In this document: positions 1 to 62,801 of the stretch, piece after piece
How positions within the stretch are numbered: position 1 is the stretch's first letter
Layout of the letters: every line of letters starts with the position of its first letter
NCBI GenBank assembly: GCA_003151395.1
Contig: PLXJ01000047.1
Location: 40,684-103,484 of the forward strand
Direction of reading: 5' to 3'
DNA length: 62,801 bases
Origin: Actinomycetota bacterium
GTDB lineage: Bacteria; Actinomycetota; Actinomycetes; Nanopelagicales; Nanopelagicaceae
Translations under genes and position numbers: made by a program
The notes under the pieces: generated by a model
What the model was told of the DNA's origin: nothing
The model's database searches: none
Seen by the model: the letters and a program-made list of their open reading frames with translations, nothing else

Positions 1-776
1 AGCTCCCTGAAACCGCAGGAGTAATCCCAAGTGATGTGTTTGCTCACGCTGTCAATCAAGTAGCTATCGCTGCCGGTAAAGACGATTCTCTCCCAACACT
101 CACTGGTGTTCATATTGAAATCAAACAGAACAAAATAACACTCGCTGCTACTGACCGTTACCGATTAGCTGTTCGTGAACTAAATTGGCAGGCAAAAAAC
201 AGCGAGATTGAAGTAAGCACACTTGTACGTGCTCGAACCTTGGCGGATGCAGCTAAGTCGTTGACTGCACATTCACAAGTAACAGTTGCTCTTTCTCCTG
301 TCGGATCAAATGAACGGTTGATAGGTTTTCTCTCAGAGTTAAAAACTATGACATCTAGAACTCTGGACGGGTCTTTCCCTCCTTTCAAACACCTTCTTCC
401 TGCAGATTCCATCGCCGAGGCAACAATTGAAGTGGGACCACTTTTAGATTCAGTTCGCCGAGTAGCACTCGTTACAGATAAAACCGTTCCACTACGGCTA
501 ATTTTCGCAAGTAACTCACTGCAATTGGAGGCTGGTGCAGGCGAGGAGGCGCAAGCAACCGAAGAACTAGAGATTATTTATACTGGAGAGCCAATCAGTA
601 TTGCTTTCAACCCTCAGTATTTAACCGATGGCCTTCAAGCTATTGGAACGTCTTATGTTCAAATCAACTTCACTGGGGCAAGTAAGCCGGCTGTACTAAC
701 CGGCAAACACGAACTCAATGGAACCCGCGACACAAGTTACCAATACCTACTTATGCCAATGCGCTATAGCGCATAA
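1..776 (+). CDS. dnaN: DNA polymerase III beta sliding clamp, C-terminal part
   Basis: This is the ring-shaped processivity clamp that tethers DNA polymerase III to DNA. The reading frame is open to the left edge (first full codon at base 3), so only the last 258 residues are present. The residues after the edge, including VNQVAIAAGKDDSLPTLTGV, match the conserved second-domain segment of actinobacterial DnaN, and the end (YQYLLMPMR) is the usual clamp C-terminus. A GTG at position 36 could be mistaken for a start, but the clamp-like sequence continues upstream of it. recF follows after 6 nt, which is the standard origin-proximal order. dnaA would be expected to the left. Confidence 0.96.
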   Translation, partial: LPETAGVIPSDVFAHAVNQVAIAAGKDDSLPTLTGVHIEIKQNKITLAATDRYRLAVRELNWQAKNSEIEVSTLVRARTLADAAKSLTAHSQVTVALSPVGSNERLIGFLSELKTMTSRTLDGSFPPFKHLLPADSIAEATIEVGPLLDSVRRVALVTDKTVPLRLIFASNSLQLEAGAGEEAQATEELEIIYTGEPISIAFNPQYLTDGLQAIGTSYVQINFTGASKPAVLTGKHELNGTRDTSYQYLLMPMRYSA

Positions 777-782
777 TCAAGC

Positions 783-1874
783 GTGCACCTCTCCCATCTA
801 TCACTTAAGAACTTCCGCTCTTATAGTGAATTAGAACTGCCATTGAGCCCCGGAATAACGGTATTTCTCGGACGGAATGGTGAAGGGAAGACAAATATCG
901 TCGAATCAATTCTCTACCTTTCTTTTCTTACCTCACATCGAACAAGTAGCGACCAGCCTCTCGTTAAATTAGGTGAAACCTCAGCATATATCCGGGCTAA
1001 AACTAATCACCCTGATCGAGAGATTTTAGTGGAGTTAGAAATCAATGCCGATAAAGCCAATCGCGCCAGAATAAATCAAAATGTAACGAGAAGCCAGAAA
1101 GAGATTTATGGCTTAGTTCAATGCATATATTTTTCACCAGAAGATATGGACCTTGTGCGCGGAGATCCAACAGAGCGTCGTAGGTTTATCGATCAAATTT
1201 TAGTGCTGCACACCCCAAGACTTGCAGGGGTGATTTCAGATTACGAAAGAGCCCTCAAGCAGAGAAATGCACTGTTAAAAACCCGAGCCAATGTAACTGC
1301 GCTAGAGCCATGGGACCTTCATGTCGCAAAATTTGGTGCAGAATTAATCGCGGCCAGGCTCTCACTCCTGGAAGAATTCAATCCAGTTTTTGCTGAAACT
1401 TACCAAGAGATTTCGGCTGAAAAACCTGCATTTATTACTTATAAAAGCTCCATAGAAAATCCATCCCAAAACATCGCGGAAAACATTGAAATCATTTTGT
1501 CAACCATGGCGGAGATTAAACGTCAAGAGTTGGATCGAGGCCTGACCCTGGTTGGTCCGCACCGCGATGATCTACTCATCCAACTCGGAGACCATCTGGT
1601 GAAAGGATATGCCTCTCACGGAGAATCTTGGTCGATTGCACTCTCATTAAAACTTTCTGCATATCGATTATTGGTAGAGCAAGGAAACCAACCAATTTTG
1701 ATCCTAGATGATGTTTTTTCTGAGCTCGATGAAGGGCGCCGAGATCAACTCGTCGCGCTTGCACAATCTGCTGAACAGACGTTTGTAACAGTCGCAGTTG
1801 AAGGAGACCTACCAAAAAATATATTAGGAACTACTTACTATGTTAAAAATGGAAGCGTTAAATTAAAGGCATGA
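783..1874 (+). CDS. recF: DNA replication/repair protein RecF
   Basis: RecF is an SMC-like ATPase that helps load RecA at gapped DNA and stalled forks. The 363-residue length is normal for the family. The N-terminus MHLSHLSLKNFRSY is the classic RecF start, followed by Walker A GRNGEGKT (about residue 30). A signature-like segment lies near VKGYASHGES and Walker B is LILDDVFSELD near residue 305. The start codon is GTG, 6 nt after dnaN, and the stop overlaps the next gene by 4 nt (ATGA), so the two are probably translationally coupled in one replication operon. Confidence 0.96.
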   Translation: MHLSHLSLKNFRSYSELELPLSPGITVFLGRNGEGKTNIVESILYLSFLTSHRTSSDQPLVKLGETSAYIRAKTNHPDREILVELEINADKANRARINQNVTRSQKEIYGLVQCIYFSPEDMDLVRGDPTERRRFIDQILVLHTPRLAGVISDYERALKQRNALLKTRANVTALEPWDLHVAKFGAELIAARLSLLEEFNPVFAETYQEISAEKPAFITYKSSIENPSQNIAENIEIILSTMAEIKRQELDRGLTLVGPHRDDLLIQLGDHLVKGYASHGESWSIALSLKLSAYRLLVEQGNQPILILDDVFSELDEGRRDQLVALAQSAEQTFVTVAVEGDLPKNILGTTYYVKNGSVKLKA

Positions 1875-2326
1875 AAGTAGACCTAGCTAGAGAGCTATAT
1901 AAAAGTTGGCGGGACACTTCTCGAAAAAATAAACGAAACGAGATCCCCGAGCAAGCTCGTGCAAAAGTTGACGACCCGCAATCACTCAACGCCGTTTTAT
2001 CTGAATTGGTTCAAGCTCGTGATTGGCGTCAAGGAATTGCCGAGGGGTCGCTTTTTACGGATTGGTTACAAGTTGTTGGTCCCGATATAGGTTCCCACTC
2101 CACCCCAATTTCTCTCGTAGATGGCCTTCTCACCATCCAGGCAAGCTCCTCGGCTTGGGCAACTCAACTCACCCTTATCGCCACCAATCTTTTAAGTACG
2201 ATTTCAAGTTCTGCTCCCGGCGCCTTAGTCGAAGAAATACTTGTCTTGCCACCTGGATCGCCAAGTTGGAAAAAAGGGATCAGAACCATCCGAAATGCTC
2301 GTGGTCCTAGGGATACCTACGGCTAA
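1871..2326 (+). CDS. DciA-like protein (DUF721)
   Basis: This 151-residue protein between recF and gyrB occupies the place of the actinobacterial DUF721 gene (Rv0004 in Mycobacterium). That family includes DciA, which helps load or activate the replicative helicase. The C-terminal half, with FTDWLQVVGPDIGSHSTPIS and LTIQASSSAWATQL, matches the DUF721 core; the N-terminal 50 residues are charged and probably disordered. It overlaps recF by 4 nt. About 180 nt without a gene follow before gyrB, where its promoter presumably lies, but I could not fix a convincing promoter there. The family assignment is firm; the helicase role is taken from relatives. Confidence 0.85.
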   Translation: MKVDLARELYKSWRDTSRKNKRNEIPEQARAKVDDPQSLNAVLSELVQARDWRQGIAEGSLFTDWLQVVGPDIGSHSTPISLVDGLLTIQASSSAWATQLTLIATNLLSTISSSAPGALVEEILVLPPGSPSWKKGIRTIRNARGPRDTYG

Positions 2327-2499
2327 TCTCTAAAAACCTGTCAGAAGTTCATTTACGCCTTTTTACGGCTGGTTCTCACCACGGTTTACCACTAAGATAA
2401 GAGTTTGAAGCAGCCATATCCGCCTAAGGATTGGTCTAGAAGGATTTACTCAATTTAGCCAAAACAAGGGTTTTGCGTGAGAGTTGGGCTAGAAGATGA

Positions 2500-4466
<1,967 letters not shown>

Positions 4467-4467
<1 letters not shown>

Positions 4468-6959
4468 TGGAAGGCAGATTTCAAGAAGGTATGGCCGGCT
4501 CAAAGATTGAGTCCGTTGACTTACAAGTTGAAATGGCGCGAAGTTATCTTGACTATGCGATGTCAGTCATTGTTGGTCGCGCTTTGCCAGATGTTCGCGA
4601 TGGTTTAAAACCAGTACACCGCCGGGTTCTTTATGCCATGTTCGATGCGGGTTACCGCCCAGATAAGGGTTATTACAAATCTTCTCGTATCGTCGGTGAC
4701 GTCATGGGTAACTACCACCCGCACGGCGATGGAGCCATTTACGATGCGGTTGTACGCCTAGCCCAATTTTGGTCGCTTCGTTACCCCTTGATTGACGGTA
4801 ACGGAAACTTCGGTTCTCCTGGCAATGATCCGGCAGCGGCAATGCGCTATACCGAGGCAAAACTTGCGCCGTTAGCTATGGAGATGATGCGCGATATCGA
4901 TGAAGATACCGTCAATTTCATTCCAAACTATGACGGTCGCTCACAAGAGCCAACGGTTCTCCCATCGCGTTTTCCAAACCTGCTTGTAAATGGATCAGCT
5001 GGAATCGCGGTTGGCATGGCTACCAACATTCCACCTCACAACTTAACGGAAATTATCGAAGCAACTGCCTGGGCGCTCGAACACCCAGATGCGACACCTG
5101 AAGAAACTCTTGCGAAGTTAATGACCATTGTTAAAGGTCCAGATTTTCCAACAAAGGCGTTAATCGTTGGCCGTCAAGGTATTGAAGACGCGTACCGGAC
5201 CGGACGCGGATCAATCATCATGCGAGCGGTAGTTGAGTTCGAAGAGATTAATAAACGCACCTGTCTGGTTGTTACCGAACTTCCCTATCAAGTGAACCCA
5301 GACAATCTTGCGCTGAAAATTGCAGAGTTGGTCAAGGATGGCAGAATCAAGGGAATCGCGGATGTTCGAGATGAAGGTAACGAACGCCTTGGACAGAGAC
5401 TCGTCATAGTCCTACGTAATGACGCAACTCCAAAGGTTGTACTTAATAACCTTTACAAACACACCCAACTTCAGGACTCTTTCGGTGCAAATATGTTGGC
5501 GCTTGTGGATGGAGTTCCACGGACGCTTCGCCTTGATGAGTTCATCCGATACTACATTGAACACCAAGTAGAGGTAATTGTTCGTCGCACTAAATTCCGT
5601 TTGGCAGAGCGCGAAAAACGCGCCCACATCTTGCAAGGCTACCTCAAGGCACTCGACGCTCTTGATGCCGTCATCGCTTTAATCCGCGCTTCCAAGACTC
5701 CAGAGGAAGCTCGCACTGGACTTATGAAACTGCTGGATGTAGATGAAATTCAGGCGAATGCAATTTTGGACATGCAACTGCGTCGAATTGCCGCACTTGA
5801 ACGCCAGAAGATCAATGATGAATACGAAACTTTGATGGCCGATATCGTCCAATTGAATGAAATTTTAGCGAGTGAGTCAAAGCAACGTGAAATCATTAAA
5901 TCAGAGCTCCTAGAACTTGGTGAGAAATACGCTGATGGGCGTCGTACTCAAATTGTTTTGGCCGAGTCTGATTTATCAACCGAAGATTTAATTCCTGATC
6001 AGGAAGTTGTGGTAACGATTACGCGGAGTGGTTATTCCAAGCGCACCAAAGCAGAGCTCTATCGCGCACAACGTCGTGGCGGTAAGGGCGTAAAAGGCGC
6101 GGCACTCAAACAAGATGATTTGGTGGACCACTTCTTTACTGCCTCAACACATGATTGGTTACTCTTTTTTACTAACAAAGGCCGGGTGTATCGCGCCAAA
6201 GTTCATGAACTTCCTGATGCTGGACGCGACGCACGCGGACAACATGTTGCCAACCTTCTCGCATTTAAACCAGATGAAGTTATCGCGCAGGTTATTTCTT
6301 TGCGCGAATACGATCCCACTCATTACTTGATGATCGCTACCAAATCTGGAATGGTCAAAAAGTCACCTTTAACGGAGTACGACTCTCCTCGAGTAGGCGG
6401 TTTGATCGCCATAAACTTAAAGCCCGAAGATGAAGTCGTTTCCGCAGCTCTGATTACAAATGATGATGAAATCTTGTTGGTGAGTCGTCATGGGATGTCG
6501 TTGCGCTTTGCCGCCCGGGAAACATCGATTCGGTCTATGGGACGTTCAACTTCTGGTGTAATCGGAATGAAGTTTCGAACCAACGATCAATTATTAACAA
6601 TGGCAGCAATTTCAGGATCCTCCTCCGATCAATATGTCTTGACTGCGACCGATGGCGGGTATGCCAAGAGAACTCCACTAGATGAGTATCGTGAACAAGC
6701 TCGCGGAGGACTCGGTGTAAAAGCAGCAAAAATTGATGAAAATTCTCGAGGTACGTTGGTTGGGGCGATGATTGTTCTACCGACTGATGAGATCTTGGCG
6801 ATTACATCTGGTGGTGTTGTTATTCGAACCGCTGTGGAGGAGATTCGTGAAACCAGCAGAGATACTCTCGGAGTGCGACTTGTTAACCTAAGTGAAGGTA
6901 CCTCTGTCGTATCTATAACCCAAGTAAAAGAGGTAGTTTCTGATGAGATTTTGGGCTAA
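4467..6959 (+). CDS. gyrA: DNA gyrase subunit A
   Basis: This is the breakage-reunion subunit of gyrase, 830 residues. The catalytic tyrosine is Y128 in [10 protein letters not shown]. The GyrA box QRRGGKG marks the start of the C-terminal DNA-wrapping beta-pinwheel, identifying gyrase rather than topoisomerase IV. In the quinolone-resistance region, [10 protein letters not shown] has Gly at position 89 where E. coli has Ser83 and M. tuberculosis Ala90. The ATG at 4467 overlaps gyrB; a second in-frame ATG at 4491 is possible and would shorten the protein by 8 residues. The small DUF3566 membrane protein gene often found after gyrA in actinobacteria is absent. Confidence 0.98.
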
Positions 6960-7006
6960 TCCCTGAAGTCGGGTAGCCTCAGGCACTCGAAAGAAACCCA
7001 TAAAAT

Positions 7007-7081
7007 GGGCCTGTAGCTCAGCTTGGTTAGAGCGCTTCCCTGATAAGGAAGAGGTCGGAGGTTCAAGTCCTCCCAGGCCCA
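7007..7081 (+). tRNA. tRNA-Ile (GAT)
   Basis: The sequence folds as a full cloverleaf. The acceptor stem is GGGCCTG/CAGGCCC, the anticodon stem CTTCC/GGAAG with loop CTGATAA (anticodon GAT at 7042-7044), and the T arm contains GTTCAAGTC. The discriminator is A7081 and CCA is not encoded. Its place after gyrA is standard in actinobacteria. Confidence 0.97.
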
Positions 7082-7185
7082 CTCAGATTTTTAAACCGTA
7101 AGTTGAAGGTCATTAATTTGCCAAGCTGCAACTCCGACCTCTGATTACAATCAAAATAATTTACTGATGCACTAAAGGAGACGCG

Positions 7186-7845
7186 ATGAAGATCGGCATT
7201 ATTGGAGCGGGAAATATCGGGGGTAACCTCACTAGGCGTTTGACCAAGCTCGGACATCAGGTAACGGTTGCCAACTCCCGTGGTCCAGAAAGCTTGAGCG
7301 AGTTAGTAGCTGAAACTGGCGCAACTTCGGCTTTGTCGGAGGAGGCTGCCCGCGGGGCTGATCTAGTTGTCGTGACCATTCCCGAGAAGAAGGTGCCAAA
7401 TCTCGCCAAAGGATTTCTGGATGGTGCTAATAACGGAGTCATCGTTATTGATACAGGTAATTACTATCCGCAGCAACGCGATGGTCTTATTGCCGAAATT
7501 GAAGATGGGTTAACGGAGAGCCGATGGGTTTCGAACCAGATTGGGTATCCAGTGGTAAAGGCATTTAATGGCATCTACTCTGCGAACATTATTGATCTTG
7601 CCCGCTCAGAGGGTGCTCCTGACCGGATGGCTCTACCGGTCGCCGGTGATGAGCCCGCCGCCAAGCAGGTTGTTATGGATTTGATCGAGGAGTTAGGTTT
7701 TGACGCCGTTGATGCAGGCAGTATTGATGACTCTTGGCGCCAACAACCTGGGACCCCGGTTTATGGTTTGGTGGGCAACGCTCATGCGGTGAAGTTGGCC
7801 TTAGCTGCTGCAGAACACTTCCGTACCACTGAGTGGCGGGCGTAA
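7186..7845 (+). CDS. NAD(P)-binding oxidoreductase, F420-dependent NADP reductase-like
   Basis: This 219-residue cytoplasmic protein starts with a Rossmann dinucleotide fold (KIGIIGAGNIGGNLTRRL) and has the NADP-type continuation VTVANSRGPESL, in which N-S-R suits the 2'-phosphate. The rest, including VVKAFNGIYS, resembles the NPD / F420-dependent NADP oxidoreductase family (PF03807). F420 use is not proven, because many family members act on other substrates. The start has a strong Shine-Dalgarno (aaaggag). Its 3' end overlaps the convergent membrane gene by 45 bp (7801-7845), so both proteins' C-termini are encoded by the same DNA on opposite strands. Confidence 0.75.
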   Translation: MKIGIIGAGNIGGNLTRRLTKLGHQVTVANSRGPESLSELVAETGATSALSEEAARGADLVVVTIPEKKVPNLAKGFLDGANNGVIVIDTGNYYPQQRDGLIAEIEDGLTESRWVSNQIGYPVVKAFNGIYSANIIDLARSEGAPDRMALPVAGDEPAAKQVVMDLIEELGFDAVDAGSIDDSWRQQPGTPVYGLVGNAHAVKLALAAAEHFRTTEWRA

Positions 7846-8736
7846 CCCCAGCGTTCGCCCGAGAAATAAGAAGCCGGCAATCACCGAAATTGCTTCTGCG
7901 ATTCCCCAAGGAAAAGCTCCAATAAAAGTTGAACTTTCCGCGTGAGCCATCACCCAGGCACTGGCGGCTAGAACCGTAAATAGTGAAGAAAGAAAAGGAA
8001 AGCGACGAACAAGATTTATCGTAGATTCCCCTATTTCAAATAGCGCTCGAGGATGGCTTGAATGAAGATCCAAGTTTTCAGAAGAGGAATTTACCGGGAG
8101 CTTAATCACACTAGTGAGTCCAATAACAGCTACTAGGACCATTGATGACGCACCAACCGTTAAAACCATTCCAGATCTTGGGGTACCCCGGTGCATGTCA
8201 AAGATAAAGTTGGCAGCCATTGTTGCCGTGCCTATCGATAGCGCAATCATAGAAACGGTGATGCACCGTTTGACGTACGCACGACCAGTTCCTGAACTTG
8301 CAGATGTCTTCCAGGTTGCCACAGATCGCGACAACCCACAGACTCCAGCAACCAGTGCAAATTGAAATGCAATGACGCTTAGGAAAAAAGTAATTTGCTG
8401 GGGTAAATTTGCGAGCGCTGTTGTTTTAGGTTGATTTATTACGGCAAGAAGAAATACTGCAACGACTGATGCACCAGTAGTTAGGGCGATTATCGGTGCC
8501 CGCCGCGTAGCTTTAGCTCCGGCGTCGGCATTAAATTGGCTTGCGATTAGAGTCAGCGGGCCGAAAGCGGTCACGGCTTGGGATTCTGCATCCATACTTG
8601 AAGATTCATGAGCGGATAAACTCTCAACAGATTGAAGTAGGTGATCGCGAACTTCTTCGAGGATTTCGTCCCTTTTCTTGCGACCTACCTTCAATCTCGC
8701 CGATAAATCGTTGAGGTATTCTTCAATTTCACTCAT
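7801..8736 (-). CDS. HAAS-domain membrane protein, PadR-associated
   Basis: The protein is 311 residues from the ATG at 8736. The first 45 residues (EIEEYLNDLSARLKVGRKKR, then DEILEEVRDHL) form the helical HAAS / DUF1700 domain that typically accompanies PadR regulators. About six hydrophobic segments follow (for example near residues 80-100, 110-135 and 265-290), so it is an integral membrane protein of unknown activity. I rejected a longer start at 8787 because the 8736 ATG overlaps the padR stop in an ATGA coupling and begins exactly at the conserved domain. It probably works with PadR in an envelope-stress or antimicrobial response; this is inference from the pairing. Confidence 0.75.
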   Translation of the reverse strand: MSEIEEYLNDLSARLKVGRKKRDEILEEVRDHLLQSVESLSAHESSSMDAESQAVTAFGPLTLIASQFNADAGAKATRRAPIIALTTGASVVAVFLLAVINQPKTTALANLPQQITFFLSVIAFQFALVAGVCGLSRSVATWKTSASSGTGRAYVKRCITVSMIALSIGTATMAANFIFDMHRGTPRSGMVLTVGASSMVLVAVIGLTSVIKLPVNSSSENLDLHSSHPRALFEIGESTINLVRRFPFLSSLFTVLAASAWVMAHAESSTFIGAFPWGIAEAISVIAGFLFLGRTLGLRPPLSGTEVFCSS

Positions 8737-9059
8737 GCAGGATTCACCGCCAAAATATTCGTGACCGCGGCAGAGAATTCTTGCCAAGATTTACGACTCT
8801 TTTCGAGCGAGCCATACCCAGCCGCAACAAGGTGATAGACCCGGCGCTGGCGCCCGTCCACCATCTCGTGAGTACTTTTTACCAATCCAGCATCTTCCAA
8901 CCGGTGAAGGGCCGGATAAATAGTTCCTTCAGGAAGGTCAAACACGCCCGCGCTACTGGTTCGAAGTGATTCCAAAATTGAATATCCATAAGCGGGTCGA
9001 ATTTCAAGAGTTGCTAGAATTAGCGCTTCAAGGTGCCCTTTTAGTTGCTGATTGCTCAT
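8733..9059 (-). CDS. PadR-family transcriptional regulator
   Basis: This 108-residue winged-helix repressor of the small PadR type has the typical features. LKGHLEALILATLEIRPAYG and SILESLRTSS form the first helices, LPEGTIYPALHRLEDAGLV is the recognition wing region, and GRQRRVYHLVAAG the hairpin. It is co-transcribed with the downstream HAAS membrane gene through an ATGA overlap. A perfect palindrome overlaps its -10 element and start codon, which suggests that PadR represses its own operon. The ligand is unknown. Confidence 0.93.
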   Translation of the reverse strand: MSNQQLKGHLEALILATLEIRPAYGYSILESLRTSSAGVFDLPEGTIYPALHRLEDAGLVKSTHEMVDGRQRRVYHLVAAGYGSLEKSRKSWQEFSAAVTNILAVNPA

Positions 9060-9096
9060 ACCTAGTAATACTAGGTATGACAGGGAGCTTTGTCAA
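9058..9096 (-). promoter_or_regulatory. padR promoter with palindromic operator, probably leaderless
   Basis: On the minus strand TTGACA (9091-9096) is followed by a 17-nt spacer and TAGTAT (9068-9073), a good sigma-70-type promoter. The -10 lies only 8 nt before the padR ATG, so transcription should begin at or very near the start codon. A perfect inverted repeat, ATACCTAGTA (9058-9067), one base, TACTAGGTAT (9069-9078), covers the -10 and the start codon. It is the obvious PadR operator. Confidence 0.75.
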
Positions 9097-9163
9097 GTAT
9101 GTCTACCATCCAATTTCCTAGCCTCACCCACTTCGTATAAGGTACGGATTCTGAAATAAATAC

Positions 9164-9236
9164 GGGGCCTTAGCTCAATTGGTAGAGCGCCTGCTTTGCA
9201 AGCAGGAGGTCAGGAGTTCGATCCTCCTAGGCTCCA
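9164..9236 (+). tRNA. tRNA-Ala (TGC)
   Basis: A complete cloverleaf is present: acceptor stem GGGGCCT/AGGCTCC with one G-T pair, anticodon arm CCTGC-TTTGCAA-GCAGG giving anticodon TGC, and T loop TTCGATC. The discriminator is A9236 and no CCA is encoded. Confidence 0.97.
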
Positions 9237-9292
9237 CTTAGTAGTTTCAACATTCAGTCAATTAAACAGACACCTAAAGCGGAGGCACCGGA

Positions 9293-9760
9293 ATGACAAC
9301 AGCAACCCTTCACACAACCAAAGGTGACATTGTCATCGAACTCTTCGAAAATCAGGTTCCAAAGACGGTTAAGAACTTCGTCGACCTGGCTCAGAAGGAT
9401 TTTTATAACGGCACTATCTTTCATCGCGTCATCGCAGGCTTCATGATTCAAGGTGGATGCCCGCAGGGCACCGGAACCGGTGGGCCCGGATATAAATTTG
9501 ATGATGAATTCCATGGAGAACTAAATTTCGACCGGCCATACCTACTTGCGATGGCTAACTCGGGTCCAAACACGAACGGATCACAATTCTTTATCACCGC
9601 GGCTCCAACCACCTGGCTTAACCGCAAGCACTCTATTTTCGGTGAGGTAAAAGATGAGGCTTCACAGAAAGTTGTTGATGCAATTGAAACGACAAAGACT
9701 GGCGGAGGCGACCGCCCAGCGGAAGCAATAAAGATTAACTCTGTAACTATTACCGAATAG
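9293..9760 (+). CDS. Peptidyl-prolyl cis-trans isomerase, cyclophilin type
   Basis: This 155-residue cyclophilin isomerises peptidyl-proline bonds during protein folding. It has the core motifs [13 protein letters not shown] (catalytic Arg and Phe), [16 protein letters not shown] (about residues 84-99) and the tryptophan loop [13 protein letters not shown]. There is no signal peptide, so it should be cytoplasmic. Its position near tRNA-Ile/tRNA-Ala and upstream of a rhomboid gene repeats the conserved actinobacterial order around ppiA. A GGAGG-like site lies 8-12 nt before the ATG. Confidence 0.95.
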
Positions 9761-9775
9761 CCTCTCCACTTCATT

Positions 9776-10378
9776 ATGAAGCTGAAGAATTCATTAACGA
9801 CAACTTTTATTGTTGTTATATCTGGGTTCTTTATTATCGCTACATATGCACCAACCATTACTTGGGGTGGGCTAAACCTCCAAGAAAATCTGTTGTTGAT
9901 TAATAAAGCGGTGTTCAACGATGGTCACGTCCATGGTGTTTATGCCGGAGAATGGTGGCGCGTATTTACTGTCGTGCTCACCCATGCAAACTGGCTACAT
10001 CTGGGTTCTAATATGCTGGTCTTTTTCCAACTAGGAAATATTGTTGAGCAGTACTACGGCAAGGTGCGATATTCCTTCATCCTGCTCAGCTCAGCCTTAG
10101 TTGCAGCCTTCTCCGTACTCTGGCTTGATCCCGTTAACCAACCGTCCGTGGGTGCTTCCGGAATGATCTTTGGATTGTTCGGCGTCATGCTGGTGACGGG
10201 CAAAGGGATGCACGTTGATTACAGACAGGTCTTAGGACTGCTTGTTCTCAACATTGCCTTTAGTTTCGTCCCCGGGGTCGATTGGCACGCACATGCTGGT
10301 GGCCTAGTTGGCGGACTAGCCGCGGCACTACTTCTCCAGGTAATACCGCGTCGCAGTATCCGCAATAGCTGGGAATAA
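9776..10378 (+). CDS. Rhomboid-family intramembrane serine protease
   Basis: This 200-residue membrane protein shows the rhomboid signatures. NWLHLGSNM (about residues 72-80) is the helix-2 His/Asn motif, GASG with catalytic S128 lies in GASGMIFGLFG, and the catalytic His is H173 in HAHAGG. Six hydrophobic segments can be traced, the minimal six-helix rhomboid core. It would cleave transmembrane substrates within the bilayer; the substrate is unknown. It lies 15 nt after the cyclophilin gene, so the two may be co-transcribed. Confidence 0.93.
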   Translation: MKLKNSLTTTFIVVISGFFIIATYAPTITWGGLNLQENLLLINKAVFNDGHVHGVYAGEWWRVFTVVLTHANWLHLGSNMLVFFQLGNIVEQYYGKVRYSFILLSSALVAAFSVLWLDPVNQPSVGASGMIFGLFGVMLVTGKGMHVDYRQVLGLLVLNIAFSFVPGVDWHAHAGGLVGGLAAALLLQVIPRRSIRNSWE

Positions 10379-10414
10379 ACCTCCTCCAGCTCGCGTTACC
10401 TGATTAACTCCTAA

Positions 10415-10468
10415 CTTGAGCCACCGAGACTCAATCTTTTGACACTCTGGGACTCAAGGGACGAGAAT
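10415..10468 (+). promoter_or_regulatory. dnaK operon promoter with two HAIR-like HspR operators
   Basis: Two sites fit the HspR-associated inverted repeat CTTGAGT-N7-ACTCAAG. Site 1 is CTTGAGC-N7-ACTCAAT at 10415-10435 (two mismatches). Site 2 is TTTGACA-N7-ACTCAAG at 10438-10458 (perfect right half, degenerate left half). The left arm of site 2 contains a perfect -35 hexamer TTGACA (10439-10444), followed by 18 nt and a weak -10 GAGAAT (10463-10468). HspR binding would therefore block RNA polymerase. Farther down, a small CCCC-tagc-GGGG hairpin (10504-10515) sits just before the dnaK Shine-Dalgarno. Confidence 0.75.
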
Positions 10469-10537
10469 TCAGTCAGGCCCCGACGTAAAAACGGGCAAGA
10501 AACCCCCTAGCGGGGCGAAATAAAGGGAGAAATACAG

Positions 10538-12370
10538 ATGGCTAGAGCCGTAGGAATTGATCTAGGAACGACAAATAGTTGCGTGAGCGTACTTGAGGGT
10601 GGCGAACCCACCGTCATCGCAAACGCCGAGGGTGCTCGTACCACCCCGTCGATCGTCGCCTTTGCCAAGAACGGTGAGGTGCTGGTCGGCGAAGTAGCTA
10701 AACGCCAATCGGTCACAAACGTTGAGCGCACCATCCGTTCGGTTAAGCGCCATATGGGCACCAACTGGACCGTGGATATAGATGGCAAGAAGTACACCCC
10801 GCAAGAGATTTCAGCACGTATCTTGATGAAGCTCAAGCGCGATGCCGAGTCGTATTTAGGTGACACAGTTACAGATGCAGTCATAACAGTCCCTGCATAT
10901 TTTGATGATGCGCAGCGTCAAGCGACAAAGGAAGCCGGAGAAATCGCGGGACTGAACGTCCTTCGTATCGTTAACGAGCCAACAGCTGCTGCTTTTGCCT
11001 ATGGTTTTGATAAGGGCGATCACGAGCAAACAATTTTGGTCTTCGACCTTGGTGGTGGAACTTTTGACGTATCACTACTTGAAATGGGTGAAGGCGTTAT
11101 CGAGGTAAAAGCTACTAATGGCGATAACCACCTTGGAGGGGATGACTGGGACCAAGCGCTCATCGATCACCTTGTGGCAACATTTAAGAAATCTAACGGT
11201 ATCGATCTCACCAAAGACAAGATGGCGATGCAACGTGTTCGTGAAGCCGCAGAAAAAGCAAAGATTGAACTTTCATCTTCTGCGCAAACATCCATCAACC
11301 TTCCTTACATCACCGTGGATGCAGAAAAGAATCCATTATTCTTGGATGAAACAATCACGAGAGCTCAATTCGAAAATATGACCGCGGATCTACTTGCTCG
11401 TTGTAAAGGACCATTCCAAACGGTCTTGAAAGATGCCGGTATTCCAATTGCTGATATCAATCATGTTGTCCTAGTTGGCGGATCTACTCGCATGCCTGCA
11501 GTAGTTGATTTGGTCCGTGAACTTACCGGTGGGCGAGAGCCAAACAAGGGTGTAAACCCAGACGAGGTTGTTGCCGTTGGAGCTGCGCTTCAAGCTGGAG
11601 TGTTAAAAGGCGATGTCAAAGACATCCTTCTTCTTGATGTCACACCACTTTCGCTCGGTATTGAAACCAAGGGTGGCGTGATGACAAAGCTCATCGAGAA
11701 GAACACAACAATTCCTACCAAGAGGTCCGAAATCTTTACGACCGCTGATGATAATCAACCTGCCGTCCAGATTCAGGTCTTCCAAGGTGAACGCGAAATA
11801 GCTAACGCCAATAAGCGTTTGGGAATGTTTGAACTCACAGGCCTTGCTCCAGCTCCACGCGGAGTTCCTCAGATCGAAGTTACCTTCGATATTGACGCAA
11901 ATGGAATCCTGCACGTTGCTGCGAAGGATCTCGGTACCGGCAAAGAGCAGAAAATCACCATTAGTGGCGGTTCATCGCTCTCAAAGGAAGAGATCGACCG
12001 GATGGTGAAGGATGCTGAAGCTCATGCCGAAGAAGATAAACAGCGTCGCGAGGAGGCAGACACCCGCAATATGGGAGACAGCCTCGTCTATCAGACCGAG
12101 AAGTTCATCAAGGATAATGATGAGAAATTATCACAAGGTGACGCTGGGACTAAAAAGGCAGCTGTTGAAGCCGCGCTAGCAGAATTGAAGAGCGCTCTTG
12201 CTGGGACAGATGTCAACGCAATCAAATCCAATACCGAGAAAGTATCCACACTCAGCCAAGAATTGGGTGCATCGCTTTATGCGTCTCAAGCAGCAGAGTC
12301 AGCAGGATCATCAGAAGCTCCAAAGGCTGATGACGGTGTTGAGGATGCCGAGATTGTCGAAGAGCAGTAA
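10538..12370 (+). CDS. dnaK: Molecular chaperone DnaK (Hsp70)
   Basis: This 610-residue Hsp70 has the nucleotide-binding motifs [11 protein letters not shown] (N-terminus), [13 protein letters not shown] and [12 protein letters not shown]. The linker is [16 protein letters not shown], followed by the substrate-binding domain. The C-terminal end EDAEIVEEQ is the usual acidic DnaK tail. It refolds client proteins with DnaJ and GrpE. It is the first gene of a four-gene operon with hspR, and its stop codon overlaps the grpE start (TAATG). A strong site (aaagggag) precedes the ATG. Confidence 0.98.
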
Positions 12371-12858
12371 TGACTGAAAACTCTATGGGCGGGGAGAGCG
12401 CCGAACAGGCGCTCTCTGACGCCGTTGCAGAAGCGATAGCCGAAGTTGATCCGGTAGCAGTCCTCACTGATGATCTACAACGGTTACAAGCCGACTTTCA
12501 GAATTATCGCAAACGAGTAGATAAAGAGCGCATCGAATCTACTGAAGTTGTGACGGGTCTTGTTCTCTCACAATTTCTCGGCATTCTCGATGATATCGAT
12601 CGTGCACAGGAACATGGTGAGTTGAGTGGCGGTTTTAAGGCAGTAGCAGATCAATTAAGTGCTACTACGGCCAAACTAGGGCTCGTGAAATTTGTAGCAG
12701 TTGGAGATTCTTTTGACCCTCATATTCATGAAGCTTTGATGCATGAAACTTCTTCAAGCGTTATTCATACTCAAGTGACAAAGGTGTTGCGCCCAGGCTA
12801 CAAATTTAAGGAACGTATTTTGCGGCCTGCTCAAGTAATTGTTACCGACCCAGAATAA
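12370..12858 (+). CDS. grpE: Nucleotide exchange factor GrpE
   Basis: GrpE releases ADP from DnaK. The 162-residue protein has the characteristic start of the long helix (LQRLQADFQNYRKRVDKER) and the C-terminal beta domain ending in RPAQVIVTD, with FDPHIHEALMHE in between. The N-terminal 35 residues are acidic and low complexity, as is normal. It is coupled to dnaK through a 1-nt overlap. Confidence 0.96.
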   Translation: MTENSMGGESAEQALSDAVAEAIAEVDPVAVLTDDLQRLQADFQNYRKRVDKERIESTEVVTGLVLSQFLGILDDIDRAQEHGELSGGFKAVADQLSATTAKLGLVKFVAVGDSFDPHIHEALMHETSSSVIHTQVTKVLRPGYKFKERILRPAQVIVTDPE

Positions 12859-12875
12859 GAAAGTAGTTGAGTTAA

Positions 12876-13802
12876 ATGGCAGCCAAGGATTTGTATGAGA
12901 AAGACCTCTACAAGATCCTTGGCGTGTCAAAGAGCGATAATGCAACCGCAATCAAAAAAGCCTATAGAAAGTTAGCTAAAGATTTGCATCCAGATAAAAC
13001 AAAAGGCGATAAAAAGTTAGAGGATAGATTTAAAGAAGTATCAGAAGCCTATGAAGTTTTGTCGGATGAAAAAAAGCGCGCCGAATACCAAGAGATGCGT
13101 GATGCTTTTACAAGTGGACGAGTGCCTCGCGGTGGACAGCAACAAAATGGCGGCTCGCAAAACGGTGGATTCCAGGGCGGCGGCTTTGAAGATATGTTCG
13201 GTGGGGGTTCACAGAGTGATATTTTTGCAACCCTCTTCGGAGGTGGAAATCGCGCTCCGCGTAAAGGTCAAGACTTACAAACCGAAACAACGATCTCATT
13301 CCGTGATTCAATATTTGGGCGAGAGATAAATCTTCGAATCAATGATCAAACGATTACAACGCGAACTCCGGCAGGTGTTAAAGACGGAGCAAAGATAAAA
13401 CTTAAGGGACGTGGAGCTCCTGGCCAAGCAGGTCCTGGAGATCTATTTATTATTATTCATGTTACTAAACATCCAGTTTTTACACGCGACGCAAATAATC
13501 TGTTGATGACCCTCCCTGTCACCTTTACAGAGGCTGCGCTTGGTGCCGACATTTCGGTTCCGACTCTCAATGGTGAAGATGTCACAGTACGACTTGCCCC
13601 TGGTACCCAAAACGGGAAAGTGCTACGGGTAAAAGGTCGCGGAATCACCAAAGATTTCCAAACTGGAGATTTACTCATCACGGTAGAGGTTCACGTTCCT
13701 CAGCGGTTAGATAGTAAAGCGAAGACCGCCTTAGAGAATTTCGCCGAACTTACCCAAAGTGATTCACCACGCCAGCACCTGAAAGAGAGGGCCGGGGCAT
13801 AA
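12876..13802 (+). CDS. DnaJ-type co-chaperone without zinc finger
   Basis: This J-domain protein of 308 residues stimulates DnaK ATPase and delivers clients. The J domain is residues 9-75 with the essential HPD in DLHPDK. A Gly/Gln/Asn-rich linker (about residues 86-125) follows, then two beta-barrel client-binding domains. The CxxCxGxG zinc modules of class A DnaJ are missing: the first barrel continues directly through INLRINDQTITTRTPAGVKDG. It is thus a class B (CbpA-like) protein, although it occupies the dnaJ position in the operon. Its stop overlaps the hspR ATG by one base. Confidence 0.93.
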   Translation: MAAKDLYEKDLYKILGVSKSDNATAIKKAYRKLAKDLHPDKTKGDKKLEDRFKEVSEAYEVLSDEKKRAEYQEMRDAFTSGRVPRGGQQQNGGSQNGGFQGGGFEDMFGGGSQSDIFATLFGGGNRAPRKGQDLQTETTISFRDSIFGREINLRINDQTITTRTPAGVKDGAKIKLKGRGAPGQAGPGDLFIIIHVTKHPVFTRDANNLLMTLPVTFTEAALGADISVPTLNGEDVTVRLAPGTQNGKVLRVKGRGITKDFQTGDLLITVEVHVPQRLDSKAKTALENFAELTQSDSPRQHLKERAGA

Positions 13803-14209
13803 TGGTTATTCATAGTCACCCAGATAGCGCACATCCAGAAGGCGCACACCCAGATGATGATCAGGCGGTCTATGTAATCTCTGTCGCTGCTGAACTTTCA
13901 GGGATGCATCCGCAAACCCTCCGACAATATGATCGGATGGGGCTGGTTTCACCTGGAAGAGCTTCTGGCCGTGGTCGCCGCTATTCACTCTTGGATATTG
14001 CTTCTCTTCGAAATATTCAGCGCCTAGTTGGTGATGGAATCAACCTTGCCGGAATCAAGCGAATCATGGAACTCGAATCCGCCGTCGCAAATATGGCGCT
14101 AGAAGTAGCCAAACTTCGTACCGAAGTCGATGCCTTGATAGCCTCAAATCCGCCTAAAGTGCTTATGAAACGCGATCAACCCATGGTCGTGGTTTATAAA
14201 GGAGAGTAG
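13802..14209 (+). CDS. hspR: Heat-shock repressor HspR (MerR family)
   Basis: HspR is a MerR-type repressor that binds HAIR operators, with DnaK as co-repressor. The 135-residue protein contains the winged helix VYVISVAAELSGMHPQTLRQ (continuing YDRMGLVSPGR, GRRYS) and then a coiled dimerisation helix (AVANMALEVAKLRTEVDALI). The histidine/aspartate-rich N-terminus (HSHPDSAHPEGAHPDDD) may bind metal, but this is speculation. As last gene of the dnaK operon it closes a negative feedback loop on the HAIR-like sites upstream of dnaK. Confidence 0.95.
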   Translation: MVIHSHPDSAHPEGAHPDDDQAVYVISVAAELSGMHPQTLRQYDRMGLVSPGRASGRGRRYSLLDIASLRNIQRLVGDGINLAGIKRIMELESAVANMALEVAKLRTEVDALIASNPPKVLMKRDQPMVVVYKGE

Positions 14210-14222
14210 ATAGGGTTTCGCC

Positions 14223-14756
14223 ATGACATCACGCGAATTACTCAAATCTGAAATTCTAAGTAAAGCAGTGGTCCACGGAAAGGTCATTCTCTCCTCCGGC
14301 AAAGAAGCCGATTATTACGTTGATTTACGTCGCATCACTTTAGATTCGACCGCTGCGCCACTGGTTGGTGAGGTAATGCTCGAACTCACCAAAGATTGGG
14401 ATTATGAGGCCGTAGGCGGTTTAACACTCGGGGCTGATCCCGTCGCCACTGCGATGATGCATGTCGCAGGTCAACAGGGTCGAAAGTTAGATTCGTTTGT
14501 TGTTCGCAAAGCAGAGAAAGCACACGGGCTACAGCGACGAATCGAAGGACCGGATGTTGCTGGTAAACGCGTGTTGGCGGTCGAGGATACGTCAACCACC
14601 GGAGGCTCCGTATTAACCGCGGTTGATGCGTTGAAAGAAGCCGGAGCCATCATTGTCGGTGTTGCCGTCATTGTGGAACGAGGAGCAGCCCAAAAAGTTC
14701 AAGATGCCGGATTTGAATATCGGGCGGCATTTCAATTAACAGATTTGGGTCTATAA
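14223..14756 (+). CDS. pyrE: Orotate phosphoribosyltransferase
   Basis: PyrE joins orotate and PRPP to make orotidine 5'-phosphate in pyrimidine synthesis. The 177-residue protein has the type I PRTase PRPP loop VLAVEDTSTTGGSVLTAV and the flexible catalytic loop VRKAEKAHGLQRRIEG. It lies 13 nt after hspR, but a TAGGGT element 6 nt before the ATG could give it its own leaderless transcript. Other pyr genes are not nearby. Confidence 0.95.
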   Translation: MTSRELLKSEILSKAVVHGKVILSSGKEADYYVDLRRITLDSTAAPLVGEVMLELTKDWDYEAVGGLTLGADPVATAMMHVAGQQGRKLDSFVVRKAEKAHGLQRRIEGPDVAGKRVLAVEDTSTTGGSVLTAVDALKEAGAIIVGVAVIVERGAAQKVQDAGFEYRAAFQLTDLGL

Positions 14757-14786
14757 CTTTTCACAAAGAAATCCGGTCTTCGAAAA

Positions 14787-15422
14787 CTAAGAAAGATGTT
14801 TGCGACTCCGCCACTCTTTAAAGATCTCCCAACCGAGGGGTAAAATTGTTATCCCTGCGATAATGAGGATGATGTCAGTGAGGTATTTAGAAATAGTGTT
14901 AGCGAAGGTGTTTCCAGCTGCATAAGCACCCCAAATCAATACCTGAGTCCAAATAACCGCTCCAAAAATATTCCAAAAGGCAAAGGTCTTAAAGGGAACT
15001 CGGATAATTCCTGAAAGCGGGTTAATAAGACCGCGAATAACAGGAATGAAGCGACCCAATACGATGGCTCGACCGCGACCGTACTTTGTTATGTATTTTT
15101 CGGCAGATTTGATCTTTCCAGGGTCAAAGAACTTGGAATCGGGCCTACTAAATATTTTTATTCCGTAATGCCATCCGAGCCAATGCCCAAATTGGGAACC
15201 TATTATCGCGGAAATAGGGGCGCCGATGGCCACAAGGGCGATATTGAGGTGGTGTCCGTGGGTGCTGCCTATCCCGGCCGCGAAAAGACCGGCGGTGATA
15301 AGCAATGTATCCCCCGGCAAGCCAATAATCAGAGGCAGACCCGTTTCTAGGGCCAAAACCGCGAAGATGATCGCCAACGAATAGTTGGAATTGAGGGCTG
15401 AGGTAACGCTTATGAAACTCAT
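14787..15422 (-). CDS. DedA-family membrane protein
   Basis: This 211-residue integral membrane protein has the DedA/SNARE-associated pattern. LETGLPLIIGLPGDTLLITAG occurs near the N-terminus, and RGRAIVLGRFIPVIRGLINP carries the conserved arginines of the FxRxxPxxR-type motif. Members act as lipid scramblases or transporters of undecaprenyl phosphate and phospholipids; which applies here cannot be told. It is divergent from hppA, with the regulatory region between them. Confidence 0.9.
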   Translation of the reverse strand: MSFISVTSALNSNYSLAIIFAVLALETGLPLIIGLPGDTLLITAGLFAAGIGSTHGHHLNIALVAIGAPISAIIGSQFGHWLGWHYGIKIFSRPDSKFFDPGKIKSAEKYITKYGRGRAIVLGRFIPVIRGLINPLSGIIRVPFKTFAFWNIFGAVIWTQVLIWGAYAAGNTFANTISKYLTDIILIIAGITILPLGWEIFKEWRSRKHLS

Positions 15423-15448
15423 GAGGGGTCAAGGATAGCGATTACCTC

Positions 15449-15476
15449 TTGAAATTTGTCATACACCTTATATATA
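15449..15476 (+). promoter_or_regulatory. hppA sigma-70-type promoter
   Basis: TTGAAA (15449-15454), a 16-nt spacer and TATATA (15471-15476) form a near-consensus promoter directed at hppA. Transcription would start near 15483, leaving about 100 nt of C-rich untranslated leader. The longest reading frame of hppA starts inside the -35 box, so that upstream start cannot be right. Confidence 0.65.
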
Positions 15477-15586
15477 TGTGTAACCTTTCAACCCTTAGAA
15501 CCGCCCCAGTACGAACTAGCACCACCATGCACCGCCCCCCGTCCCTACCCGCACCGCAACTGTCTACTCAACGAGGAGTGAAAATA

Positions 15587-17845
15587 GTGTCTACGCCCGT
15601 GCAAGTCACCGGAACTAACCTAATTTATGTTTATATCGTTCTTGGAGTCTCCTTGCTCGCTCTTGCCATTGCATATGGTTTGCGCGCTCAAGTGTTGGCT
15701 CAAGCAGAAGGAACCGATCAAATGAAGGAGATTGCCGCTGCCGTTCAGGAAGGCGCCGCGGCTTATCTCAACCGACAATTCAGAACCCTCTCAGTATTTG
15801 TAGGAATCGTTTTTGTACTCCTATTCGCCCTACCTGGCCATACCGATATTCGAATCGGTCGATCAATCTTCTTCCTCTTGGGAGCGATTTTTAGCGCTTC
15901 CGTCGGTTATAACGGCATGTGGCTCGCCGTTCGTGCAAATGTACGTGTGGCGGAGGCAGCTCGACAGAAGTCAGCTGCAAATGCCGTGAAAATTGCTTTC
16001 CGCACCGGTGGCGTTGTTGGAATGACAACAGTAGGACTCGGGCTTCTTGGCGCTTCCCTTGTCGTGATCATTTATCGCGCCAATGCGCCAGAGGTTCTTG
16101 AAGGTTTTGGATTCGGTGCAGCAATGTTGGCGATGTTCATGCGCGTTGGTGGCGGAATCTTTACTAAAGCCGCTGATGTTGGCGCCGACCTCGTCGGTAA
16201 AGTTGAACATAATATTCCAGAAGATGATCCTCGCAATGCCGCAACTATTGCAGACAACGTTGGTGACAACGTCGGTGACTGTGCTGGAATGGCAGCTGAC
16301 TTATTTGAATCCTATGCGGTAACACTGGTAGCCGCACTTATTCTTGGCAAAGCTGGATTTGGCGACGCTGGATTGATCTATCCACTCATAGTTCCAGCAA
16401 TTGGAATTGTCACCGCAATCGTAGGAATCTTTATTACTCGCTTGCGTTCTACAGATAGATCTGCGATGCAGGCTATCAATCGATCTTTCTTCCTGTCCGC
16501 CATTATCTCTGCTGTCTTAGTTGGATTTGCAACATTTACATACCTACCTGGGTCAATGAAACTTTTGACTGGACTTGATCCAGCACATACTCCTGGAAAT
16601 GTAAATCCACGTATTCTCACTTTTGGTGCAGTGATCATCGGAATTGTTCTCGCAGCAGCGATTCAATTGTTAACTGGATTCTTTACTGAAATTGGTCGAC
16701 GTCCGGTCAACGATGTTTCTGCTTCATCAACCACTGGTTCGGCGACAGTAATTTTGGCTGGTATCGCAATTGGATTTGAATCTGCGGTTTATTCTGCACT
16801 TTTAATCGCGGCGGCAGTATTTGGCGCATTTGTATTGGGACACGGCTCAATAGTATTGAGTTTGTTTGCGATCGCACTTGCAGGCACCGGACTACTGACA
16901 ACAGTTGGTGTTATCGTGGCAATGGACACATTTGGTCCGATCTCCGATAACGCACAAGGCATTGCAGAAATGTCTGGAGACGTTCACGGTGAAGGTGCAC
17001 AAATTCTGACCCAACTCGATGCCGTGGGAAATACCACTAAAGCAATCACCAAAGGAATTGCCATTGCCACAGCCGTATTGGCTGCGACGGCGCTCTTTGG
17101 CGCCTTTACCAACGCTATTTTAAAGGCGGTGAGCGACGCGGGTAAAACCGCTGCCAATCTCAATCTGCAATTCCAAGGTATTTTGGATATAGCTAATCCA
17201 CGAAACTTGGTTGGATTAATTATTGGAGCGGCGGTTGTCTTCTTGTTCTCTGGTCTAGCAATTAACGCAGTGTCTCGTGCTGCAGGAGCAGTTGTAGTCG
17301 AAGTGCGCGAGCAATTCCGGTTACATCCAGGAATTATGGATGGAACACAGAAGCCAGAGTATGGCCGCGTTGTTGATATCTGTACTCGCGATTCTTTGCG
17401 CGAACTTGTTGCCCCTGGATTACTCGCCGTTATGGCACCGATCGCAGTCGGCTTTGGCCTTGGAGTCGGTGCGTTAGGCGCCTATCTTGCAGGAGCTATC
17501 GGAACTGGAACGCTGATGGCAGTCTTCCTTGCTAACTCTGGTGGTGCTTGGGATAACGCTAAGAAGATGGTCGAAGATGGCCATTATGGAGGCAAAGGCT
17601 CTGACGCCCACCATGCAACGATTGTTGGAGATACCGTTGGAGACCCATTTAAGGATACTGCCGGTCCTGCAATTAACCCACTGCTTAAAGTTATGAATCT
17701 GGTTGCACTTTTGATTACTCCAGCAATTGTTTCTTTTGCACTTGGTGGGCACAAAGTCGAAAGTGCGCTCATCGCTTTAGTAGCCGTTCTTGTTATTGTC
17801 TACGCACTTGTGCGTAGCAGGAGAGCATCGACTGTTATTGCCTAA
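15587..17845 (+). CDS. hppA: Membrane-bound proton-pumping pyrophosphatase (H+-PPase)
   Basis: This pump hydrolyses pyrophosphate and exports protons, recovering energy from biosynthesis. From the GTG at 15587 (Shine-Dalgarno gaggag 8 nt upstream) it is 752 residues with about 16 hydrophobic segments. The PPi-binding motif DVGADLVGKVE and the acidic cluster DNVGDNVGDCAG are intact. The motif GNTTKAITKG has Lys where potassium-dependent enzymes have Ala, which predicts the K+-independent class. A GTG at 15578 is an alternative start. A frame extending to 15449 is rejected because it begins inside the promoter. Confidence 0.95.
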   Translation: MSTPVQVTGTNLIYVYIVLGVSLLALAIAYGLRAQVLAQAEGTDQMKEIAAAVQEGAAAYLNRQFRTLSVFVGIVFVLLFALPGHTDIRIGRSIFFLLGAIFSASVGYNGMWLAVRANVRVAEAARQKSAANAVKIAFRTGGVVGMTTVGLGLLGASLVVIIYRANAPEVLEGFGFGAAMLAMFMRVGGGIFTKAADVGADLVGKVEHNIPEDDPRNAATIADNVGDNVGDCAGMAADLFESYAVTLVAALILGKAGFGDAGLIYPLIVPAIGIVTAIVGIFITRLRSTDRSAMQAINRSFFLSAIISAVLVGFATFTYLPGSMKLLTGLDPAHTPGNVNPRILTFGAVIIGIVLAAAIQLLTGFFTEIGRRPVNDVSASSTTGSATVILAGIAIGFESAVYSALLIAAAVFGAFVLGHGSIVLSLFAIALAGTGLLTTVGVIVAMDTFGPISDNAQGIAEMSGDVHGEGAQILTQLDAVGNTTKAITKGIAIATAVLAATALFGAFTNAILKAVSDAGKTAANLNLQFQGILDIANPRNLVGLIIGAAVVFLFSGLAINAVSRAAGAVVVEVREQFRLHPGIMDGTQKPEYGRVVDICTRDSLRELVAPGLLAVMAPIAVGFGLGVGALGAYLAGAIGTGTLMAVFLANSGGAWDNAKKMVEDGHYGGKGSDAHHATIVGDTVGDPFKDTAGPAINPLLKVMNLVALLITPAIVSFALGGHKVESALIALVAVLVIVYALVRSRRASTVIA

Positions 17846-17858
17846 AACAAAACTAGTG

Positions 17859-17876
17859 CGTTAGCCGAAACTAACG
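17859..17876 (+). terminator. Weak hairpin after hppA
   Basis: CGTTAG (17859-17864) and CTAACG (17871-17876) form a 6-bp stem with a 6-nt loop, followed by TTTACCTTCCCCTT. The T tract is broken, so this is at best a weak terminator between hppA and topA. Confidence 0.4.
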
Positions 17877-17924
17877 TTTACCTTCCCCTTAGGACCACTT
17901 AGCACCGCTTAGGAGTTAATAAAT

Positions 17925-20690
17925 TTGGGTATCAAACTTGTAATTGTGGAGTCTCCGGCAAAGGCGCGAAAGATTGGCGCCTTTCTCGGGGACGACTATG
18001 TCGTTGAGGCATCCGTAGGACATATCCGCGATCTCCCACAGCGCGCCGCTGATATCCCAGCTGAGTACAAGAAAATCCCTTGGGCGAAAGAGGGCGTAAA
18101 TATCGAAGAAGATTTTGCGCCGCTTTATGTCATCAATCCCGATAAACGAGCCAAAGTAAATGAGTTAAAGGCGCTCATGAGGAACGCCGATGAACTAATT
18201 CTGGCAACCGATGAGGATCGCGAGGGCGAAGCCATCGCCTGGCACCTCATAGAAGTATTAAGACCAAAGATCCCAATTAGTCGGATGGTTTTCCATGAAA
18301 TTACCAAGGAAGCGATTCAAGCGGCTGCTCATAACACTCGTGATCTTGATTATCGCTTGGTAGATGCACAAGAAACCAGACGAGTGCTTGATCGGCTCTT
18401 TGGCTATCGCCTCTCTCCCGTACTTTGGAAAAAAGTGATGCCTCGTATTAGCGCCGGCAGAGTGCAATCTGTTGCGACGCGACTAATTGTTGAGCGCGAA
18501 CGGGAGCGCATGGCCTTTGTTTCCTCATCCTGGTGGGATATTTCAGGTGAGACCGAGGCGAATTTTACAACCCGCCTAATTTCTTTGGATGGAAAGCGAG
18601 TAGCCACTACAAATGATTTTGATGAAAGTGGGGGACTCAAGGAGCGATCTGCAAATAATATTCTGCTGCTCGATGAAGCTTCCGCGAACGAATTAACGCA
18701 AAATTTAGACGGTTCGAGCCTTAAGGTAAAGAGCGCAGAGGAATCACCGCGCACCGAACGCCCTAAAGCTCCATTCACCACGTCAACAATGCAGCAAGAT
18801 GCGGGTTCTCGTTTGGGGTGGGGTGCACAGCTCACGATGAGAGTGGCACAGCGGTTATATGAGAATGGTTATATAACGTATATGCGTACCGATTCCGTGA
18901 CGCTCTCTCAAGCCGCTATCTCTTCAGCCCGGGTACAAGCAACTGCGCTCTATGGGAAGGACTACGTACCAGCGTCAGCTCGCGTCTACGAAGGAAAGAC
19001 AAAGAACGCCCAAGAGGCACATGAAGCAATTCGTCCTGCTGGAGATATTTTCAAGACCCCTGGTGAGTTAGCTCCAGAATTAAGTAGAGACGAGTTTGCA
19101 CTTTATGACCTCATTTGGAAGCGAACTATCGCATCACAAATGTCGGATGCCAAGAAAATGCAGATGCGGGTAGATTTTGATGTTACTACCAAAGCTGGAG
19201 GCGCAGCCATTTTCCGCGCCAACGGATCCGTCCTCACTTTCCCTGGCTTCTTAGCGGCGTATGAAGAGATTCAAGAAGAAGGCGCGATCGATGCACCCGA
19301 TGAGTCAAAGCGCCTCCCCCCAATGAGTGTTGGAGATGTGATAAAGGTAAATCAATACAACTGCGAAGGGCACGATACAAAGCCCCCAGCTCGTTACACA
19401 GAGCCAACTTTGGTAAAGAAGTTAGAGGAACTTGGAATTGGTCGCCCATCTACATTCGCATCAATCATCAGCACAATTCAAGATCGTGGATATGTATCAA
19501 AACGAGGTCGTGCCTTAGTCCCTACCTTTTTAGCTTTTAGTGTTACTGGATTACTTGAACAACATTTTTCAAAGTTAGTTGACTATGAATTTACTGCTTC
19601 AATGGAAGAAGACCTCGACAAGATTGCAAATGGTGAAGCAGATCGCGTTGAATGGTTAACGCGATTTTTCTACGGTCATGATGATGTGCCGGGGTTGGAG
19701 TCATTAGCTTCGGATCTTGGAGCAATTGATGCACAGCAGATCAACACCATGAAAATGGGCCAAGATATTGAAATTCGAGTCGGTCGTTTCGGGGCATACA
19801 TTCAACAAGGTGTTGGCGATGAACGAAAGTTTGCCAATGTTCCAGAAAATATGGCACCAGATGAGTTAACGCTTCCAGTAGCGATTGAATTACTCGCAAA
19901 ACCTTCTGGAGAACGCGTACTAGGAGTTGAACCGAACACCGGGTATTCGCTTGTTGCAAAATCTGGTCGATTCGGACCGTACGTCACCCAAATACTTCCT
20001 GAGCCGGAGTTGGTCGTTGATAAGAAAACTGGCGAATTAAAGAAGCCACGGAAGAAAAAGACCGATGCAAAGCCAAAGACTGCTTCGCTCCTTTCAACAA
20101 TGTCACTAGATACGATCACAATCGAAGATGCGCTCAAACTAATGTCACTTCCCCGCACTCTGGGTGAGTACGAGGGAGAAAGCATTACGGTTCAGAACGG
20201 ACGTTACGGTCCCTACCTCACAAAAGGCGCAGATTCCCGAACACTGACCTCTGAAGATCAGCTATTTAGCATCGATCTTGAACAAGCAGTTGAAATTTAC
20301 AAAGAGCCGAAGGTCCGCAGACGTGGAGTCGCGAAACCCCCACTTAAAGATTTAGGGGTAGATCCCTCCACGCAAAAACCAGTCCTAGTAAAAGATGGAC
20401 GTTTTGGTTTGTACGTCACCGACGGGGAAACAAATGCAACACTACGTCGCGGGGATACCGTTGAATTCCTTACTCTGGAAAGAGGTATGGAGTTGTTGGC
20501 CGGTCGACGCGCTTGGACGGCCGAAAATGGTGGTGCAACACGGGGAAAGAAAAAGAGTTCTCGAGCCAGCCGAACTAAAAAGAGCGCGCCAACTCTGACC
20601 TCCAAGACCGTTAAGGCGACCGGTTCCCCCAAGACCAAGAAGAAGGCCGCTTCTGGCAAGGGAAAGACCGCAGCGAGCGTCAGCCTCTAG
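17925..20690 (+). CDS. topA: DNA topoisomerase I
   Basis: This type IA topoisomerase relaxes negative supercoils and opposes gyrase. The 921-residue protein has an N-terminal TOPRIM domain (KLVIVESPAKARKIG; LATDEDREGEAIAW), the catalytic tyrosine Y319 in YITYMRTDSV, and repeated C-terminal modules with GRFGAYIQ, GRFGPYVT, GRYGPYLTKG and GRFGLYVTDGE. The end is a Lys/Ala/Ser-rich tail of about 50 residues in place of zinc fingers, as in other actinobacteria, where it aids processive relaxation. The start codon is TTG with an aggag site about 9 nt upstream. Confidence 0.97.
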   Translation: MGIKLVIVESPAKARKIGAFLGDDYVVEASVGHIRDLPQRAADIPAEYKKIPWAKEGVNIEEDFAPLYVINPDKRAKVNELKALMRNADELILATDEDREGEAIAWHLIEVLRPKIPISRMVFHEITKEAIQAAAHNTRDLDYRLVDAQETRRVLDRLFGYRLSPVLWKKVMPRISAGRVQSVATRLIVERERERMAFVSSSWWDISGETEANFTTRLISLDGKRVATTNDFDESGGLKERSANNILLLDEASANELTQNLDGSSLKVKSAEESPRTERPKAPFTTSTMQQDAGSRLGWGAQLTMRVAQRLYENGYITYMRTDSVTLSQAAISSARVQATALYGKDYVPASARVYEGKTKNAQEAHEAIRPAGDIFKTPGELAPELSRDEFALYDLIWKRTIASQMSDAKKMQMRVDFDVTTKAGGAAIFRANGSVLTFPGFLAAYEEIQEEGAIDAPDESKRLPPMSVGDVIKVNQYNCEGHDTKPPARYTEPTLVKKLEELGIGRPSTFASIISTIQDRGYVSKRGRALVPTFLAFSVTGLLEQHFSKLVDYEFTASMEEDLDKIANGEADRVEWLTRFFYGHDDVPGLESLASDLGAIDAQQINTMKMGQDIEIRVGRFGAYIQQGVGDERKFANVPENMAPDELTLPVAIELLAKPSGERVLGVEPNTGYSLVAKSGRFGPYVTQILPEPELVVDKKTGELKKPRKKKTDAKPKTASLLSTMSLDTITIEDALKLMSLPRTLGEYEGESITVQNGRYGPYLTKGADSRTLTSEDQLFSIDLEQAVEIYKEPKVRRRGVAKPPLKDLGVDPSTQKPVLVKDGRFGLYVTDGETNATLRRGDTVEFLTLERGMELLAGRRAWTAENGGATRGKKKSSRASRTKKSAPTLTSKTVKATGSPKTKKKAASGKGKTAASVSL

Positions 20691-20699
20691 GCTTACCCC

Positions 20700-22730
20700 A
20701 TGTCTCAAGCGCTGCCATATCCATCGGCCCCCGCGCAATCGGAATCCCGCGGCGTCTTGGCTATCCCGGCCTTTCGCAAGCTATGGAAGAGCATGGCCTT
20801 CTCCTCCTTTGGCGATTGGCTCGGATTGCTCGCAACAACTGCGCTCGCTTCCGATCTCGGTGGAAACTATAAGAAGGCGAACTTTGCTATCGCTGGCGTG
20901 TTTATTGTCCGTTTACTTCCTGCAGTATTACTTGGCCCGATAGCAGGAGTTATTGCCGACAAATTTGATCGCCGCAGACTAATGATCATCTGCGACATTC
21001 TCCGCTTTGGTCTCTACCTCTCTATTCCACTGGTTCACACCTATTTCTGGCTTTACACAGGAACAGCCATCGTCGAAACAGTAACTCTCTTCTGGTCGCC
21101 AGCAAAAGAAGCTTCGGTACCAAATCTCGTTCCCAAAGATAAGCTCGAATCTGCAAATCAAATGACCCTGATTGCGAGTTACGGAAGCGCCCCCTTTGGT
21201 GGAGTTATGTTCTCTCTGCTCGCCGGAGTATCAGCAATCATTGCCCCCTTTACTAATACTCGTTACTCATCTACCGCAGATTTGGCGCTTTATATTGACT
21301 CCATTACTTTCTTGTACACCGCCTGGGTTGTTTATCAATTAAAAATTATCCCAAGAGGCGCTGCATCTAAGAGCGCCGTTAATGACAACATTGGAAAATC
21401 GTTGATTGATGGTTTTAAATTTGTATCGCACTCCAAAGTAATTAGTGGGCTCATCATCGGCATGCTCGGAGCTTTCTTTGCCGCAGGTGCTGTCATTGGC
21501 CTAGGAAAAACCTTCGTAGGTGATTTGAACGCTGGCGATGCTGCGTACGGAATCCTATTTGTTGCGGTTTTCACCGGTCTTGCACTTGGCATTTGGCTTG
21601 GACCTAAGATTTTTGGACAATTTTCTAGGCGGCGAATCTTTGGAATTTCGCTGACCATCTCCTCGGCTTTCTTGGTGATCTTTTCACTTGTCTCCAACAT
21701 TGTTCTTGCAATCTTAATGACAATCACTTTAGGAGCCTTCGCCGGACTCTCCTTCGTCACCGGTTTTACCTTGCTTGGATTGGAGGTTGAAGATGAAGTA
21801 CGTGGTCGCGTCTTCGCCTTCGTACAATCCCTCACCAGAATTTCATTGCTTGTAGTGCTCGCAGTCGGACCAGTCCTAGCTGCCGTTATTGGCCGTCATG
21901 AATTCACGATCGACAATGTGCATCTCCATTACAGTGGGGCAGCATTTACGCTTTTTGGAGCGGGAATCATAGGTCTCGTCGTCGGCATCTTCTCGTATAA
22001 ACGTATGAAAGATCGTCCAAAAGTCTCGTTTTTCTCGGACATCAGGGCGGCTTTTCGCGGTGAATTAGGTGGAATTACCGGCAAATCACACAAAGGGATC
22101 TTCATCGCTTTTGAGGGAGGAGAAGGTTCCGGCAAATCGACTCAGGTTGAACTACTCAAAACTTTTCTAGTCGGCATTGGTGAAGATGTAGTTGTAACGC
22201 GCGAACCAGGCGGAACAGATTTAGGAAAGCAACTGCGGAAAATTTTGTTAGATCCAAAAACAGGTGAGATATCGCCGCGGGCAGAGGCTCTTATGTATGC
22301 CGCGGATCGAGCCAACCACGTTCACTCACTCATTCAACCGGCACTTGCGCGTGGAGAGACTGTAATCACGGATAGATATTTAGACTCGTCAATTGCATAC
22401 CAAGGTGCGGGACGAATTATGGAACCGAATGAAGTGGCACGAATTTCTAGATGGGCAACCGAATCCCTCACACCTAATTTAACAATCATTTTGGATCTCC
22501 CCGCCGACATTGGCCTGGCGAGACTTAACAGCATTGATCGACTTGAGCAGGAGCCGCTTGCTTTTCATGAGCGAGTGCGCCGTGAATTTCTCAATTTAGC
22601 AAATGTTGATCCAGAACGCTATTTTGTCGTTGACGGCACCGCACGCGTAGATGAGATTGCCAAGCAGATTCAAGATCGCATCTCTCAGATCCCTCAATTA
22701 AAAGTCAACCGCGAAAAATTAAAAAAATAA
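20700..22730 (+). CDS. tmk: Fusion of MFS-type membrane domain and thymidylate kinase
   Basis: This 676-residue protein has two parts. Residues 25-450 form a 12-helix major-facilitator-like domain (FGDWLGLLATTALASDLGGN; GVIADKFDRRRLMI). Residues 466-676 form a complete dTMP kinase with P-loop FEGGEGSGKST (about residue 472), TREPGGT and the DRYLDSSIAYQGAGR motif. The kinase makes dTDP for DNA synthesis; why it is membrane-tethered is unknown. Such fusions are known in other actinobacteria (for example Streptomyces), so this is not an assembly artefact. holB follows after 2 nt, a common tmk-holB pairing. Confidence 0.92.
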   Translation: MSQALPYPSAPAQSESRGVLAIPAFRKLWKSMAFSSFGDWLGLLATTALASDLGGNYKKANFAIAGVFIVRLLPAVLLGPIAGVIADKFDRRRLMIICDILRFGLYLSIPLVHTYFWLYTGTAIVETVTLFWSPAKEASVPNLVPKDKLESANQMTLIASYGSAPFGGVMFSLLAGVSAIIAPFTNTRYSSTADLALYIDSITFLYTAWVVYQLKIIPRGAASKSAVNDNIGKSLIDGFKFVSHSKVISGLIIGMLGAFFAAGAVIGLGKTFVGDLNAGDAAYGILFVAVFTGLALGIWLGPKIFGQFSRRRIFGISLTISSAFLVIFSLVSNIVLAILMTITLGAFAGLSFVTGFTLLGLEVEDEVRGRVFAFVQSLTRISLLVVLAVGPVLAAVIGRHEFTIDNVHLHYSGAAFTLFGAGIIGLVVGIFSYKRMKDRPKVSFFSDIRAAFRGELGGITGKSHKGIFIAFEGGEGSGKSTQVELLKTFLVGIGEDVVVTREPGGTDLGKQLRKILLDPKTGEISPRAEALMYAADRANHVHSLIQPALARGETVITDRYLDSSIAYQGAGRIMEPNEVARISRWATESLTPNLTIILDLPADIGLARLNSIDRLEQEPLAFHERVRREFLNLANVDPERYFVVDGTARVDEIAKQIQDRISQIPQLKVNREKLKK

Positions 22731-22732
22731 AT

Positions 22733-23881
22733 ATGTCAGTATTTGATTCCCTCATCGATCAGGACGCGACAGTTTCAATTCTTAAAACCGCTGTAGCTGC
22801 TGCAAAAAATAGCGTAGATGAATCACAGGATATGACTCATGCCTGGCTCTTTACTGGCCCACCTGGATCGGGTAGAAGTAATGCAGCACTCGCTTTCGCA
22901 GCGGCGCTACTGTGTCCCAACTCTGGATGCAACAACTGCATTGACTGCAGGACTGCGTTGCGGGGTGTACATGCGGATGTGGAGCTCATAAAAACCGAAG
23001 GACTTTCAATTAAGATCGATGAAATCCGTGACCTGATCACCAGATCTTCATGGGCACCTTCTGTTGCGCAATATCGAGTGGTTGTTATTGAAGATGCCGA
23101 TCGACTCACTGAGTCCGCTGCAAACGCCTTGCTTAAAGCGATTGAAGAGCCCGGTTTACGTACCGTTTGGCTACTTTGCGCCCCCACCCTGAGCGATGTA
23201 TTGCCCACTATCCGCTCCCGCACTAGGAATTTAACCCTGCGCACCCCGTCGATCAAAGCTGTTACAAAGCTTTTGGAGTCAGAGTTGATTCCTACGCAAA
23301 CCGCGGAATTGGCAGCGCGAGCATCTCAAGGGCATATAGGTAGAGCTAGGTACCTCGCGCTAAATTCAGACGCAAGAACCCAACGCACAGATATCCTTAA
23401 GTTACCTTTAACAATTACCGATATTGCCTCGGCATTTAGAAGTGCGCAATTATTAGTCGATGCAGCAAAGCGTGAGGCAGAAACTGATGCTGAGAAACGA
23501 AATGAGATCGAAACAGCCACCCTTAAAGAAGCCTGGGGACAACAAGGAACGCGAGTAGTTCAGGGAGGCGCCAAAGCCTTAAAAGAGTTAGAAAAAGAAC
23601 AGAAATCCAGACAGACTAGAATGGTGCGAGACTATCTTGATCGAGCGCTATTAGATATTGCCACTTTTTATCGTGATACTTTGTTAGTGCAGAGCGGATT
23701 TAGTCCCACTGGCGCACTCATCAACGGTGACATGGAACGTGAAATAAATATTGTTGCTTCGGGCACTACTGCGGAAACTTCACTTAGAAAGTTAGAGGCG
23801 ATCATGAAAACGCGTTACGACTTGTCGCGAAACGCGGCCCCATTGCTAGCGATGGAGGCTCTTATGGTGCAGTTAAGGTGA
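22733..23881 (+). CDS. holB: DNA polymerase III delta' subunit
   Basis: Delta' is the stator of the clamp-loader. The 382-residue AAA+ protein has a P-loop in which Lys is replaced by Arg (GPPGSGRSNAA, about residues 42-52), expected for a subunit that does not hydrolyse ATP. It also has the zinc-binding cysteine cluster CPNSGCNNCIDC, ALLKAIEEP and the sensor segment TIRSRTRNL. It is followed with a GTGA overlap by a secreted peptidase gene, so the three genes tmk-holB-peptidase may form one transcript. Confidence 0.93.
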   Translation: MSVFDSLIDQDATVSILKTAVAAAKNSVDESQDMTHAWLFTGPPGSGRSNAALAFAAALLCPNSGCNNCIDCRTALRGVHADVELIKTEGLSIKIDEIRDLITRSSWAPSVAQYRVVVIEDADRLTESAANALLKAIEEPGLRTVWLLCAPTLSDVLPTIRSRTRNLTLRTPSIKAVTKLLESELIPTQTAELAARASQGHIGRARYLALNSDARTQRTDILKLPLTITDIASAFRSAQLLVDAAKREAETDAEKRNEIETATLKEAWGQQGTRVVQGGAKALKELEKEQKSRQTRMVRDYLDRALLDIATFYRDTLLVQSGFSPTGALINGDMEREINIVASGTTAETSLRKLEAIMKTRYDLSRNAAPLLAMEALMVQLR

Positions 23882-25359
23882 AACGTAATGTAATAGTGCT
23901 GGCAATCATTGCCCTTGTCTTATCAACCTTAAGCGCTCCTACTTTTGCCGCGCAATCGTGGACGCTGAGCAAATTTCAGAGTCAAACACTTTCATGGAAA
24001 CCTTGTGATTCCGGATTCCAATGTACGCAGTATCAAGTTCCTGTGGATTACAACCATATAGATAGCAATACATTTACCTTGCAAGTGATCAAGCACGTGG
24101 CAAATGTTCCGAGCAAACGAATTGGTTCACTCATTATGAACCCGGGGGGACCGGGTGGCTCTGGAATCCAGTATGTACAAAGTGCGGATTCGATCGTCTC
24201 GACAAGTATCGAGAATGTTTATGACTTGATTGGGTTTGATCCCCGTGGGGTCAATCTTTCGCAGCCAATTCGCTGCCTCACCGATTCCCAAGAGGACTAT
24301 TTCCTTGGCGGAAATGGATCTGTGGAGACTCCTGCGGATTTGGCGTCCGGAATCGCTTCTTCGAAACTTATGGCGAGCGCATGTGCAAAAGCCGCTGGAT
24401 CGAAGTTAGCCCACTACTCCACATTGGATACGGCTCGCGATATGGAGATGTTACGGATACTTCTTAAAGAATCGAAACTCAATTACATCGGGAAATCCTA
24501 TGGGACATACCTAGGTACCTTGTATGCAGCCCTGTATCCGAACACCACGGGCCGTATAGTTTTAGATGGGGCGGTCGATCCAAATGTTTCGGTGCGGGAC
24601 CAAAATATCGCACAAGCTGCTGGTTTCGACATGGCTCTCAAGTCTTTTGTTGCCTCAAACCCAACATTTTCGATTAAGCAAATCCAGAGTTTCTTGCACA
24701 CTTCTCGGACCAAACCCCTCGTTGATCAAAATAAACGGGCGCTAGCGGAGTCGTTGGCGGTCACGGGGATCGCGGCCTCTCTTTATGATTCACAAGATGG
24801 TTGGCCGTTGCTAGCAAAGGCGTTGAGAGACGCCTTCTTTTTTAAGGATCCCTCTGGATTCTTTCTGTTGGCGGACTCTTATAACGAACGGGATCCGAAC
24901 GGGCACTACCTTTCAAATCAAACGGATATTTCAGAGATTATTTCCTGCCTCGATTTCAAAGATCCACGGACATTGGCTCAGGTCGAATCCGATGCAAAAT
25001 CTTTCGGCATAGCCGCACCAATATTTGGTCCATACCTCGCTTATTCGGGTTTACCTTGTCTCTACTGGCAAGCAAAGCCAGTTCCGGTGCCATCCCTAAC
25101 TCATCTCGTAACGAATCCACTTTTGGTAATCGGTACAACTCGTGACCCCGCTACGCCCTACCAATGGGCAATGGGGTTACATAAAGTGTTGGTCGACAGC
25201 ACATTGATAACGTTAAACGGAGATGGCCATACTGGCGCTAACCGAGGCAGTAAGTGCGTGGATAATGCTATGAACTCGTACTTGCTCACTGGCAAGCCCC
25301 CAACTCATGACATTTCCTGCGACACGGACGCCGTGGCCGCGGCAGCGGTTTCGGCCTAA
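23878..25359 (+). CDS. Secreted alpha/beta-hydrolase, tripeptidyl aminopeptidase-like
   Basis: This 493-residue exported hydrolase has an N-terminal signal peptide with a likely cut after TFA in SAPTFAAQSW. The oxyanion region is MNPGGPGGSG (about residues 85-95), the nucleophile elbow GKSYGTYLG, and the C-terminal TAP-like lid/His region contains GDGHTG. The family (Streptomyces tripeptidyl aminopeptidase / SlpD type) removes N-terminal peptides from extracellular proteins. A likely role is feeding on dissolved peptides. The start is a GTG overlapping the holB stop. Confidence 0.88.
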   Translation: MKRNVIVLAIIALVLSTLSAPTFAAQSWTLSKFQSQTLSWKPCDSGFQCTQYQVPVDYNHIDSNTFTLQVIKHVANVPSKRIGSLIMNPGGPGGSGIQYVQSADSIVSTSIENVYDLIGFDPRGVNLSQPIRCLTDSQEDYFLGGNGSVETPADLASGIASSKLMASACAKAAGSKLAHYSTLDTARDMEMLRILLKESKLNYIGKSYGTYLGTLYAALYPNTTGRIVLDGAVDPNVSVRDQNIAQAAGFDMALKSFVASNPTFSIKQIQSFLHTSRTKPLVDQNKRALAESLAVTGIAASLYDSQDGWPLLAKALRDAFFFKDPSGFFLLADSYNERDPNGHYLSNQTDISEIISCLDFKDPRTLAQVESDAKSFGIAAPIFGPYLAYSGLPCLYWQAKPVPVPSLTHLVTNPLLVIGTTRDPATPYQWAMGLHKVLVDSTLITLNGDGHTGANRGSKCVDNAMNSYLLTGKPPTHDISCDTDAVAAAAVSA

Positions 25360-25368
25360 AATAAATTC

Positions 25369-25403
25369 CGTTATAGCCTTGTTATAACGTCAGCGCAACG
25401 CTG
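25369..25403. repeat. Two adjacent inverted repeats
   Basis: CGTTATA (25369-25375) and TATAACG (25383-25389) form a 7-bp stem with a 7-nt loop. Immediately afterwards CAGCG-caa-CGCTG (25391-25403) forms a second hairpin. No T run follows, so they may be a Rho-dependent or structural terminator for the peptidase gene, or an operator for the VOC gene that starts 48 nt later. Confidence 0.5.
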
Positions 25404-25451
25404 GAGTGACTTTGGTAAAGAGTACCCCTCTGGATACGGCATTATTTCCCT

Positions 25452-26096
25452 ATGCGCTTAGACCATGTTTCTTATGTAACCAGTCATGACCAGCTCTCTG
25501 ACACAGTTCAAAGATTGGGATCCACTCTAGGAACAACCTTTGTTGATGGTGGGATACATCCTCGGTTCGGTACTCGTAATTTCACCGCGCCATTACACAA
25601 CGGACATTATCTTGAAGTGGTTTGCCCACTTGATCATCCAGCTACTGATAGCAACCCTTTTGGGCGCGCCGTTTCAAATCGCGCTAACGAAGGTGGCGGC
25701 TGGTTAACGTGGGTACTTTCTACAGATGACATTCGGCCGATCGAAGTTCGTATTGGTCGCACTGCCGCGGAAGGCCACCGCAGGAAGCCTGATGGAACCG
25801 ATCTACGTTGGAAGCAGATTGGAGTTGCGGATGTATTACAGGATAAGCAACTACCGTTTTTCATTGAATGGCTAACGACGGATCACCCATCTAAAGATGG
25901 AGTCGCCACTGCAGCAATTACGAAAGTTGAGTTTGCGGGAGATAAAGAAAAAATAAGAGAATATGCGGGTTCGGAAGTTAACGATGCTATTGGTGAGGTC
26001 GAGGTTATTTGGGTCGATCCATCCACCAACGACGGTGAGACTGGAATCGTTGCCGTGTACTTGCAAACTCCAGGTGGGGAAGTTCGCGTCGATTAA
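25452..26096 (+). CDS. VOC-superfamily (glyoxalase-like) protein
   Basis: This 214-residue protein begins with a metal-fold VOC module (RLDHVSYVTSHDQLSDTVQR) and contains FGTRNFTAPLHNGHYLEVVC, matching the glyoxalase-like domain family PF13468. The early His and the Glu of YLEVV are candidate metal ligands. The reaction is unknown. It has no Shine-Dalgarno; a CATTAT element ends 6 nt before the ATG, suggesting a leaderless message. Its 3' end nearly touches the convergent DUF6941-like gene. Confidence 0.72.
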   Translation: MRLDHVSYVTSHDQLSDTVQRLGSTLGTTFVDGGIHPRFGTRNFTAPLHNGHYLEVVCPLDHPATDSNPFGRAVSNRANEGGGWLTWVLSTDDIRPIEVRIGRTAAEGHRRKPDGTDLRWKQIGVADVLQDKQLPFFIEWLTTDHPSKDGVATAAITKVEFAGDKEKIREYAGSEVNDAIGEVEVIWVDPSTNDGETGIVAVYLQTPGGEVRVD

Positions 26097-26537
26097 TTAG
26101 CTAGCTTGATTAACTTTAAATCGCGCGCGCTCTAACTCTTCGCCATTAATCTCGCACGAAAATAGATAGGCTCCTAAACGGGGAATCGGCAACATTGGCA
26201 TATTGAAACCCATATTGATAACTTGCCACTCACCAGGAACTAAACCTTCGGGACGACCCACTTGAAAATTCATTTCTGCCCGGAATGGGCCAAAAGTGTC
26301 TGGGCTAGTTGGAAGCAAAACATCTTGCCCATCAATATCCTGAAGCCTAATGATCAGTTGGTGGTCTCGGTTCGTGAGGTCCCACGGGACCTTGACTTGC
26401 ACTGCGATCGCTATATTGATTGGCCACGGAGCTGGCGCCCCCTCTGGAACCGTGACACGGTCGATTCCTCCGCCAGAGATGTACAACAGGCCATTGGGAG
26501 TTTCAACGTGATTGCAGAGGATTGCAGATAGTTCCAT
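26097..26537 (-). CDS. Conserved hypothetical protein, DUF6941-like
   Basis: This 146-residue beta-rich protein starts MELSAILCNHVETPNGLLYI, resembling the actinobacterial DUF6941 family, whose function is not known. Internal landmarks are PWPINIAIAVQVKVPWDLTN and LIIRLQDIDGQDV; it has no signal peptide or membrane segment. The frame is open further upstream to 26639, but that extension would be read antisense through tRNA-Thr. The ATG at 26537, with TACCCT 7 nt upstream (leaderless-type spacing), is therefore preferred. Confidence 0.65.
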   Translation of the reverse strand: MELSAILCNHVETPNGLLYISGGGIDRVTVPEGAPAPWPINIAIAVQVKVPWDLTNRDHQLIIRLQDIDGQDVLLPTSPDTFGPFRAEMNFQVGRPEGLVPGEWQVINMGFNMPMLPIPRLGAYLFSCEINGEELERARFKVNQAS

Positions 26538-26563
26538 AATGCACAGGGTACTCTTACGTCTCC

Positions 26564-26638
26564 GCCTCGGTGGCTCAGTGGTAGAGCAGCCCACTCGTAA
26601 TGGGCAGGTCGCCGGTTCAATCCCGGCCCGAGGCTCCA
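26564..26638 (+). tRNA. tRNA-Thr (CGT)
   Basis: The cloverleaf has acceptor stem GCCTCGG/CCGAGGC, anticodon arm GCCCA-CTCGTAA-TGGGC giving anticodon CGT, and T arm GCCGG-TTCAATC-CCGGC. The discriminator is T26635, and CCA is encoded at 26636-26638, unlike the two other tRNAs in the window. The divergent DUF6941-like gene starts only 26 bp to its left. Confidence 0.96.
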
Positions 26639-26656
26639 AGCAGTTAGCATGATCGA

Positions 26657-28141
26657 ATGAATCCAGATGATTTAATTAGAATTGAAAGTCGGATGGACGA
26701 AGGGAACGTCGTGGAAAAGCAATTAAAGACCGATCTATTTATTAACGGAGCCTGGGTAAAAGGTGATTCAACACTAGCTGTCATGAACCCGAGCACCGGA
26801 ACATTGATCGCGGAGATTTCAACCGCAAGCCAAGCGCAGTGCGATGCGGCAGTCAAGGCAGCCTATGATGCATTTCCAGGCTGGGCTAAAACACCTTCAC
26901 GAGTTCGCTCTGAGATCCTTCGAAAAGCTTTCGAAATTATGACTGCAGAGTCAGACGATATTGCCAGACTGATTTCGATGGAAAATGGTAAAACATTTAC
27001 CGATGCTAAAGGTGAAGTGAGTTATGCCGCGGAGTTCTTCCGATGGTTCGCCGAAGAAGCAGTTCGCACTCCCGGGGACTTCCGACACTCTCCCAGTGGG
27101 GATAAGCGAATTTTGGTAACTCATCAACCAATCGGAGTGTCACTGTTGATCACTCCTTGGAACTTTCCTGCCGCAATGGCCACGCGGAAGATAGGTCCAG
27201 CGCTAGCTGCAGGATGCACCGTCATTTTGAAAGCGGCATCCGAGACACCTTTGACCGCCCTTTGGGTTGTGGACATTTTGCAACGTGCTGGAGTCCCCGC
27301 CGGAGTTGTAAATTTTGTGATGCCAGAGAAGACCGGAGCGATGATCTCTCGAATGATGCACGATCCACGAGTCCGAAATGTTTCATTTACTGGTTCAACG
27401 GAAGTTGGAAGAATCCTTATCAAGGAGTCCGCAGATTTGGTTCTTCGTACCTCACTTGAGTTAGGTGGAAATGCCCCCTTCGTGGTCTTGGACGATGCGG
27501 ATATTGATGAAGCAGTTAAGGGCGCCATGGTCGCAAAAATGCGAAATGGTGGAGCGGCTTGTACGGCTGCCAACAGGTTTTATGTTGCCAAATCTGTCGC
27601 TGCGGAGTTCACAGAGAAGTTCACCAAAGCCATGGACGATTTAAAAATGGCCGATGGTCTGGAAGTTGGAGCGCAACTTGGAGCCAGCGTTTCTCGTCGG
27701 GAGCGAGATAAAATTGCAGAATTAGTGGAATCGGCGGTGGCCGCCGGTGCCGAATTACACCTTGGAGGGGTCATCCCAGATGGCGAAGGGGCCTTCTACC
27801 CTGCGACCGTCCTAACTGTGAAAAAAGATAATCCAATCCTGCAATACGAAGTTTTTGGACCAGTAGCTCCAATAGTTACCTTTGAAAGTGATGAAGAAGC
27901 AATCGCACTCTCCAATGCATCGGAATATGGATTGATTGCCTATGTTTACTCATCAGATCTTAAGCGTGCCATTAAGACAGCGGAGGCGCTAGAAGCGGGA
28001 ATGGTAGCTATAAATCGTGGTGTCGTCTCAGACCCAGCCGCCCCGTTTGGCGGCGTAAAGCAATCTGGGTTGGGTCGCGAAGGTGGGTTTGCTGGAATTC
28101 ATGAGTTCCTCGAGACTAAATATATAGGTGTAGAAATTTAA
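26657..28141 (+). CDS. NAD(P)-dependent aldehyde dehydrogenase, succinate-semialdehyde type
   Basis: This 494-residue enzyme oxidises an aldehyde to an acid. The active-site Cys is C302 in GGAACTAANRF and the general base E268 in SLELGGN. The cofactor loop is FTGSTEVGR and the binding segment LLITPWNFPAAM. Overall sequence, including PFGGVKQSGLGREGG, is closest to succinate-semialdehyde dehydrogenases, but the exact substrate is inferred. The ATG at 26657 lies 18 nt after tRNA-Thr; a GTG at 26711 with a better Shine-Dalgarno (aaggga) is an alternative start that would remove 18 residues. Confidence 0.88.
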   Translation: MNPDDLIRIESRMDEGNVVEKQLKTDLFINGAWVKGDSTLAVMNPSTGTLIAEISTASQAQCDAAVKAAYDAFPGWAKTPSRVRSEILRKAFEIMTAESDDIARLISMENGKTFTDAKGEVSYAAEFFRWFAEEAVRTPGDFRHSPSGDKRILVTHQPIGVSLLITPWNFPAAMATRKIGPALAAGCTVILKAASETPLTALWVVDILQRAGVPAGVVNFVMPEKTGAMISRMMHDPRVRNVSFTGSTEVGRILIKESADLVLRTSLELGGNAPFVVLDDADIDEAVKGAMVAKMRNGGAACTAANRFYVAKSVAAEFTEKFTKAMDDLKMADGLEVGAQLGASVSRRERDKIAELVESAVAAGAELHLGGVIPDGEGAFYPATVLTVKKDNPILQYEVFGPVAPIVTFESDEEAIALSNASEYGLIAYVYSSDLKRAIKTAEALEAGMVAINRGVVSDPAAPFGGVKQSGLGREGGFAGIHEFLETKYIGVEI

Positions 28142-28219
28142 CGAACCAGGAAGACTTTTGGGTGGGAGTAGGCTGACTGAGTTAAATTGGTAAGGATGCT
28201 ATTTAATTAGGAGCCACGG

Positions 28220-29956
28220 TTGCTGACACAGATTCTGAAGAGATATTTACGCCCTTATCGGAATCAGGTTTACTTGATTCTATTAATGCTCCTGATTCAG
28301 GCAATTGCAAGTTTGTATCTCCCAAACCTGAATGCGGACCTGATCAACAATGGGATCGCCAAAGGAAATATTGGCTACATCTGGCATATCGGTGAGATCA
28401 TGCTTGGTTCGAGTGCGTTAGTAATGGGCGCTTCAATCTGGCTTGCCTATTTAGCTGCTCGAGTTGCGATGGCTTTTGGGCGGGATTTACGTACAGCCGT
28501 CTTTACCGCGGTCGAAGGTTTCTCTGCACGAGAGTTAAATAAATTTGGCGCGCCATCTCTTATTACGAGAAATACAAATGATGTTCAGCAAGTGCAATTG
28601 CTTCTGTTTATGGGCTTCACAATGATGATAGGCGCTCCGATCACAGGGATTGGCGCGATTATCATGGCGCTTCGTTCCAACTTAAAATTATCTTCCCTTT
28701 TATTGGTTGTCCTTCCCATAATGTCGTTATTGATTATTTTGTTACTTCGTCGAATAGTTCCCGCCTTTCGAATTATGCAGGTAAAAATTGATCGTATAAA
28801 TTTGGTGCTTCGAGAACAGATATCTGGAGTCCGAGTTATTCGAGCTTTTGTTAAAACGGGTCAAGAAGAGTCCAGATTTGGTGAGGCTTCACTGGATTTG
28901 ATGCGAACCCAGCTTCGGGTAACCCGCACCTTTGCCGTTATGTTCCCTGCGCTCTCCATGATCCTAAATCTCTCATCAGTTGCCGTTATCTGGTTTGGCG
29001 GTAAGTTGATCGATTCAGGGAATCTACAGATCGGAAATATGACCGCCTTTTTGAGTTACATCATGCTCATTTTGAGTAGCGTCATGATGGCTATCTTCAT
29101 GTCGCTACAAATCCCTCGTGCGGCCGCTTGCGCCGAGCGGATTCAAGAGGTCCTGGATACCCAATCTTCTGTAGTCGAGACTCTTAACCCAAAAGATCCG
29201 TCTGTGCGCTTGGGTCTTATCGAATTTGAAAACGTCGAATTTCGCTACCCCGGCGCAGAGCACCCCATCCTGTCGGATATTTCATTTGCGGCCAGGCCAG
29301 GGGAATTCACGGCAATTATCGGTTCTACAGGCTCTGGAAAATCGACGCTTCTCAATCTCATCCCTAGATTTTTTGATGTAACAGGCGGCGCTGTGAAATT
29401 GGATGGAATTGACGTGCGAGATCAAGCACTTGAATCTCTCTGGTCTGAAATTGGTCTTATTCCACAACGCTCTTTTCTCTTTGGAGGGTCAGTTGCGCAA
29501 AATCTTCGATACGGAAAAGCAGATGCCACGGATGAAGAATTGTGGAGCGCACTAGCCGTTGCACAGGCAAGGGATTTTATTGAAGAACTTCCAGAACAAC
29601 TCGAAGCTCGAGTGGCACAAGGCGGTACTAACTTTTCCGGAGGACAACGTCAGCGACTTTCCATTGCTCGCGCATTGGTGAAGAAACCACAAATTCTGAT
29701 CTTTGATGATTCATTTAGCGCCCTTGATTACACAACCGACGCAAAATTACGAAACGCGCTGCGTGGAGTTATGGCGCACACGACATTGATTGTGGTGGCT
29801 CAACGGGTATCGACGATCTTACAGGCGGATCAGATCGTAGTTCTTGATGAAGGTAGGGTCGTTGGCATCGGCACTCATTTGGAATTAATGGAATCGAGCG
29901 ACACCTATCAAGAAATTGTACTTTCGCAATTAAGTCCAGAGGAGGCGGCGCTATGA
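28220..29956 (+). CDS. ABC exporter half, degenerate-site subunit
   Basis: This 578-residue half-transporter has an N-terminal six-helix type I exporter domain (residues 15-310) and a C-terminal ATPase. Walker A is GSTGSGKST (368) and the signature FSGGQ (472-476) is canonical. The catalytic Glu after Walker B is Asp (ILIFDDS, D497) and the switch His is Gln (VVAQRVST, Q528). These are the hallmarks of the degenerate half of heterodimeric exporters such as TM287/288, LmrCD and BmrCD. The start is TTG with an aggag site. It overlaps its partner by 4 nt. Substrate unknown, perhaps drugs or lipids. Confidence 0.93.
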   Translation: MLTQILKRYLRPYRNQVYLILLMLLIQAIASLYLPNLNADLINNGIAKGNIGYIWHIGEIMLGSSALVMGASIWLAYLAARVAMAFGRDLRTAVFTAVEGFSARELNKFGAPSLITRNTNDVQQVQLLLFMGFTMMIGAPITGIGAIIMALRSNLKLSSLLLVVLPIMSLLIILLLRRIVPAFRIMQVKIDRINLVLREQISGVRVIRAFVKTGQEESRFGEASLDLMRTQLRVTRTFAVMFPALSMILNLSSVAVIWFGGKLIDSGNLQIGNMTAFLSYIMLILSSVMMAIFMSLQIPRAAACAERIQEVLDTQSSVVETLNPKDPSVRLGLIEFENVEFRYPGAEHPILSDISFAARPGEFTAIIGSTGSGKSTLLNLIPRFFDVTGGAVKLDGIDVRDQALESLWSEIGLIPQRSFLFGGSVAQNLRYGKADATDEELWSALAVAQARDFIEELPEQLEARVAQGGTNFSGGQRQRLSIARALVKKPQILIFDDSFSALDYTTDAKLRNALRGVMAHTTLIVVAQRVSTILQADQIVVLDEGRVVGIGTHLELMESSDTYQEIVLSQLSPEEAAL

Positions 29957-31926
29957 GTCAGCGTGCACCTCAAGGCGGACGTCCACCAATGGCAGGAGGG
30001 GTCGGGCGTGGTGGCCCAATGGCCGGCATGATGGGTGGCCCTGTGCAAAAATCTAAAGATTTTAAGGGTTCTTTGCGTCGCTTACTTCGCGAAGTTGGTG
30101 AGGAACGTAAAAGTTTATATGCGGTCTTTGTTCTTATAACCACCGCAGTAACAATCGGATCTTTCGGACCAAAGATATTGGGTCATGCGACAAATGACAT
30201 CTTCTATGGCTTCTTGGGTCACCAACTACCAGCGGGCCAGACAAAAGCTCAAGTTGTTGCTGGGTTGCGAGCCAAAGGCCAAAATACGCTGGCGGATGTG
30301 GTGAATAAGAGTGGAGTTATTCCTGGCAAAGGAATTGATTTCACTGCAGTTGCGCACTGGATCTCCTTGGCAATAGTTCTCTACATTTTCTCTTCATTAT
30401 TTTTATGGCTGCAGCAATATCTGATGGCAGGAGTAACCCAGAAGACTGTCTTTAGGTTACGCCGCCTTGCTGAGGAGAAAATCGGACGACTTCCATTAAG
30501 TTACTTTGATACCACCTCTCGTGGAGATCTTCTTTCGCGCGTAACGAACGATGTAGATAATATTTCGACCTCCATGCAACAGGGACTATCCCAAATTCTC
30601 AATTCGGTACTAACTGTTGTTTCCGTATTGGTGATGATGATTTGGATCAGTCCCCTGCTCGCCCTTATTTCTTTGATCGCGATTCCACTTTCAATGTTTG
30701 TTTCCGTTCGGATCGCCAAGGCGTCACAGAAGCAATTTATTGCACAGTGGGATTGGACCGGAAAACTCAATGGTCATGTTGAGGAGATGCATACCGGAGC
30801 TGCACTAGTAAAGGTCTTTGGCCGTCGTAAGCAAGCAATATCAGATTTTGCAGATTTGAATGAAAATCTCAATAAATCTTCATTCAATGCGCAATTTATG
30901 TCGGGCATCATTATGCCTTCCACTACATTTATTTCTAACCTCATTTATGTCGGAATTTCAGTTCTTGGTGGCTATCGTGTTGCTACCGGAACCATGTCGC
31001 TCGGCGATGTTCAAGCATTTATCCAATACTCCCGACAATTTGGAATGCCGTTGGCTCAAATAGCTGGGTTAATGAATACCGTGCAGTCCGGTGTAGCTTC
31101 CGCCGAACGGCTCTTTGAATTACTCGATGCGCCGGAAGAGGAGCCAGACCGCGAAACGAGCATTCCATTTGGCCGTGCTACTGGTCGGATCGCATTCAAG
31201 GATGTCTCGTTCCGCTATAAAGAGGATCAGCCCCTGATTGAACATTTCAATCTTGAGGTCGAACCAGGACAAACCGTTGCGATCGTTGGACCTACCGGCG
31301 CGGGAAAAACCACGCTCGTCAATTTGATTATGCGTTTTTATGAAATTAACGGTGGCGAAATTACTCTCGACGGCATCAATACCCGTGAAATCACTCGAGA
31401 CGATCTGCGTAGCCAATTTGGAATGGTACTTCAAGACACCTGGCTCTTCTCTGGAACAATGAGTGAAAATATTGCCTTCGGCTCCAAGGAGCCAACCCCA
31501 GATAAAGTGATGGAAGCGGCCAAAGCCGCCAATATTGACCATTTTATCAGGGGCTTACCGGGTGGATATGAATCTTTACTCACTGACGACAATTCAACGG
31601 TTTCGAATGGTGAACGCCAGCTATTAACTATCGCCCGAGCTTTTATGGCGGACCCTGCAGTTTTGATACTCGATGAGGCCACTTCCTCTGTCGATACCCG
31701 CACAGAGGTCCTCGTTCAACACGCTATGGCAAAATTACGTTTTGGCAGAACCAGTTTTGTCATTGCCCACCGTTTATCCACGATCCGCGACGCGGACATA
31801 ATTCTTGTAATGGATAGAGGAACACTGGTTGAACAGGGCAATCATGAGGACTTGATGGCTGCCAAAGGCTTCTATTTTGATCTATATGCCAGCCAGTTTT
31901 CCTCCGCCGCCGTAGAACAGGTCTAG
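29953..31926 (+). CDS. ABC exporter half, catalytic-site subunit
   Basis: This 657-residue partner of the preceding gene has a canonical catalytic site: Walker A GPTGAGKTT, Walker B LILDEATSSVD with E575, and switch H606 in VIAHRLST. Its own signature is degenerate (VSNGERQL, S551-E554). The pair thus builds one active and one inactive ATP site. The N-terminus is rich in Gly, Pro and Met (about residues 5-32) and probably disordered. An extended loop of about 50 residues between the first two transmembrane helices (around GHQLPAGQTKAQ) is typical of this subunit type. Confidence 0.93.
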   Translation: MSQRAPQGGRPPMAGGVGRGGPMAGMMGGPVQKSKDFKGSLRRLLREVGEERKSLYAVFVLITTAVTIGSFGPKILGHATNDIFYGFLGHQLPAGQTKAQVVAGLRAKGQNTLADVVNKSGVIPGKGIDFTAVAHWISLAIVLYIFSSLFLWLQQYLMAGVTQKTVFRLRRLAEEKIGRLPLSYFDTTSRGDLLSRVTNDVDNISTSMQQGLSQILNSVLTVVSVLVMMIWISPLLALISLIAIPLSMFVSVRIAKASQKQFIAQWDWTGKLNGHVEEMHTGAALVKVFGRRKQAISDFADLNENLNKSSFNAQFMSGIIMPSTTFISNLIYVGISVLGGYRVATGTMSLGDVQAFIQYSRQFGMPLAQIAGLMNTVQSGVASAERLFELLDAPEEEPDRETSIPFGRATGRIAFKDVSFRYKEDQPLIEHFNLEVEPGQTVAIVGPTGAGKTTLVNLIMRFYEINGGEITLDGINTREITRDDLRSQFGMVLQDTWLFSGTMSENIAFGSKEPTPDKVMEAAKAANIDHFIRGLPGGYESLLTDDNSTVSNGERQLLTIARAFMADPAVLILDEATSSVDTRTEVLVQHAMAKLRFGRTSFVIAHRLSTIRDADIILVMDRGTLVEQGNHEDLMAAKGFYFDLYASQFSSAAVEQV

Positions 31927-31949
31927 GTGGGTTGCTTCCTGCTTCTCTG

Positions 31950-31981
31950 AAATTTTGGCTGCGAAACCCTCGCAAAAATTT
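31950..31981 (+). terminator. Hairpin after the ABC exporter operon
   Basis: AAATTTT (31950-31956) pairs with AAAATTT (31975-31981), and TGCGA (31960-31964) pairs with TCGCA (31970-31974) around the loop aaccc; GGC bulges on the left side. The inner stem is GC-rich and is followed by an AAAATTT run, so it may terminate transcription, though the T run is short. Confidence 0.5.
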
Positions 31982-32052
31982 GGCAGCGCCTGTAATGTCA
32001 CCTGCTATCTCACCCGCGCATCAATGGATGCTCTCTATTCGGAGGTCTTTAC

Positions 32053-33555
32053 GTGGCGAATCCCAATCAAGAAGAGAATGAAGTCGAAGGAAATAATTTA
32101 GCCTCGAATGTTTTGGGTCTTTTTGAATCTTCCATCATGGGTATTGCTGGTTCTGCCCCCGCGTACTCAATCGCTGCGACGACGGTCACTCTTGCGGTCA
32201 CGGTGGGCCTCTTTGGTCCCGGAGAACTCCTCTACTCCGGAATAGCGATGTTCGGTGTAGTGATTGCCTTTCATTACATGGGAAAGGTGCGTCAAAATGC
32301 TGGTGCGACTTATATTTGGGTGAGAAATGCGCTGCACCCAATACTTGGATATTTGGCCGGTTGGTCCCTTGTAACGGCATCGATAATTTTTGGGCTCGTT
32401 TCCACTGTGCCAGCATCTACCAGTTTGCTCTCACTTTTTTCGAACAATCAAAATACGATCAGCAACGTCCACTGGACCACCTTCATTGGCGCTCTCATTT
32501 TCGTATTCATGGTGGCGATAATCGCGTATGGAATTAAATTCACCGCAAAAGCTCAAGTGGTGATGACAGTTGTGGAATTGGGCTTGCTCTGGATTTTCGA
32601 CGTAGTTGCCCTTCTGCATCATCCACACACTCACCGTTTTGATTGGGGTTGGTTCTCATTCAATCAGATTAAGGCGTACTCCACCCCCGCCGCGGCTGCT
32701 GCCGGTTCAAATCCCTTCGATTCAAAATTCGCTATTGCGCATGGATTAAGCGCGATATTGATCGGCGCAGTATCTGGCGCGTTCTTCTACTGGGGTTGGG
32801 ATGTCACTGCGAATCTCAATGAAGAGACTAAGAATGGAAAAGACAATGCTGGCAAAGGTGGAATAGTCGGAATTTTCTTCGTCTTCTTCACCTTCCTGTT
32901 GACATTGATCGCCATCAACATGGTCTTAAGTGATGCCACTTTGCACAATAGCAGTAGCATTTTGAGTGATTTCGCGGCGGTCTTAATCCCAGGATGGTTT
33001 GGTAAATTTATTATCGTGTCCGTTCTGCTGTCGACCGTAGCCACTATTGAAACGCAGATGATTCAAGTGACCAGAACTCTCTTTTCAATGGGCAGGGATT
33101 ACACCATGCCAGGTTCATTTGGACATGTGCACAAGAAATTCCGCACCCCCTGGAATGCCACAGTCTTTACAACAGTATTTGTCCTACTGTTCTTCATAGG
33201 TTCGCAATTTATTAAGAAAGTTAACGACATTGCGCAAGCTGGCGTCGCAGCTATAGGAATTCAAATTTGTTTCTATTATGCGCTCGCCGCAATTTCTGTA
33301 ATTGTTCTTTATCGGCGTTATTTATTAAGAGACATCCGCACTTTTCTGCTCGTAGGTTTGTGGCCTGCGCTGTCGGGTGCCTTCTTAATTGCAGTTCTCT
33401 TTAAAGTGATTCCAACGCTGAGCCACCTTGCCCTCTGGGTAGGTGTTGGAACGGTGGCGATTGGTGTCATCCCGATGTCCATATTCTGGATTCAAGGATC
33501 TACGTACTTCAATAAAGTTACAAAGGAAGAGCGCTCGGCAGTTCTTGAGGAATAA
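32053..33555 (+). CDS. APC-superfamily amino acid permease
   Basis: This 500-residue secondary transporter has 12 hydrophobic segments. The N-terminal APC signature is ESSIMGIAGSAPAYSIAATT, the broken helix 1 that binds the substrate amino group, and helix 6 carries GAFFYWGWDVTANLNEETKN. It would import amino acids or amines with protons or sodium; the substrate cannot be deduced. The start is GTG with a ggaggt site 8 nt upstream. It is monocistronic as far as can be seen, flanked by hairpins on both sides. Confidence 0.9.
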   Translation: MANPNQEENEVEGNNLASNVLGLFESSIMGIAGSAPAYSIAATTVTLAVTVGLFGPGELLYSGIAMFGVVIAFHYMGKVRQNAGATYIWVRNALHPILGYLAGWSLVTASIIFGLVSTVPASTSLLSLFSNNQNTISNVHWTTFIGALIFVFMVAIIAYGIKFTAKAQVVMTVVELGLLWIFDVVALLHHPHTHRFDWGWFSFNQIKAYSTPAAAAAGSNPFDSKFAIAHGLSAILIGAVSGAFFYWGWDVTANLNEETKNGKDNAGKGGIVGIFFVFFTFLLTLIAINMVLSDATLHNSSSILSDFAAVLIPGWFGKFIIVSVLLSTVATIETQMIQVTRTLFSMGRDYTMPGSFGHVHKKFRTPWNATVFTTVFVLLFFIGSQFIKKVNDIAQAGVAAIGIQICFYYALAAISVIVLYRRYLLRDIRTFLLVGLWPALSGAFLIAVLFKVIPTLSHLALWVGVGTVAIGVIPMSIFWIQGSTYFNKVTKEERSAVLEE

Positions 33556-33596
33556 CTCTTAAGGACACCAGAGTTCAATCTCTAAGGAATAAAAGG

Positions 33597-33611
33597 GTGT
33601 GGTTCCCACAC
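33597..33611 (+). terminator. Hairpin after the permease gene
   Basis: GTGTGG-ttc-CCACAC (33597-33611), with a G-T extension, is followed by TTTGA. It is compact and GC-rich but has only a three-base T run. It separates the permease from the Ig-like protein gene. Confidence 0.5.
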
Positions 33612-33641
33612 TTTGATCAGTGAGAGCAAGATAATGGCGGT

Positions 33642-35627
33642 GTGAAAAAGTTATTCCTAAACGCCGCCATCATCATCTCTCTATGCGGATTTGCTGCAAC
33701 GCAACTTCCAAATGCCCAGGCGACGACTACACAGGTCGGCTCACTTTCTTTGATAACCGTCCCGCTGGATAAACAAACGATCACGGTTCAGCCCCCAACT
33801 TCAAACTCTCCTGGCGCCTGGTCTTTAGCCCTGGACAATGCGGCTTTGGCAACAATTAGTGGATTGACCCTCACTTTGAAAGGTGTGGGAAGTGGGCAGT
33901 TAACTTTTACTCAAGCCGCATCTGGCTCGTATTCAAGCGTCGCTAGAACCACAGTGTTCCGAGTTACGCCGGGCACACCAACGATCGGCATCTGGTCTCC
34001 CTTAAGCGTTCCACTTATTTCTAATCAGTTCAAAATTCTTCCACCTACCTCTAATTCAATAGGTTCATGGCTCTTTAGCCTGAGTAATAACGTGGTAAAC
34101 GGGTATGTGATTGCAACTCTGAGCGGCAACGTCGTTACCTTGCTTGATGGTGGGATCGTAACCATCAGCGCAACTCAAGCGCCCACAAGCACATTTTTAC
34201 AAGCAGCCGCGACAACCACGCTAGCGATAACCGCTGCTAAACCTGCGATTGGTTCTTTTCCCGATCTTTCAGTTTCCCGCGCCAGCGTCGGTTCATTTAA
34301 TCTGAAATTGCCATCAACTACCTCACCTGGGATCTGGACCCTGACATCTTCAATTCCTAGCATTGCGACAGTTACGGGCACGCTTGTAACCCCAAATGGA
34401 GTCGGCACCACGGTCATCACAGCACATCAGGCTCCGGCCGGCGGATACCAATCTGCAACCGTTGCAATGAATTTAACAATCACTTCAACGGCTCCAACGG
34501 TGGGAGTGCTCGCACCAATTTCTTACAGATTGGGTGCCAATCCGGGCAACATTTTGATTTTGGTACCACCCACCTCAAACTCGGCGGGGCCCTGGTTCTT
34601 TAAAGTTATAGATCCGTCAATCGCTACGGTTAATGGATTTATTCTCACCGTCCTTAAGGGCGGTTCTACAACTATTTCTGCACAACAGGGTTCAAGCGGT
34701 AACTTTGATTTTTCTAGCGTACTAACTGCGCCACTCGTCGTAAATCAACTTTCCACTATTCCCTCACTACCCAATCTCAGCCAAGTTGTTGGGGACCCAG
34801 CAATTTCAATTACTCCGCCTGGGACACAATCGACTGGAGTCTGGACCCTAACCTCCAGTGATTCAACTGTCGCAGCGGTTTCCGGACTCAGTGTTACGGT
34901 TGGAAATGCTGGATCAGCCACGCTCACGCTGACACAGGCAGCAGATGGAATCTGGTTAACAAATTCAACGCTATTTACTATAAACGTTGCTGGTCTGGTT
35001 CCAACAATTGGCGCCCTTTCTCCGATCTCGGTAACCGTAGGGACGACACCCACAGCAATAATCAATCCCACTTCAAATTCCGGTGGAGTATGGAGCTACT
35101 CAACTGGCGATCCAAATATTGCAAAGGTGGTTAATGGCACTCTCGTTGGCGTAGCCGTTGGAACGACGACGCTCTCCGGAGTTCAAAAGCCCGCTGGAAA
35201 ATATGGACAATCTAATACCGTTCAGAGCACGGTGACCGTAAAAGCCGCTCCTCCGACACCAACTCCAACCCCAACACCTAAGCCGACCCCAACCCCAACA
35301 CCTAAGCCGACCCCAACCCCAACACCTAAGCCAACCCCAACCCCAACACCTAAGCCAACCCCTAAGCCAACCCCAACACCTAAGCCAACCCCTAAGCCAA
35401 CCCCAACTCCTAAACCAACTCTGGTCAAGCCTCCGGTGGTACCGATTGTCTCGGCAAAAGTGGCCGGTCGAACCATTCACATAACTTCCAATAATTCCAA
35501 AGTAATCGTGATGATCAATGGTGTGAAGGCAAAGGTTGGAACGAATACGGTAAGAGCAGGGAGCAATCTGGTTATTATTGAATTTAGTGCAAAGGTGATT
35601 TATTCCAGAGTTTTCACAATAAAGTAA
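33642..35627 (+). CDS. Secreted protein with six Ig-like repeats and a Pro/Thr/Lys stalk
   Basis: This 661-residue exported protein has a signal peptide with a likely cut after NAQA (about residue 28). Six imperfect repeats of roughly 83 residues follow, each with a pattern like T(I/V)G...L...PTSNS.G.W........IATV.G........G...I...QA. This is consistent with bacterial Ig-like (Big_2-type) domains. Then comes a 56-residue stalk built from PTPTPTPK units, and a C-terminal 65-residue beta-rich domain. There is no LPXTG motif or C-terminal membrane anchor. It may be a cell-surface adhesin or spacer protein; the function is not known. The start is GTG with GATAAT ending 6 nt upstream, suggesting a leaderless message. 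Confidence 0.8.
   Translation: MKKLFLNAAIIISLCGFAATQLPNAQATTTQVGSLSLITVPLDKQTITVQPPTSNSPGAWSLALDNAALATISGLTLTLKGVGSGQLTFTQAASGSYSSVARTTVFRVTPGTPTIGIWSPLSVPLISNQFKILPPTSNSIGSWLFSLSNNVVNGYVIATLSGNVVTLLDGGIVTISATQAPTSTFLQAAATTTLAITAAKPAIGSFPDLSVSRASVGSFNLKLPSTTSPGIWTLTSSIPSIATVTGTLVTPNGVGTTVITAHQAPAGGYQSATVAMNLTITSTAPTVGVLAPISYRLGANPGNILILVPPTSNSAGPWFFKVIDPSIATVNGFILTVLKGGSTTISAQQGSSGNFDFSSVLTAPLVVNQLSTIPSLPNLSQVVGDPAISITPPGTQSTGVWTLTSSDSTVAAVSGLSVTVGNAGSATLTLTQAADGIWLTNSTLFTINVAGLVPTIGALSPISVTVGTTPTAIINPTSNSGGVWSYSTGDPNIAKVVNGTLVGVAVGTTTLSGVQKPAGKYGQSNTVQSTVTVKAAPPTPTPTPTPKPTPTPTPKPTPTPTPKPTPTPTPKPTPKPTPTPKPTPKPTPTPKPTLVKPPVVPIVSAKVAGRTIHITSNNSKVIVMINGVKAKVGTNTVRAGSNLVIIEFSAKVIYSRVFTIK
35253..35420 (+). 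repeat. In-frame tandem repeats encoding the PTPTPTPK stalk
   Basis: The segment is made of 24-nt units of the type ccgaccccaaccccaacacc plus taag, degrading at the 3' end into 12- and 18-nt variants. The unit is a multiple of three, so copy-number change by slippage would alter stalk length without breaking the reading frame. Confidence 0.9.
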
Positions 35628-35655
35628 TTGACCATAAAATGAGTAACCGTACAGT
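35628..35655 (+). promoter_or_regulatory. Promoter for the DHA2-type MFS gene
   Basis: TTGACC (35628-35633), a 16-nt spacer and TACAGT (35650-35655) form a sigma-70-type promoter directly after the stop codon of the Ig-like gene. The start codon lies 29 nt after the -10, leaving a short leader with an aggcagg Shine-Dalgarno. Confidence 0.55.
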
Positions 35656-35684
35656 GAATAACAAGGCAAATAGAAGGCAGGCAG

Positions 35685-37067
35685 TTGGCTAAATCAGAAA
35701 ACCGATTAGAGATTGGCCCCGTTGCTTTTCTAGTTGCAGGACTGATGTTTATGGAGTTCTTAGATGGCTCAATTCTTCCAACAGCTGCTCCTACAATCGC
35801 CCGCTCTTTTCACACACTTTCGGAGCAAATTGGAATCTGCGCGACCAGTTACATGGTCACGATTGTCATTTTGATCCCTATATCTGCGTGGCTTGCAGAG
35901 AAGTTCGGCGTCCGAAAAATTCTATTCGGTAGCATCACCCTCTTTGTTCTCGCCTCGCTTCTTTGTGCGATTAGTACCAGCGTTCTGGAACTCACAATAA
36001 TGAGAATCATTCAAGGAATTGGTGCAGCCACAATGGTTCCAGTTGGTCGGTTAATCTTGATGCGATCAGTTGATAAAAGTCAAGTAATTCGCACCATCTC
36101 CTATTCAGTATGGCCGGCACTTGCCGCACCTGTGATTGCACCAGTTTTAGGCGGTTTCATTATTGCCCACGCATCTTGGCGTTGGATTTTTCTGATCAAC
36201 CTACCTATAGGTCTATTTGTACTTCTGATCGGGATAAAGATTGTTCCGCATATTTCTGGTGGAAAAGTCGAACGCCTTGATTGGAACGGGTTTTATGGAA
36301 CGGCCATTAGCCTGGGCTTTTTAGTATTTGGAGCAGCGGAGCTCGGCACACCTCACGTTAATATTCTGGTATCCCTTCTCCTCATCGCCCTAGGCGTTGG
36401 AATAGGGGTTCCAACAATTCGACACCTAAAGCGCACCGAAAAGCCTTTGGTAGATCTCGCGGTTATGAAGATTCAGACTTTTCAATTAAATAGTTCTAGT
36501 GGGCTTCTGTTCCGGGTTTCCCAAAATACTGCACCATTTGTACTTCCTCTTATGTTTCAAGATAAATTTGGATGGAGCCCGCAAAAAGCCGGCGAGATTC
36601 TCTTCTTTTACATGCTCGGAAACTTAATCTTCAAAGTGTTTACCACTCCATTGATGAAGAAGTTTGCCTTTAAATCACTCATTCTTTGGGCGACTCTCAC
36701 GAGCATTCCACTCACCCTCGCCCTGGGAATATTAGGTCACTCATTACCTATTCTCTGGATCGCTATTTTGCTTTTTATCACGGGTGGAGTTAGGTCCCTC
36801 GGAATGACGCTTTATAACACCATCACATTTGCCGATATTGATCAAGAGGTGATGTCGCATGCAAATTCCTTATCAAATATGGTTCAACAGTTGGCCGCAG
36901 TGATTGCAGTCGCGGCGGCAGTCATTGCGATTAATGTGGGTAGGGCGATGGCCGGGACAAATTATCAATTTACTTTTGCTTTCATTTTTGCAATAGGCAT
37001 GTTGCTTGTCTCCCTGGGCAGAGTCCTCGCCTTACCTAGTTCTGCGGGCGATTCATTGCGTAATTAG
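35685..37067 (+). CDS. MFS drug-export type transporter (DHA2 family)
   Basis: This 460-residue membrane protein has about 14 hydrophobic helices. The DHA2 motifs are MEFLDGSILPTAAPTI in helix 1, WLAEKFGVRKILFGS in loop 2-3 and RIIQGIGAATMVPVGRL in helix 4. Helix 5 contains the antiporter-type PVLGGFIIAHASWRWIFLIN. It probably expels hydrophobic or cationic compounds with proton exchange. The start codon is TTG. murT begins 15 nt after its stop, but appears to have its own -10 element. Confidence 0.9.
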   Translation: MAKSENRLEIGPVAFLVAGLMFMEFLDGSILPTAAPTIARSFHTLSEQIGICATSYMVTIVILIPISAWLAEKFGVRKILFGSITLFVLASLLCAISTSVLELTIMRIIQGIGAATMVPVGRLILMRSVDKSQVIRTISYSVWPALAAPVIAPVLGGFIIAHASWRWIFLINLPIGLFVLLIGIKIVPHISGGKVERLDWNGFYGTAISLGFLVFGAAELGTPHVNILVSLLLIALGVGIGVPTIRHLKRTEKPLVDLAVMKIQTFQLNSSSGLLFRVSQNTAPFVLPLMFQDKFGWSPQKAGEILFFYMLGNLIFKVFTTPLMKKFAFKSLILWATLTSIPLTLALGILGHSLPILWIAILLFITGGVRSLGMTLYNTITFADIDQEVMSHANSLSNMVQQLAAVIAVAAAVIAINVGRAMAGTNYQFTFAFIFAIGMLLVSLGRVLALPSSAGDSLRN

Positions 37068-37070
37068 GCG

Positions 37071-37076
37071 TATTCT
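37071..37076 (+). promoter_or_regulatory. -10 element of a leaderless murT promoter
   Basis: TATTCT ends 6 nt before the murT GTG, the spacing expected when transcription starts on the first base of the start codon. There is no Shine-Dalgarno. No good -35 is visible. Confidence 0.45.
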
Positions 37077-37082
37077 TAACTC

Positions 37083-38204
37083 GTGAGCAAACTTCGATTA
37101 CGTTTGGCAATATTCGTTGCGAAACTTGTCAGTTTTCTCTCCCGATTAATCGGAAACCAGGGTGAAACTCTTCCGGGTCGTATCTTGCTTGCCATTGAAC
37201 CAGAGGCAATCTCACTTTTAGCGCAAAACAAAGAGGTTATTTTGGTTTCCGGGACCAATGGGAAGACTTCCACAACCAAAGCCGTCGCCACGATTGTCTC
37301 CCAGCTTGGTCAAGTTGCCACAAGCGGCTCAGGGTCAAATCTTTCTTGGGGTGCGGCCAATGCGCTTATGTCTTCTGCTCCCTATGCGGTTTTAGAAATC
37401 GATGAACTTCATCTTCCCGCGATTATTGCCCAGACCGATCCAACCGTTGTCTTACTTCTCAATCTCACTCGTGATCAATTGCATCGGATGCATGAGGTTA
37501 AGCGCGTTGCCGATCGGTGGCATGTGGAGTGCACGGAAGCTGCTAATACGGTTTTCGTTGCCGATATCGATGATCCCTATCTCAATTACGCGATAGCAAA
37601 TGCAACAAACGTAGTTCGGGTTTCATTTGGCGGACGGCATCATCCGGATGGCGCGGTGTGCCCGCGATGTGGAGAGTATTTGACCTGGGTTGATGGAGAT
37701 TATTCGTGTTCCTGCGGTTTAACTAATAAGAGTAGTGAGCTCAAATTCGAGGGGGGATCGGCTGCATATCGCAATGCACTTCTTGCAAATATTGTCGGCG
37801 AAATCGTTGGCGCAGAACCTGTTGAATTTGAATCCAGCCAACTTGAACGACGCGTCACGAAAGTAATAGTGGGTAAGAACGTTCACTTTAGGTTGACCAA
37901 AAATCCAGCTTCGTGGACCGAGGCGTTGCAATCCGATCTTAGCGAAGATGTGATTTTGGTACTTAATGCCAGGCAGGTGGATGGAATTGATACCTCTTGG
38001 CTTTGGGATCTCTCTTTCGCGGCGTTGAAAGGCCATCACGTCGTTGTGTGTGGTGAGCGCGCGTTAGATATGGCATATCGAATTCATGTTGAGGGCATTG
38101 AGTCACGAGTAGTGGATTCTTTTGATCAAGCTCTCTCCCTTTCCAGAGGTCCTGAAATTTCTGTGCTTACCGCCTATACGGCCTTCTTTGAATTGGCAAT
38201 GTGA
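37083..38204 (+). CDS. murT: Lipid II isoglutaminyl synthase, MurT subunit
   Basis: MurT with GatD amidates the D-glutamate of the peptidoglycan stem peptide. The 373-residue Mur-ligase-like protein has the P-loop VSGTNGKTSTTKAV (about residues 57-70) and the zinc-ribbon inserted in its central domain (CPRCGEYLTWVDGDYSCSCG), a specific mark of MurT. The C-terminal DUF1727 region follows. The GTG start shows leaderless spacing to TATTCT. Its stop overlaps the gatD start, as in other actinobacteria and Firmicutes. Confidence 0.95.
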   Translation: MSKLRLRLAIFVAKLVSFLSRLIGNQGETLPGRILLAIEPEAISLLAQNKEVILVSGTNGKTSTTKAVATIVSQLGQVATSGSGSNLSWGAANALMSSAPYAVLEIDELHLPAIIAQTDPTVVLLLNLTRDQLHRMHEVKRVADRWHVECTEAANTVFVADIDDPYLNYAIANATNVVRVSFGGRHHPDGAVCPRCGEYLTWVDGDYSCSCGLTNKSSELKFEGGSAAYRNALLANIVGEIVGAEPVEFESSQLERRVTKVIVGKNVHFRLTKNPASWTEALQSDLSEDVILVLNARQVDGIDTSWLWDLSFAALKGHHVVVCGERALDMAYRIHVEGIESRVVDSFDQALSLSRGPEISVLTAYTAFFELAM

Positions 38205-38893
38205 TGTTAGAAATCATTCGAATACACAATGAGTTGCTCGGTACATATGGAGACAACGGAAATGCAGAAGTTTTGAAATTCCGAGCAGGACTTCGTGAAA
38301 TTAAGGCTCGAGTAATTGATGTTTCCTATCTTGATCCACTCCCGCGCGGTGGCGATATATATCTCTTGGGAGGGGCTGAGGACGCCGCACAACTGCTCTC
38401 TCTTACAGCGCTACGAAAGGGCTCAATTCTCGCTCGCGCTGCTAATAAAGGAGCCGTTGTATTGGCGGTCTGCGCTGGTTTTCAAATTGTTGGAACGACT
38501 TATAGAACGCGTGACCAAGAGTTCGAAGGGCTAGGGCTCCTTGATGTAACTACTGCGCCTGGCGATGGACGCCTTGTTGGTGATATCGCCATAAAATCAC
38601 CGTTCTTCGCCGAACCAATGACAGGATTTGAAAATCACAGTAGCGTGACAACTCTTGGAGAGGGTGTTCCACCATTTGGCACGGTAATTGCAGGGAATGG
38701 AAACGGTGTTGCCGGCCTAGATGGTGCTATGTCGAATAATGTATTTGGGACATATTTACATGGACCTGTACTCGCACGTAACCCGGAATTTGCAGACTTA
38801 ATGCTTGAGCGAGCGTTAGGAGAGGCAATATCAAGCGTGGATGATGAATTAGCTGATCAATATGCGAAGTGGCGAAGAGCGGTAATTAAGTAG
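38201..38893 (+). CDS. gatD: Lipid II isoglutaminyl synthase, glutamine amidotransferase subunit GatD
   Basis: GatD hydrolyses glutamine and passes ammonia to MurT. The 230-residue class I (CobB/CobQ-like) amidotransferase has the nucleophile Cys in VLAVCAGFQIVG (about residue 94) and the catalytic His in GTYLHGPVLARNPEFAD. The start is either the GTG at 38201 (4-nt overlap with murT) or the ATG at 38204 (1-nt overlap). About 140 nt follow before the helicase gene. Confidence 0.95.
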   Translation: MMLEIIRIHNELLGTYGDNGNAEVLKFRAGLREIKARVIDVSYLDPLPRGGDIYLLGGAEDAAQLLSLTALRKGSILARAANKGAVVLAVCAGFQIVGTTYRTRDQEFEGLGLLDVTTAPGDGRLVGDIAIKSPFFAEPMTGFENHSSVTTLGEGVPPFGTVIAGNGNGVAGLDGAMSNNVFGTYLHGPVLARNPEFADLMLERALGEAISSVDDELADQYAKWRRAVIK

Positions 38894-38999
38894 GTTACAA
38901 TTAGGAGTTGCATCCGCAGCACAACTCATAGAACCTCTGTTTTGCTCCATAAACAAGTTCGTTTGCGAGTCTTACGTCAGTTTTAGCTGATAAGCACCA

Positions 39000-39021
39000 C
39001 GAGACACGCATTACTGTCTCG
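39000..39021 (+). other. Hairpin in the DEAD-box helicase leader
   Basis: CGAGACA (39000-39006) and TGTCTCG (39015-39021) form a perfect 7-bp stem with an 8-nt loop ending 12 nt before the helicase ATG. No Shine-Dalgarno is visible between hairpin and start. It could be a terminator-like or cold-responsive leader element, or an operator; the data do not decide. Confidence 0.5.
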
Positions 39022-39033
39022 ATTGGTATAACA

Positions 39034-40668
39034 ATGTCTACGTTCCGTAATTTAGGTGTTACCCCTGCGCTCTGCGAGGCTCTAGAAGCTGAGGGCAAGA
39101 CCGCACCATTCCCTATTCAAACCGCCACTTTGCCGGACGCAATTAATGGTCGCGATGTGCTTGGTCGCGGGCAAACCGGCTCAGGAAAGACGCTCGCCTT
39201 TGGCCTAGCAATGCTTACCCGCCTCAACGGCCGTACCGCAAAGGCGCATAGGCCCCTTGGATTAATTCTCTCTCCAACTCGCGAACTTGCTGTTCAAATC
39301 AATGAAGTGATTTCACCGCTTGCTCGAAAAATTGGTCTCTCATCACAAGTTGTCGCCGGTGGACTTTCGTATATTGGCCAGATCCAAGCGCTCAAACGCG
39401 GAGTTCCGGTCATAGTTGCTACTCCAGGCCGCTTGATGGATCTACTCGAAAAAAAGCACATCGATCTCTCTGACGTAATGATTACGGTATTAGATGAGGC
39501 CGATCAGATGGCTGATATGGGCTTCCTGCCTGTTGTTAAAGAAATTTTGTCGCTAACTCAAGAAGGCGGACAACACCTACTATTCTCTGCAACGCTTGAT
39601 CGCGACGTCGATTCGCTAGTAAAACGCTTCCTCAAAGATCCGATCACTCATTCACTTGAAAATGAGAAGTCACGGGCCGTCGACATGACTCATCACCTCT
39701 TGCTGCTCGATCAACAACACAAAGATGAAATTTCGGCTCAAATTGCTGCTAGAAATGGCCGCACAATTTTCTTCGTACGTACAAAGCATGGTGCGGATAA
39801 ACTCGCAGAAAAGATGCTTCGTAGTGGTGTGCCAGTTGGCGTGCTTCATGGTGGAAAATCTCAAGGACAACGTACCCGAGTTCTCAAAGCATTCAAAGAT
39901 GGTCGCGCCTCTGCACTCGTAGCCACAGATGTCGCGGCTCGCGGTATTCACGTTGACGATGTTTCTCTCATCGTGCATGTTGATGCTCCAGCAGACCATA
40001 AAGACTATTTACACCGCGCCGGACGTACTGCTCGAGCTGGTGCAACTGGAACAGTAGTAACGCTAGCCACACACAAACAGAAGAAGGCGGTTTTTGGAAT
40101 TACAAACCGCGCTGCGGTGAAGTTAATAGAGAACCAGGTTCGCCCCGGCGACTCCAAACTCCAAGAAATCACGGGAGCTCAGGAACCATCTGGAATTCCT
40201 ATCGAAGTAGAAGCAGAAAAGCCATCTCGCAATGATCGTAAGCCCGGTAGCCGCAGTCGCTCAAATGATCGCGGAAACCGTGATGGCAACTTCAAGCCAC
40301 GTAAATCCGGTGGCGGTACTTTTGAAAGAGCAACCAAATCGGAGGACACTCCAGCGCCATCCGTTCGTTCCGATCGTAGCGATCGTCCCTTCCGATCAGC
40401 TCCAAAGAAGTGGGAAGAGAAGGCACGCGATTCACGTGATCGCGCTGACGGCACGAGCGCCACTGTCGGCAACCGTGGACGTGTCGAGGCGGCACCTGTA
40501 AGTAGATCTGTTAAGAAAGCACCTCGGATGCCACTTGAGAAACGCATTGCACTCGAGAAAGCCGAGTCACGATCCCGAGCAGGCAAATCTGCCGGTCCAA
40601 AGAAGTTTGCTAAGGCTGGCGGAAAAACTTATAAGACGGGAAAGCCGAGTCAGGCTAAGCGAGGCTAA
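39034..40668 (+). CDS. DEAD-box ATP-dependent RNA helicase
   Basis: This 544-residue RNA helicase has all core motifs: GQTGSGKTLAF (motif I), PTRELA, TPGRL, VLDEADQMADMGF (motif II), SATL (III), TDVAARGIHV (V) and HRAGRTARAG (VI). After the core (about residue 370) comes a 170-residue basic, Arg/Ser/Gly-rich tail that would bind RNA, as in cold-shock or ribosome-assembly helicases. Its last 14 nt overlap the convergent ABC ATPase gene. Confidence 0.95.
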   Translation: MSTFRNLGVTPALCEALEAEGKTAPFPIQTATLPDAINGRDVLGRGQTGSGKTLAFGLAMLTRLNGRTAKAHRPLGLILSPTRELAVQINEVISPLARKIGLSSQVVAGGLSYIGQIQALKRGVPVIVATPGRLMDLLEKKHIDLSDVMITVLDEADQMADMGFLPVVKEILSLTQEGGQHLLFSATLDRDVDSLVKRFLKDPITHSLENEKSRAVDMTHHLLLLDQQHKDEISAQIAARNGRTIFFVRTKHGADKLAEKMLRSGVPVGVLHGGKSQGQRTRVLKAFKDGRASALVATDVAARGIHVDDVSLIVHVDAPADHKDYLHRAGRTARAGATGTVVTLATHKQKKAVFGITNRAAVKLIENQVRPGDSKLQEITGAQEPSGIPIEVEAEKPSRNDRKPGSRSRSNDRGNRDGNFKPRKSGGGTFERATKSEDTPAPSVRSDRSDRPFRSAPKKWEEKARDSRDRADGTSATVGNRGRVEAAPVSRSVKKAPRMPLEKRIALEKAESRSRAGKSAGPKKFAKAGGKTYKTGKPSQAKRG

Positions 40669-41257
40669 TTACTCGATCAAAAGAGTTTGCGATGGCGTCC
40701 TGATTGTGAGAAATCACCAGGACGCCCTTCTCTTTCTTTAATTCAGAAACAATTTCTAGTATCCGTCCAGTTGATTGTGAATCTTGCGCGCTAAATGGTT
40801 CGTCAAGCAGGTAGTAATCAGCCGCTTGGCTTAGCGCAAGCGCCAGACTTACGCGCTCTTGTTGACCGATGGATAGTTCGGTTACTTTTTTCGTTAAAAG
40901 ATCCGTCAAGCCCAACTGCGCAATCAAGTGATCATTCTCTTTGATTCGACGCTTTTTCGGTAAAAACTCAAGTACTTCGGCGACTGTAAATGCAAGAGTG
41001 AATGAGCGGCGCTGCGGAGCAATCGATCGGAGTGAAGCCTGCTCGCCGGCGCTCAATTGACTAACAGCCTTTTCGTTAATGGAGATAATTCCAGAATCTG
41101 GTTTGAGAAGTCCGCCGATTAAACCTATTAACGTGCTCTTTCCGGAACCGTTAGGACCCGTGAGAAGTACCGCCTCACCAACCTCCAGTTTTTCGTTGAA
41201 TTGCCTGTATATTTGGTGTGCTCCGCGAGCAAAGGAGAGCGCCTTAATCTCAATCAT
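40655..41257 (-). CDS. ABC importer ATPase, hemin/iron type
   Basis: This 200-residue ATPase has Walker A GPNGSGKST (about residue 34), the signature LSIGQQERVSLAL and Walker B YYLLDEPFSAQD. At 200 residues it is short for the FecE/HmuV/BtuD family (about 250). It overlaps the permease gene by 8 nt and is the last gene of a three-gene import operon (binding protein, permease, ATPase). It energises uptake of what is probably heme or an iron chelate. Confidence 0.88.
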   Translation of the reverse strand: MIEIKALSFARGAHQIYRQFNEKLEVGEAVLLTGPNGSGKSTLIGLIGGLLKPDSGIISINEKAVSQLSAGEQASLRSIAPQRRSFTLAFTVAEVLEFLPKKRRIKENDHLIAQLGLTDLLTKKVTELSIGQQERVSLALALSQAADYYLLDEPFSAQDSQSTGRILEIVSELKKEKGVLVISHNQDAIANSFDRVISLA

Positions 41258-42230
41258 GGCTCACCCACGATGCACGCCGAACGCGGAGCAAAATAATGAG
41301 AGCCGGGGCTCCCAAAAGCGAAGTTAGCAAGCCAAGTGGGATTTCATTTGGCCGAAAGAGCGTCCTTGCGAGCAAATCTGCCAAGAGGAGGACGATGGCA
41401 CCAACCAGCGCGCTCAAGGACAACATTTTCCGGTGGGCAGGGCCAATTAGTAAGCGAACGATATGTGGTACTAAGAGTCCTATGAAAGCGATTGAGCCTA
41501 CTGCGCTAACTGAGGCGCCAATCAGGAAGGCCAGCCCAATAATTGCGTATAGTCGAAGTCGTTTCGGATTTACGCCCATGTAATGGGCAGAATTTTCTCC
41601 CAAAGAATAAATGTCTAACTTGCGCGAAACCATGAAGCAGATGATGACTCCCACTTCTATATAGGGAGCAATCATTCCAACCGTTGCATTATTGAGAAGC
41701 GTCAAAGATCCAAAATCCCAGAATGTAATGGATTGAATTCCAGGTTTCGGGGACATTGAGATTAGAAGCCCTGCGACAGAGGTCAATATGGCCGAGACCG
41801 CAATTCCGGTTAATAAAAAACCAAAACCCTTACCCGGTGCCAACCATTGAACTAGTAGCGCAGTAAGCGCAGAAGCTAGGACCGCCGCGGCGATATTGGT
41901 GCGTGTTCCATATATTGAGGTTCCAGAAGCGATTAAGGCAATCGTTCCTAGTGTTGCGCCACTGGATAAACCAATCAGAGTCGGCTCTGCCAACGGATTT
42001 TGAAATATTCCTTGTGCCACAGCACCTGCGACTCCCAGCCCCGCACCAATAATTACCGCTCCGAGAGCTCGGGGGAAGCGCACCTGCCAAACGGTTGTTG
42101 CATCGACATCATGCTTACCAATGAGTGAAAAGATCGATCGGTGCAATTGCAGAATACCGATATCCAGGGAGAGCCAAAAGAGAAAGAGTAGAAGTGCAAA
42201 CCCGCACAAGTAAATAATTAATTTCTTCAC
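41250..42230 (-). CDS. ABC importer permease, FecCD family
   Basis: This 326-residue type II importer permease has about 10 hydrophobic helices. The FecCD motifs are VWQVRFPRALGAVIIGAGLG (coupled to GAVAQGIFQNPLAEP) and AFIGLLVPHIVRLLIG with GPAHR near the C-terminus. The family carries iron-siderophores, heme or vitamin B12. It overlaps the upstream binding-protein gene by 4 nt and the downstream ATPase by 8 nt. Confidence 0.92.
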   Translation of the reverse strand: MKKLIIYLCGFALLLFLFWLSLDIGILQLHRSIFSLIGKHDVDATTVWQVRFPRALGAVIIGAGLGVAGAVAQGIFQNPLAEPTLIGLSSGATLGTIALIASGTSIYGTRTNIAAAVLASALTALLVQWLAPGKGFGFLLTGIAVSAILTSVAGLLISMSPKPGIQSITFWDFGSLTLLNNATVGMIAPYIEVGVIICFMVSRKLDIYSLGENSAHYMGVNPKRLRLYAIIGLAFLIGASVSAVGSIAFIGLLVPHIVRLLIGPAHRKMLSLSALVGAIVLLLADLLARTLFRPNEIPLGLLTSLLGAPALIILLRVRRASWVSHD

Positions 42231-43129
42231 GATTTAGCCGCTGCAATCAGAAGTACACGTAGCGCCTTGGCCATCGGAACGGTGCGGGGACCAAAGGAAA
42301 GCAAGAGAGAATCATCTACGGTAACAATACGTTTGTGTTGCCCGGCGGGAGTTTGTGCAATGCCTGGTAATTGGACAAGTCCACCGATTCCACCAACTGA
42401 GGCCAAACCCTTGGTCATCAGCAAGAGGACATCGGGTTGCAATTTGATTAGTTCTTCAGCGGTTAAGGCGTTGAAAGGAGATTTAAGAGTTGAGGCTCCG
42501 ACATCAATAAAACCGTCTGCTTGTAGTATTGAGTCCGCTCCTGATCCAGGTCCTCCTATTAAGTAAATTGAGGCGGTTCCACGCAAGTAAAGAAAAGCTA
42601 CTTTGATGCCGGTTTTCTTTCCCTGCAGTGACCTTGCTTCCGCCTCAAGTTTCTTTCCGGCTTTAGGAACTCCAAGAGTATTGGCAATAAGACCCTCTTT
42701 TGCGTAAATATCGGCAAGAGTGAACGCGCTTGGTACGTTTACAAGTGGAATTTTTGCCAACTTCAAGGTAGCGAGAGCTGTCGCCGGGGTTGTGTTTGAG
42801 TCAACAAAAACCAAGTCAGGGTGTTGCGAAAGCACGGCCTCGGCGGAAACTTGCATTGCAGATTCGTCAATTGGAATGCTTTTGAGTTCTGGCATTGTAG
42901 ATGCGATATCACGACCAACGAGTATGTTCCTATAACCAAGGGCTGCGACTATCTCTGCGGAACCATTAGCCAGCGCAACAACCCTTTTATACCGCGGTAC
43001 CTCTAAACTCTTTATTACCGGTAGTGAGATTTGACTGGCATTTATATCAGACATTGCGGCATGAGCCGTCGGAGAAAAGGAAAGTACGAGCGCACAAACC
43101 ACGCTCGAACTGACCATCCGTGATCTCAT
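42227..43129 (-). CDS. Secreted heme/iron-type solute-binding protein
   Basis: This 300-residue class III binding protein has a signal peptide ending near TAHA (about residue 24) and no lipobox. The sequence RVVALANGSAEIVAALGY, then ILVGRD, AEAVLSQHPDLVFVDS and the late FGPRTVPMAKALRVL, resembles hemin-binding HmuT more than B12-binding BtuF, but ligand identity is inferred. It is the first gene of the importer operon and is divergent from two secreted neocarzinostatin-fold proteins. A palindrome lies in the 83-bp region between them. Confidence 0.8.
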   Translation of the reverse strand: MRSRMVSSSVVCALVLSFSPTAHAAMSDINASQISLPVIKSLEVPRYKRVVALANGSAEIVAALGYRNILVGRDIASTMPELKSIPIDESAMQVSAEAVLSQHPDLVFVDSNTTPATALATLKLAKIPLVNVPSAFTLADIYAKEGLIANTLGVPKAGKKLEAEARSLQGKKTGIKVAFLYLRGTASIYLIGGPGSGADSILQADGFIDVGASTLKSPFNALTAEELIKLQPDVLLLMTKGLASVGGIGGLVQLPGIAQTPAGQHKRIVTVDDSLLLSFGPRTVPMAKALRVLLIAAAKS

Positions 43130-43152
43130 CCGCGTATTCTGTCATGGAGTTA

Positions 43153-43179
43153 TCCGACAGGGGAGGCTAAGTTGTCGGA
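43153..43179. promoter_or_regulatory. Inverted repeat between importer operon and secreted-protein genes
   Basis: TCCGACA (43153-43159), 13 nt, TGTCGGA (43173-43179) is a perfect 7-bp inverted repeat centrally placed in the divergent intergenic region. It could be an operator controlling both directions, for example by an iron or heme sensor. It does not match the DtxR/IdeR or Fur consensus that I know. Confidence 0.5.
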
Positions 43180-43212
43180 GCAAACTTCGGATCTTTCTTT
43201 TACATTAACGCC

Positions 43213-43689
43213 ATGAAATTGAAGTTAGTTGTTCCGGTCCTCACCTTGATGACGCTCGGAATTTCCGGCGCCGTTGCCGCTACAGGCCAACATGGTGAGG
43301 TGCTTACTGCTTCAAAAGTAACCGGTATTAAGGCTGGGCAAATAATCACTGTCAACGGTAAAAAATTTGATACAAGCATTGGAATTTATGTCGAGATGTG
43401 CCAAGTGGTTCCGGCAGGAGTACTTCCGTCAATCTGCGGCGGCGGAGCCAATTTAACCGGCGGCGGGGCAGCGTCGTTTTGGATTTCATCAAATCCACCA
43501 AGTTATGGCAAGAATTTGGCTATTCCTTTCAAATCGGGTGGCGCATTTTCAGTCGGATTAAAAGTTCAACCCATGATTGGCAAGACCGATTGCCGCAAGG
43601 TTCAATGTGCAATTTATGTGAGGGCTGATCACACAAGAACGCAAGACCGAACGCATGACCTCAAACTCCCAATAACCTTCAGCAAATAA
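43213..43689 (+). CDS. Secreted neocarzinostatin-fold protein 1
   Basis: This 158-residue exported protein has a signal peptide cut near AVAA (about residue 23). It has an Ig-like beta-sandwich resembling the neocarzinostatin/macromomycin apoprotein family: VTGIKAGQIITVNGKKFD, GIYVEMC and the paired cysteines C-11aa-C and C-4aa-C (DCRKVQC), then IYVRADH and the final LPITF strand. The family binds hydrophobic ligands in a cleft. No enediyne synthesis genes are present, so an antibiotic role is unlikely. The location suggests heme or iron capture (inference). TACATT ends 6 nt before the ATG. Confidence 0.78.
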   Translation: MKLKLVVPVLTLMTLGISGAVAATGQHGEVLTASKVTGIKAGQIITVNGKKFDTSIGIYVEMCQVVPAGVLPSICGGGANLTGGGAASFWISSNPPSYGKNLAIPFKSGGAFSVGLKVQPMIGKTDCRKVQCAIYVRADHTRTQDRTHDLKLPITFSK

Positions 43690-43712
43690 TAGAAACCAGA
43701 CGGAAGAGAGAA

Positions 43713-44156
43713 ATGATGAAAAAGAAACTCATAACTGTACTAGCAATAGGACTTGTCGTAGTGGCGGCTCCGCTTGCCAGCGCTAAAGCGACGGTAAGCG
43801 CAACACCTACCAAGAACTTGTCACAGAAAGGTGCGATCGTAACTTTTAAATTTGCGAAATTGCCTGCTAAGAACGGAGTTTATGTTGAAGAGTGCATGGC
43901 ACCCTCTACTAAAGGCGCAACTCCGACTGTCTGCGACTCCGACCAATCTGTTCAAGCTTGGGTTTCAAACGTGAAGGCGGACCTTGCGCAGGGCGCAACT
44001 TCTGGAAAAGGGAAGGTCGCGTTTAAGCCAGTTCCCTACTTTACTAATGGCGACTGCGTTCACACTACATGCGTTTTCTTCATTACAAATGATCACAACG
44101 CAGCAGGGGATAAGTCGCAGAATCAGACAATTCCATTTACTTTTTCTGCGAAGTAG
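43713..44156 (+). CDS. Secreted neocarzinostatin-fold protein 2
   Basis: This 147-residue paralogue of the preceding protein lies 23 nt downstream with its own Shine-Dalgarno. It has a signal peptide ending near ASA (about residue 25), the same GVYVEEC strand and the same cysteine layout (C-12aa-C and DCVHTTC with 4 residues between). It also shares FFITNDHN and the final IPFTF strand. Apart from these landmarks the two proteins differ strongly, indicating an old duplication and perhaps different ligands. Confidence 0.78.
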   Translation: MMKKKLITVLAIGLVVVAAPLASAKATVSATPTKNLSQKGAIVTFKFAKLPAKNGVYVEECMAPSTKGATPTVCDSDQSVQAWVSNVKADLAQGATSGKGKVAFKPVPYFTNGDCVHTTCVFFITNDHNAAGDKSQNQTIPFTFSAK

Positions 44157-44171
44157 TCGTTAAAAAATAGT

Positions 44172-44759
44172 TCAACTTTTAGAAAGAGCTCGAAGTCCAG
44201 CAAGCGCAAAGGTTACAGCGCTCTGAATTTCGAGCTCTGCGTTATTTCCAGCGTCAATTCGAATTGATGCGGCGTCAGTAATACTCGAGAGCAGAGCAGC
44301 GGCGATGCGAAGATCGGGAAGCCCGGCCTCGAAGAGCGCTTCTTGGAGCGGAGCCATCATCCGTCGATGACCCAGCAAGATTTCTTCTTTGCGATCTAAA
44401 GGAGTATTGATTGTGTTGAGGGATTTAACCAGCATGTGACGGCCATCTGCCACATAACGCAGACTCTCAGCAACCCAGAGTTCGATCCTTTGAAAAGCGT
44501 CTGTCTCTCCAGCAACTGCTTCGGCCAAACGACTGGTGTAATAGTCAAGTTCTTCTAGGACGAGATCGGCAACAAGATCAGCGCTAGATGCGAAGTATTC
44601 GTAAATAGAACTTCTAGCCAATCCAGCCTTTGCTGCAACTGCTGCAACGCTGATCGCTTCTGCACCATTTGTTAACGCCAGTTCCATCGCCGCATCGATC
44701 AGTTGTTGGCGGCGCAACTCCCTGTGTAACGCAATGGTCGGAGCTTGAATTTTTGGCAT
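44172..44759 (-). CDS. TetR-family transcriptional regulator
   Basis: This 195-residue repressor has the N-terminal TetR helix-turn-helix (LRRQQLIDAAMELALTNGAE, then SVAAVAAKAGLARSSIYEYF) and an alpha-helical ligand domain. It is divergent from an azoreductase-like gene, and a near-perfect palindromic operator lies between the two. It therefore probably represses the azoreductase gene and itself until a quinone- or dye-like compound binds; this is inference from context. Confidence 0.92.
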   Translation of the reverse strand: MPKIQAPTIALHRELRRQQLIDAAMELALTNGAEAISVAAVAAKAGLARSSIYEYFASSADLVADLVLEELDYYTSRLAEAVAGETDAFQRIELWVAESLRYVADGRHMLVKSLNTINTPLDRKEEILLGHRRMMAPLQEALFEAGLPDLRIAAALLSSITDAASIRIDAGNNAELEIQSAVTFALAGLRALSKS

Positions 44760-44795
44760 CAGGTTGCAAGTATCTCACTCTTTTTCGAATGGCGG

Positions 44796-44815
44796 ATAGT
44801 TGAAAGTTCAACTAT
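44796..44815. promoter_or_regulatory. Palindromic operator between tetR and azoreductase genes
   Basis: ATAGTTGAA (44796-44804), AG, TTCAACTAT (44807-44815) is a perfect 9-bp inverted repeat with a 2-bp centre, typical of TetR-family operators. TATTAT (44813-44818) overlapping its right arm is a possible -10 for the azoreductase gene. A partial copy (tagttcaactttt) lies near 44168, close to the 3' end of the tetR gene. Confidence 0.7.
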
Positions 44816-44848
44816 TATCTAATCCCCCACTTACAGTTAGGTCAATTA

Positions 44849-45457
44849 ATGTCTGATTTGCTTCATATTGAGGTAAGCCCGCAGGGCGATCACTCCATCT
44901 CCCGTGCAATTTCCAAGGAATTTCTGGAGGCCTTTAATGAGAGAAATCCAGGAGCCGTGGTCGTCACCCGTGATCTAGCTACAGATTCGATTCCCCACCT
45001 TGACGGCCAAACCATTTTTGCAGGATTCACCCCTGAAGCGGAACGTTCGGAGACTATGCAGGCGAAACACGAATTCCGACTTCAGCTAATGAATGAAGTC
45101 AATGATGCCAAGCACATCTTGATTTCTACTCCGATGTGGAACTTTTCTGTGCCATCAGTTCTCAAGGCATGGATAGATCAAATGATTATTTCGGGTGCAA
45201 CCAAAGTATCCGGAAAAGTTACCATCATCATTTCACAAGGTGGGTCATACGCAGAAGGCGCTCCGCGCGCTGGATGGGATTGGGAAACAGGCTATCTCAG
45301 GCAGGTATTTACCTCCCAAGGTGCCAGCGATGTAGAAATTATTCTCTCTGAATTCGGATTGGCAGGAATAGTTCCTGCGCTCGCGCGTTTCATAGACCAG
45401 AAGAACGCCTCAATTGCGGCAGCCAAAGAAGCCGCGAAAGCTCGCGCTGCTGCTTAA
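44849..45457 (+). CDS. FMN-dependent NADH:quinone oxidoreductase / azoreductase
   Basis: This 202-residue flavodoxin-fold enzyme of the AzoR family begins with the phosphate-binding strand LLHIEVSPQGDHSISRAISK and has the FMN motif STPMWNFSVPSVLKAWID. It also has the late SQGGSYAEGAPRAGWDW segment. It reduces quinones and azo compounds with NADH, protecting against electrophiles. The symbol azoR would fit, but the physiological substrate is not known. Its stop overlaps by 3 nt the convergent DMT transporter gene. Confidence 0.9.
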   Translation: MSDLLHIEVSPQGDHSISRAISKEFLEAFNERNPGAVVVTRDLATDSIPHLDGQTIFAGFTPEAERSETMQAKHEFRLQLMNEVNDAKHILISTPMWNFSVPSVLKAWIDQMIISGATKVSGKVTIIISQGGSYAEGAPRAGWDWETGYLRQVFTSQGASDVEIILSEFGLAGIVPALARFIDQKNASIAAAKEAAKARAAA

Positions 45458-46380
45458 TATCTAACCTTATTGCGAACATTTATGAATCGCGATGCCACTA
45501 CGGCACACATTGTCATCGCGGTTCCCGTCAACAAATAGCCGCTCACTGAAGTGTGGGCGGCGGGTGCGAGCCAATCAAATAGTAAGGCACCTATCAGCTG
45601 ACCACTCACACTAAAGGTGATGAAATTTAGGAGACCAATGTGTTTAAGGGTATAGGCCGATACGGCAATAAAGGTAATACCAAATAAACCGCCAAGGTAT
45701 GACCACGGAGAAGTTGGAAGTCTCCCTATCGAACCACCACGGGATAAATTGATTCCTAGGGCAATGAGTAAGAAAAAGGCTCCGATAGTAAAATTAAAAA
45801 ATGTTGTAGCAAGCGGACGTTCGGAAATTGCATTTACTCGCGCATTGACGGCTTGCTGGAACGCTACTACGACACCAGCAACAACTGCGAAAAATACCGG
45901 CAATATTCTAAAAGTAGAGTTAACCAGTTCTGGATAAACGGCAACGGTCACGGAGATCAAAGTCACCGTCGCGATAGAGATACGAGCAATGGTGATCGGT
46001 TTTTTTCCGGAGGGTGTGAGTCCAATTTTATCCACTAACAATGATGAAGCGGTTTGCCCCCCAACGAGTGCGATCGTGAAAAATGCCACTCCAATTTCTG
46101 GGACAGTAACCCCTTGAGCGCTAAGAAATATTGTTCCACCTAGTCCACCCAACATTTCCCACCAAGCCAATTGCCCAGACTTTACCGCGGCAATGGTTTT
46201 GAATATTCCTTCACGTTCTCGTTTAAAGATTAGCGCAATCGCGATGAGAATAATGCAGCCGACAGTATTAGAAATTAAACCAGCACCAATTCCATTGTGA
46301 ATTTGAAAGGAAAGCTCCCCATTGAATCTCGATTGTGCGGCCGTCAAAGAACCGACAAGAACTGCTAAAAAAATATACAT
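45454..46380 (-). CDS. DMT-family transporter, double DUF606 (YdcZ-like)
   Basis: This 308-residue membrane protein has about 10 hydrophobic helices arranged as two homologous halves. Each half begins with a similar module: LVGSLTAAQSRFNGELSFQI near the N-terminus and GVVVAFQQAVNARVNAISER near residue 175. This is the fused form of the DUF606/YdcZ family; substrate unknown. Its ATG overlaps the stop of the upstream LCP gene (TAATG), so they are co-expressed. Confidence 0.85.
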   Translation of the reverse strand: MYIFLAVLVGSLTAAQSRFNGELSFQIHNGIGAGLISNTVGCIILIAIALIFKREREGIFKTIAAVKSGQLAWWEMLGGLGGTIFLSAQGVTVPEIGVAFFTIALVGGQTASSLLVDKIGLTPSGKKPITIARISIATVTLISVTVAVYPELVNSTFRILPVFFAVVAGVVVAFQQAVNARVNAISERPLATTFFNFTIGAFFLLIALGINLSRGGSIGRLPTSPWSYLGGLFGITFIAVSAYTLKHIGLLNFITFSVSGQLIGALLFDWLAPAAHTSVSGYLLTGTAMTMCAVVASRFINVRNKVRY

Positions 46381-47531
46381 TAATTCACGCAGGGTATGCC
46401 TGAACCTTGTACCGCATTTCCATTGGCGAGGTGAGCATAGTTAAATTTCGAAGGAGTGGGTTTTGGTGTTGGCTTTGCGCTTGCACCAGGCACCGGTGAA
46501 GTTGTTACCTTTGGAGCTGGGTAGAAGAGGTCGTGTACGAATTTACGAACGGTTGGGATATTTATCAAATTAACATCCTGGCCATTGCGAAGTGCATAGC
46601 CTTCGATTGGTAGGGTGTGGAATGTAATGTGACCACCCGTGAGCGCTTTTGCTTGTGGCAAAAATCCGAGGACATCCCATCCTGCGTCAATCACAACGTC
46701 TTTCTTTGCTACCGTAAGAAGCGACTGAAGTTTTCCTAAGTCTCCAAAAATTCCCTGACTCCGGAATTTGGTGATGACGCCGGTGATAAATGCCTGTTGA
46801 CGGTGGGTACGGTCAAGATCTCCATTCGGCAACCCATGTCTTTGGCGAACAAATTCGAGGGCTTGTACGCCAGAGATGGTCTGTATACCTGCTGGAAATA
46901 CACCCCCTGAATATTGCAAATCGTTTACCGCGCGGTTTAGACATACTTGGATTCCACCCAACGCGGTGGCCAGATCATAAAATCCTACGAGATTGACCTC
47001 GGCAAAATGATCTATTGGAACCCCGAGGAGGTTTGTGATCGTTGAAATTGTAGCCGCCCGACCAGCGTCACGACTTTTATGTTCTCGAAGCGGATTAGGG
47101 ACACCCTGCTTTACGAGTGCGTTTTCGGAGTTGTATTTAGCCAACCCATAGGCTTCCTTGATCTTCTGCATCCCCCATCCGGCCACGTTGACATAGTCGT
47201 CGCGTGGGATTGAGATGGCGACCGCGCTTTTTCCGTTCGCAGGTATGTGAATCAGGATCATGGTGTTGGTGTTGTAGCCTCCAACTGCCGAGGATGAGCC
47301 GACATGCATCAAGTCGAGCAATGCGCGCGGCAGATTGTTGCCGTTGTTGTCGCGCCGTGAATCCAACCCCAAGAGGAGGATATTTACATCACCGCCTGCT
47401 GATTGTTTAGCACCGCTCAGGACATTTGAGCGAGGAATTGCGCTTCCCGCGGTCTTATCAAAAAAGTAAAAGGCAAAGGCGAGGAGGGTTATGGCGATCG
47501 AAATAGTCGCGGTGAATCTTCGAAAGCGCAT
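46380..47531 (-). CDS. LytR-CpsA-Psr (LCP) family protein
   Basis: LCP proteins attach wall glycopolymers to peptidoglycan outside the membrane. The 383-residue protein has one N-terminal membrane segment (residues 7-25). The LCP core has NILLLGLDSRRD, TNTMILIHI, AISIPRDDYVN and HFAEVNLVGFYDLATALGGI, then ALEFVRQRHGLPNGDLDRTH, which carries the pyrophosphate-binding arginines. A Pro/Thr/Lys-rich segment lies near the end. TAAGAT ends 7 nt before the ATG (leaderless spacing). Confidence 0.93.
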   Translation of the reverse strand: MRFRRFTATISIAITLLAFAFYFFDKTAGSAIPRSNVLSGAKQSAGGDVNILLLGLDSRRDNNGNNLPRALLDLMHVGSSSAVGGYNTNTMILIHIPANGKSAVAISIPRDDYVNVAGWGMQKIKEAYGLAKYNSENALVKQGVPNPLREHKSRDAGRAATISTITNLLGVPIDHFAEVNLVGFYDLATALGGIQVCLNRAVNDLQYSGGVFPAGIQTISGVQALEFVRQRHGLPNGDLDRTHRQQAFITGVITKFRSQGIFGDLGKLQSLLTVAKKDVVIDAGWDVLGFLPQAKALTGGHITFHTLPIEGYALRNGQDVNLINIPTVRKFVHDLFYPAPKVTTSPVPGASAKPTPKPTPSKFNYAHLANGNAVQGSGIPCVN

Positions 47532-47538
47532 GGCGGGA

Positions 47539-47555
47539 ATCTTACCGACTAGAGT
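47539..47555. promoter_or_regulatory. Back-to-back -10 elements of the LCP and S51 genes
   Basis: Only 30 bp separate the two divergent start codons. TAAGAT on the minus strand (47539-47544) ends 7 nt before the LCP ATG, and TAGAGT on the plus strand (47550-47555) ends 6 nt before the S51 ATG. Both transcripts would be leaderless, and each promoter's -35 region would lie inside the other gene. Confidence 0.5.
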
Positions 47556-47561
47556 CTTCGC

Positions 47562-48305
47562 ATGGATGACGTCGGGGCTTTAGCCCTTGTGGGCTCGGGC
47601 GAGTATCTGCCCGGAATGGCCGAACTCGAGGGAGATTTACTGAGAAGTGGTATAGAACGAGGAATGAGTAATCGTTATGTGCAGATTCCACTAGCCGCAG
47701 GACGTGAAGGTATTGATCGCCTGCGGTATTGGCAGGAATTGGGAGCCGCGCAGGCAGAACGTTTGAGCGCCGAACAAGTTTTTCTTCCGATCTACACCCG
47801 AGCTGATGCTATGCGCGAAGATTTGGCCGCACTGATTGATGGTGCTGGCCTTATCTACATCTCAGGCGGGGATCCCTCCTATTTAGCCACTTCGCTTATC
47901 AATACCCCAGTCTGGGAGGCGATCGCGCGTTCTTGGCGAGCGGGTACATCACTAGCTGGTTGCAGTGCAGGGGCCATGGCACTTTCTGGAGATATTCCAA
48001 ATTTTCGAAAACAGAGTGCGGTGGGAACTCCAGGACTTAATCTCCTTCCTACGCTGAGAACAATCCCGCACTACAACAAATTTTTTGGTTGGATTCCAGA
48101 TAGCGCTGCAAAATTGATGGTGCGCGCGCCAGAAGGAGTAGCGGTAATCGGCGTCGATGAAATGACAGCTGCGGTTTCCGGACTCGATCCGAGGACGAGT
48201 TATAACCCCCTTGTGTTTGCTGTTCACGGAACAGGTGGGGTACACGTGTTAAGAGGGCCGGCGACTCACAAGTATGAGCACGGGGAATTGGTCGACCTTC
48301 ATTAA
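47562..48305 (+). CDS. S51-family peptidase, cyanophycinase-like
   Basis: This 247-residue cytoplasmic serine peptidase has the S51 features: ALVGSGEYL at the N-terminus, YISGGDPSYLA and the nucleophile elbow LAGCSAGAMAL with Ser near residue 137. The family includes cyanophycinase (releasing Asp-Arg dipeptides from cyanophycin) and peptidase E. Cyanophycinase has been reported from freshwater acI actinobacteria, but no cyanophycin synthetase or isoaspartyl dipeptidase is visible here, so the substrate is open. It has no signal peptide. Confidence 0.78.
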   Translation: MDDVGALALVGSGEYLPGMAELEGDLLRSGIERGMSNRYVQIPLAAGREGIDRLRYWQELGAAQAERLSAEQVFLPIYTRADAMREDLAALIDGAGLIYISGGDPSYLATSLINTPVWEAIARSWRAGTSLAGCSAGAMALSGDIPNFRKQSAVGTPGLNLLPTLRTIPHYNKFFGWIPDSAAKLMVRAPEGVAVIGVDEMTAAVSGLDPRTSYNPLVFAVHGTGGVHVLRGPATHKYEHGELVDLH

Positions 48306-48314
48306 ACTGTTGTA

Positions 48315-48704
48315 ATGCTCAAAAAGATAAATGAATTCAATACAAATCTCGCTGCCAAAATTACTACTGGGGTTGCGACGATGTGGTGCGCTTACGCATT
48401 TGCGGCTATCGCCTTGATTTCACTTCCCGCAGCCCTCAAGACTGGTGACCTTATAACTATCGTGGCGTGGGTTGCCCAAACCTTCTTACAACTTGTTCTC
48501 TTGTCCATCATTATGGTCGGACAGAATGTCGCTTCAGCCTCAGTTGAAAAGAAAATTACAGAGACTCACACCGCCTCACTAAGTGAATTTGAATTGGCGA
48601 AGGAAGCACGTTCGCTCAATCAACAAGAAATCGTTGAATTAAAGAAAATCGCCGCGGATATTCATCGCGTTCTGAAGGATATCGAGCCCAAACTTTCAAA
48701 ATGA
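48315..48704 (+). CDS. Small membrane protein of unknown function
   Basis: I do not recognise a named family. The 129-residue protein has two hydrophobic segments (about residues 20-40 and 47-68) and then a charged helix of about 55 residues (ELAKEARSLNQQEIVELKKI) likely to form a coiled coil in the cytoplasm. It is 9 nt after the S51 gene and overlaps the following MFS gene by 4 nt (ATGA), so it is likely part of a three-gene transcript. Confidence 0.75.
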   Translation: MLKKINEFNTNLAAKITTGVATMWCAYAFAAIALISLPAALKTGDLITIVAWVAQTFLQLVLLSIIMVGQNVASASVEKKITETHTASLSEFELAKEARSLNQQEIVELKKIAADIHRVLKDIEPKLSK

Positions 48705-49930
48705 CGGTTCGATCGACGCTTGGCCATAGGTACATTAAGAGATTCTATTTGGCACGTTTTATTTCCAACCTTGGCAATGGAATGGGTCCGATAGCCCTTG
48801 CCTTCGGCATTCTTCACCTGCCCCGCGGTAGCGCTAAAGAATTAGGTTTCGTTCTTGGGGCGATGACCGTGTCAATGCTCTGCATGTTGCCTTTTGGTGG
48901 AGTGATTTCAGATAAATATGGTCGTATTAAGGTTTGCGCATATTCCGATATTGTCGGTGGTTTAGTTCTCTTCGTTCAAGTATTTTATTTCCACCTTGGC
49001 CATGTACCGCTAGCGGCACTGCTATTTTCGAATATTGGTTTTGGTTTAATGTGGGGGCTCTTTTGGCCATCAATTGGTGGAGTCCTTCCAGCGATTTTAC
49101 CTGAGGAGAATTTTCAAGAAGGAATCGCGATCAATCAATTTGTTGGAAACTTTGCGATCATATTTGGAGCTGCCGTTGGAGGCTACTTAATCAACGCTTT
49201 TGGAAGCACCATCGCGCTCTTTCTAGACGCGATTACATTTGTCTTTTCAGGGTTACTCGTTTTTAGTCTAAAAGAGCTAACACCTCCAAGAGCCCCGACT
49301 GGAACTTCAATTCGCGAGGACATGCGAGAAGGATGGCGGGTATTCATCTCATTTCCATGGATTGTAATAACCGTCGCGGGATTCTCTTTTTTGGTAATGG
49401 TTTGGTCTGGTGCTCAAGATGTTCTAGGTCCAGTAATCTCTTTAGCCCACTTCCATGGTGCAAAATCTTGGGCTTTTGTGATTACCTTTGAGTCCGCCGG
49501 ATATGTGGTTGGGTCCTTGCTCGCTATAAGAGTAAGGATTAAGTACCCCATGCGCTTTCTCACCGGAATATCAGTCACCTTAACCCTTTACCTGTTATTG
49601 CTCTCCAAACCCGTACCGCTCTTTTTTGTTGCTGCAGGAGCCTTTTTATGGGGCGTCACCATGGATCTTTGGGGAGCGCTCTGGGGAACCGCATTTCAGA
49701 GAACAATTCCCCGAGAGGCCCTATCCCGAGCATCAGCCTTTGATGGTTTAGGGACTTTGCTGCTTCGACCAGTTGGGTTAGCAATAGCAGCCCCCTTAGC
49801 TGCTGTTCTAGGGATTCCCCACACAATGTGGATTTTTGCGGCAATTTCCTTGGTAGTAATCGCTGCTATGTTTGCTTCACCGGCGGTTCGGCAGATGAAA
49901 CTTACCGATCCGTTCACAGAGAACTCATAG
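48701..49930 (+). CDS. MFS transporter
   Basis: This 409-residue, 12-helix transporter has the A-motif-like loop GGVISDKYGRIKVCAYSD and a second half starting around residue 205. It resembles the EntS/MFS_3 group of exporters (YLARFISNLGNGMGPIALAF near the start). The substrate is unknown. It is coupled to the preceding small membrane protein by a 4-nt overlap. Confidence 0.88.
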   Translation: MTVRSTLGHRYIKRFYLARFISNLGNGMGPIALAFGILHLPRGSAKELGFVLGAMTVSMLCMLPFGGVISDKYGRIKVCAYSDIVGGLVLFVQVFYFHLGHVPLAALLFSNIGFGLMWGLFWPSIGGVLPAILPEENFQEGIAINQFVGNFAIIFGAAVGGYLINAFGSTIALFLDAITFVFSGLLVFSLKELTPPRAPTGTSIREDMREGWRVFISFPWIVITVAGFSFLVMVWSGAQDVLGPVISLAHFHGAKSWAFVITFESAGYVVGSLLAIRVRIKYPMRFLTGISVTLTLYLLLLSKPVPLFFVAAGAFLWGVTMDLWGALWGTAFQRTIPREALSRASAFDGLGTLLLRPVGLAIAAPLAAVLGIPHTMWIFAAISLVVIAAMFASPAVRQMKLTDPFTENS

Positions 49931-50003
49931 GAAGCGTTGCCCATTTTCTCGGTTCTCGCGGGTTAAATGCTCTTAGGTATTTTGCGACGAGGGGAATTTT
50001 ACA

Positions 50004-51164
50004 ATGTTCATCTTCAACAGGGTAAGTAGTTTGAGTACGATCTCCAAACTTGTGATTGGGTTTATAGCTGGAGCGACAGTCATAGGTGGGGTTGCCACCG
50101 CAGCAAACAGTTTAACTAGCGCAAGCGTTATTACAGCTTGTGCGGACAACAGCACTGGGGCTCTCTACGCAAGCGCCACAGGTACCTGCACTGGAAATCG
50201 CACCGCAGTAAGTATTGGTAACGGTTCACTCAAGAACATTGTGGCAAAAGTCGCGCCAGCGGTTGTCACTGTCGATGTATTAGCAACAGATGGGACTGGC
50301 GATACTGGTTCAGGTTCAATTATTAAGTCGGATGCAACTGGTTCTTACATCGTGACTAATAATCACGTAATAGATGCCTTAACAGTCGCCGGTAATCCTT
50401 ACACCCTGGCGGTCGACCTCAATAATGGGAGCAAAGTAACCGCCACTCTTGTTGGTCGCGACATTTCCTATGATCTTGCAGTCCTTCATATTGCCACCCC
50501 AAATTTACCTGTCATCGCAATTGGTGACTCTTCAACAATTTCGATCGGTGATCCAGTTATTGCATTCGGTTCCCCGCTCGGACTCTCCGGAACGGTCACT
50601 GCTGGAATTGTCTCAGCTCTTAACCGGCCCGTCACAACACAAAGTTCTAACTCGACGACTCAGTCCTACGTTGATGCCGTCCAGACAGATGCAGCCATTA
50701 ATCCGGGTAATTCCGGTGGTCCTTTGACAGATTCCCAAGGTCGCATGATTGGAATCAACAGCGCGATTGCTTCTGATGTCACGACTGGCACACAGGCGGG
50801 TTCTATTGGTCTCGGATTCGCAATTCCCGTCAATGAAGCTCAACGCACCATTAATGAAATTATCACGAGCCCAACGCACACTTCCACCAGGCCAGTGCTC
50901 GGCGTATATTTTGACAGCACCTTTACTGGCGTCGGAGCTAAGGTAAGCCAACTAGTTACAGGAGGAGCTGCCGATAAGGCGGGCATTCCTGTGGGAGCGA
51001 TAATTACCAATATCGGGGGAAGTCGAATTCCAGATGATCAAACAGCGATTGTCCGAATTCGTTCCTATGCTCCAGGAAGCACTGTCTCGCTTACTACCAC
51101 TCTTCCAAGTGGAGTGAGCAAGGTCTTCACATTAACTCTGGGATCCGCACCTTCAAATTCGTGA
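50004..51164 (+). CDS. HtrA/DegP-like secreted or membrane-anchored serine protease with PDZ domain
   Basis: This 386-residue protease has an N-terminal hydrophobic signal/anchor (residues 14-35). A short two-cysteine segment (C46 and C62, ITACADNSTGALY to GTCTGN) follows, resembling a motif common in actinobacterial surface proteins. The trypsin-like domain has the triad H121 (TNNHVID), D157 (SYDLAVL) and S237 (PGNSGGPL), and a C-terminal PDZ domain spans about residues 290-380. It would act in envelope protein quality control. A gagggg Shine-Dalgarno precedes the ATG. Two copies of a 13-bp repeat lie at its stop codon. Confidence 0.92.
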   Translation: MFIFNRVSSLSTISKLVIGFIAGATVIGGVATAANSLTSASVITACADNSTGALYASATGTCTGNRTAVSIGNGSLKNIVAKVAPAVVTVDVLATDGTGDTGSGSIIKSDATGSYIVTNNHVIDALTVAGNPYTLAVDLNNGSKVTATLVGRDISYDLAVLHIATPNLPVIAIGDSSTISIGDPVIAFGSPLGLSGTVTAGIVSALNRPVTTQSSNSTTQSYVDAVQTDAAINPGNSGGPLTDSQGRMIGINSAIASDVTTGTQAGSIGLGFAIPVNEAQRTINEIITSPTHTSTRPVLGVYFDSTFTGVGAKVSQLVTGGAADKAGIPVGAIITNIGGSRIPDDQTAIVRIRSYAPGSTVSLTTTLPSGVSKVFTLTLGSAPSNS

Positions 51165-51186
51165 CAGACTCTTTTCGTGACAGACT
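51158..51186 (+). repeat. 13-bp direct repeat at the htrA-like stop codon
   Basis: TTCGTGACAGACT occurs at 51158-51170 and again at 51174-51186, separated by CTT. The first copy contains the stop codon of the protease gene; the second ends 7 nt before the ABC-F GTG. It could be a small tandem duplication or paired protein-binding sites. Confidence 0.8.
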
Positions 51187-51193
51187 GTAGGGA

Positions 51194-52948
51194 GTGAATT
51201 TACTTAACTTAGAGTCGGTCTCAAAAGCCTTCGATATCCGCCCACTCTTGGATGGCGTCTCACTCGGCGTCAGTCAAGGTGAGCGGATTGGCATAGTCGG
51301 CCGCAACGGCGATGGAAAGAGCACTTTGCTGAAGATTATGGCGGGTGAACTTGAACCTGACGCTGGGCGTATTTCCAAGTCAAATTCGGTTCACGTAGGG
51401 ATCCTTAGCCAGTCCGACTACGCGGCACAGGATTCAACCGTGCGCGAGGTAGTTCTTGGTGATACGCCGATTCATCAATGGGCAAGCAACAGCCAGATCC
51501 GCGAGGTCTTACAAGGACTATTCGGCGGGCATAGCGATGATTTACTGGATCGGAAGTTCCATTCACTATCTGGCGGAGAACGCCGCCGGGTCAATCTAGC
51601 TAAATTATTGGTTGCCGACTTAGATCTCATTCTTCTCGATGAACCCACCAACCACCTTGATGTCGAAGGAGTTTCTTGGCTCGCGGCTCATCTCAAGTCA
51701 CGCAATGCACTCGCTGTTGTAGTCATTACTCACGATCGATGGTTCTTAGATGAAATTTCTGACCGGATCTGGGAGGTCGTGGGGGGCAAAGTCTTGGAAT
51801 ATGAGGGGGGTTATTCCGCCTTTGTCTTGTCCAAAGCCGAACGTTCCAGGCAGGGTTCGGTTGAAGACGGTAAGAGAAATATGCTCATTCGTAAAGAACT
51901 TGCTTGGTTGCGACGTGGTGCACCAGCCAGAACTGCTAAGCCTAAATTCCGCATAGATGCTGCCAATACTTTAATCGCGAACGAACCACCACCTCGAAAT
52001 GAGGCAGAACTACTCAATTTTGCCGCCAACCGCCTGGGTAACACCGTATACGAATTGCATCAAGCTTCAATCAAAGCCGGTGACCTTCAGTTACTCGATG
52101 ACATTTATTGGAATATTGGTCCGGGAGATCGCATTGGAGTAGTTGGCGTTAATGGCGCCGGTAAAACTACTTTGATGAAAGTGTTAAGCGGAGAAGGAAA
52201 AATTTCCACCGGGAAATTAATAACTGGTGTGACCGTTAAGTCAGCATACCTCTCACAACATTTGGAGGAGTTAGATCCAACTTGGCGAGTGCTTGAAGCG
52301 GTAGAAAAAATTGCGAATCGCGTTCAATTAGGTAATGGTAAAGAACTTTCAGCAAGCCAACTCTGCGAGCGGCTCGGGTTTAATAAGGATCAGCAATGGA
52401 CTCCAGTGGGTGATCTCTCTGGTGGCGAGCGGAGACGATTGCAACTCACTCGCCTTTTAATGGATAGTCCAAACGTACTTCTGCTCGACGAGCCAACAAA
52501 CGATTTTGATGTTGAAACGCTGACCGCGCTAGAGGATTTGTTGGATTCTTTCGCTGGTACATTGATCGTAATATCGCATGATCGGTATTTCCTGGAGAGA
52601 GTCTGCGATACCTTTGTTGGGCTCGTTGGCGATAAGTTACTTCGAGATTTACCCCGTGGGATAGATGAGTATCTCGAACTTCGCCGATTGAGCGAATCTA
52701 ATGACGGCAAAGTAAAGATTGCAAAGCGTGAGTCGAGTATTCTCGAAGAAAAAGCGCTTAAAAAGGAGATAGCTCGCATCGAAAAGCAGATGGAACGCCG
52801 TCAATTGCGAATTGCCGAAATCTCTCTTGCCCTTACATCGGTATCGAGCGATCACCATAAACTCATAGAGCTACACGCCGAGCAGACGAGTTTGCAACGC
52901 GAATTCGACGACCTTGAAATGGCTTGGTTAGAGTTGAACGTTTCGTAA
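51194..52948 (+). CDS. ABC-F family ATPase (ribosome-associated)
   Basis: This 584-residue soluble protein has two ABC ATPase domains and no membrane segments. Walker A motifs are GRNGDGKST and GVNGAGKTT, with signatures LSGGERRRVNLA and LSGGERRRLQLT. Walker B segments are LILLDEPTNHLD and VLLLDEPTNDFD. The interdomain linker is about residues 205-285 and the C-terminus is a coiled coil (KKEIARIEKQMERRQLRIAE). ABC-F proteins act on the ribosome in translation or antibiotic protection; the subgroup cannot be fixed by eye. The start is GTG with an agggag site. The 3' end overlaps galT by 21 bp. Confidence 0.92.
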   Translation: MNLLNLESVSKAFDIRPLLDGVSLGVSQGERIGIVGRNGDGKSTLLKIMAGELEPDAGRISKSNSVHVGILSQSDYAAQDSTVREVVLGDTPIHQWASNSQIREVLQGLFGGHSDDLLDRKFHSLSGGERRRVNLAKLLVADLDLILLDEPTNHLDVEGVSWLAAHLKSRNALAVVVITHDRWFLDEISDRIWEVVGGKVLEYEGGYSAFVLSKAERSRQGSVEDGKRNMLIRKELAWLRRGAPARTAKPKFRIDAANTLIANEPPPRNEAELLNFAANRLGNTVYELHQASIKAGDLQLLDDIYWNIGPGDRIGVVGVNGAGKTTLMKVLSGEGKISTGKLITGVTVKSAYLSQHLEELDPTWRVLEAVEKIANRVQLGNGKELSASQLCERLGFNKDQQWTPVGDLSGGERRRLQLTRLLMDSPNVLLLDEPTNDFDVETLTALEDLLDSFAGTLIVISHDRYFLERVCDTFVGLVGDKLLRDLPRGIDEYLELRRLSESNDGKVKIAKRESSILEEKALKKEIARIEKQMERRQLRIAEISLALTSVSSDHHKLIELHAEQTSLQREFDDLEMAWLELNVS

Positions 52949-53995
52949 CTCTTCCGCGGATTTTTCGGGCTTAACATCCATAATAAAAGCACCCATTGCT
53001 GATTCAGAGCCCGCGAGATATTTCAACTTACCTGGTGCCCGCCTCACGCTTGTTATTTGCCAATGCAGGCCAAAAACCTCGCGCCCAGTTCGAACTGGCG
53101 CTTGATGCCAGGCAGCGATGTAGGCCATTGGTATATTGAAAACTCCGTCAAGGCGCAGCAGGACTTCCCTTGCGATTTCTGGAAAGGCATCAGCCACTGT
53201 ATCTGTTAGTTCTGCAAAATCCGGAACGAAAACCTTTGGTGCTACATGTATCTCGTATGGATATCGAGCTGCGTAAGGAACATATGCGATCCAATGTTCA
53301 TTTTGGGAAACGATGCGGATCCCATCCTTGATTTCCCGTTGGATGATGCTCGTGATTAGTGGAATCCCTGTTTTATCAAAATGTTCCTGAGCCACGTTCA
53401 GCATTTTGATAGTTCGAGGGGTGATGAAAGGGTAAGAATAAATTTGACCATGTGGATGATTAAGAGTCACGCCTACTTCTTCCCCACGATTTTCGAAGAC
53501 AAATACCTGCTCGACATAAGGTAATTTTGAGATTTCTCGAGTGCGATCAATCCATGCTGCTAATACTGTACGCATATGAGTGCGATCTAAACTACCAAAA
53601 CTGCCTTCATGGTGATCGGAAAAGACAACAACTTCGCATCGACCGAGCGCTTGGATCACTCCCGCATCTAACTCATTCGACGGAGCAGAGAACGACGGTG
53701 AACGATTTTCAAAGACCACTACTTCGAAATTAGAGTCGGCGACTTCGGTACCAAAATCCGTTTTAGTCGGGCAGAGGGGACAAAATTCCTTGGGTGGCAG
53801 AAAAGCTCGACCTTGGCGGTGCGCAGCTATTGCAATCCATTCACCTGTGAGTAAGTCTTCCCTCATATCACCCGGTAATGGTCGCGGTTCAAACGGACGG
53901 ATATCGACTGCGACGCGGTCCACGGGGCTACTGTCGAAATAGAAGATCTGCCGACCATCAAACATTCGAAGTTCGGTACGCTTCACAAAACTCAT
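52928..53995 (-). CDS. galT: Galactose-1-phosphate uridylyltransferase
   Basis: GalT exchanges galactose-1-phosphate with UDP-glucose in the Leloir pathway. The 355-residue protein has the zinc site CPLCP, VVVFENRSPSFSA, the active-site motif NHPHGQIYSYPF with the uridylylated His, and HWQIT near the C-terminus. The next gene on the opposite strand is an alpha-glucosidase, which suggests shared control of sugar use. TAAGAT ends 6 nt before the ATG. galK and galE are not in the window. Confidence 0.95.
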   Translation of the reverse strand: MSFVKRTELRMFDGRQIFYFDSSPVDRVAVDIRPFEPRPLPGDMREDLLTGEWIAIAAHRQGRAFLPPKEFCPLCPTKTDFGTEVADSNFEVVVFENRSPSFSAPSNELDAGVIQALGRCEVVVFSDHHEGSFGSLDRTHMRTVLAAWIDRTREISKLPYVEQVFVFENRGEEVGVTLNHPHGQIYSYPFITPRTIKMLNVAQEHFDKTGIPLITSIIQREIKDGIRIVSQNEHWIAYVPYAARYPYEIHVAPKVFVPDFAELTDTVADAFPEIAREVLLRLDGVFNIPMAYIAAWHQAPVRTGREVFGLHWQITSVRRAPGKLKYLAGSESAMGAFIMDVKPEKSAEELRNVQL

Positions 53996-54001
53996 ATGGT
54001 G

Positions 54002-54032
54002 ATCTTATTCCATGTGACAAGATCGCTAGGAT
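54002..54032. promoter_or_regulatory. Divergent leaderless promoters of galT and the alpha-glucosidase gene
   Basis: In the 43 bp between the start codons, TAAGAT on the minus strand (54002-54007) ends 6 nt before the galT ATG. TAGGAT on the plus strand (54027-54032) ends 6 nt before the alpha-glucosidase ATG. A weak -35 for the latter, TTATTC (54005-54010), overlaps the galT -10, so the two promoters should compete or respond to one regulator. Confidence 0.5.
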
Positions 54033-54038
54033 TGCTTT

Positions 54039-55649
54039 ATGAATTCCCAAGTTTGGTGGCGTGACGCCGCGATTTATCAGGTTTATCCGCGTTCTTTTCG
54101 CGACAGTAATGGTGATGGCGAGGGAGATCTCCAAGGGGTCATTGAGGGGCTTCCGTATCTAGCTGATCTTGGTGTCGACGCCATCTGGTTAAGCCCTTTT
54201 TATAAGTCTCCAAATAAAGATGGCGGATACGACGTTTCCGATCCACGTGATGTGGATCCTCGTTTTGGGACGCTTGATGATGCAGCGGAGCTTATTGGTG
54301 CCGCTCACTCGCGCGGACTTAAGTTGATCGTGGATATTGTGCCAAATCACTTCTCATCGGAACACGAATGGTTCAAAGAGGCGATTGGTTCTCCAAGGGG
54401 TTCCGCTGCTAGATCTCGCTTTCACTTTTATGACGGCCGTGGTGAGAATGGTGAATTGCCACCCAATAATTGGATTTCAGTTTTTCGTGGTCCGGCATGG
54501 ACTCGCACACCTGATGGTCAATGGTACCTACACCTCTTTGATTCGAGTCAGCCAGATTTAAACTGGAAAAATCCTGATGTCAGTGCAGATTTCGAAAAAA
54601 CCCTACGGTTCTGGTTGGACCTTGGCGTGGATGGATTCCGAATCGACGTCGCTCACGGAGGAGCAAAAGATAATATTTTGATCGATCACCCCAACCCAGA
54701 GCGGTTGATCGATGCGCTCCGTTTAGATTTTCTTGATATTTCAGAAACTGAGAGAGCGGGTTTGCTGGCGGATGTTCCTTTCTTTGACCGGGAAGGCGTT
54801 CATGAAATTTATCGCAAATGGCGGGCGGTTCTTGATGAGTATTCCGGAGACCGAATGACCGTTGCTGAGGCCTTCGTTTATCCATCAAGTCGCGCCGCTC
54901 GATACGTGCGTCCAGGGGAACTAAATCAAGTCTTTAATTTCAATTTTATGATGCTCGGCTGGGACGCCGCAGCAATGCGCGCGAGTATCGAAAAAACTCT
55001 CGCGGAGTTAATTGATGTTCAGGCTCCGGCAACCTGGGTTCTTAATAATCACGACACTCCCCGAGTCGTAACCCGCATCGGTGGCGCTCGTAAGGCGCGT
55101 GCGCTAGCCATGTTGACTCATTCACTGCCAGGCGGGATCTACATTTACCAAGGTGAAGAACTTGGATTGCCCAGCGTCGATTTACCTGATGAAGCGCGGC
55201 AGGACCCCGCCTTTATTCGAAGTGGCGGTTCTGATAAAGGGAGGGATGAATGCAGGGTACCCATCCCTTGGATCGCCTCGGAACCGAACTATGGATATGG
55301 CACAGGAAACCCTTGGTTGCCGCAACCAGATACCTGGGCACAATTTGCCATGGATGTCGAGGCGCAAGATCCGACAAGTAGTCTGACGCTTTATAAAGAG
55401 AGCCTCAAACTTAGGCATACCCATCCAGCGCTAGGTGGAGAAGGCGTGCTGACATGGATTGATGCACCGCATGGAGTCATGCATTTCACTCGAGAGCCAG
55501 GACTCGAAGTCGTCGTAAACACTTTGGATACTGATGTTTCAATGGAGGTAAAAGGTAAGTCTTTCTTGCTTCAATCTGCTTCTGGAAGTCTGTTACAAGA
55601 TGGCGTGTTGACTATTTCAGCCAACACAACCATCTGGTTACAACGTTAA
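54039..55649 (+). CDS. Alpha-glucosidase (GH13)
   Basis: This 536-residue cytoplasmic glycoside hydrolase hydrolyses alpha-glucosides such as maltose or isomaltose-type sugars. GH13 motifs are in order: DIVPNH (region I), GFRIDVAHG with nucleophile D203 (region II), VAEAFV with acid/base E277 (region III) and NNHDTPR with D339 (region IV). No signal peptide is present. It faces the ABC sugar transporter operon and abuts its last gene with no gap. It belongs functionally to that uptake system. Confidence 0.93.
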   Translation: MNSQVWWRDAAIYQVYPRSFRDSNGDGEGDLQGVIEGLPYLADLGVDAIWLSPFYKSPNKDGGYDVSDPRDVDPRFGTLDDAAELIGAAHSRGLKLIVDIVPNHFSSEHEWFKEAIGSPRGSAARSRFHFYDGRGENGELPPNNWISVFRGPAWTRTPDGQWYLHLFDSSQPDLNWKNPDVSADFEKTLRFWLDLGVDGFRIDVAHGGAKDNILIDHPNPERLIDALRLDFLDISETERAGLLADVPFFDREGVHEIYRKWRAVLDEYSGDRMTVAEAFVYPSSRAARYVRPGELNQVFNFNFMMLGWDAAAMRASIEKTLAELIDVQAPATWVLNNHDTPRVVTRIGGARKARALAMLTHSLPGGIYIYQGEELGLPSVDLPDEARQDPAFIRSGGSDKGRDECRVPIPWIASEPNYGYGTGNPWLPQPDTWAQFAMDVEAQDPTSSLTLYKESLKLRHTHPALGGEGVLTWIDAPHGVMHFTREPGLEVVVNTLDTDVSMEVKGKSFLLQSASGSLLQDGVLTISANTTIWLQR

Positions 55650-56591
55650 TTACTTAACAGACCCGGCAAGCAAGCCGCGAACGAAGTAGCGTTGGAGCGA
55701 GAAAAATACTATCAGCGGAACCACAATAGTCACGAAGGCGCTCGAGGTAAGTAGCTCCCAGTGACTTCCCCATGTGCCGGCTAGTCCAGCAAGTTTTGCG
55801 TTAAGCGGATTGATACCTTCTGTGCCACCCGTGAAGGTCAGCGCTACCAGCAAATCATTCCAGACCCACAAAAACTGGAAGATCGTAAAGGCAGCAATTG
55901 CAGGAACAGAAAGCGGAAGAACTATGCGTCGAAATACCATGAAATGACTGGCTCCATCCACATTGGCGGCTTCCATTAAATCCCTTGGCAGTGAGGAAAT
56001 AAAATTATGCAACAAATAGATAGCGAGTGGGAGCGCAAACATTGTGTGCGGTAACCAAATTCCCATGAATGTTCCAGCGATATGGAGCGCCGGGACAACC
56101 GTGACAGTACCCACATGCACTCCACCGGTAAAGAGATTTAAGAGCGGAACTAGCGCAACCTGAATTGGAACGATTTGGAGCGCAAAGATTCCATAAAATA
56201 AGGCATCGCTGCCGCGGAATTTAACCCAAGCAAGACAATAAGCCGCCATTGTTGCAATAGTGATTGGAAAGATGACGGCTGGAATGGTGATAACAAAGGA
56301 GTTGATGACGTACGGCATGATGCCATTGGATATCCCGCTTACAGTTCCAGTGCTAAAAATGGCTGAGTAATTTCCAAGAGTGAGATGGAAATGCAAGAAT
56401 ATATTCCACCAACCTGTTGCAGAAATTTCTGCTTTTGGACGGAAAGAGGTTGCAAAAAGCCCCAAAGTAGGGACAGTCCAGAGAATGGCGATGATCCAGA
56501 CCGTGATAGTTGCTCCACGACTTCCAAAAAGTTTACGACCAGCGTTATGTTCGGCGAGCTTAGGCGCTTTGTTGCGAGTTAATAGGCTCAT
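55650..56591 (-). CDS. ABC sugar permease, MalG type
   Basis: This 313-residue inner-membrane permease of the carbohydrate CUT1 family has six helices. The EAA loop DLMEAANVDGASHFMVFRRI, continuing VLPLSVPAI, is the ATPase contact site. It pairs with the preceding MalF-type permease (4-nt overlap). It is the last gene of the operon and its stop codon directly abuts that of the convergent alpha-glucosidase gene. Confidence 0.93.
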   Translation of the reverse strand: MSLLTRNKAPKLAEHNAGRKLFGSRGATITVWIIAILWTVPTLGLFATSFRPKAEISATGWWNIFLHFHLTLGNYSAIFSTGTVSGISNGIMPYVINSFVITIPAVIFPITIATMAAYCLAWVKFRGSDALFYGIFALQIVPIQVALVPLLNLFTGGVHVGTVTVVPALHIAGTFMGIWLPHTMFALPLAIYLLHNFISSLPRDLMEAANVDGASHFMVFRRIVLPLSVPAIAAFTIFQFLWVWNDLLVALTFTGGTEGINPLNAKLAGLAGTWGSHWELLTSSAFVTIVVPLIVFFSLQRYFVRGLLAGSVK

Positions 56592-57568
56592 TTGATTGAC
56601 CGCTCTCGACGTAGGTTGTAAATGTTATAAATTAAAACAGGGAAAACAAGCAAGAAGAGAACAATTGCCATGGCAGACCCACGACCAGCGTCGTAGCGGA
56701 TAAAGACCTCGGAATACATTTCGTTGGCAAGGACCGATGTTCCGAAGTTTCCGCCGGTCGATGCACGAACGATGTCAAAAAGCTTAAGGGTTGCGACGAC
56801 CATGGTTGCCAACACCACTATGAAAGTAGAGCGCACCATTGGGAAGGTAACCCCCCGAAAGAGTCGCCAACCAGTAGCACCATCTAAGGCAGAGGCTTCC
56901 ATGACATCAGTGGGAACATTCTTAATGGCCGCTGAAAGAATCACCATCGCAAATCCTGTCTGCGACCAAACGAAAATGATCATTAAAAGGAAGGTGTTGA
57001 GCGGTTGTGTCAAAAGCCAGTTAGTAGGTTCGAAACCTAGATGCTTCGCAATTGATGACATCAAACCCACTTGAGGCTGGTTTGGATTTGCGTATTTGTA
57101 AACGAATTGCCAAACAATCGAGGCGCCCACGAAAGAGATAGCCATCGGCATAAATATTAAGGACTTCGCGACAGATTCTCGGCGCATACGATCGAGAAGG
57201 ATTGCCAAAAGCAAACCTAGTCCAGTGGTGATTATCGGGGTGAAGAGAATCCAAAAGACGGTATTTCTTAAAACAATACGCATGCTCTCATCGGTAAATA
57301 ACCACTGGTAATTCTTAAACCCTACCCAAGTGTGCGAAGCCGAACCTTTGAAACTTAGAACGAAGGTGCGAATTGCCGGTCCAAGAAGCCCAAAAAGTAA
57401 AAGGAGGAGTGCCGGTCCAAGAAAAACTAGTATCGCTATTGGGCGTTGCTTTTTACCATTTGCCTTACCTGCAATAAAGAAGACTGCAGAAAGGACTGCT
57501 ACAAATATTGCGATTCCAGCAAACATCTGACCGAGTTTGGGAAGATTGTCGCTCCAGAAACTAGACAT
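56588..57568 (-). CDS. ABC sugar permease, MalF type
   Basis: This 326-residue membrane permease has an extra N-terminal pair of hydrophobic segments and the EAA loop DVMEASALDGATGWRLFRGV with TFPMVRS following. It is the partner of the MalG-type permease. It lies downstream of two solute-binding protein genes. A strong terminator stands between it and the nearest binding protein gene, so it is probably expressed at a lower level by read-through. Confidence 0.93.
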   Translation of the reverse strand: MSSFWSDNLPKLGQMFAGIAIFVAVLSAVFFIAGKANGKKQRPIAILVFLGPALLLLLFGLLGPAIRTFVLSFKGSASHTWVGFKNYQWLFTDESMRIVLRNTVFWILFTPIITTGLGLLLAILLDRMRRESVAKSLIFMPMAISFVGASIVWQFVYKYANPNQPQVGLMSSIAKHLGFEPTNWLLTQPLNTFLLMIIFVWSQTGFAMVILSAAIKNVPTDVMEASALDGATGWRLFRGVTFPMVRSTFIVVLATMVVATLKLFDIVRASTGGNFGTSVLANEMYSEVFIRYDAGRGSAMAIVLFLLVFPVLIYNIYNLRRERSIK

Positions 57569-57629
57569 GGATTCTCTCTTCTACTGAACTAATTCGCATG
57601 GGTGCAAGGTTAACTAAGAATCAATCAAA

Positions 57630-57667
57630 AAGTAATGGCGGGGACCGATTGGCCCCCGCCATTACTT
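57630..57667 (-). terminator. Intrinsic terminator after binding protein 1
   Basis: A perfect 14-bp stem, AAGTAATGGCGGGG (57630-57643) with CCCCGCCATTACTT (57654-57667), encloses a 10-nt loop. On the minus strand it is followed by a T run (plus-strand aaaa ending at 57630). It sits between the binding protein gene and the permeases and would attenuate the permease transcript. Confidence 0.85.
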
Positions 57668-57690
57668 AGACGAAATAACTAACTATCTAA

Positions 57691-59034
57691 TTAGTTACCA
57701 GCTGGCCAAGCTGAATCGATACGAGCCGCAACCGTCTTCACTGGAGTTCCATTAGCGAACCAATCGGTGAATCCGGTCCATTCTGCGCCGTTTCCGATAG
57801 CAGCTGGCATAGCGTCAGATGCATCGAAGACGAAGGTAGAAGTTGGATCAGCGAGGTACTTAGCTGATAGTGCATCCAAGGGGGTGGAGTATGTAGCAGC
57901 AGGTACGCCACTATTTGCACTCAACCAACCACCGTTTGCGCCAGCAGCCTTAATGCGGGCGACAGCCCATTGTGGTGAGGACAGGAAGGTCTGAGCTTCA
58001 ACGGTATCCTTGTTTGAGTTAAAGGCGAGGTAGAACTCTCCGCCACCTTCAACAGGTGTTGTTACAGCTGGGTTGATACCTGGGAGGTAGTAAACCCATG
58101 CATCACCGGTAGGAGAGACAACAGAACCTGCTGGCAATGAGGCAGCAATGAATGATGCCTGCTGTAGTTGCATGCAACCACCTGAAGGAATTCCTGTGAC
58201 TGCATCTTGGAAGGATGTTGTAGCAATGGTGGAAACCTTGCCAACATACTTGGAGTTACCCATCCAACCCAATACGGTATTCATAGCGTGGATGATTGGA
58301 GCATCTGAGAACTTCACCTTGTGTGAAATCCAGTTGTTGTAGACAGTTGCGCCAGCTTCACGAACAACTACCTCTTCAAGCCAGTCAGTTGCAGGCCATC
58401 CGGTAGCGCCACCAGAACCGATACCGCCGCACCATGCTGTTTGACCAGCTGCAGCCATCTTGTCTGATTGAGTGAACATCTGTGCCCATGTTGTTGGGAC
58501 TGTGTAATTATATTTAGCGAATTGCTTTGGTGAATACCAAACAAGTGACTTGAGGTTAGCTGAGTTAGGTGCTGCGTAGAAGGTACCGTTAACGGAACCT
58601 AGATTGCGCCAGCTCTTTGACCAGTAACGGTTGATGTTGTTCTTAACTGCTGAGGGAGCAGGAACAGCTTTACCAGTCGCAACCATCTGCGCGATTAAAC
58701 CTGGTTGTGGAACCAATGCGAGATCTGGGGCAGTGCCACCAGCAACGCGTACTGGAAGTTGGGATTCGAACTGATCGCTACCGTTCCAGTTAATCTTGAT
58801 ACCGGTGCAAGCGGTGAATGCAGCTGATGCTGCTGCGTAGCGTGTGAGTTCATCGCCAACGACAGAGGTGAACACTTCAACGGTCTGGCCTTTTTGAACG
58901 GCATAACCTGAACCTACGGATGCGCAGTTTGCTGTACTTGTACCTGCATAAGCCGCGGGAGTTACAAATGTTGCAACGAGCGCAACGGTTGCCGTGGCGA
59001 CGCCAGCGAGCAAACCTTTTTTGCTAATCGACAT
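57691..59034 (-). CDS. ABC sugar solute-binding protein 1
   Basis: This 447-residue extracellular CUT1-family binding protein has a cleavable signal peptide ending near AAYA (about residue 30). The bacterial extracellular protein family 1 body includes VEVFTSVVGDELTRYAA, RVAGGTAPDLALVPQPGLI and a C-terminal EWTGFTDWFANGTPVKTVA. The mature N-terminus keeps a Cys pair (TANCASV ... FTACTGI). It has no lipobox. It is a tandem duplicate of the next gene, with a 209-bp identical tract. Ligand: probably an oligosaccharide, judged from the neighbouring GH1 and GH13 enzymes. Confidence 0.93.
   Translation of the reverse strand: MSISKKGLLAGVATATVALVATFVTPAAYAGTSTANCASVGSGYAVQKGQTVEVFTSVVGDELTRYAAASAAFTACTGIKINWNGSDQFESQLPVRVAGGTAPDLALVPQPGLIAQMVATGKAVPAPSAVKNNINRYWSKSWRNLGSVNGTFYAAPNSANLKSLVWYSPKQFAKYNYTVPTTWAQMFTQSDKMAAAGQTAWCGGIGSGGATGWPATDWLEEVVVREAGATVYNNWISHKVKFSDAPIIHAMNTVLGWMGNSKYVGKVSTIATTSFQDAVTGIPSGGCMQLQQASFIAASLPAGSVVSPTGDAWVYYLPGINPAVTTPVEGGGEFYLAFNSNKDTVEAQTFLSSPQWAVARIKAAGANGGWLSANSGVPAATYSTPLDALSAKYLADPTSTFVFDASDAMPAAIGNGAEWTGFTDWFANGTPVKTVAARIDSAWPAGN
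57719..57927. repeat. 209-bp perfect repeat, copy 1 (in binding protein 1)
   Basis: Bases 57719-57927 are identical to 59274-59482 in the neighbouring paralogue, including all synonymous sites. Outside this block the two genes differ repeatedly, for example just after 57928, so the block looks like a gene-conversion tract. Confidence 0.9.
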
Positions 59035-59062
59035 ATATATTCCTTAAGGGGTGATCGCGGTC

Positions 59063-59082
59063 CAGTCTCCCCATGAAGGCTG
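59063..59082 (-). other. Leader hairpin of binding protein 1
   Basis: On the minus strand CAG-c-CTTC-atgg-GGAG-a-CTG forms a stem-loop in the 5' leader, 28 nt before the ATG. A similar hairpin with changed bases occurs at the same place before binding protein 2, and flanking segments (CGGGAATCA before, GGACCGC after) are conserved. Confidence 0.5.
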
Positions 59083-59190
59083 ATTCCCGCGGTGTAGGTA
59101 AAGTGTAGAAGGGGAAGGCCATGTGACCTAGTTACTAGCGCTCCAAAAGGGTCAAAATACCCCTAAAAACAATAACAATTTGATAACGAC

Positions 59191-59223
59191 AAAAACTGGC
59201 GAGGACCGTTTGGTCCCCGCCAG
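59191..59223 (-). terminator. Intrinsic terminator after binding protein 2
   Basis: CTGGCG-a-GGACC-gttt-GGTCC-c-CGCCAG (59196-59223) forms a strong stem with one internal mismatch. On the minus strand it is followed by TTTTT (59195-59191). It separates the two binding protein transcripts. Confidence 0.88.
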
Positions 59224-59245
59224 ATTCGAACTAACCTTTACGGGA

Positions 59246-60610
59246 TTATTTACTAGCAGGCCAAGCAGCATCAATACGAGCCGCAACCGTCTTCACTGGA
59301 GTTCCATTAGCGAACCAATCGGTGAATCCGGTCCATTCTGCGCCGTTTCCGATAGCAGCTGGCATAGCGTCAGATGCATCGAAGACGAAGGTAGAAGTTG
59401 GATCAGCGAGGTACTTAGCTGATAGTGCATCCAAGGGGGTGGAGTATGTAGCAGCAGGTACGCCACTATTTGCACTCAACCAGCCACCGTTTGCGCCAGC
59501 AGCCTTAATGCGGGCGATGGCCCATTGTGGCGTTGAGAAGAATGTTTGAGCTTCAACAGTTGCCTTGCTTGAGTTAAAGGCGAGGTAGAACTCTCCGCCA
59601 CCTTCAACAGGTGTTGTTACAGCTGGATTGATACCTGGGAGGTAGTAAACCCATGCATCACCGGTAGGAGAGACAACAGAACCTGCCGGCAATGAGGCAG
59701 CAATGAATGATGCCTGCTGTAGTTGCATGCAACCACCTGAAGGAATTCCTGTGACTGCATCTTGGAAAGTAGTTGTAGCAATGGTGGAAACCTTGCCAAC
59801 ATACTTGGAGTTACCCATCCAACCCAACACGGTATTCATAGCGTGGATGATTGGAGCATCTGAGAACTTAACCTTGTGTGTAATCCAGTTGTTGTAGACA
59901 GTTGCGCCAGCTTCACGAACAACTACCTCTTCAAGCCAGTCAGTTGCAGGCCATCCAGTAGCGCCACCAGAACCGATACCGCCACACCATGCTGTTTGAT
60001 GAGCAGCAGCCATCTTGTCTGATTGAGTGAACATCTGTGCCCAAGTTGTTGGGACTGTGTAATGATATTTAGCGAATTGCTTTGGTGAATACCAAACCAA
60101 TGACTTCATGTTGGCAGAGTTAGGTGCTGCGTAGAAGGTGCCGTTAACAGAACCAAGTCCGCTCCAGCTCTTTGACCAGTACTTGTCGACATTGCTCAAG
60201 ACAGCCGAAGGGGCAGGAACAGCTTTACCAGTCGCAACCATCTGCGCGATTAAACCTGGTTGTGGAACCAATGCGAGATCTGGGGCAGTGCCACCAGCAA
60301 CGCGTACTGGAAGTTGGGCTTCGAACTGATCGCTACCGTTCCAGTTGATTTTAATACCTGTGCAAGCAGTGAAGTCAGAAGATGCCGCTGTGTACCGTGT
60401 GAGTTCGTCGCCAACAACAGATGTGAACACTTCAACGGTTTTGCCTTGTTGAACGGCATAACCTGTACCAACATTTGCGCAGTTAGCTGCTGAGGTTCCA
60501 TTTGAACCTGAAGGAGACGAGAGTGTTGCGATGAGCACAACGACTATTGCAACGATCACAACGGCTGCCGATCCTCCGCCAATCATGAGATTTTTCTTGC
60601 TTAACGCCAT
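59246..60610 (-). CDS. ABC sugar solute-binding protein 2
   Basis: This 454-residue paralogue of binding protein 1 is nearly identical over most of the mature part. It differs at the N-terminus, which has a longer hydrophobic anchor (residues 12-31, MIGGGSAAVVIVAIVVVLIA) and a Ser/Gly-rich linker (SSPSGSNGTSAANC), so it may remain membrane-anchored. It too has no lipobox. Substitutions cluster near the start and around residues 160-170 and 365-375. It has its own leader and terminator. Confidence 0.93.
   Translation of the reverse strand: MALSKKNLMIGGGSAAVVIVAIVVVLIATLSSPSGSNGTSAANCANVGTGYAVQQGKTVEVFTSVVGDELTRYTAASSDFTACTGIKINWNGSDQFEAQLPVRVAGGTAPDLALVPQPGLIAQMVATGKAVPAPSAVLSNVDKYWSKSWSGLGSVNGTFYAAPNSANMKSLVWYSPKQFAKYHYTVPTTWAQMFTQSDKMAAAHQTAWCGGIGSGGATGWPATDWLEEVVVREAGATVYNNWITHKVKFSDAPIIHAMNTVLGWMGNSKYVGKVSTIATTTFQDAVTGIPSGGCMQLQQASFIAASLPAGSVVSPTGDAWVYYLPGINPAVTTPVEGGGEFYLAFNSSKATVEAQTFFSTPQWAIARIKAAGANGGWLSANSGVPAATYSTPLDALSAKYLADPTSTFVFDASDAMPAAIGNGAEWTGFTDWFANGTPVKTVAARIDAAWPASK
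59274..59482. repeat. 209-bp perfect repeat, copy 2 (in binding protein 2)
   Basis: This is the partner of the identical block in binding protein 1, at a constant offset of 1555 bp. Confidence 0.9.
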
Positions 60611-60639
60611 ATCAATTCCTTATGAATAATTGCGGTCCC

Positions 60640-60655
60640 AACTTCCCGTGAAGTT
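60640..60655 (-). other. Leader hairpin of binding protein 2
   Basis: On the minus strand AACTTC-acgg-GAAGTT forms a perfect 6-bp stem with a 4-nt loop in the 5' leader. Compared with the copy before binding protein 1, several paired positions changed together while the stem remained. Confidence 0.5.
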
Positions 60656-60769
60656 TGATTCCCGTGGTATAGACACAGGGTAAAAGCGATTTCCTTCAAC
60701 TCATAGTGATTTCACGTCGATACTCTCCAAATACCTACCAATTCATTGACAATTTGCTTACGGAGTTAG

Positions 60770-62161
<1,392 letters not shown>

Positions 62162-62177
62162 TTAATGGACGGGTAAA

Positions 62178-62801
62178 TTAATTAGCCGATGCCCTAACCG
62201 CGGCCGCGACCGCTGGTACGACTCTCGGATCAAAAACACTTGGAACAATGAAGTTTGCATTGAGTTGGTCTGGACCAACACATTGTGAGATTGCATTTGC
62301 GGCAGCCACCAACATTTTGTCGGTAATTTTGTGGATTCGGCCATCCAGTAAACCACGGAAGATGCCAGGAAAAGCCAAAACATTATTAATCTGGTTTGGA
62401 TGGTCACTCCTACCTGTGGCCACAACTGCCGCATATTTGCGAGCTATGACTGGATCAATTTCAGGTTCTGGATTAGCCAAAGCAAAAACGATTGAGTTGG
62501 CTGCCATCGAAGCGACATCGGATTCGGTTAAGACGTTTGGTGCACTGACGCCAATAAAGATATCTGCCCCAACCATTGCATCCGATAAAGATCCCCTAAA
62601 CTCCCCTGGGTCGCAATTATCAACGAACCAGGTGCGCATGACATCATCACCAGGCTTGTTCTCGTGGACCAATCCATCCTTATCAAATCCAATAATGTGT
62701 TGGGCACCGCTGGCTACCAATAATCGTGCGACGGCGGTTCCGGCGGCACCGGCACCACTCATGACAATTTTGCTCTCGCCCAAATCCTTTTTAACAAATT
62801 T
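62178..62801 (-). CDS. NAD(P)-dependent malic enzyme, C-terminal part
   Basis: Malic enzyme converts malate to pyruvate and CO2. Only the last 207 residues are in the window; the frame stays open to the right edge. The NAD-binding domain is visible with the Rossmann loop SGAGAAGTAVARLL, DADIFIGVSAP-like strand GADIFIGVSAPNVL, ALANPEPEI and NNVLAFPGIFRGLLDG. It ends 40 nt before the GH1 gene on the same strand. The apparent TTG start at 62781-62783 is not real, because the conserved sequence runs through it. Confidence 0.93.
   Translation of the reverse strand, partial: KFVKKDLGESKIVMSGAGAAGTAVARLLVASGAQHIIGFDKDGLVHENKPGDDVMRTWFVDNCDPGEFRGSLSDAMVGADIFIGVSAPNVLTESDVASMAANSIVFALANPEPEIDPVIARKYAAVVATGRSDHPNQINNVLAFPGIFRGLLDGRIHKITDKMLVAAANAISQCVGPDQLNANFIVPSVFDPRVVPAVAAAVRASAN

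Follow-up and report, generated by a model that had tools for sequence, protein, structure and literature searches.

Well-studied members of the neocarzinostatin fold bind flat hydrophobic ligands, and the cleft of the enediyne chromoproteins accommodates a planar aromatic molecule. The locus described here raises the question of why two small exported proteins that appear to share this fold face the genes of a heme-type importer. It lies in the window, the whole stretch of 62,801 nucleotides that was analyzed, which is contained in a 1.85 Mb actinobacterial assembly. A sequence-only reading of this DNA had proposed that the two proteins may capture heme or another planar ligand and hand it to the importer. 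In the present study, gene content, fold, linkage, HmuT ligand residues, ferrochelatase complementarity and operator conservation were computed. The locus contains the following features:

40655-41257, minus strand: HmuV-like ATPase, 200 aa (Pfam ABC_tran, E 1e-25)
41250-42230, minus strand: FecCD permease, HmuU-like, 326 aa (PF01032, E 1e-77)
42227-43129, minus strand: predicted HmuT-like heme-binding protein, 300 aa, with a signal peptide (Pfam Peripla_BP_2, 2e-18)
43153-43179: TCCGACA-N13-TGTCGGA, an operator-like inverted repeat separating the divergent promoters
43213-43689, plus strand: NCS1, predicted exported neocarzinostatin-fold protein, 158 aa, mature form about 136 aa (signal peptide read from the sequence)
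43713-44156, plus strand: NCS2, predicted exported neocarzinostatin-fold paralog, 147 aa (signal peptide read from the sequence)
44172-44759, minus strand: convergent TetR-family regulator that belongs to the conserved block (TetR_N, E 1e-10)

Our preferred reading, to which we give a probability of about two in three, is that the block from 40655 to 44759 is a heme-import module, in which NCS1 and NCS2 capture heme outside the membrane and feed HmuTUV.

On the minus strand (40655-43129), the genes of the ATPase, the FecCD permease and the class III binding protein are arranged as an operon that faces NCS1 and NCS2. This divergent arrangement of an importer and two small exported paralogs, as described by the sequence-only reading, was borne out by the gene positions and the Pfam matches; the permease and ATPase genes sit just beyond the span which that reading had covered (42227-44156). 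The gene content was that of an HmuTUV system, with a binding protein carrying a Tyr ligand and a Y-x-R motif, a FecCD permease and an ATPase. The best NCBIfam match of the ATPase was 'heme ABC transporter ATP-binding protein' (E 8e-35), under the cut-off of that model, and the NCBIfam scores of the permease failed to tell heme, B12 and siderophore permeases apart. A search of the region for riboswitches or structured RNAs found none.

The best solved relatives of the binding protein were 5gj3 (2e-37) and the entries of Corynebacterium glutamicum HmuT (CgHmuT; 5az3, 5b4z, 5b50 and 5b51). According to the CgHmuT report (PMC4926363), the axial heme ligands are His141 and Tyr240, and Arg242 is bonded to Tyr240. 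The Tyr, Arg and Gly aligned with Tyr181-x-Arg183-Gly184 of the window HmuT were kept in 121 of 121 binding proteins, and the position of CgHmuT His141 was occupied by His in 105 and by Met in 16 of them. The block resembles HmuTUV of C. glutamicum (5az3, 5b4z) in its binding protein, permease and ATPase and in keeping the Tyr240 and Arg242 equivalents, but differs in the second ligand, since the clade of the window carries Met at the His141 position (Met92 in the window HmuT).

To predict the structures of NCS1 and NCS2, AlphaFold2 was run on alignments of 75 and 51 sequences, respectively, and the models reached a pLDDT of 87 and 96. When the NCS1 model was searched with Foldseek, the first 12 matches were all chromoprotein-family structures (macromomycin 2mcm, E 2.5e-6), and VIA-align 2 gave a Z of 12.0 to 2mcm vs 7.1 for the next unrelated fold. 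For the NCS2 model, Foldseek by itself was indecisive; this protein was placed by VIA-align, with a Z of 11.4 to neocarzinostatin 2cbq vs 6.6 for the next unrelated fold. HtaA, the other fold proposed for comparison, was missing among the structural matches listed for the NCS models. These predictions supported the assignment of both proteins to the neocarzinostatin/macromomycin fold, which had been made from strands and cysteine spacing. NCS1 contains the cysteine pairs C63/C75 and C127/C132, and NCS2 contains C61/C74 and C115/C120; in each protein the second pair encloses exactly 4 residues, as had been noticed, and this C-x4-C spacing was invariant among the NCS1 relatives. The paralogy of NCS1 and NCS2 also held, both by BLASTP (E 1e-12, 25% identity) and by profile-profile comparison (99.5%, E 2e-22).

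A single-sequence search of the PDB returned nothing useful for NCS1 and ThiX alone for NCS2. ThiX (7qhm chain M), which is part of the bcc-aa3 supercomplex in C. glutamicum, was the nearest PDB sequence to the NCS1 profile (E 1e-7) and the NCS2 profile (E 1.6e-7), and it has the DC-x4-C and DH motifs in common with the NCS proteins. It differs from them in being a lipoprotein whose soluble domain was not resolved and which has no known linkage to heme import (PMC8795186).

The six-gene order ATPase-permease-binding protein / NCS1-NCS2 / TetR was conserved in the genus and stayed whole despite differing flanks (loci L078, L079, L081, L086 and L088). Among the best 80 NCS1 loci of one genome collection, a binding-protein gene lay within 4 kb of NCS1 in 79, and binding-protein and permease genes together in 76; the four loci without both importer genes were on short or incomplete contigs. 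Because these loci came from the head of a ranked list, the count was repeated with the hits obtained in 394 genomes sampled evenly across the class, which yielded 60 NCS1 loci. In this sample, HmuTUV (binding protein and FecCD permease) adjoined the NCS1 relatives in 53 of 60 loci. The seven exceptions were L231 and L268, which are truncated by the end of a contig or region and nonetheless include HtaA, and four loci of genus g24 (L264 and L271-L273) plus L270, which encode NCS1-like proteins without an adjacent importer. NCS1 was divergent from the importer in Nanopelagicaceae, and in Micromonospora, Actinoplanes, Catenuloplanes and Actinomadura it was co-directional and upstream of hmuTUV. 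Since gene order and orientation differ between lineages, the link between NCS1 and the importer is not frozen synteny and survives rearrangement. The sequence-only reading had named genomes with the genes regularly separate from the importer as evidence against its proposal; for NCS1, adjacency in related genomes was the rule in both counts. No match to NCS1 was found on plasmids. Relatives in one named collection were freshwater actinobacterial MAGs, and the block was also found in LanE-43 (L200), a Ca. Nanopelagicales strain available in culture (PMC10202952).

Other heme genes were present at many of these loci. In the even class sample, heme oxygenase was a neighbor at 23 of the 60 NCS1 loci and HtaA likewise at 23, and HtaA was encoded in 33 of 69 genomes with NCS1 vs 51 of 325 without it (Fisher p 5e-8, uncorrected for shared ancestry). 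HtaA and NCS-like domains were fused in 18 ORFs; the L244 fusion scored 36.3 bits against PF00960 (cut-off 25) beside three HtaA domains, and locus L090 held together a 992-aa wall-anchored HtaA/NCS/HtaA protein, NCS1, heme oxygenase and HmuTUV. The HtaA/ChtA CR-domain hemophores of corynebacteria (PF04213) are secreted or surface-anchored and encoded beside hmuTUV, as the NCS proteins are exported and linked to it, but the two have no sequence relation: NCS1 and NCS2 had no PF04213 match in the Pfam search, and hhalign gave a probability of 0.1% between the HtaA and NCS profiles. NCS proteins adjoin or are fused to HtaA, and in the sampled genomes of Nanopelagicaceae, the family of the window, neither HtaA nor heme oxygenase was found.

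Heme auxotrophy has been reported for the order Nanopelagicales (PMC10202952, PMC12381374). In 112 genomes of the family with a completeness of 90% or more, ferrochelatase (8 genomes) and NCS1 (56 genomes) never coincided, a pattern seen in three genera; NCS1 was present in 0 of 8 genomes with ferrochelatase vs 56 of 104 without it (Fisher p 0.006, uncorrected for shared ancestry). About half of the 112 genomes had neither gene, so NCS1 is not the sole heme route and others exist. Ferrochelatase was not found in the genome of the window, where a set of HemA, C, D, B and L (names other than HemB were assigned by reading the sequences) adjoins siroheme and sulfate-assimilation genes. HemB was missing from all but one of the 31 other genomes of the genus. 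The exception was genome G011 (99% complete), which carries a complete heme cluster and no gene for NCS1, NCS2 or HmuT. Another genome, G015, was considered as a case of an importer without NCS1 and was dropped, as its contig stops inside the binding-protein gene.

Collectively, the heme oxygenase and HtaA neighbors, the ligand residues of HmuT and the mutual exclusion with ferrochelatase strongly indicated that heme is the substrate of the importer. At the pathway level, the proposed role in heme uptake was supported by the HmuTUV linkage, the HtaA fusions, the HmuT ligands and the ferrochelatase exclusion. The sequence-only reading had spoken of a heme/iron-type importer; the heme part was supported, and the emphasis on iron acquisition calls for adjustment in this organism. 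Because Nanopelagicaceae have no heme oxygenase in the sampled genomes and mostly lack ferrochelatase, heme probably serves as a cofactor and not as an iron source.

Thirty-odd positions of NCS1 were at least 95% conserved among 75 sequences, including Y59, W90, S92-S93-N94-P95-P96-x-Y98, R137-A-D139-H140, R142, D145, R146 and D149. The SSNPPxY stretch and the arginines were particular to NCS1, and Y59 and the DH motif were common to NCS1, NCS2 and ThiX. Y59 and the DH motif may be structural; this applies to H140, the most conserved His, since the DH motif is also present in ThiX, for which no function in heme handling is known. The CR domains are beta-sandwiches that bind hemin via a Tyr with a helper residue (PMC12494546). 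By analogy, and as a guess, a Y98/H140 pair in NCS1 would resemble this axial Tyr and its helper. In the large actinobacteria, NCS1 ends in a C-terminal hydrophobic helix followed by an Arg-rich tail, a sequence feature that would fit a surface-tethered capture protein.

The inverted repeat at 43153-43179, reported with 7-bp arms, was found to be exact and was the sole perfect copy in the genome. Of 71 homologous regions between divergent promoters, 41 contained CCGAC-N14..16-GTCGG, vs about 0.0006 expected per shuffled locus, and more distant lineages had the same half-sites as palindromes with different spacing. The repeat was not found beside the heme-synthesis genes of G011, G034 and G456. 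The TetR gene at 44172-44759 had been overlooked in the sequence-only reading. It was present beside the block in those genus loci whose sequence extends past NCS2, and an ortholog with 73% identity adjoins the heme-synthesis cluster of G011, the sole sampled heme-making member of the genus. We infer that this TetR is a candidate binder of the inverted repeat, through which it probably controls the divergent promoters.

The resemblance to chromoproteins raises the possibility that NCS1 and NCS2 are remote enediyne self-protection or antibiotic-binding proteins that merely happen to lie next to the importer. Among named families, NF040680 ('enediyne antibiotic chromoprotein') is indeed the nearest, with an E of 5e-7 for NCS2 and matches to 53 of the 75 NCS1 relatives, and 37 of the 75 matched PF00960 at E 0.01. 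As single sequences, however, the window proteins scored 24.1 and 29.6 bits against NF040680, whose cut-off is 86, and NCS1 reached 14 bits (E 0.05) against PF00960, under the gathering cut-off of 25 bits; no PF00960 match was listed for NCS2 in the Pfam search. Since these scores lie beneath the curated cut-offs, membership of the two sequences in the enediyne chromoprotein equivalog was not supported. NCS1 and NCS2 resemble the apoproteins of neocarzinostatin, macromomycin and C-1027 (PF00960/NF040680) in predicted fold, size, two disulfides, the C-x4-C second pair and actinobacterial export; unlike them, they are tied to heme import and not to enediyne biosynthesis, and NCS1 has its own invariant motifs, WISSNPPxYG and RADHxRxxDR. 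The absence of enediyne genes, noted earlier, was confirmed by inspection of the ORFs of the window, and an enediyne role, which we consider highly improbable, is already contradicted by dozens of lineages in which these genes are linked to those for heme. Other PF00960 matches in the genome of the window fell mostly on an IPT/TIG protein and on the repeats of a 1961-aa protein, both encoded on different contigs, and they were judged to be unrelated Ig-like repeats.

It is also conceivable, at a low probability, that the importer and the NCS proteins handle another tetrapyrrole or metal chelate, such as cobalamin, coproheme or a siderophore. FecCD permeases serve B12 and siderophores too, the scores of the window permease do not discriminate among them, and the family of the window yielded no HtaA or heme oxygenase. 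Against this stand the heme ligand residues retained throughout the 121 binding proteins, the exclusion between NCS1 and ferrochelatase, the heme oxygenase and HtaA of homologous loci and the lack of a riboswitch in the region. A stronger competitor, although still unlikely, is that NCS1 and NCS2 aid the heme importer without binding heme, by docking environmental hemoproteins, scaffolding HmuT at the membrane or protecting the importer through an Ig-like protein-binding face. Antibody domains were among the lesser structural matches of this Ig-like fold, and the family-wide DH motif recurs in ThiX, which is an accessory, lipid-anchored component of a respiratory supercomplex (PMC8795186). The invariant W90, S92, S93, N94, Y98, R137, D139, H140, R142, D145 and R146 of NCS1, however, seem to go beyond what a scaffold needs. 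The flat hydrophobic ligands known for this fold likewise argue against a purely protein-binding role.

In the heme-capture reading, which we prefer, the host is a freshwater actinobacterium (Nanopelagicaceae, acI) that would be unable to complete heme synthesis. The exported, disulfide-stabilized NCS1 and NCS2 would act in a hemophore-like manner beyond the membrane; we infer that heme would sit in their cleft and then pass to HmuT, which would give it to the HmuU/HmuV permease and ATPase. In the larger actinobacteria, NCS1 may be tethered by its C-terminal membrane helix and work beside HtaA. The conservation of the NCS proteins in actinobacterial heme-import clusters suggests extracellular heme capture as their function. 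A broader proposal, which we hold tentatively and at somewhat less than even odds, is that actinobacteria widely use the neocarzinostatin fold as a hemophore fold, as a general third component of heme import next to HtaA and HmuTUV, that the enediyne chromoproteins are perhaps a specialized offshoot of it and that NCS1 and NCS2 replace HtaA for heme capture in acI as obligate heme auxotrophs.

Such a role had been described as unfamiliar for this fold, in agreement with our search of a library of open-access papers, where neocarzinostatin did not occur together with HtaA or hemophore. NCBIfam contains no model that names the NCS1/NCS2 family; the enediyne model alone was retrieved, far under its cut-off for the window proteins. 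The NCS proteins of heme-import clusters are thus apparently undescribed in the literature searched, and an earlier mention elsewhere is possible. If the heme-capture reading is true, these proteins would add a new fold for extracytoplasmic heme capture to the few known (NEAT, HasA, HmuY and CR), and the neocarzinostatin fold would gain a physiological role that is widespread beyond the producers of enediynes. The reading would also suggest what a large group of actinobacterial proteins without a dedicated family model may do, and it provides candidate genes for the heme supply of part of the abundant freshwater acI, which are reported heme auxotrophs.

A domain resembling NCS1, the first of the two exported paralogues with a predicted neocarzinostatin fold, also occurred at the C-terminus of giant surface proteins, roughly 2400-2650 aa long, that additionally carried three HtaA (PF04213, hemophore-type) domains. 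Their genes lay next to those of NCS1 and heme oxygenase, and also next to those of the importer HmuTUV wherever the region extended that far. They were found at the following loci:
L231, L232, L239, L243, L244 and L246: giant HtaA/NCS1-like proteins

NCS2, the second paralogue, was observed in a long form of 310-340 aa in approximately half of the window's genus and in most of the family. The long form carried extra Ig-like domains at its C-terminus, and among the aligned members of the genus it was missing the first cysteine pair. Examples are listed below, and others were similar:
L078:3276-4217, long NCS2
L083:7711-8727, long NCS2
L089:7667-8674, long NCS2

The binding protein HmuT of the window's clade had Met in place of His at the second axial heme-ligand position; 16 of the 121 binding proteins compared were of this Met type. 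Entries with Met-type HmuT are listed below:
Window 42227-43129 (-), HmuT
Loci L129-L142, L144 and L145, Met-type HmuT

At the Met-clade loci, NCS2 was short and had four cysteines; at the His-clade loci, it was long in most cases. Common descent alone could possibly account for this pairing of the Met ligand with a short NCS2.

The TetR gene of the window's conserved block had an orthologue (73% identity) in genome G011, where it adjoined a complete heme-biosynthesis cluster. Among the sampled members of the genus, only G011 had this complete cluster and lacked the importer block:
L288:428-1036, TetR orthologue

Elsewhere in the window, two further features were noted, as read from the sequence:
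20700-22730, single ORF, apparent fusion of an MFS transporter and a thymidylate kinase domain
57691-59034 and 59246-60610, tandem pair of almost identical sugar-type ABC binding proteins

In genus g24 (L264, L271, L272 and L273), NCS1-like domains occurred in tandem genes with no importer near. Some lay within long proteins (735-816 aa), one of which had an I-set domain, and the neocarzinostatin fold has perhaps been put to another use there. The PDB sequence closest to NCS1 and NCS2 was ThiX (7qhm chain M), an accessory subunit of the C. glutamicum respiratory supercomplex, whose soluble domain is unresolved in that structure. Given this proximity in sequence, the soluble domain of ThiX may adopt the neocarzinostatin fold as well.
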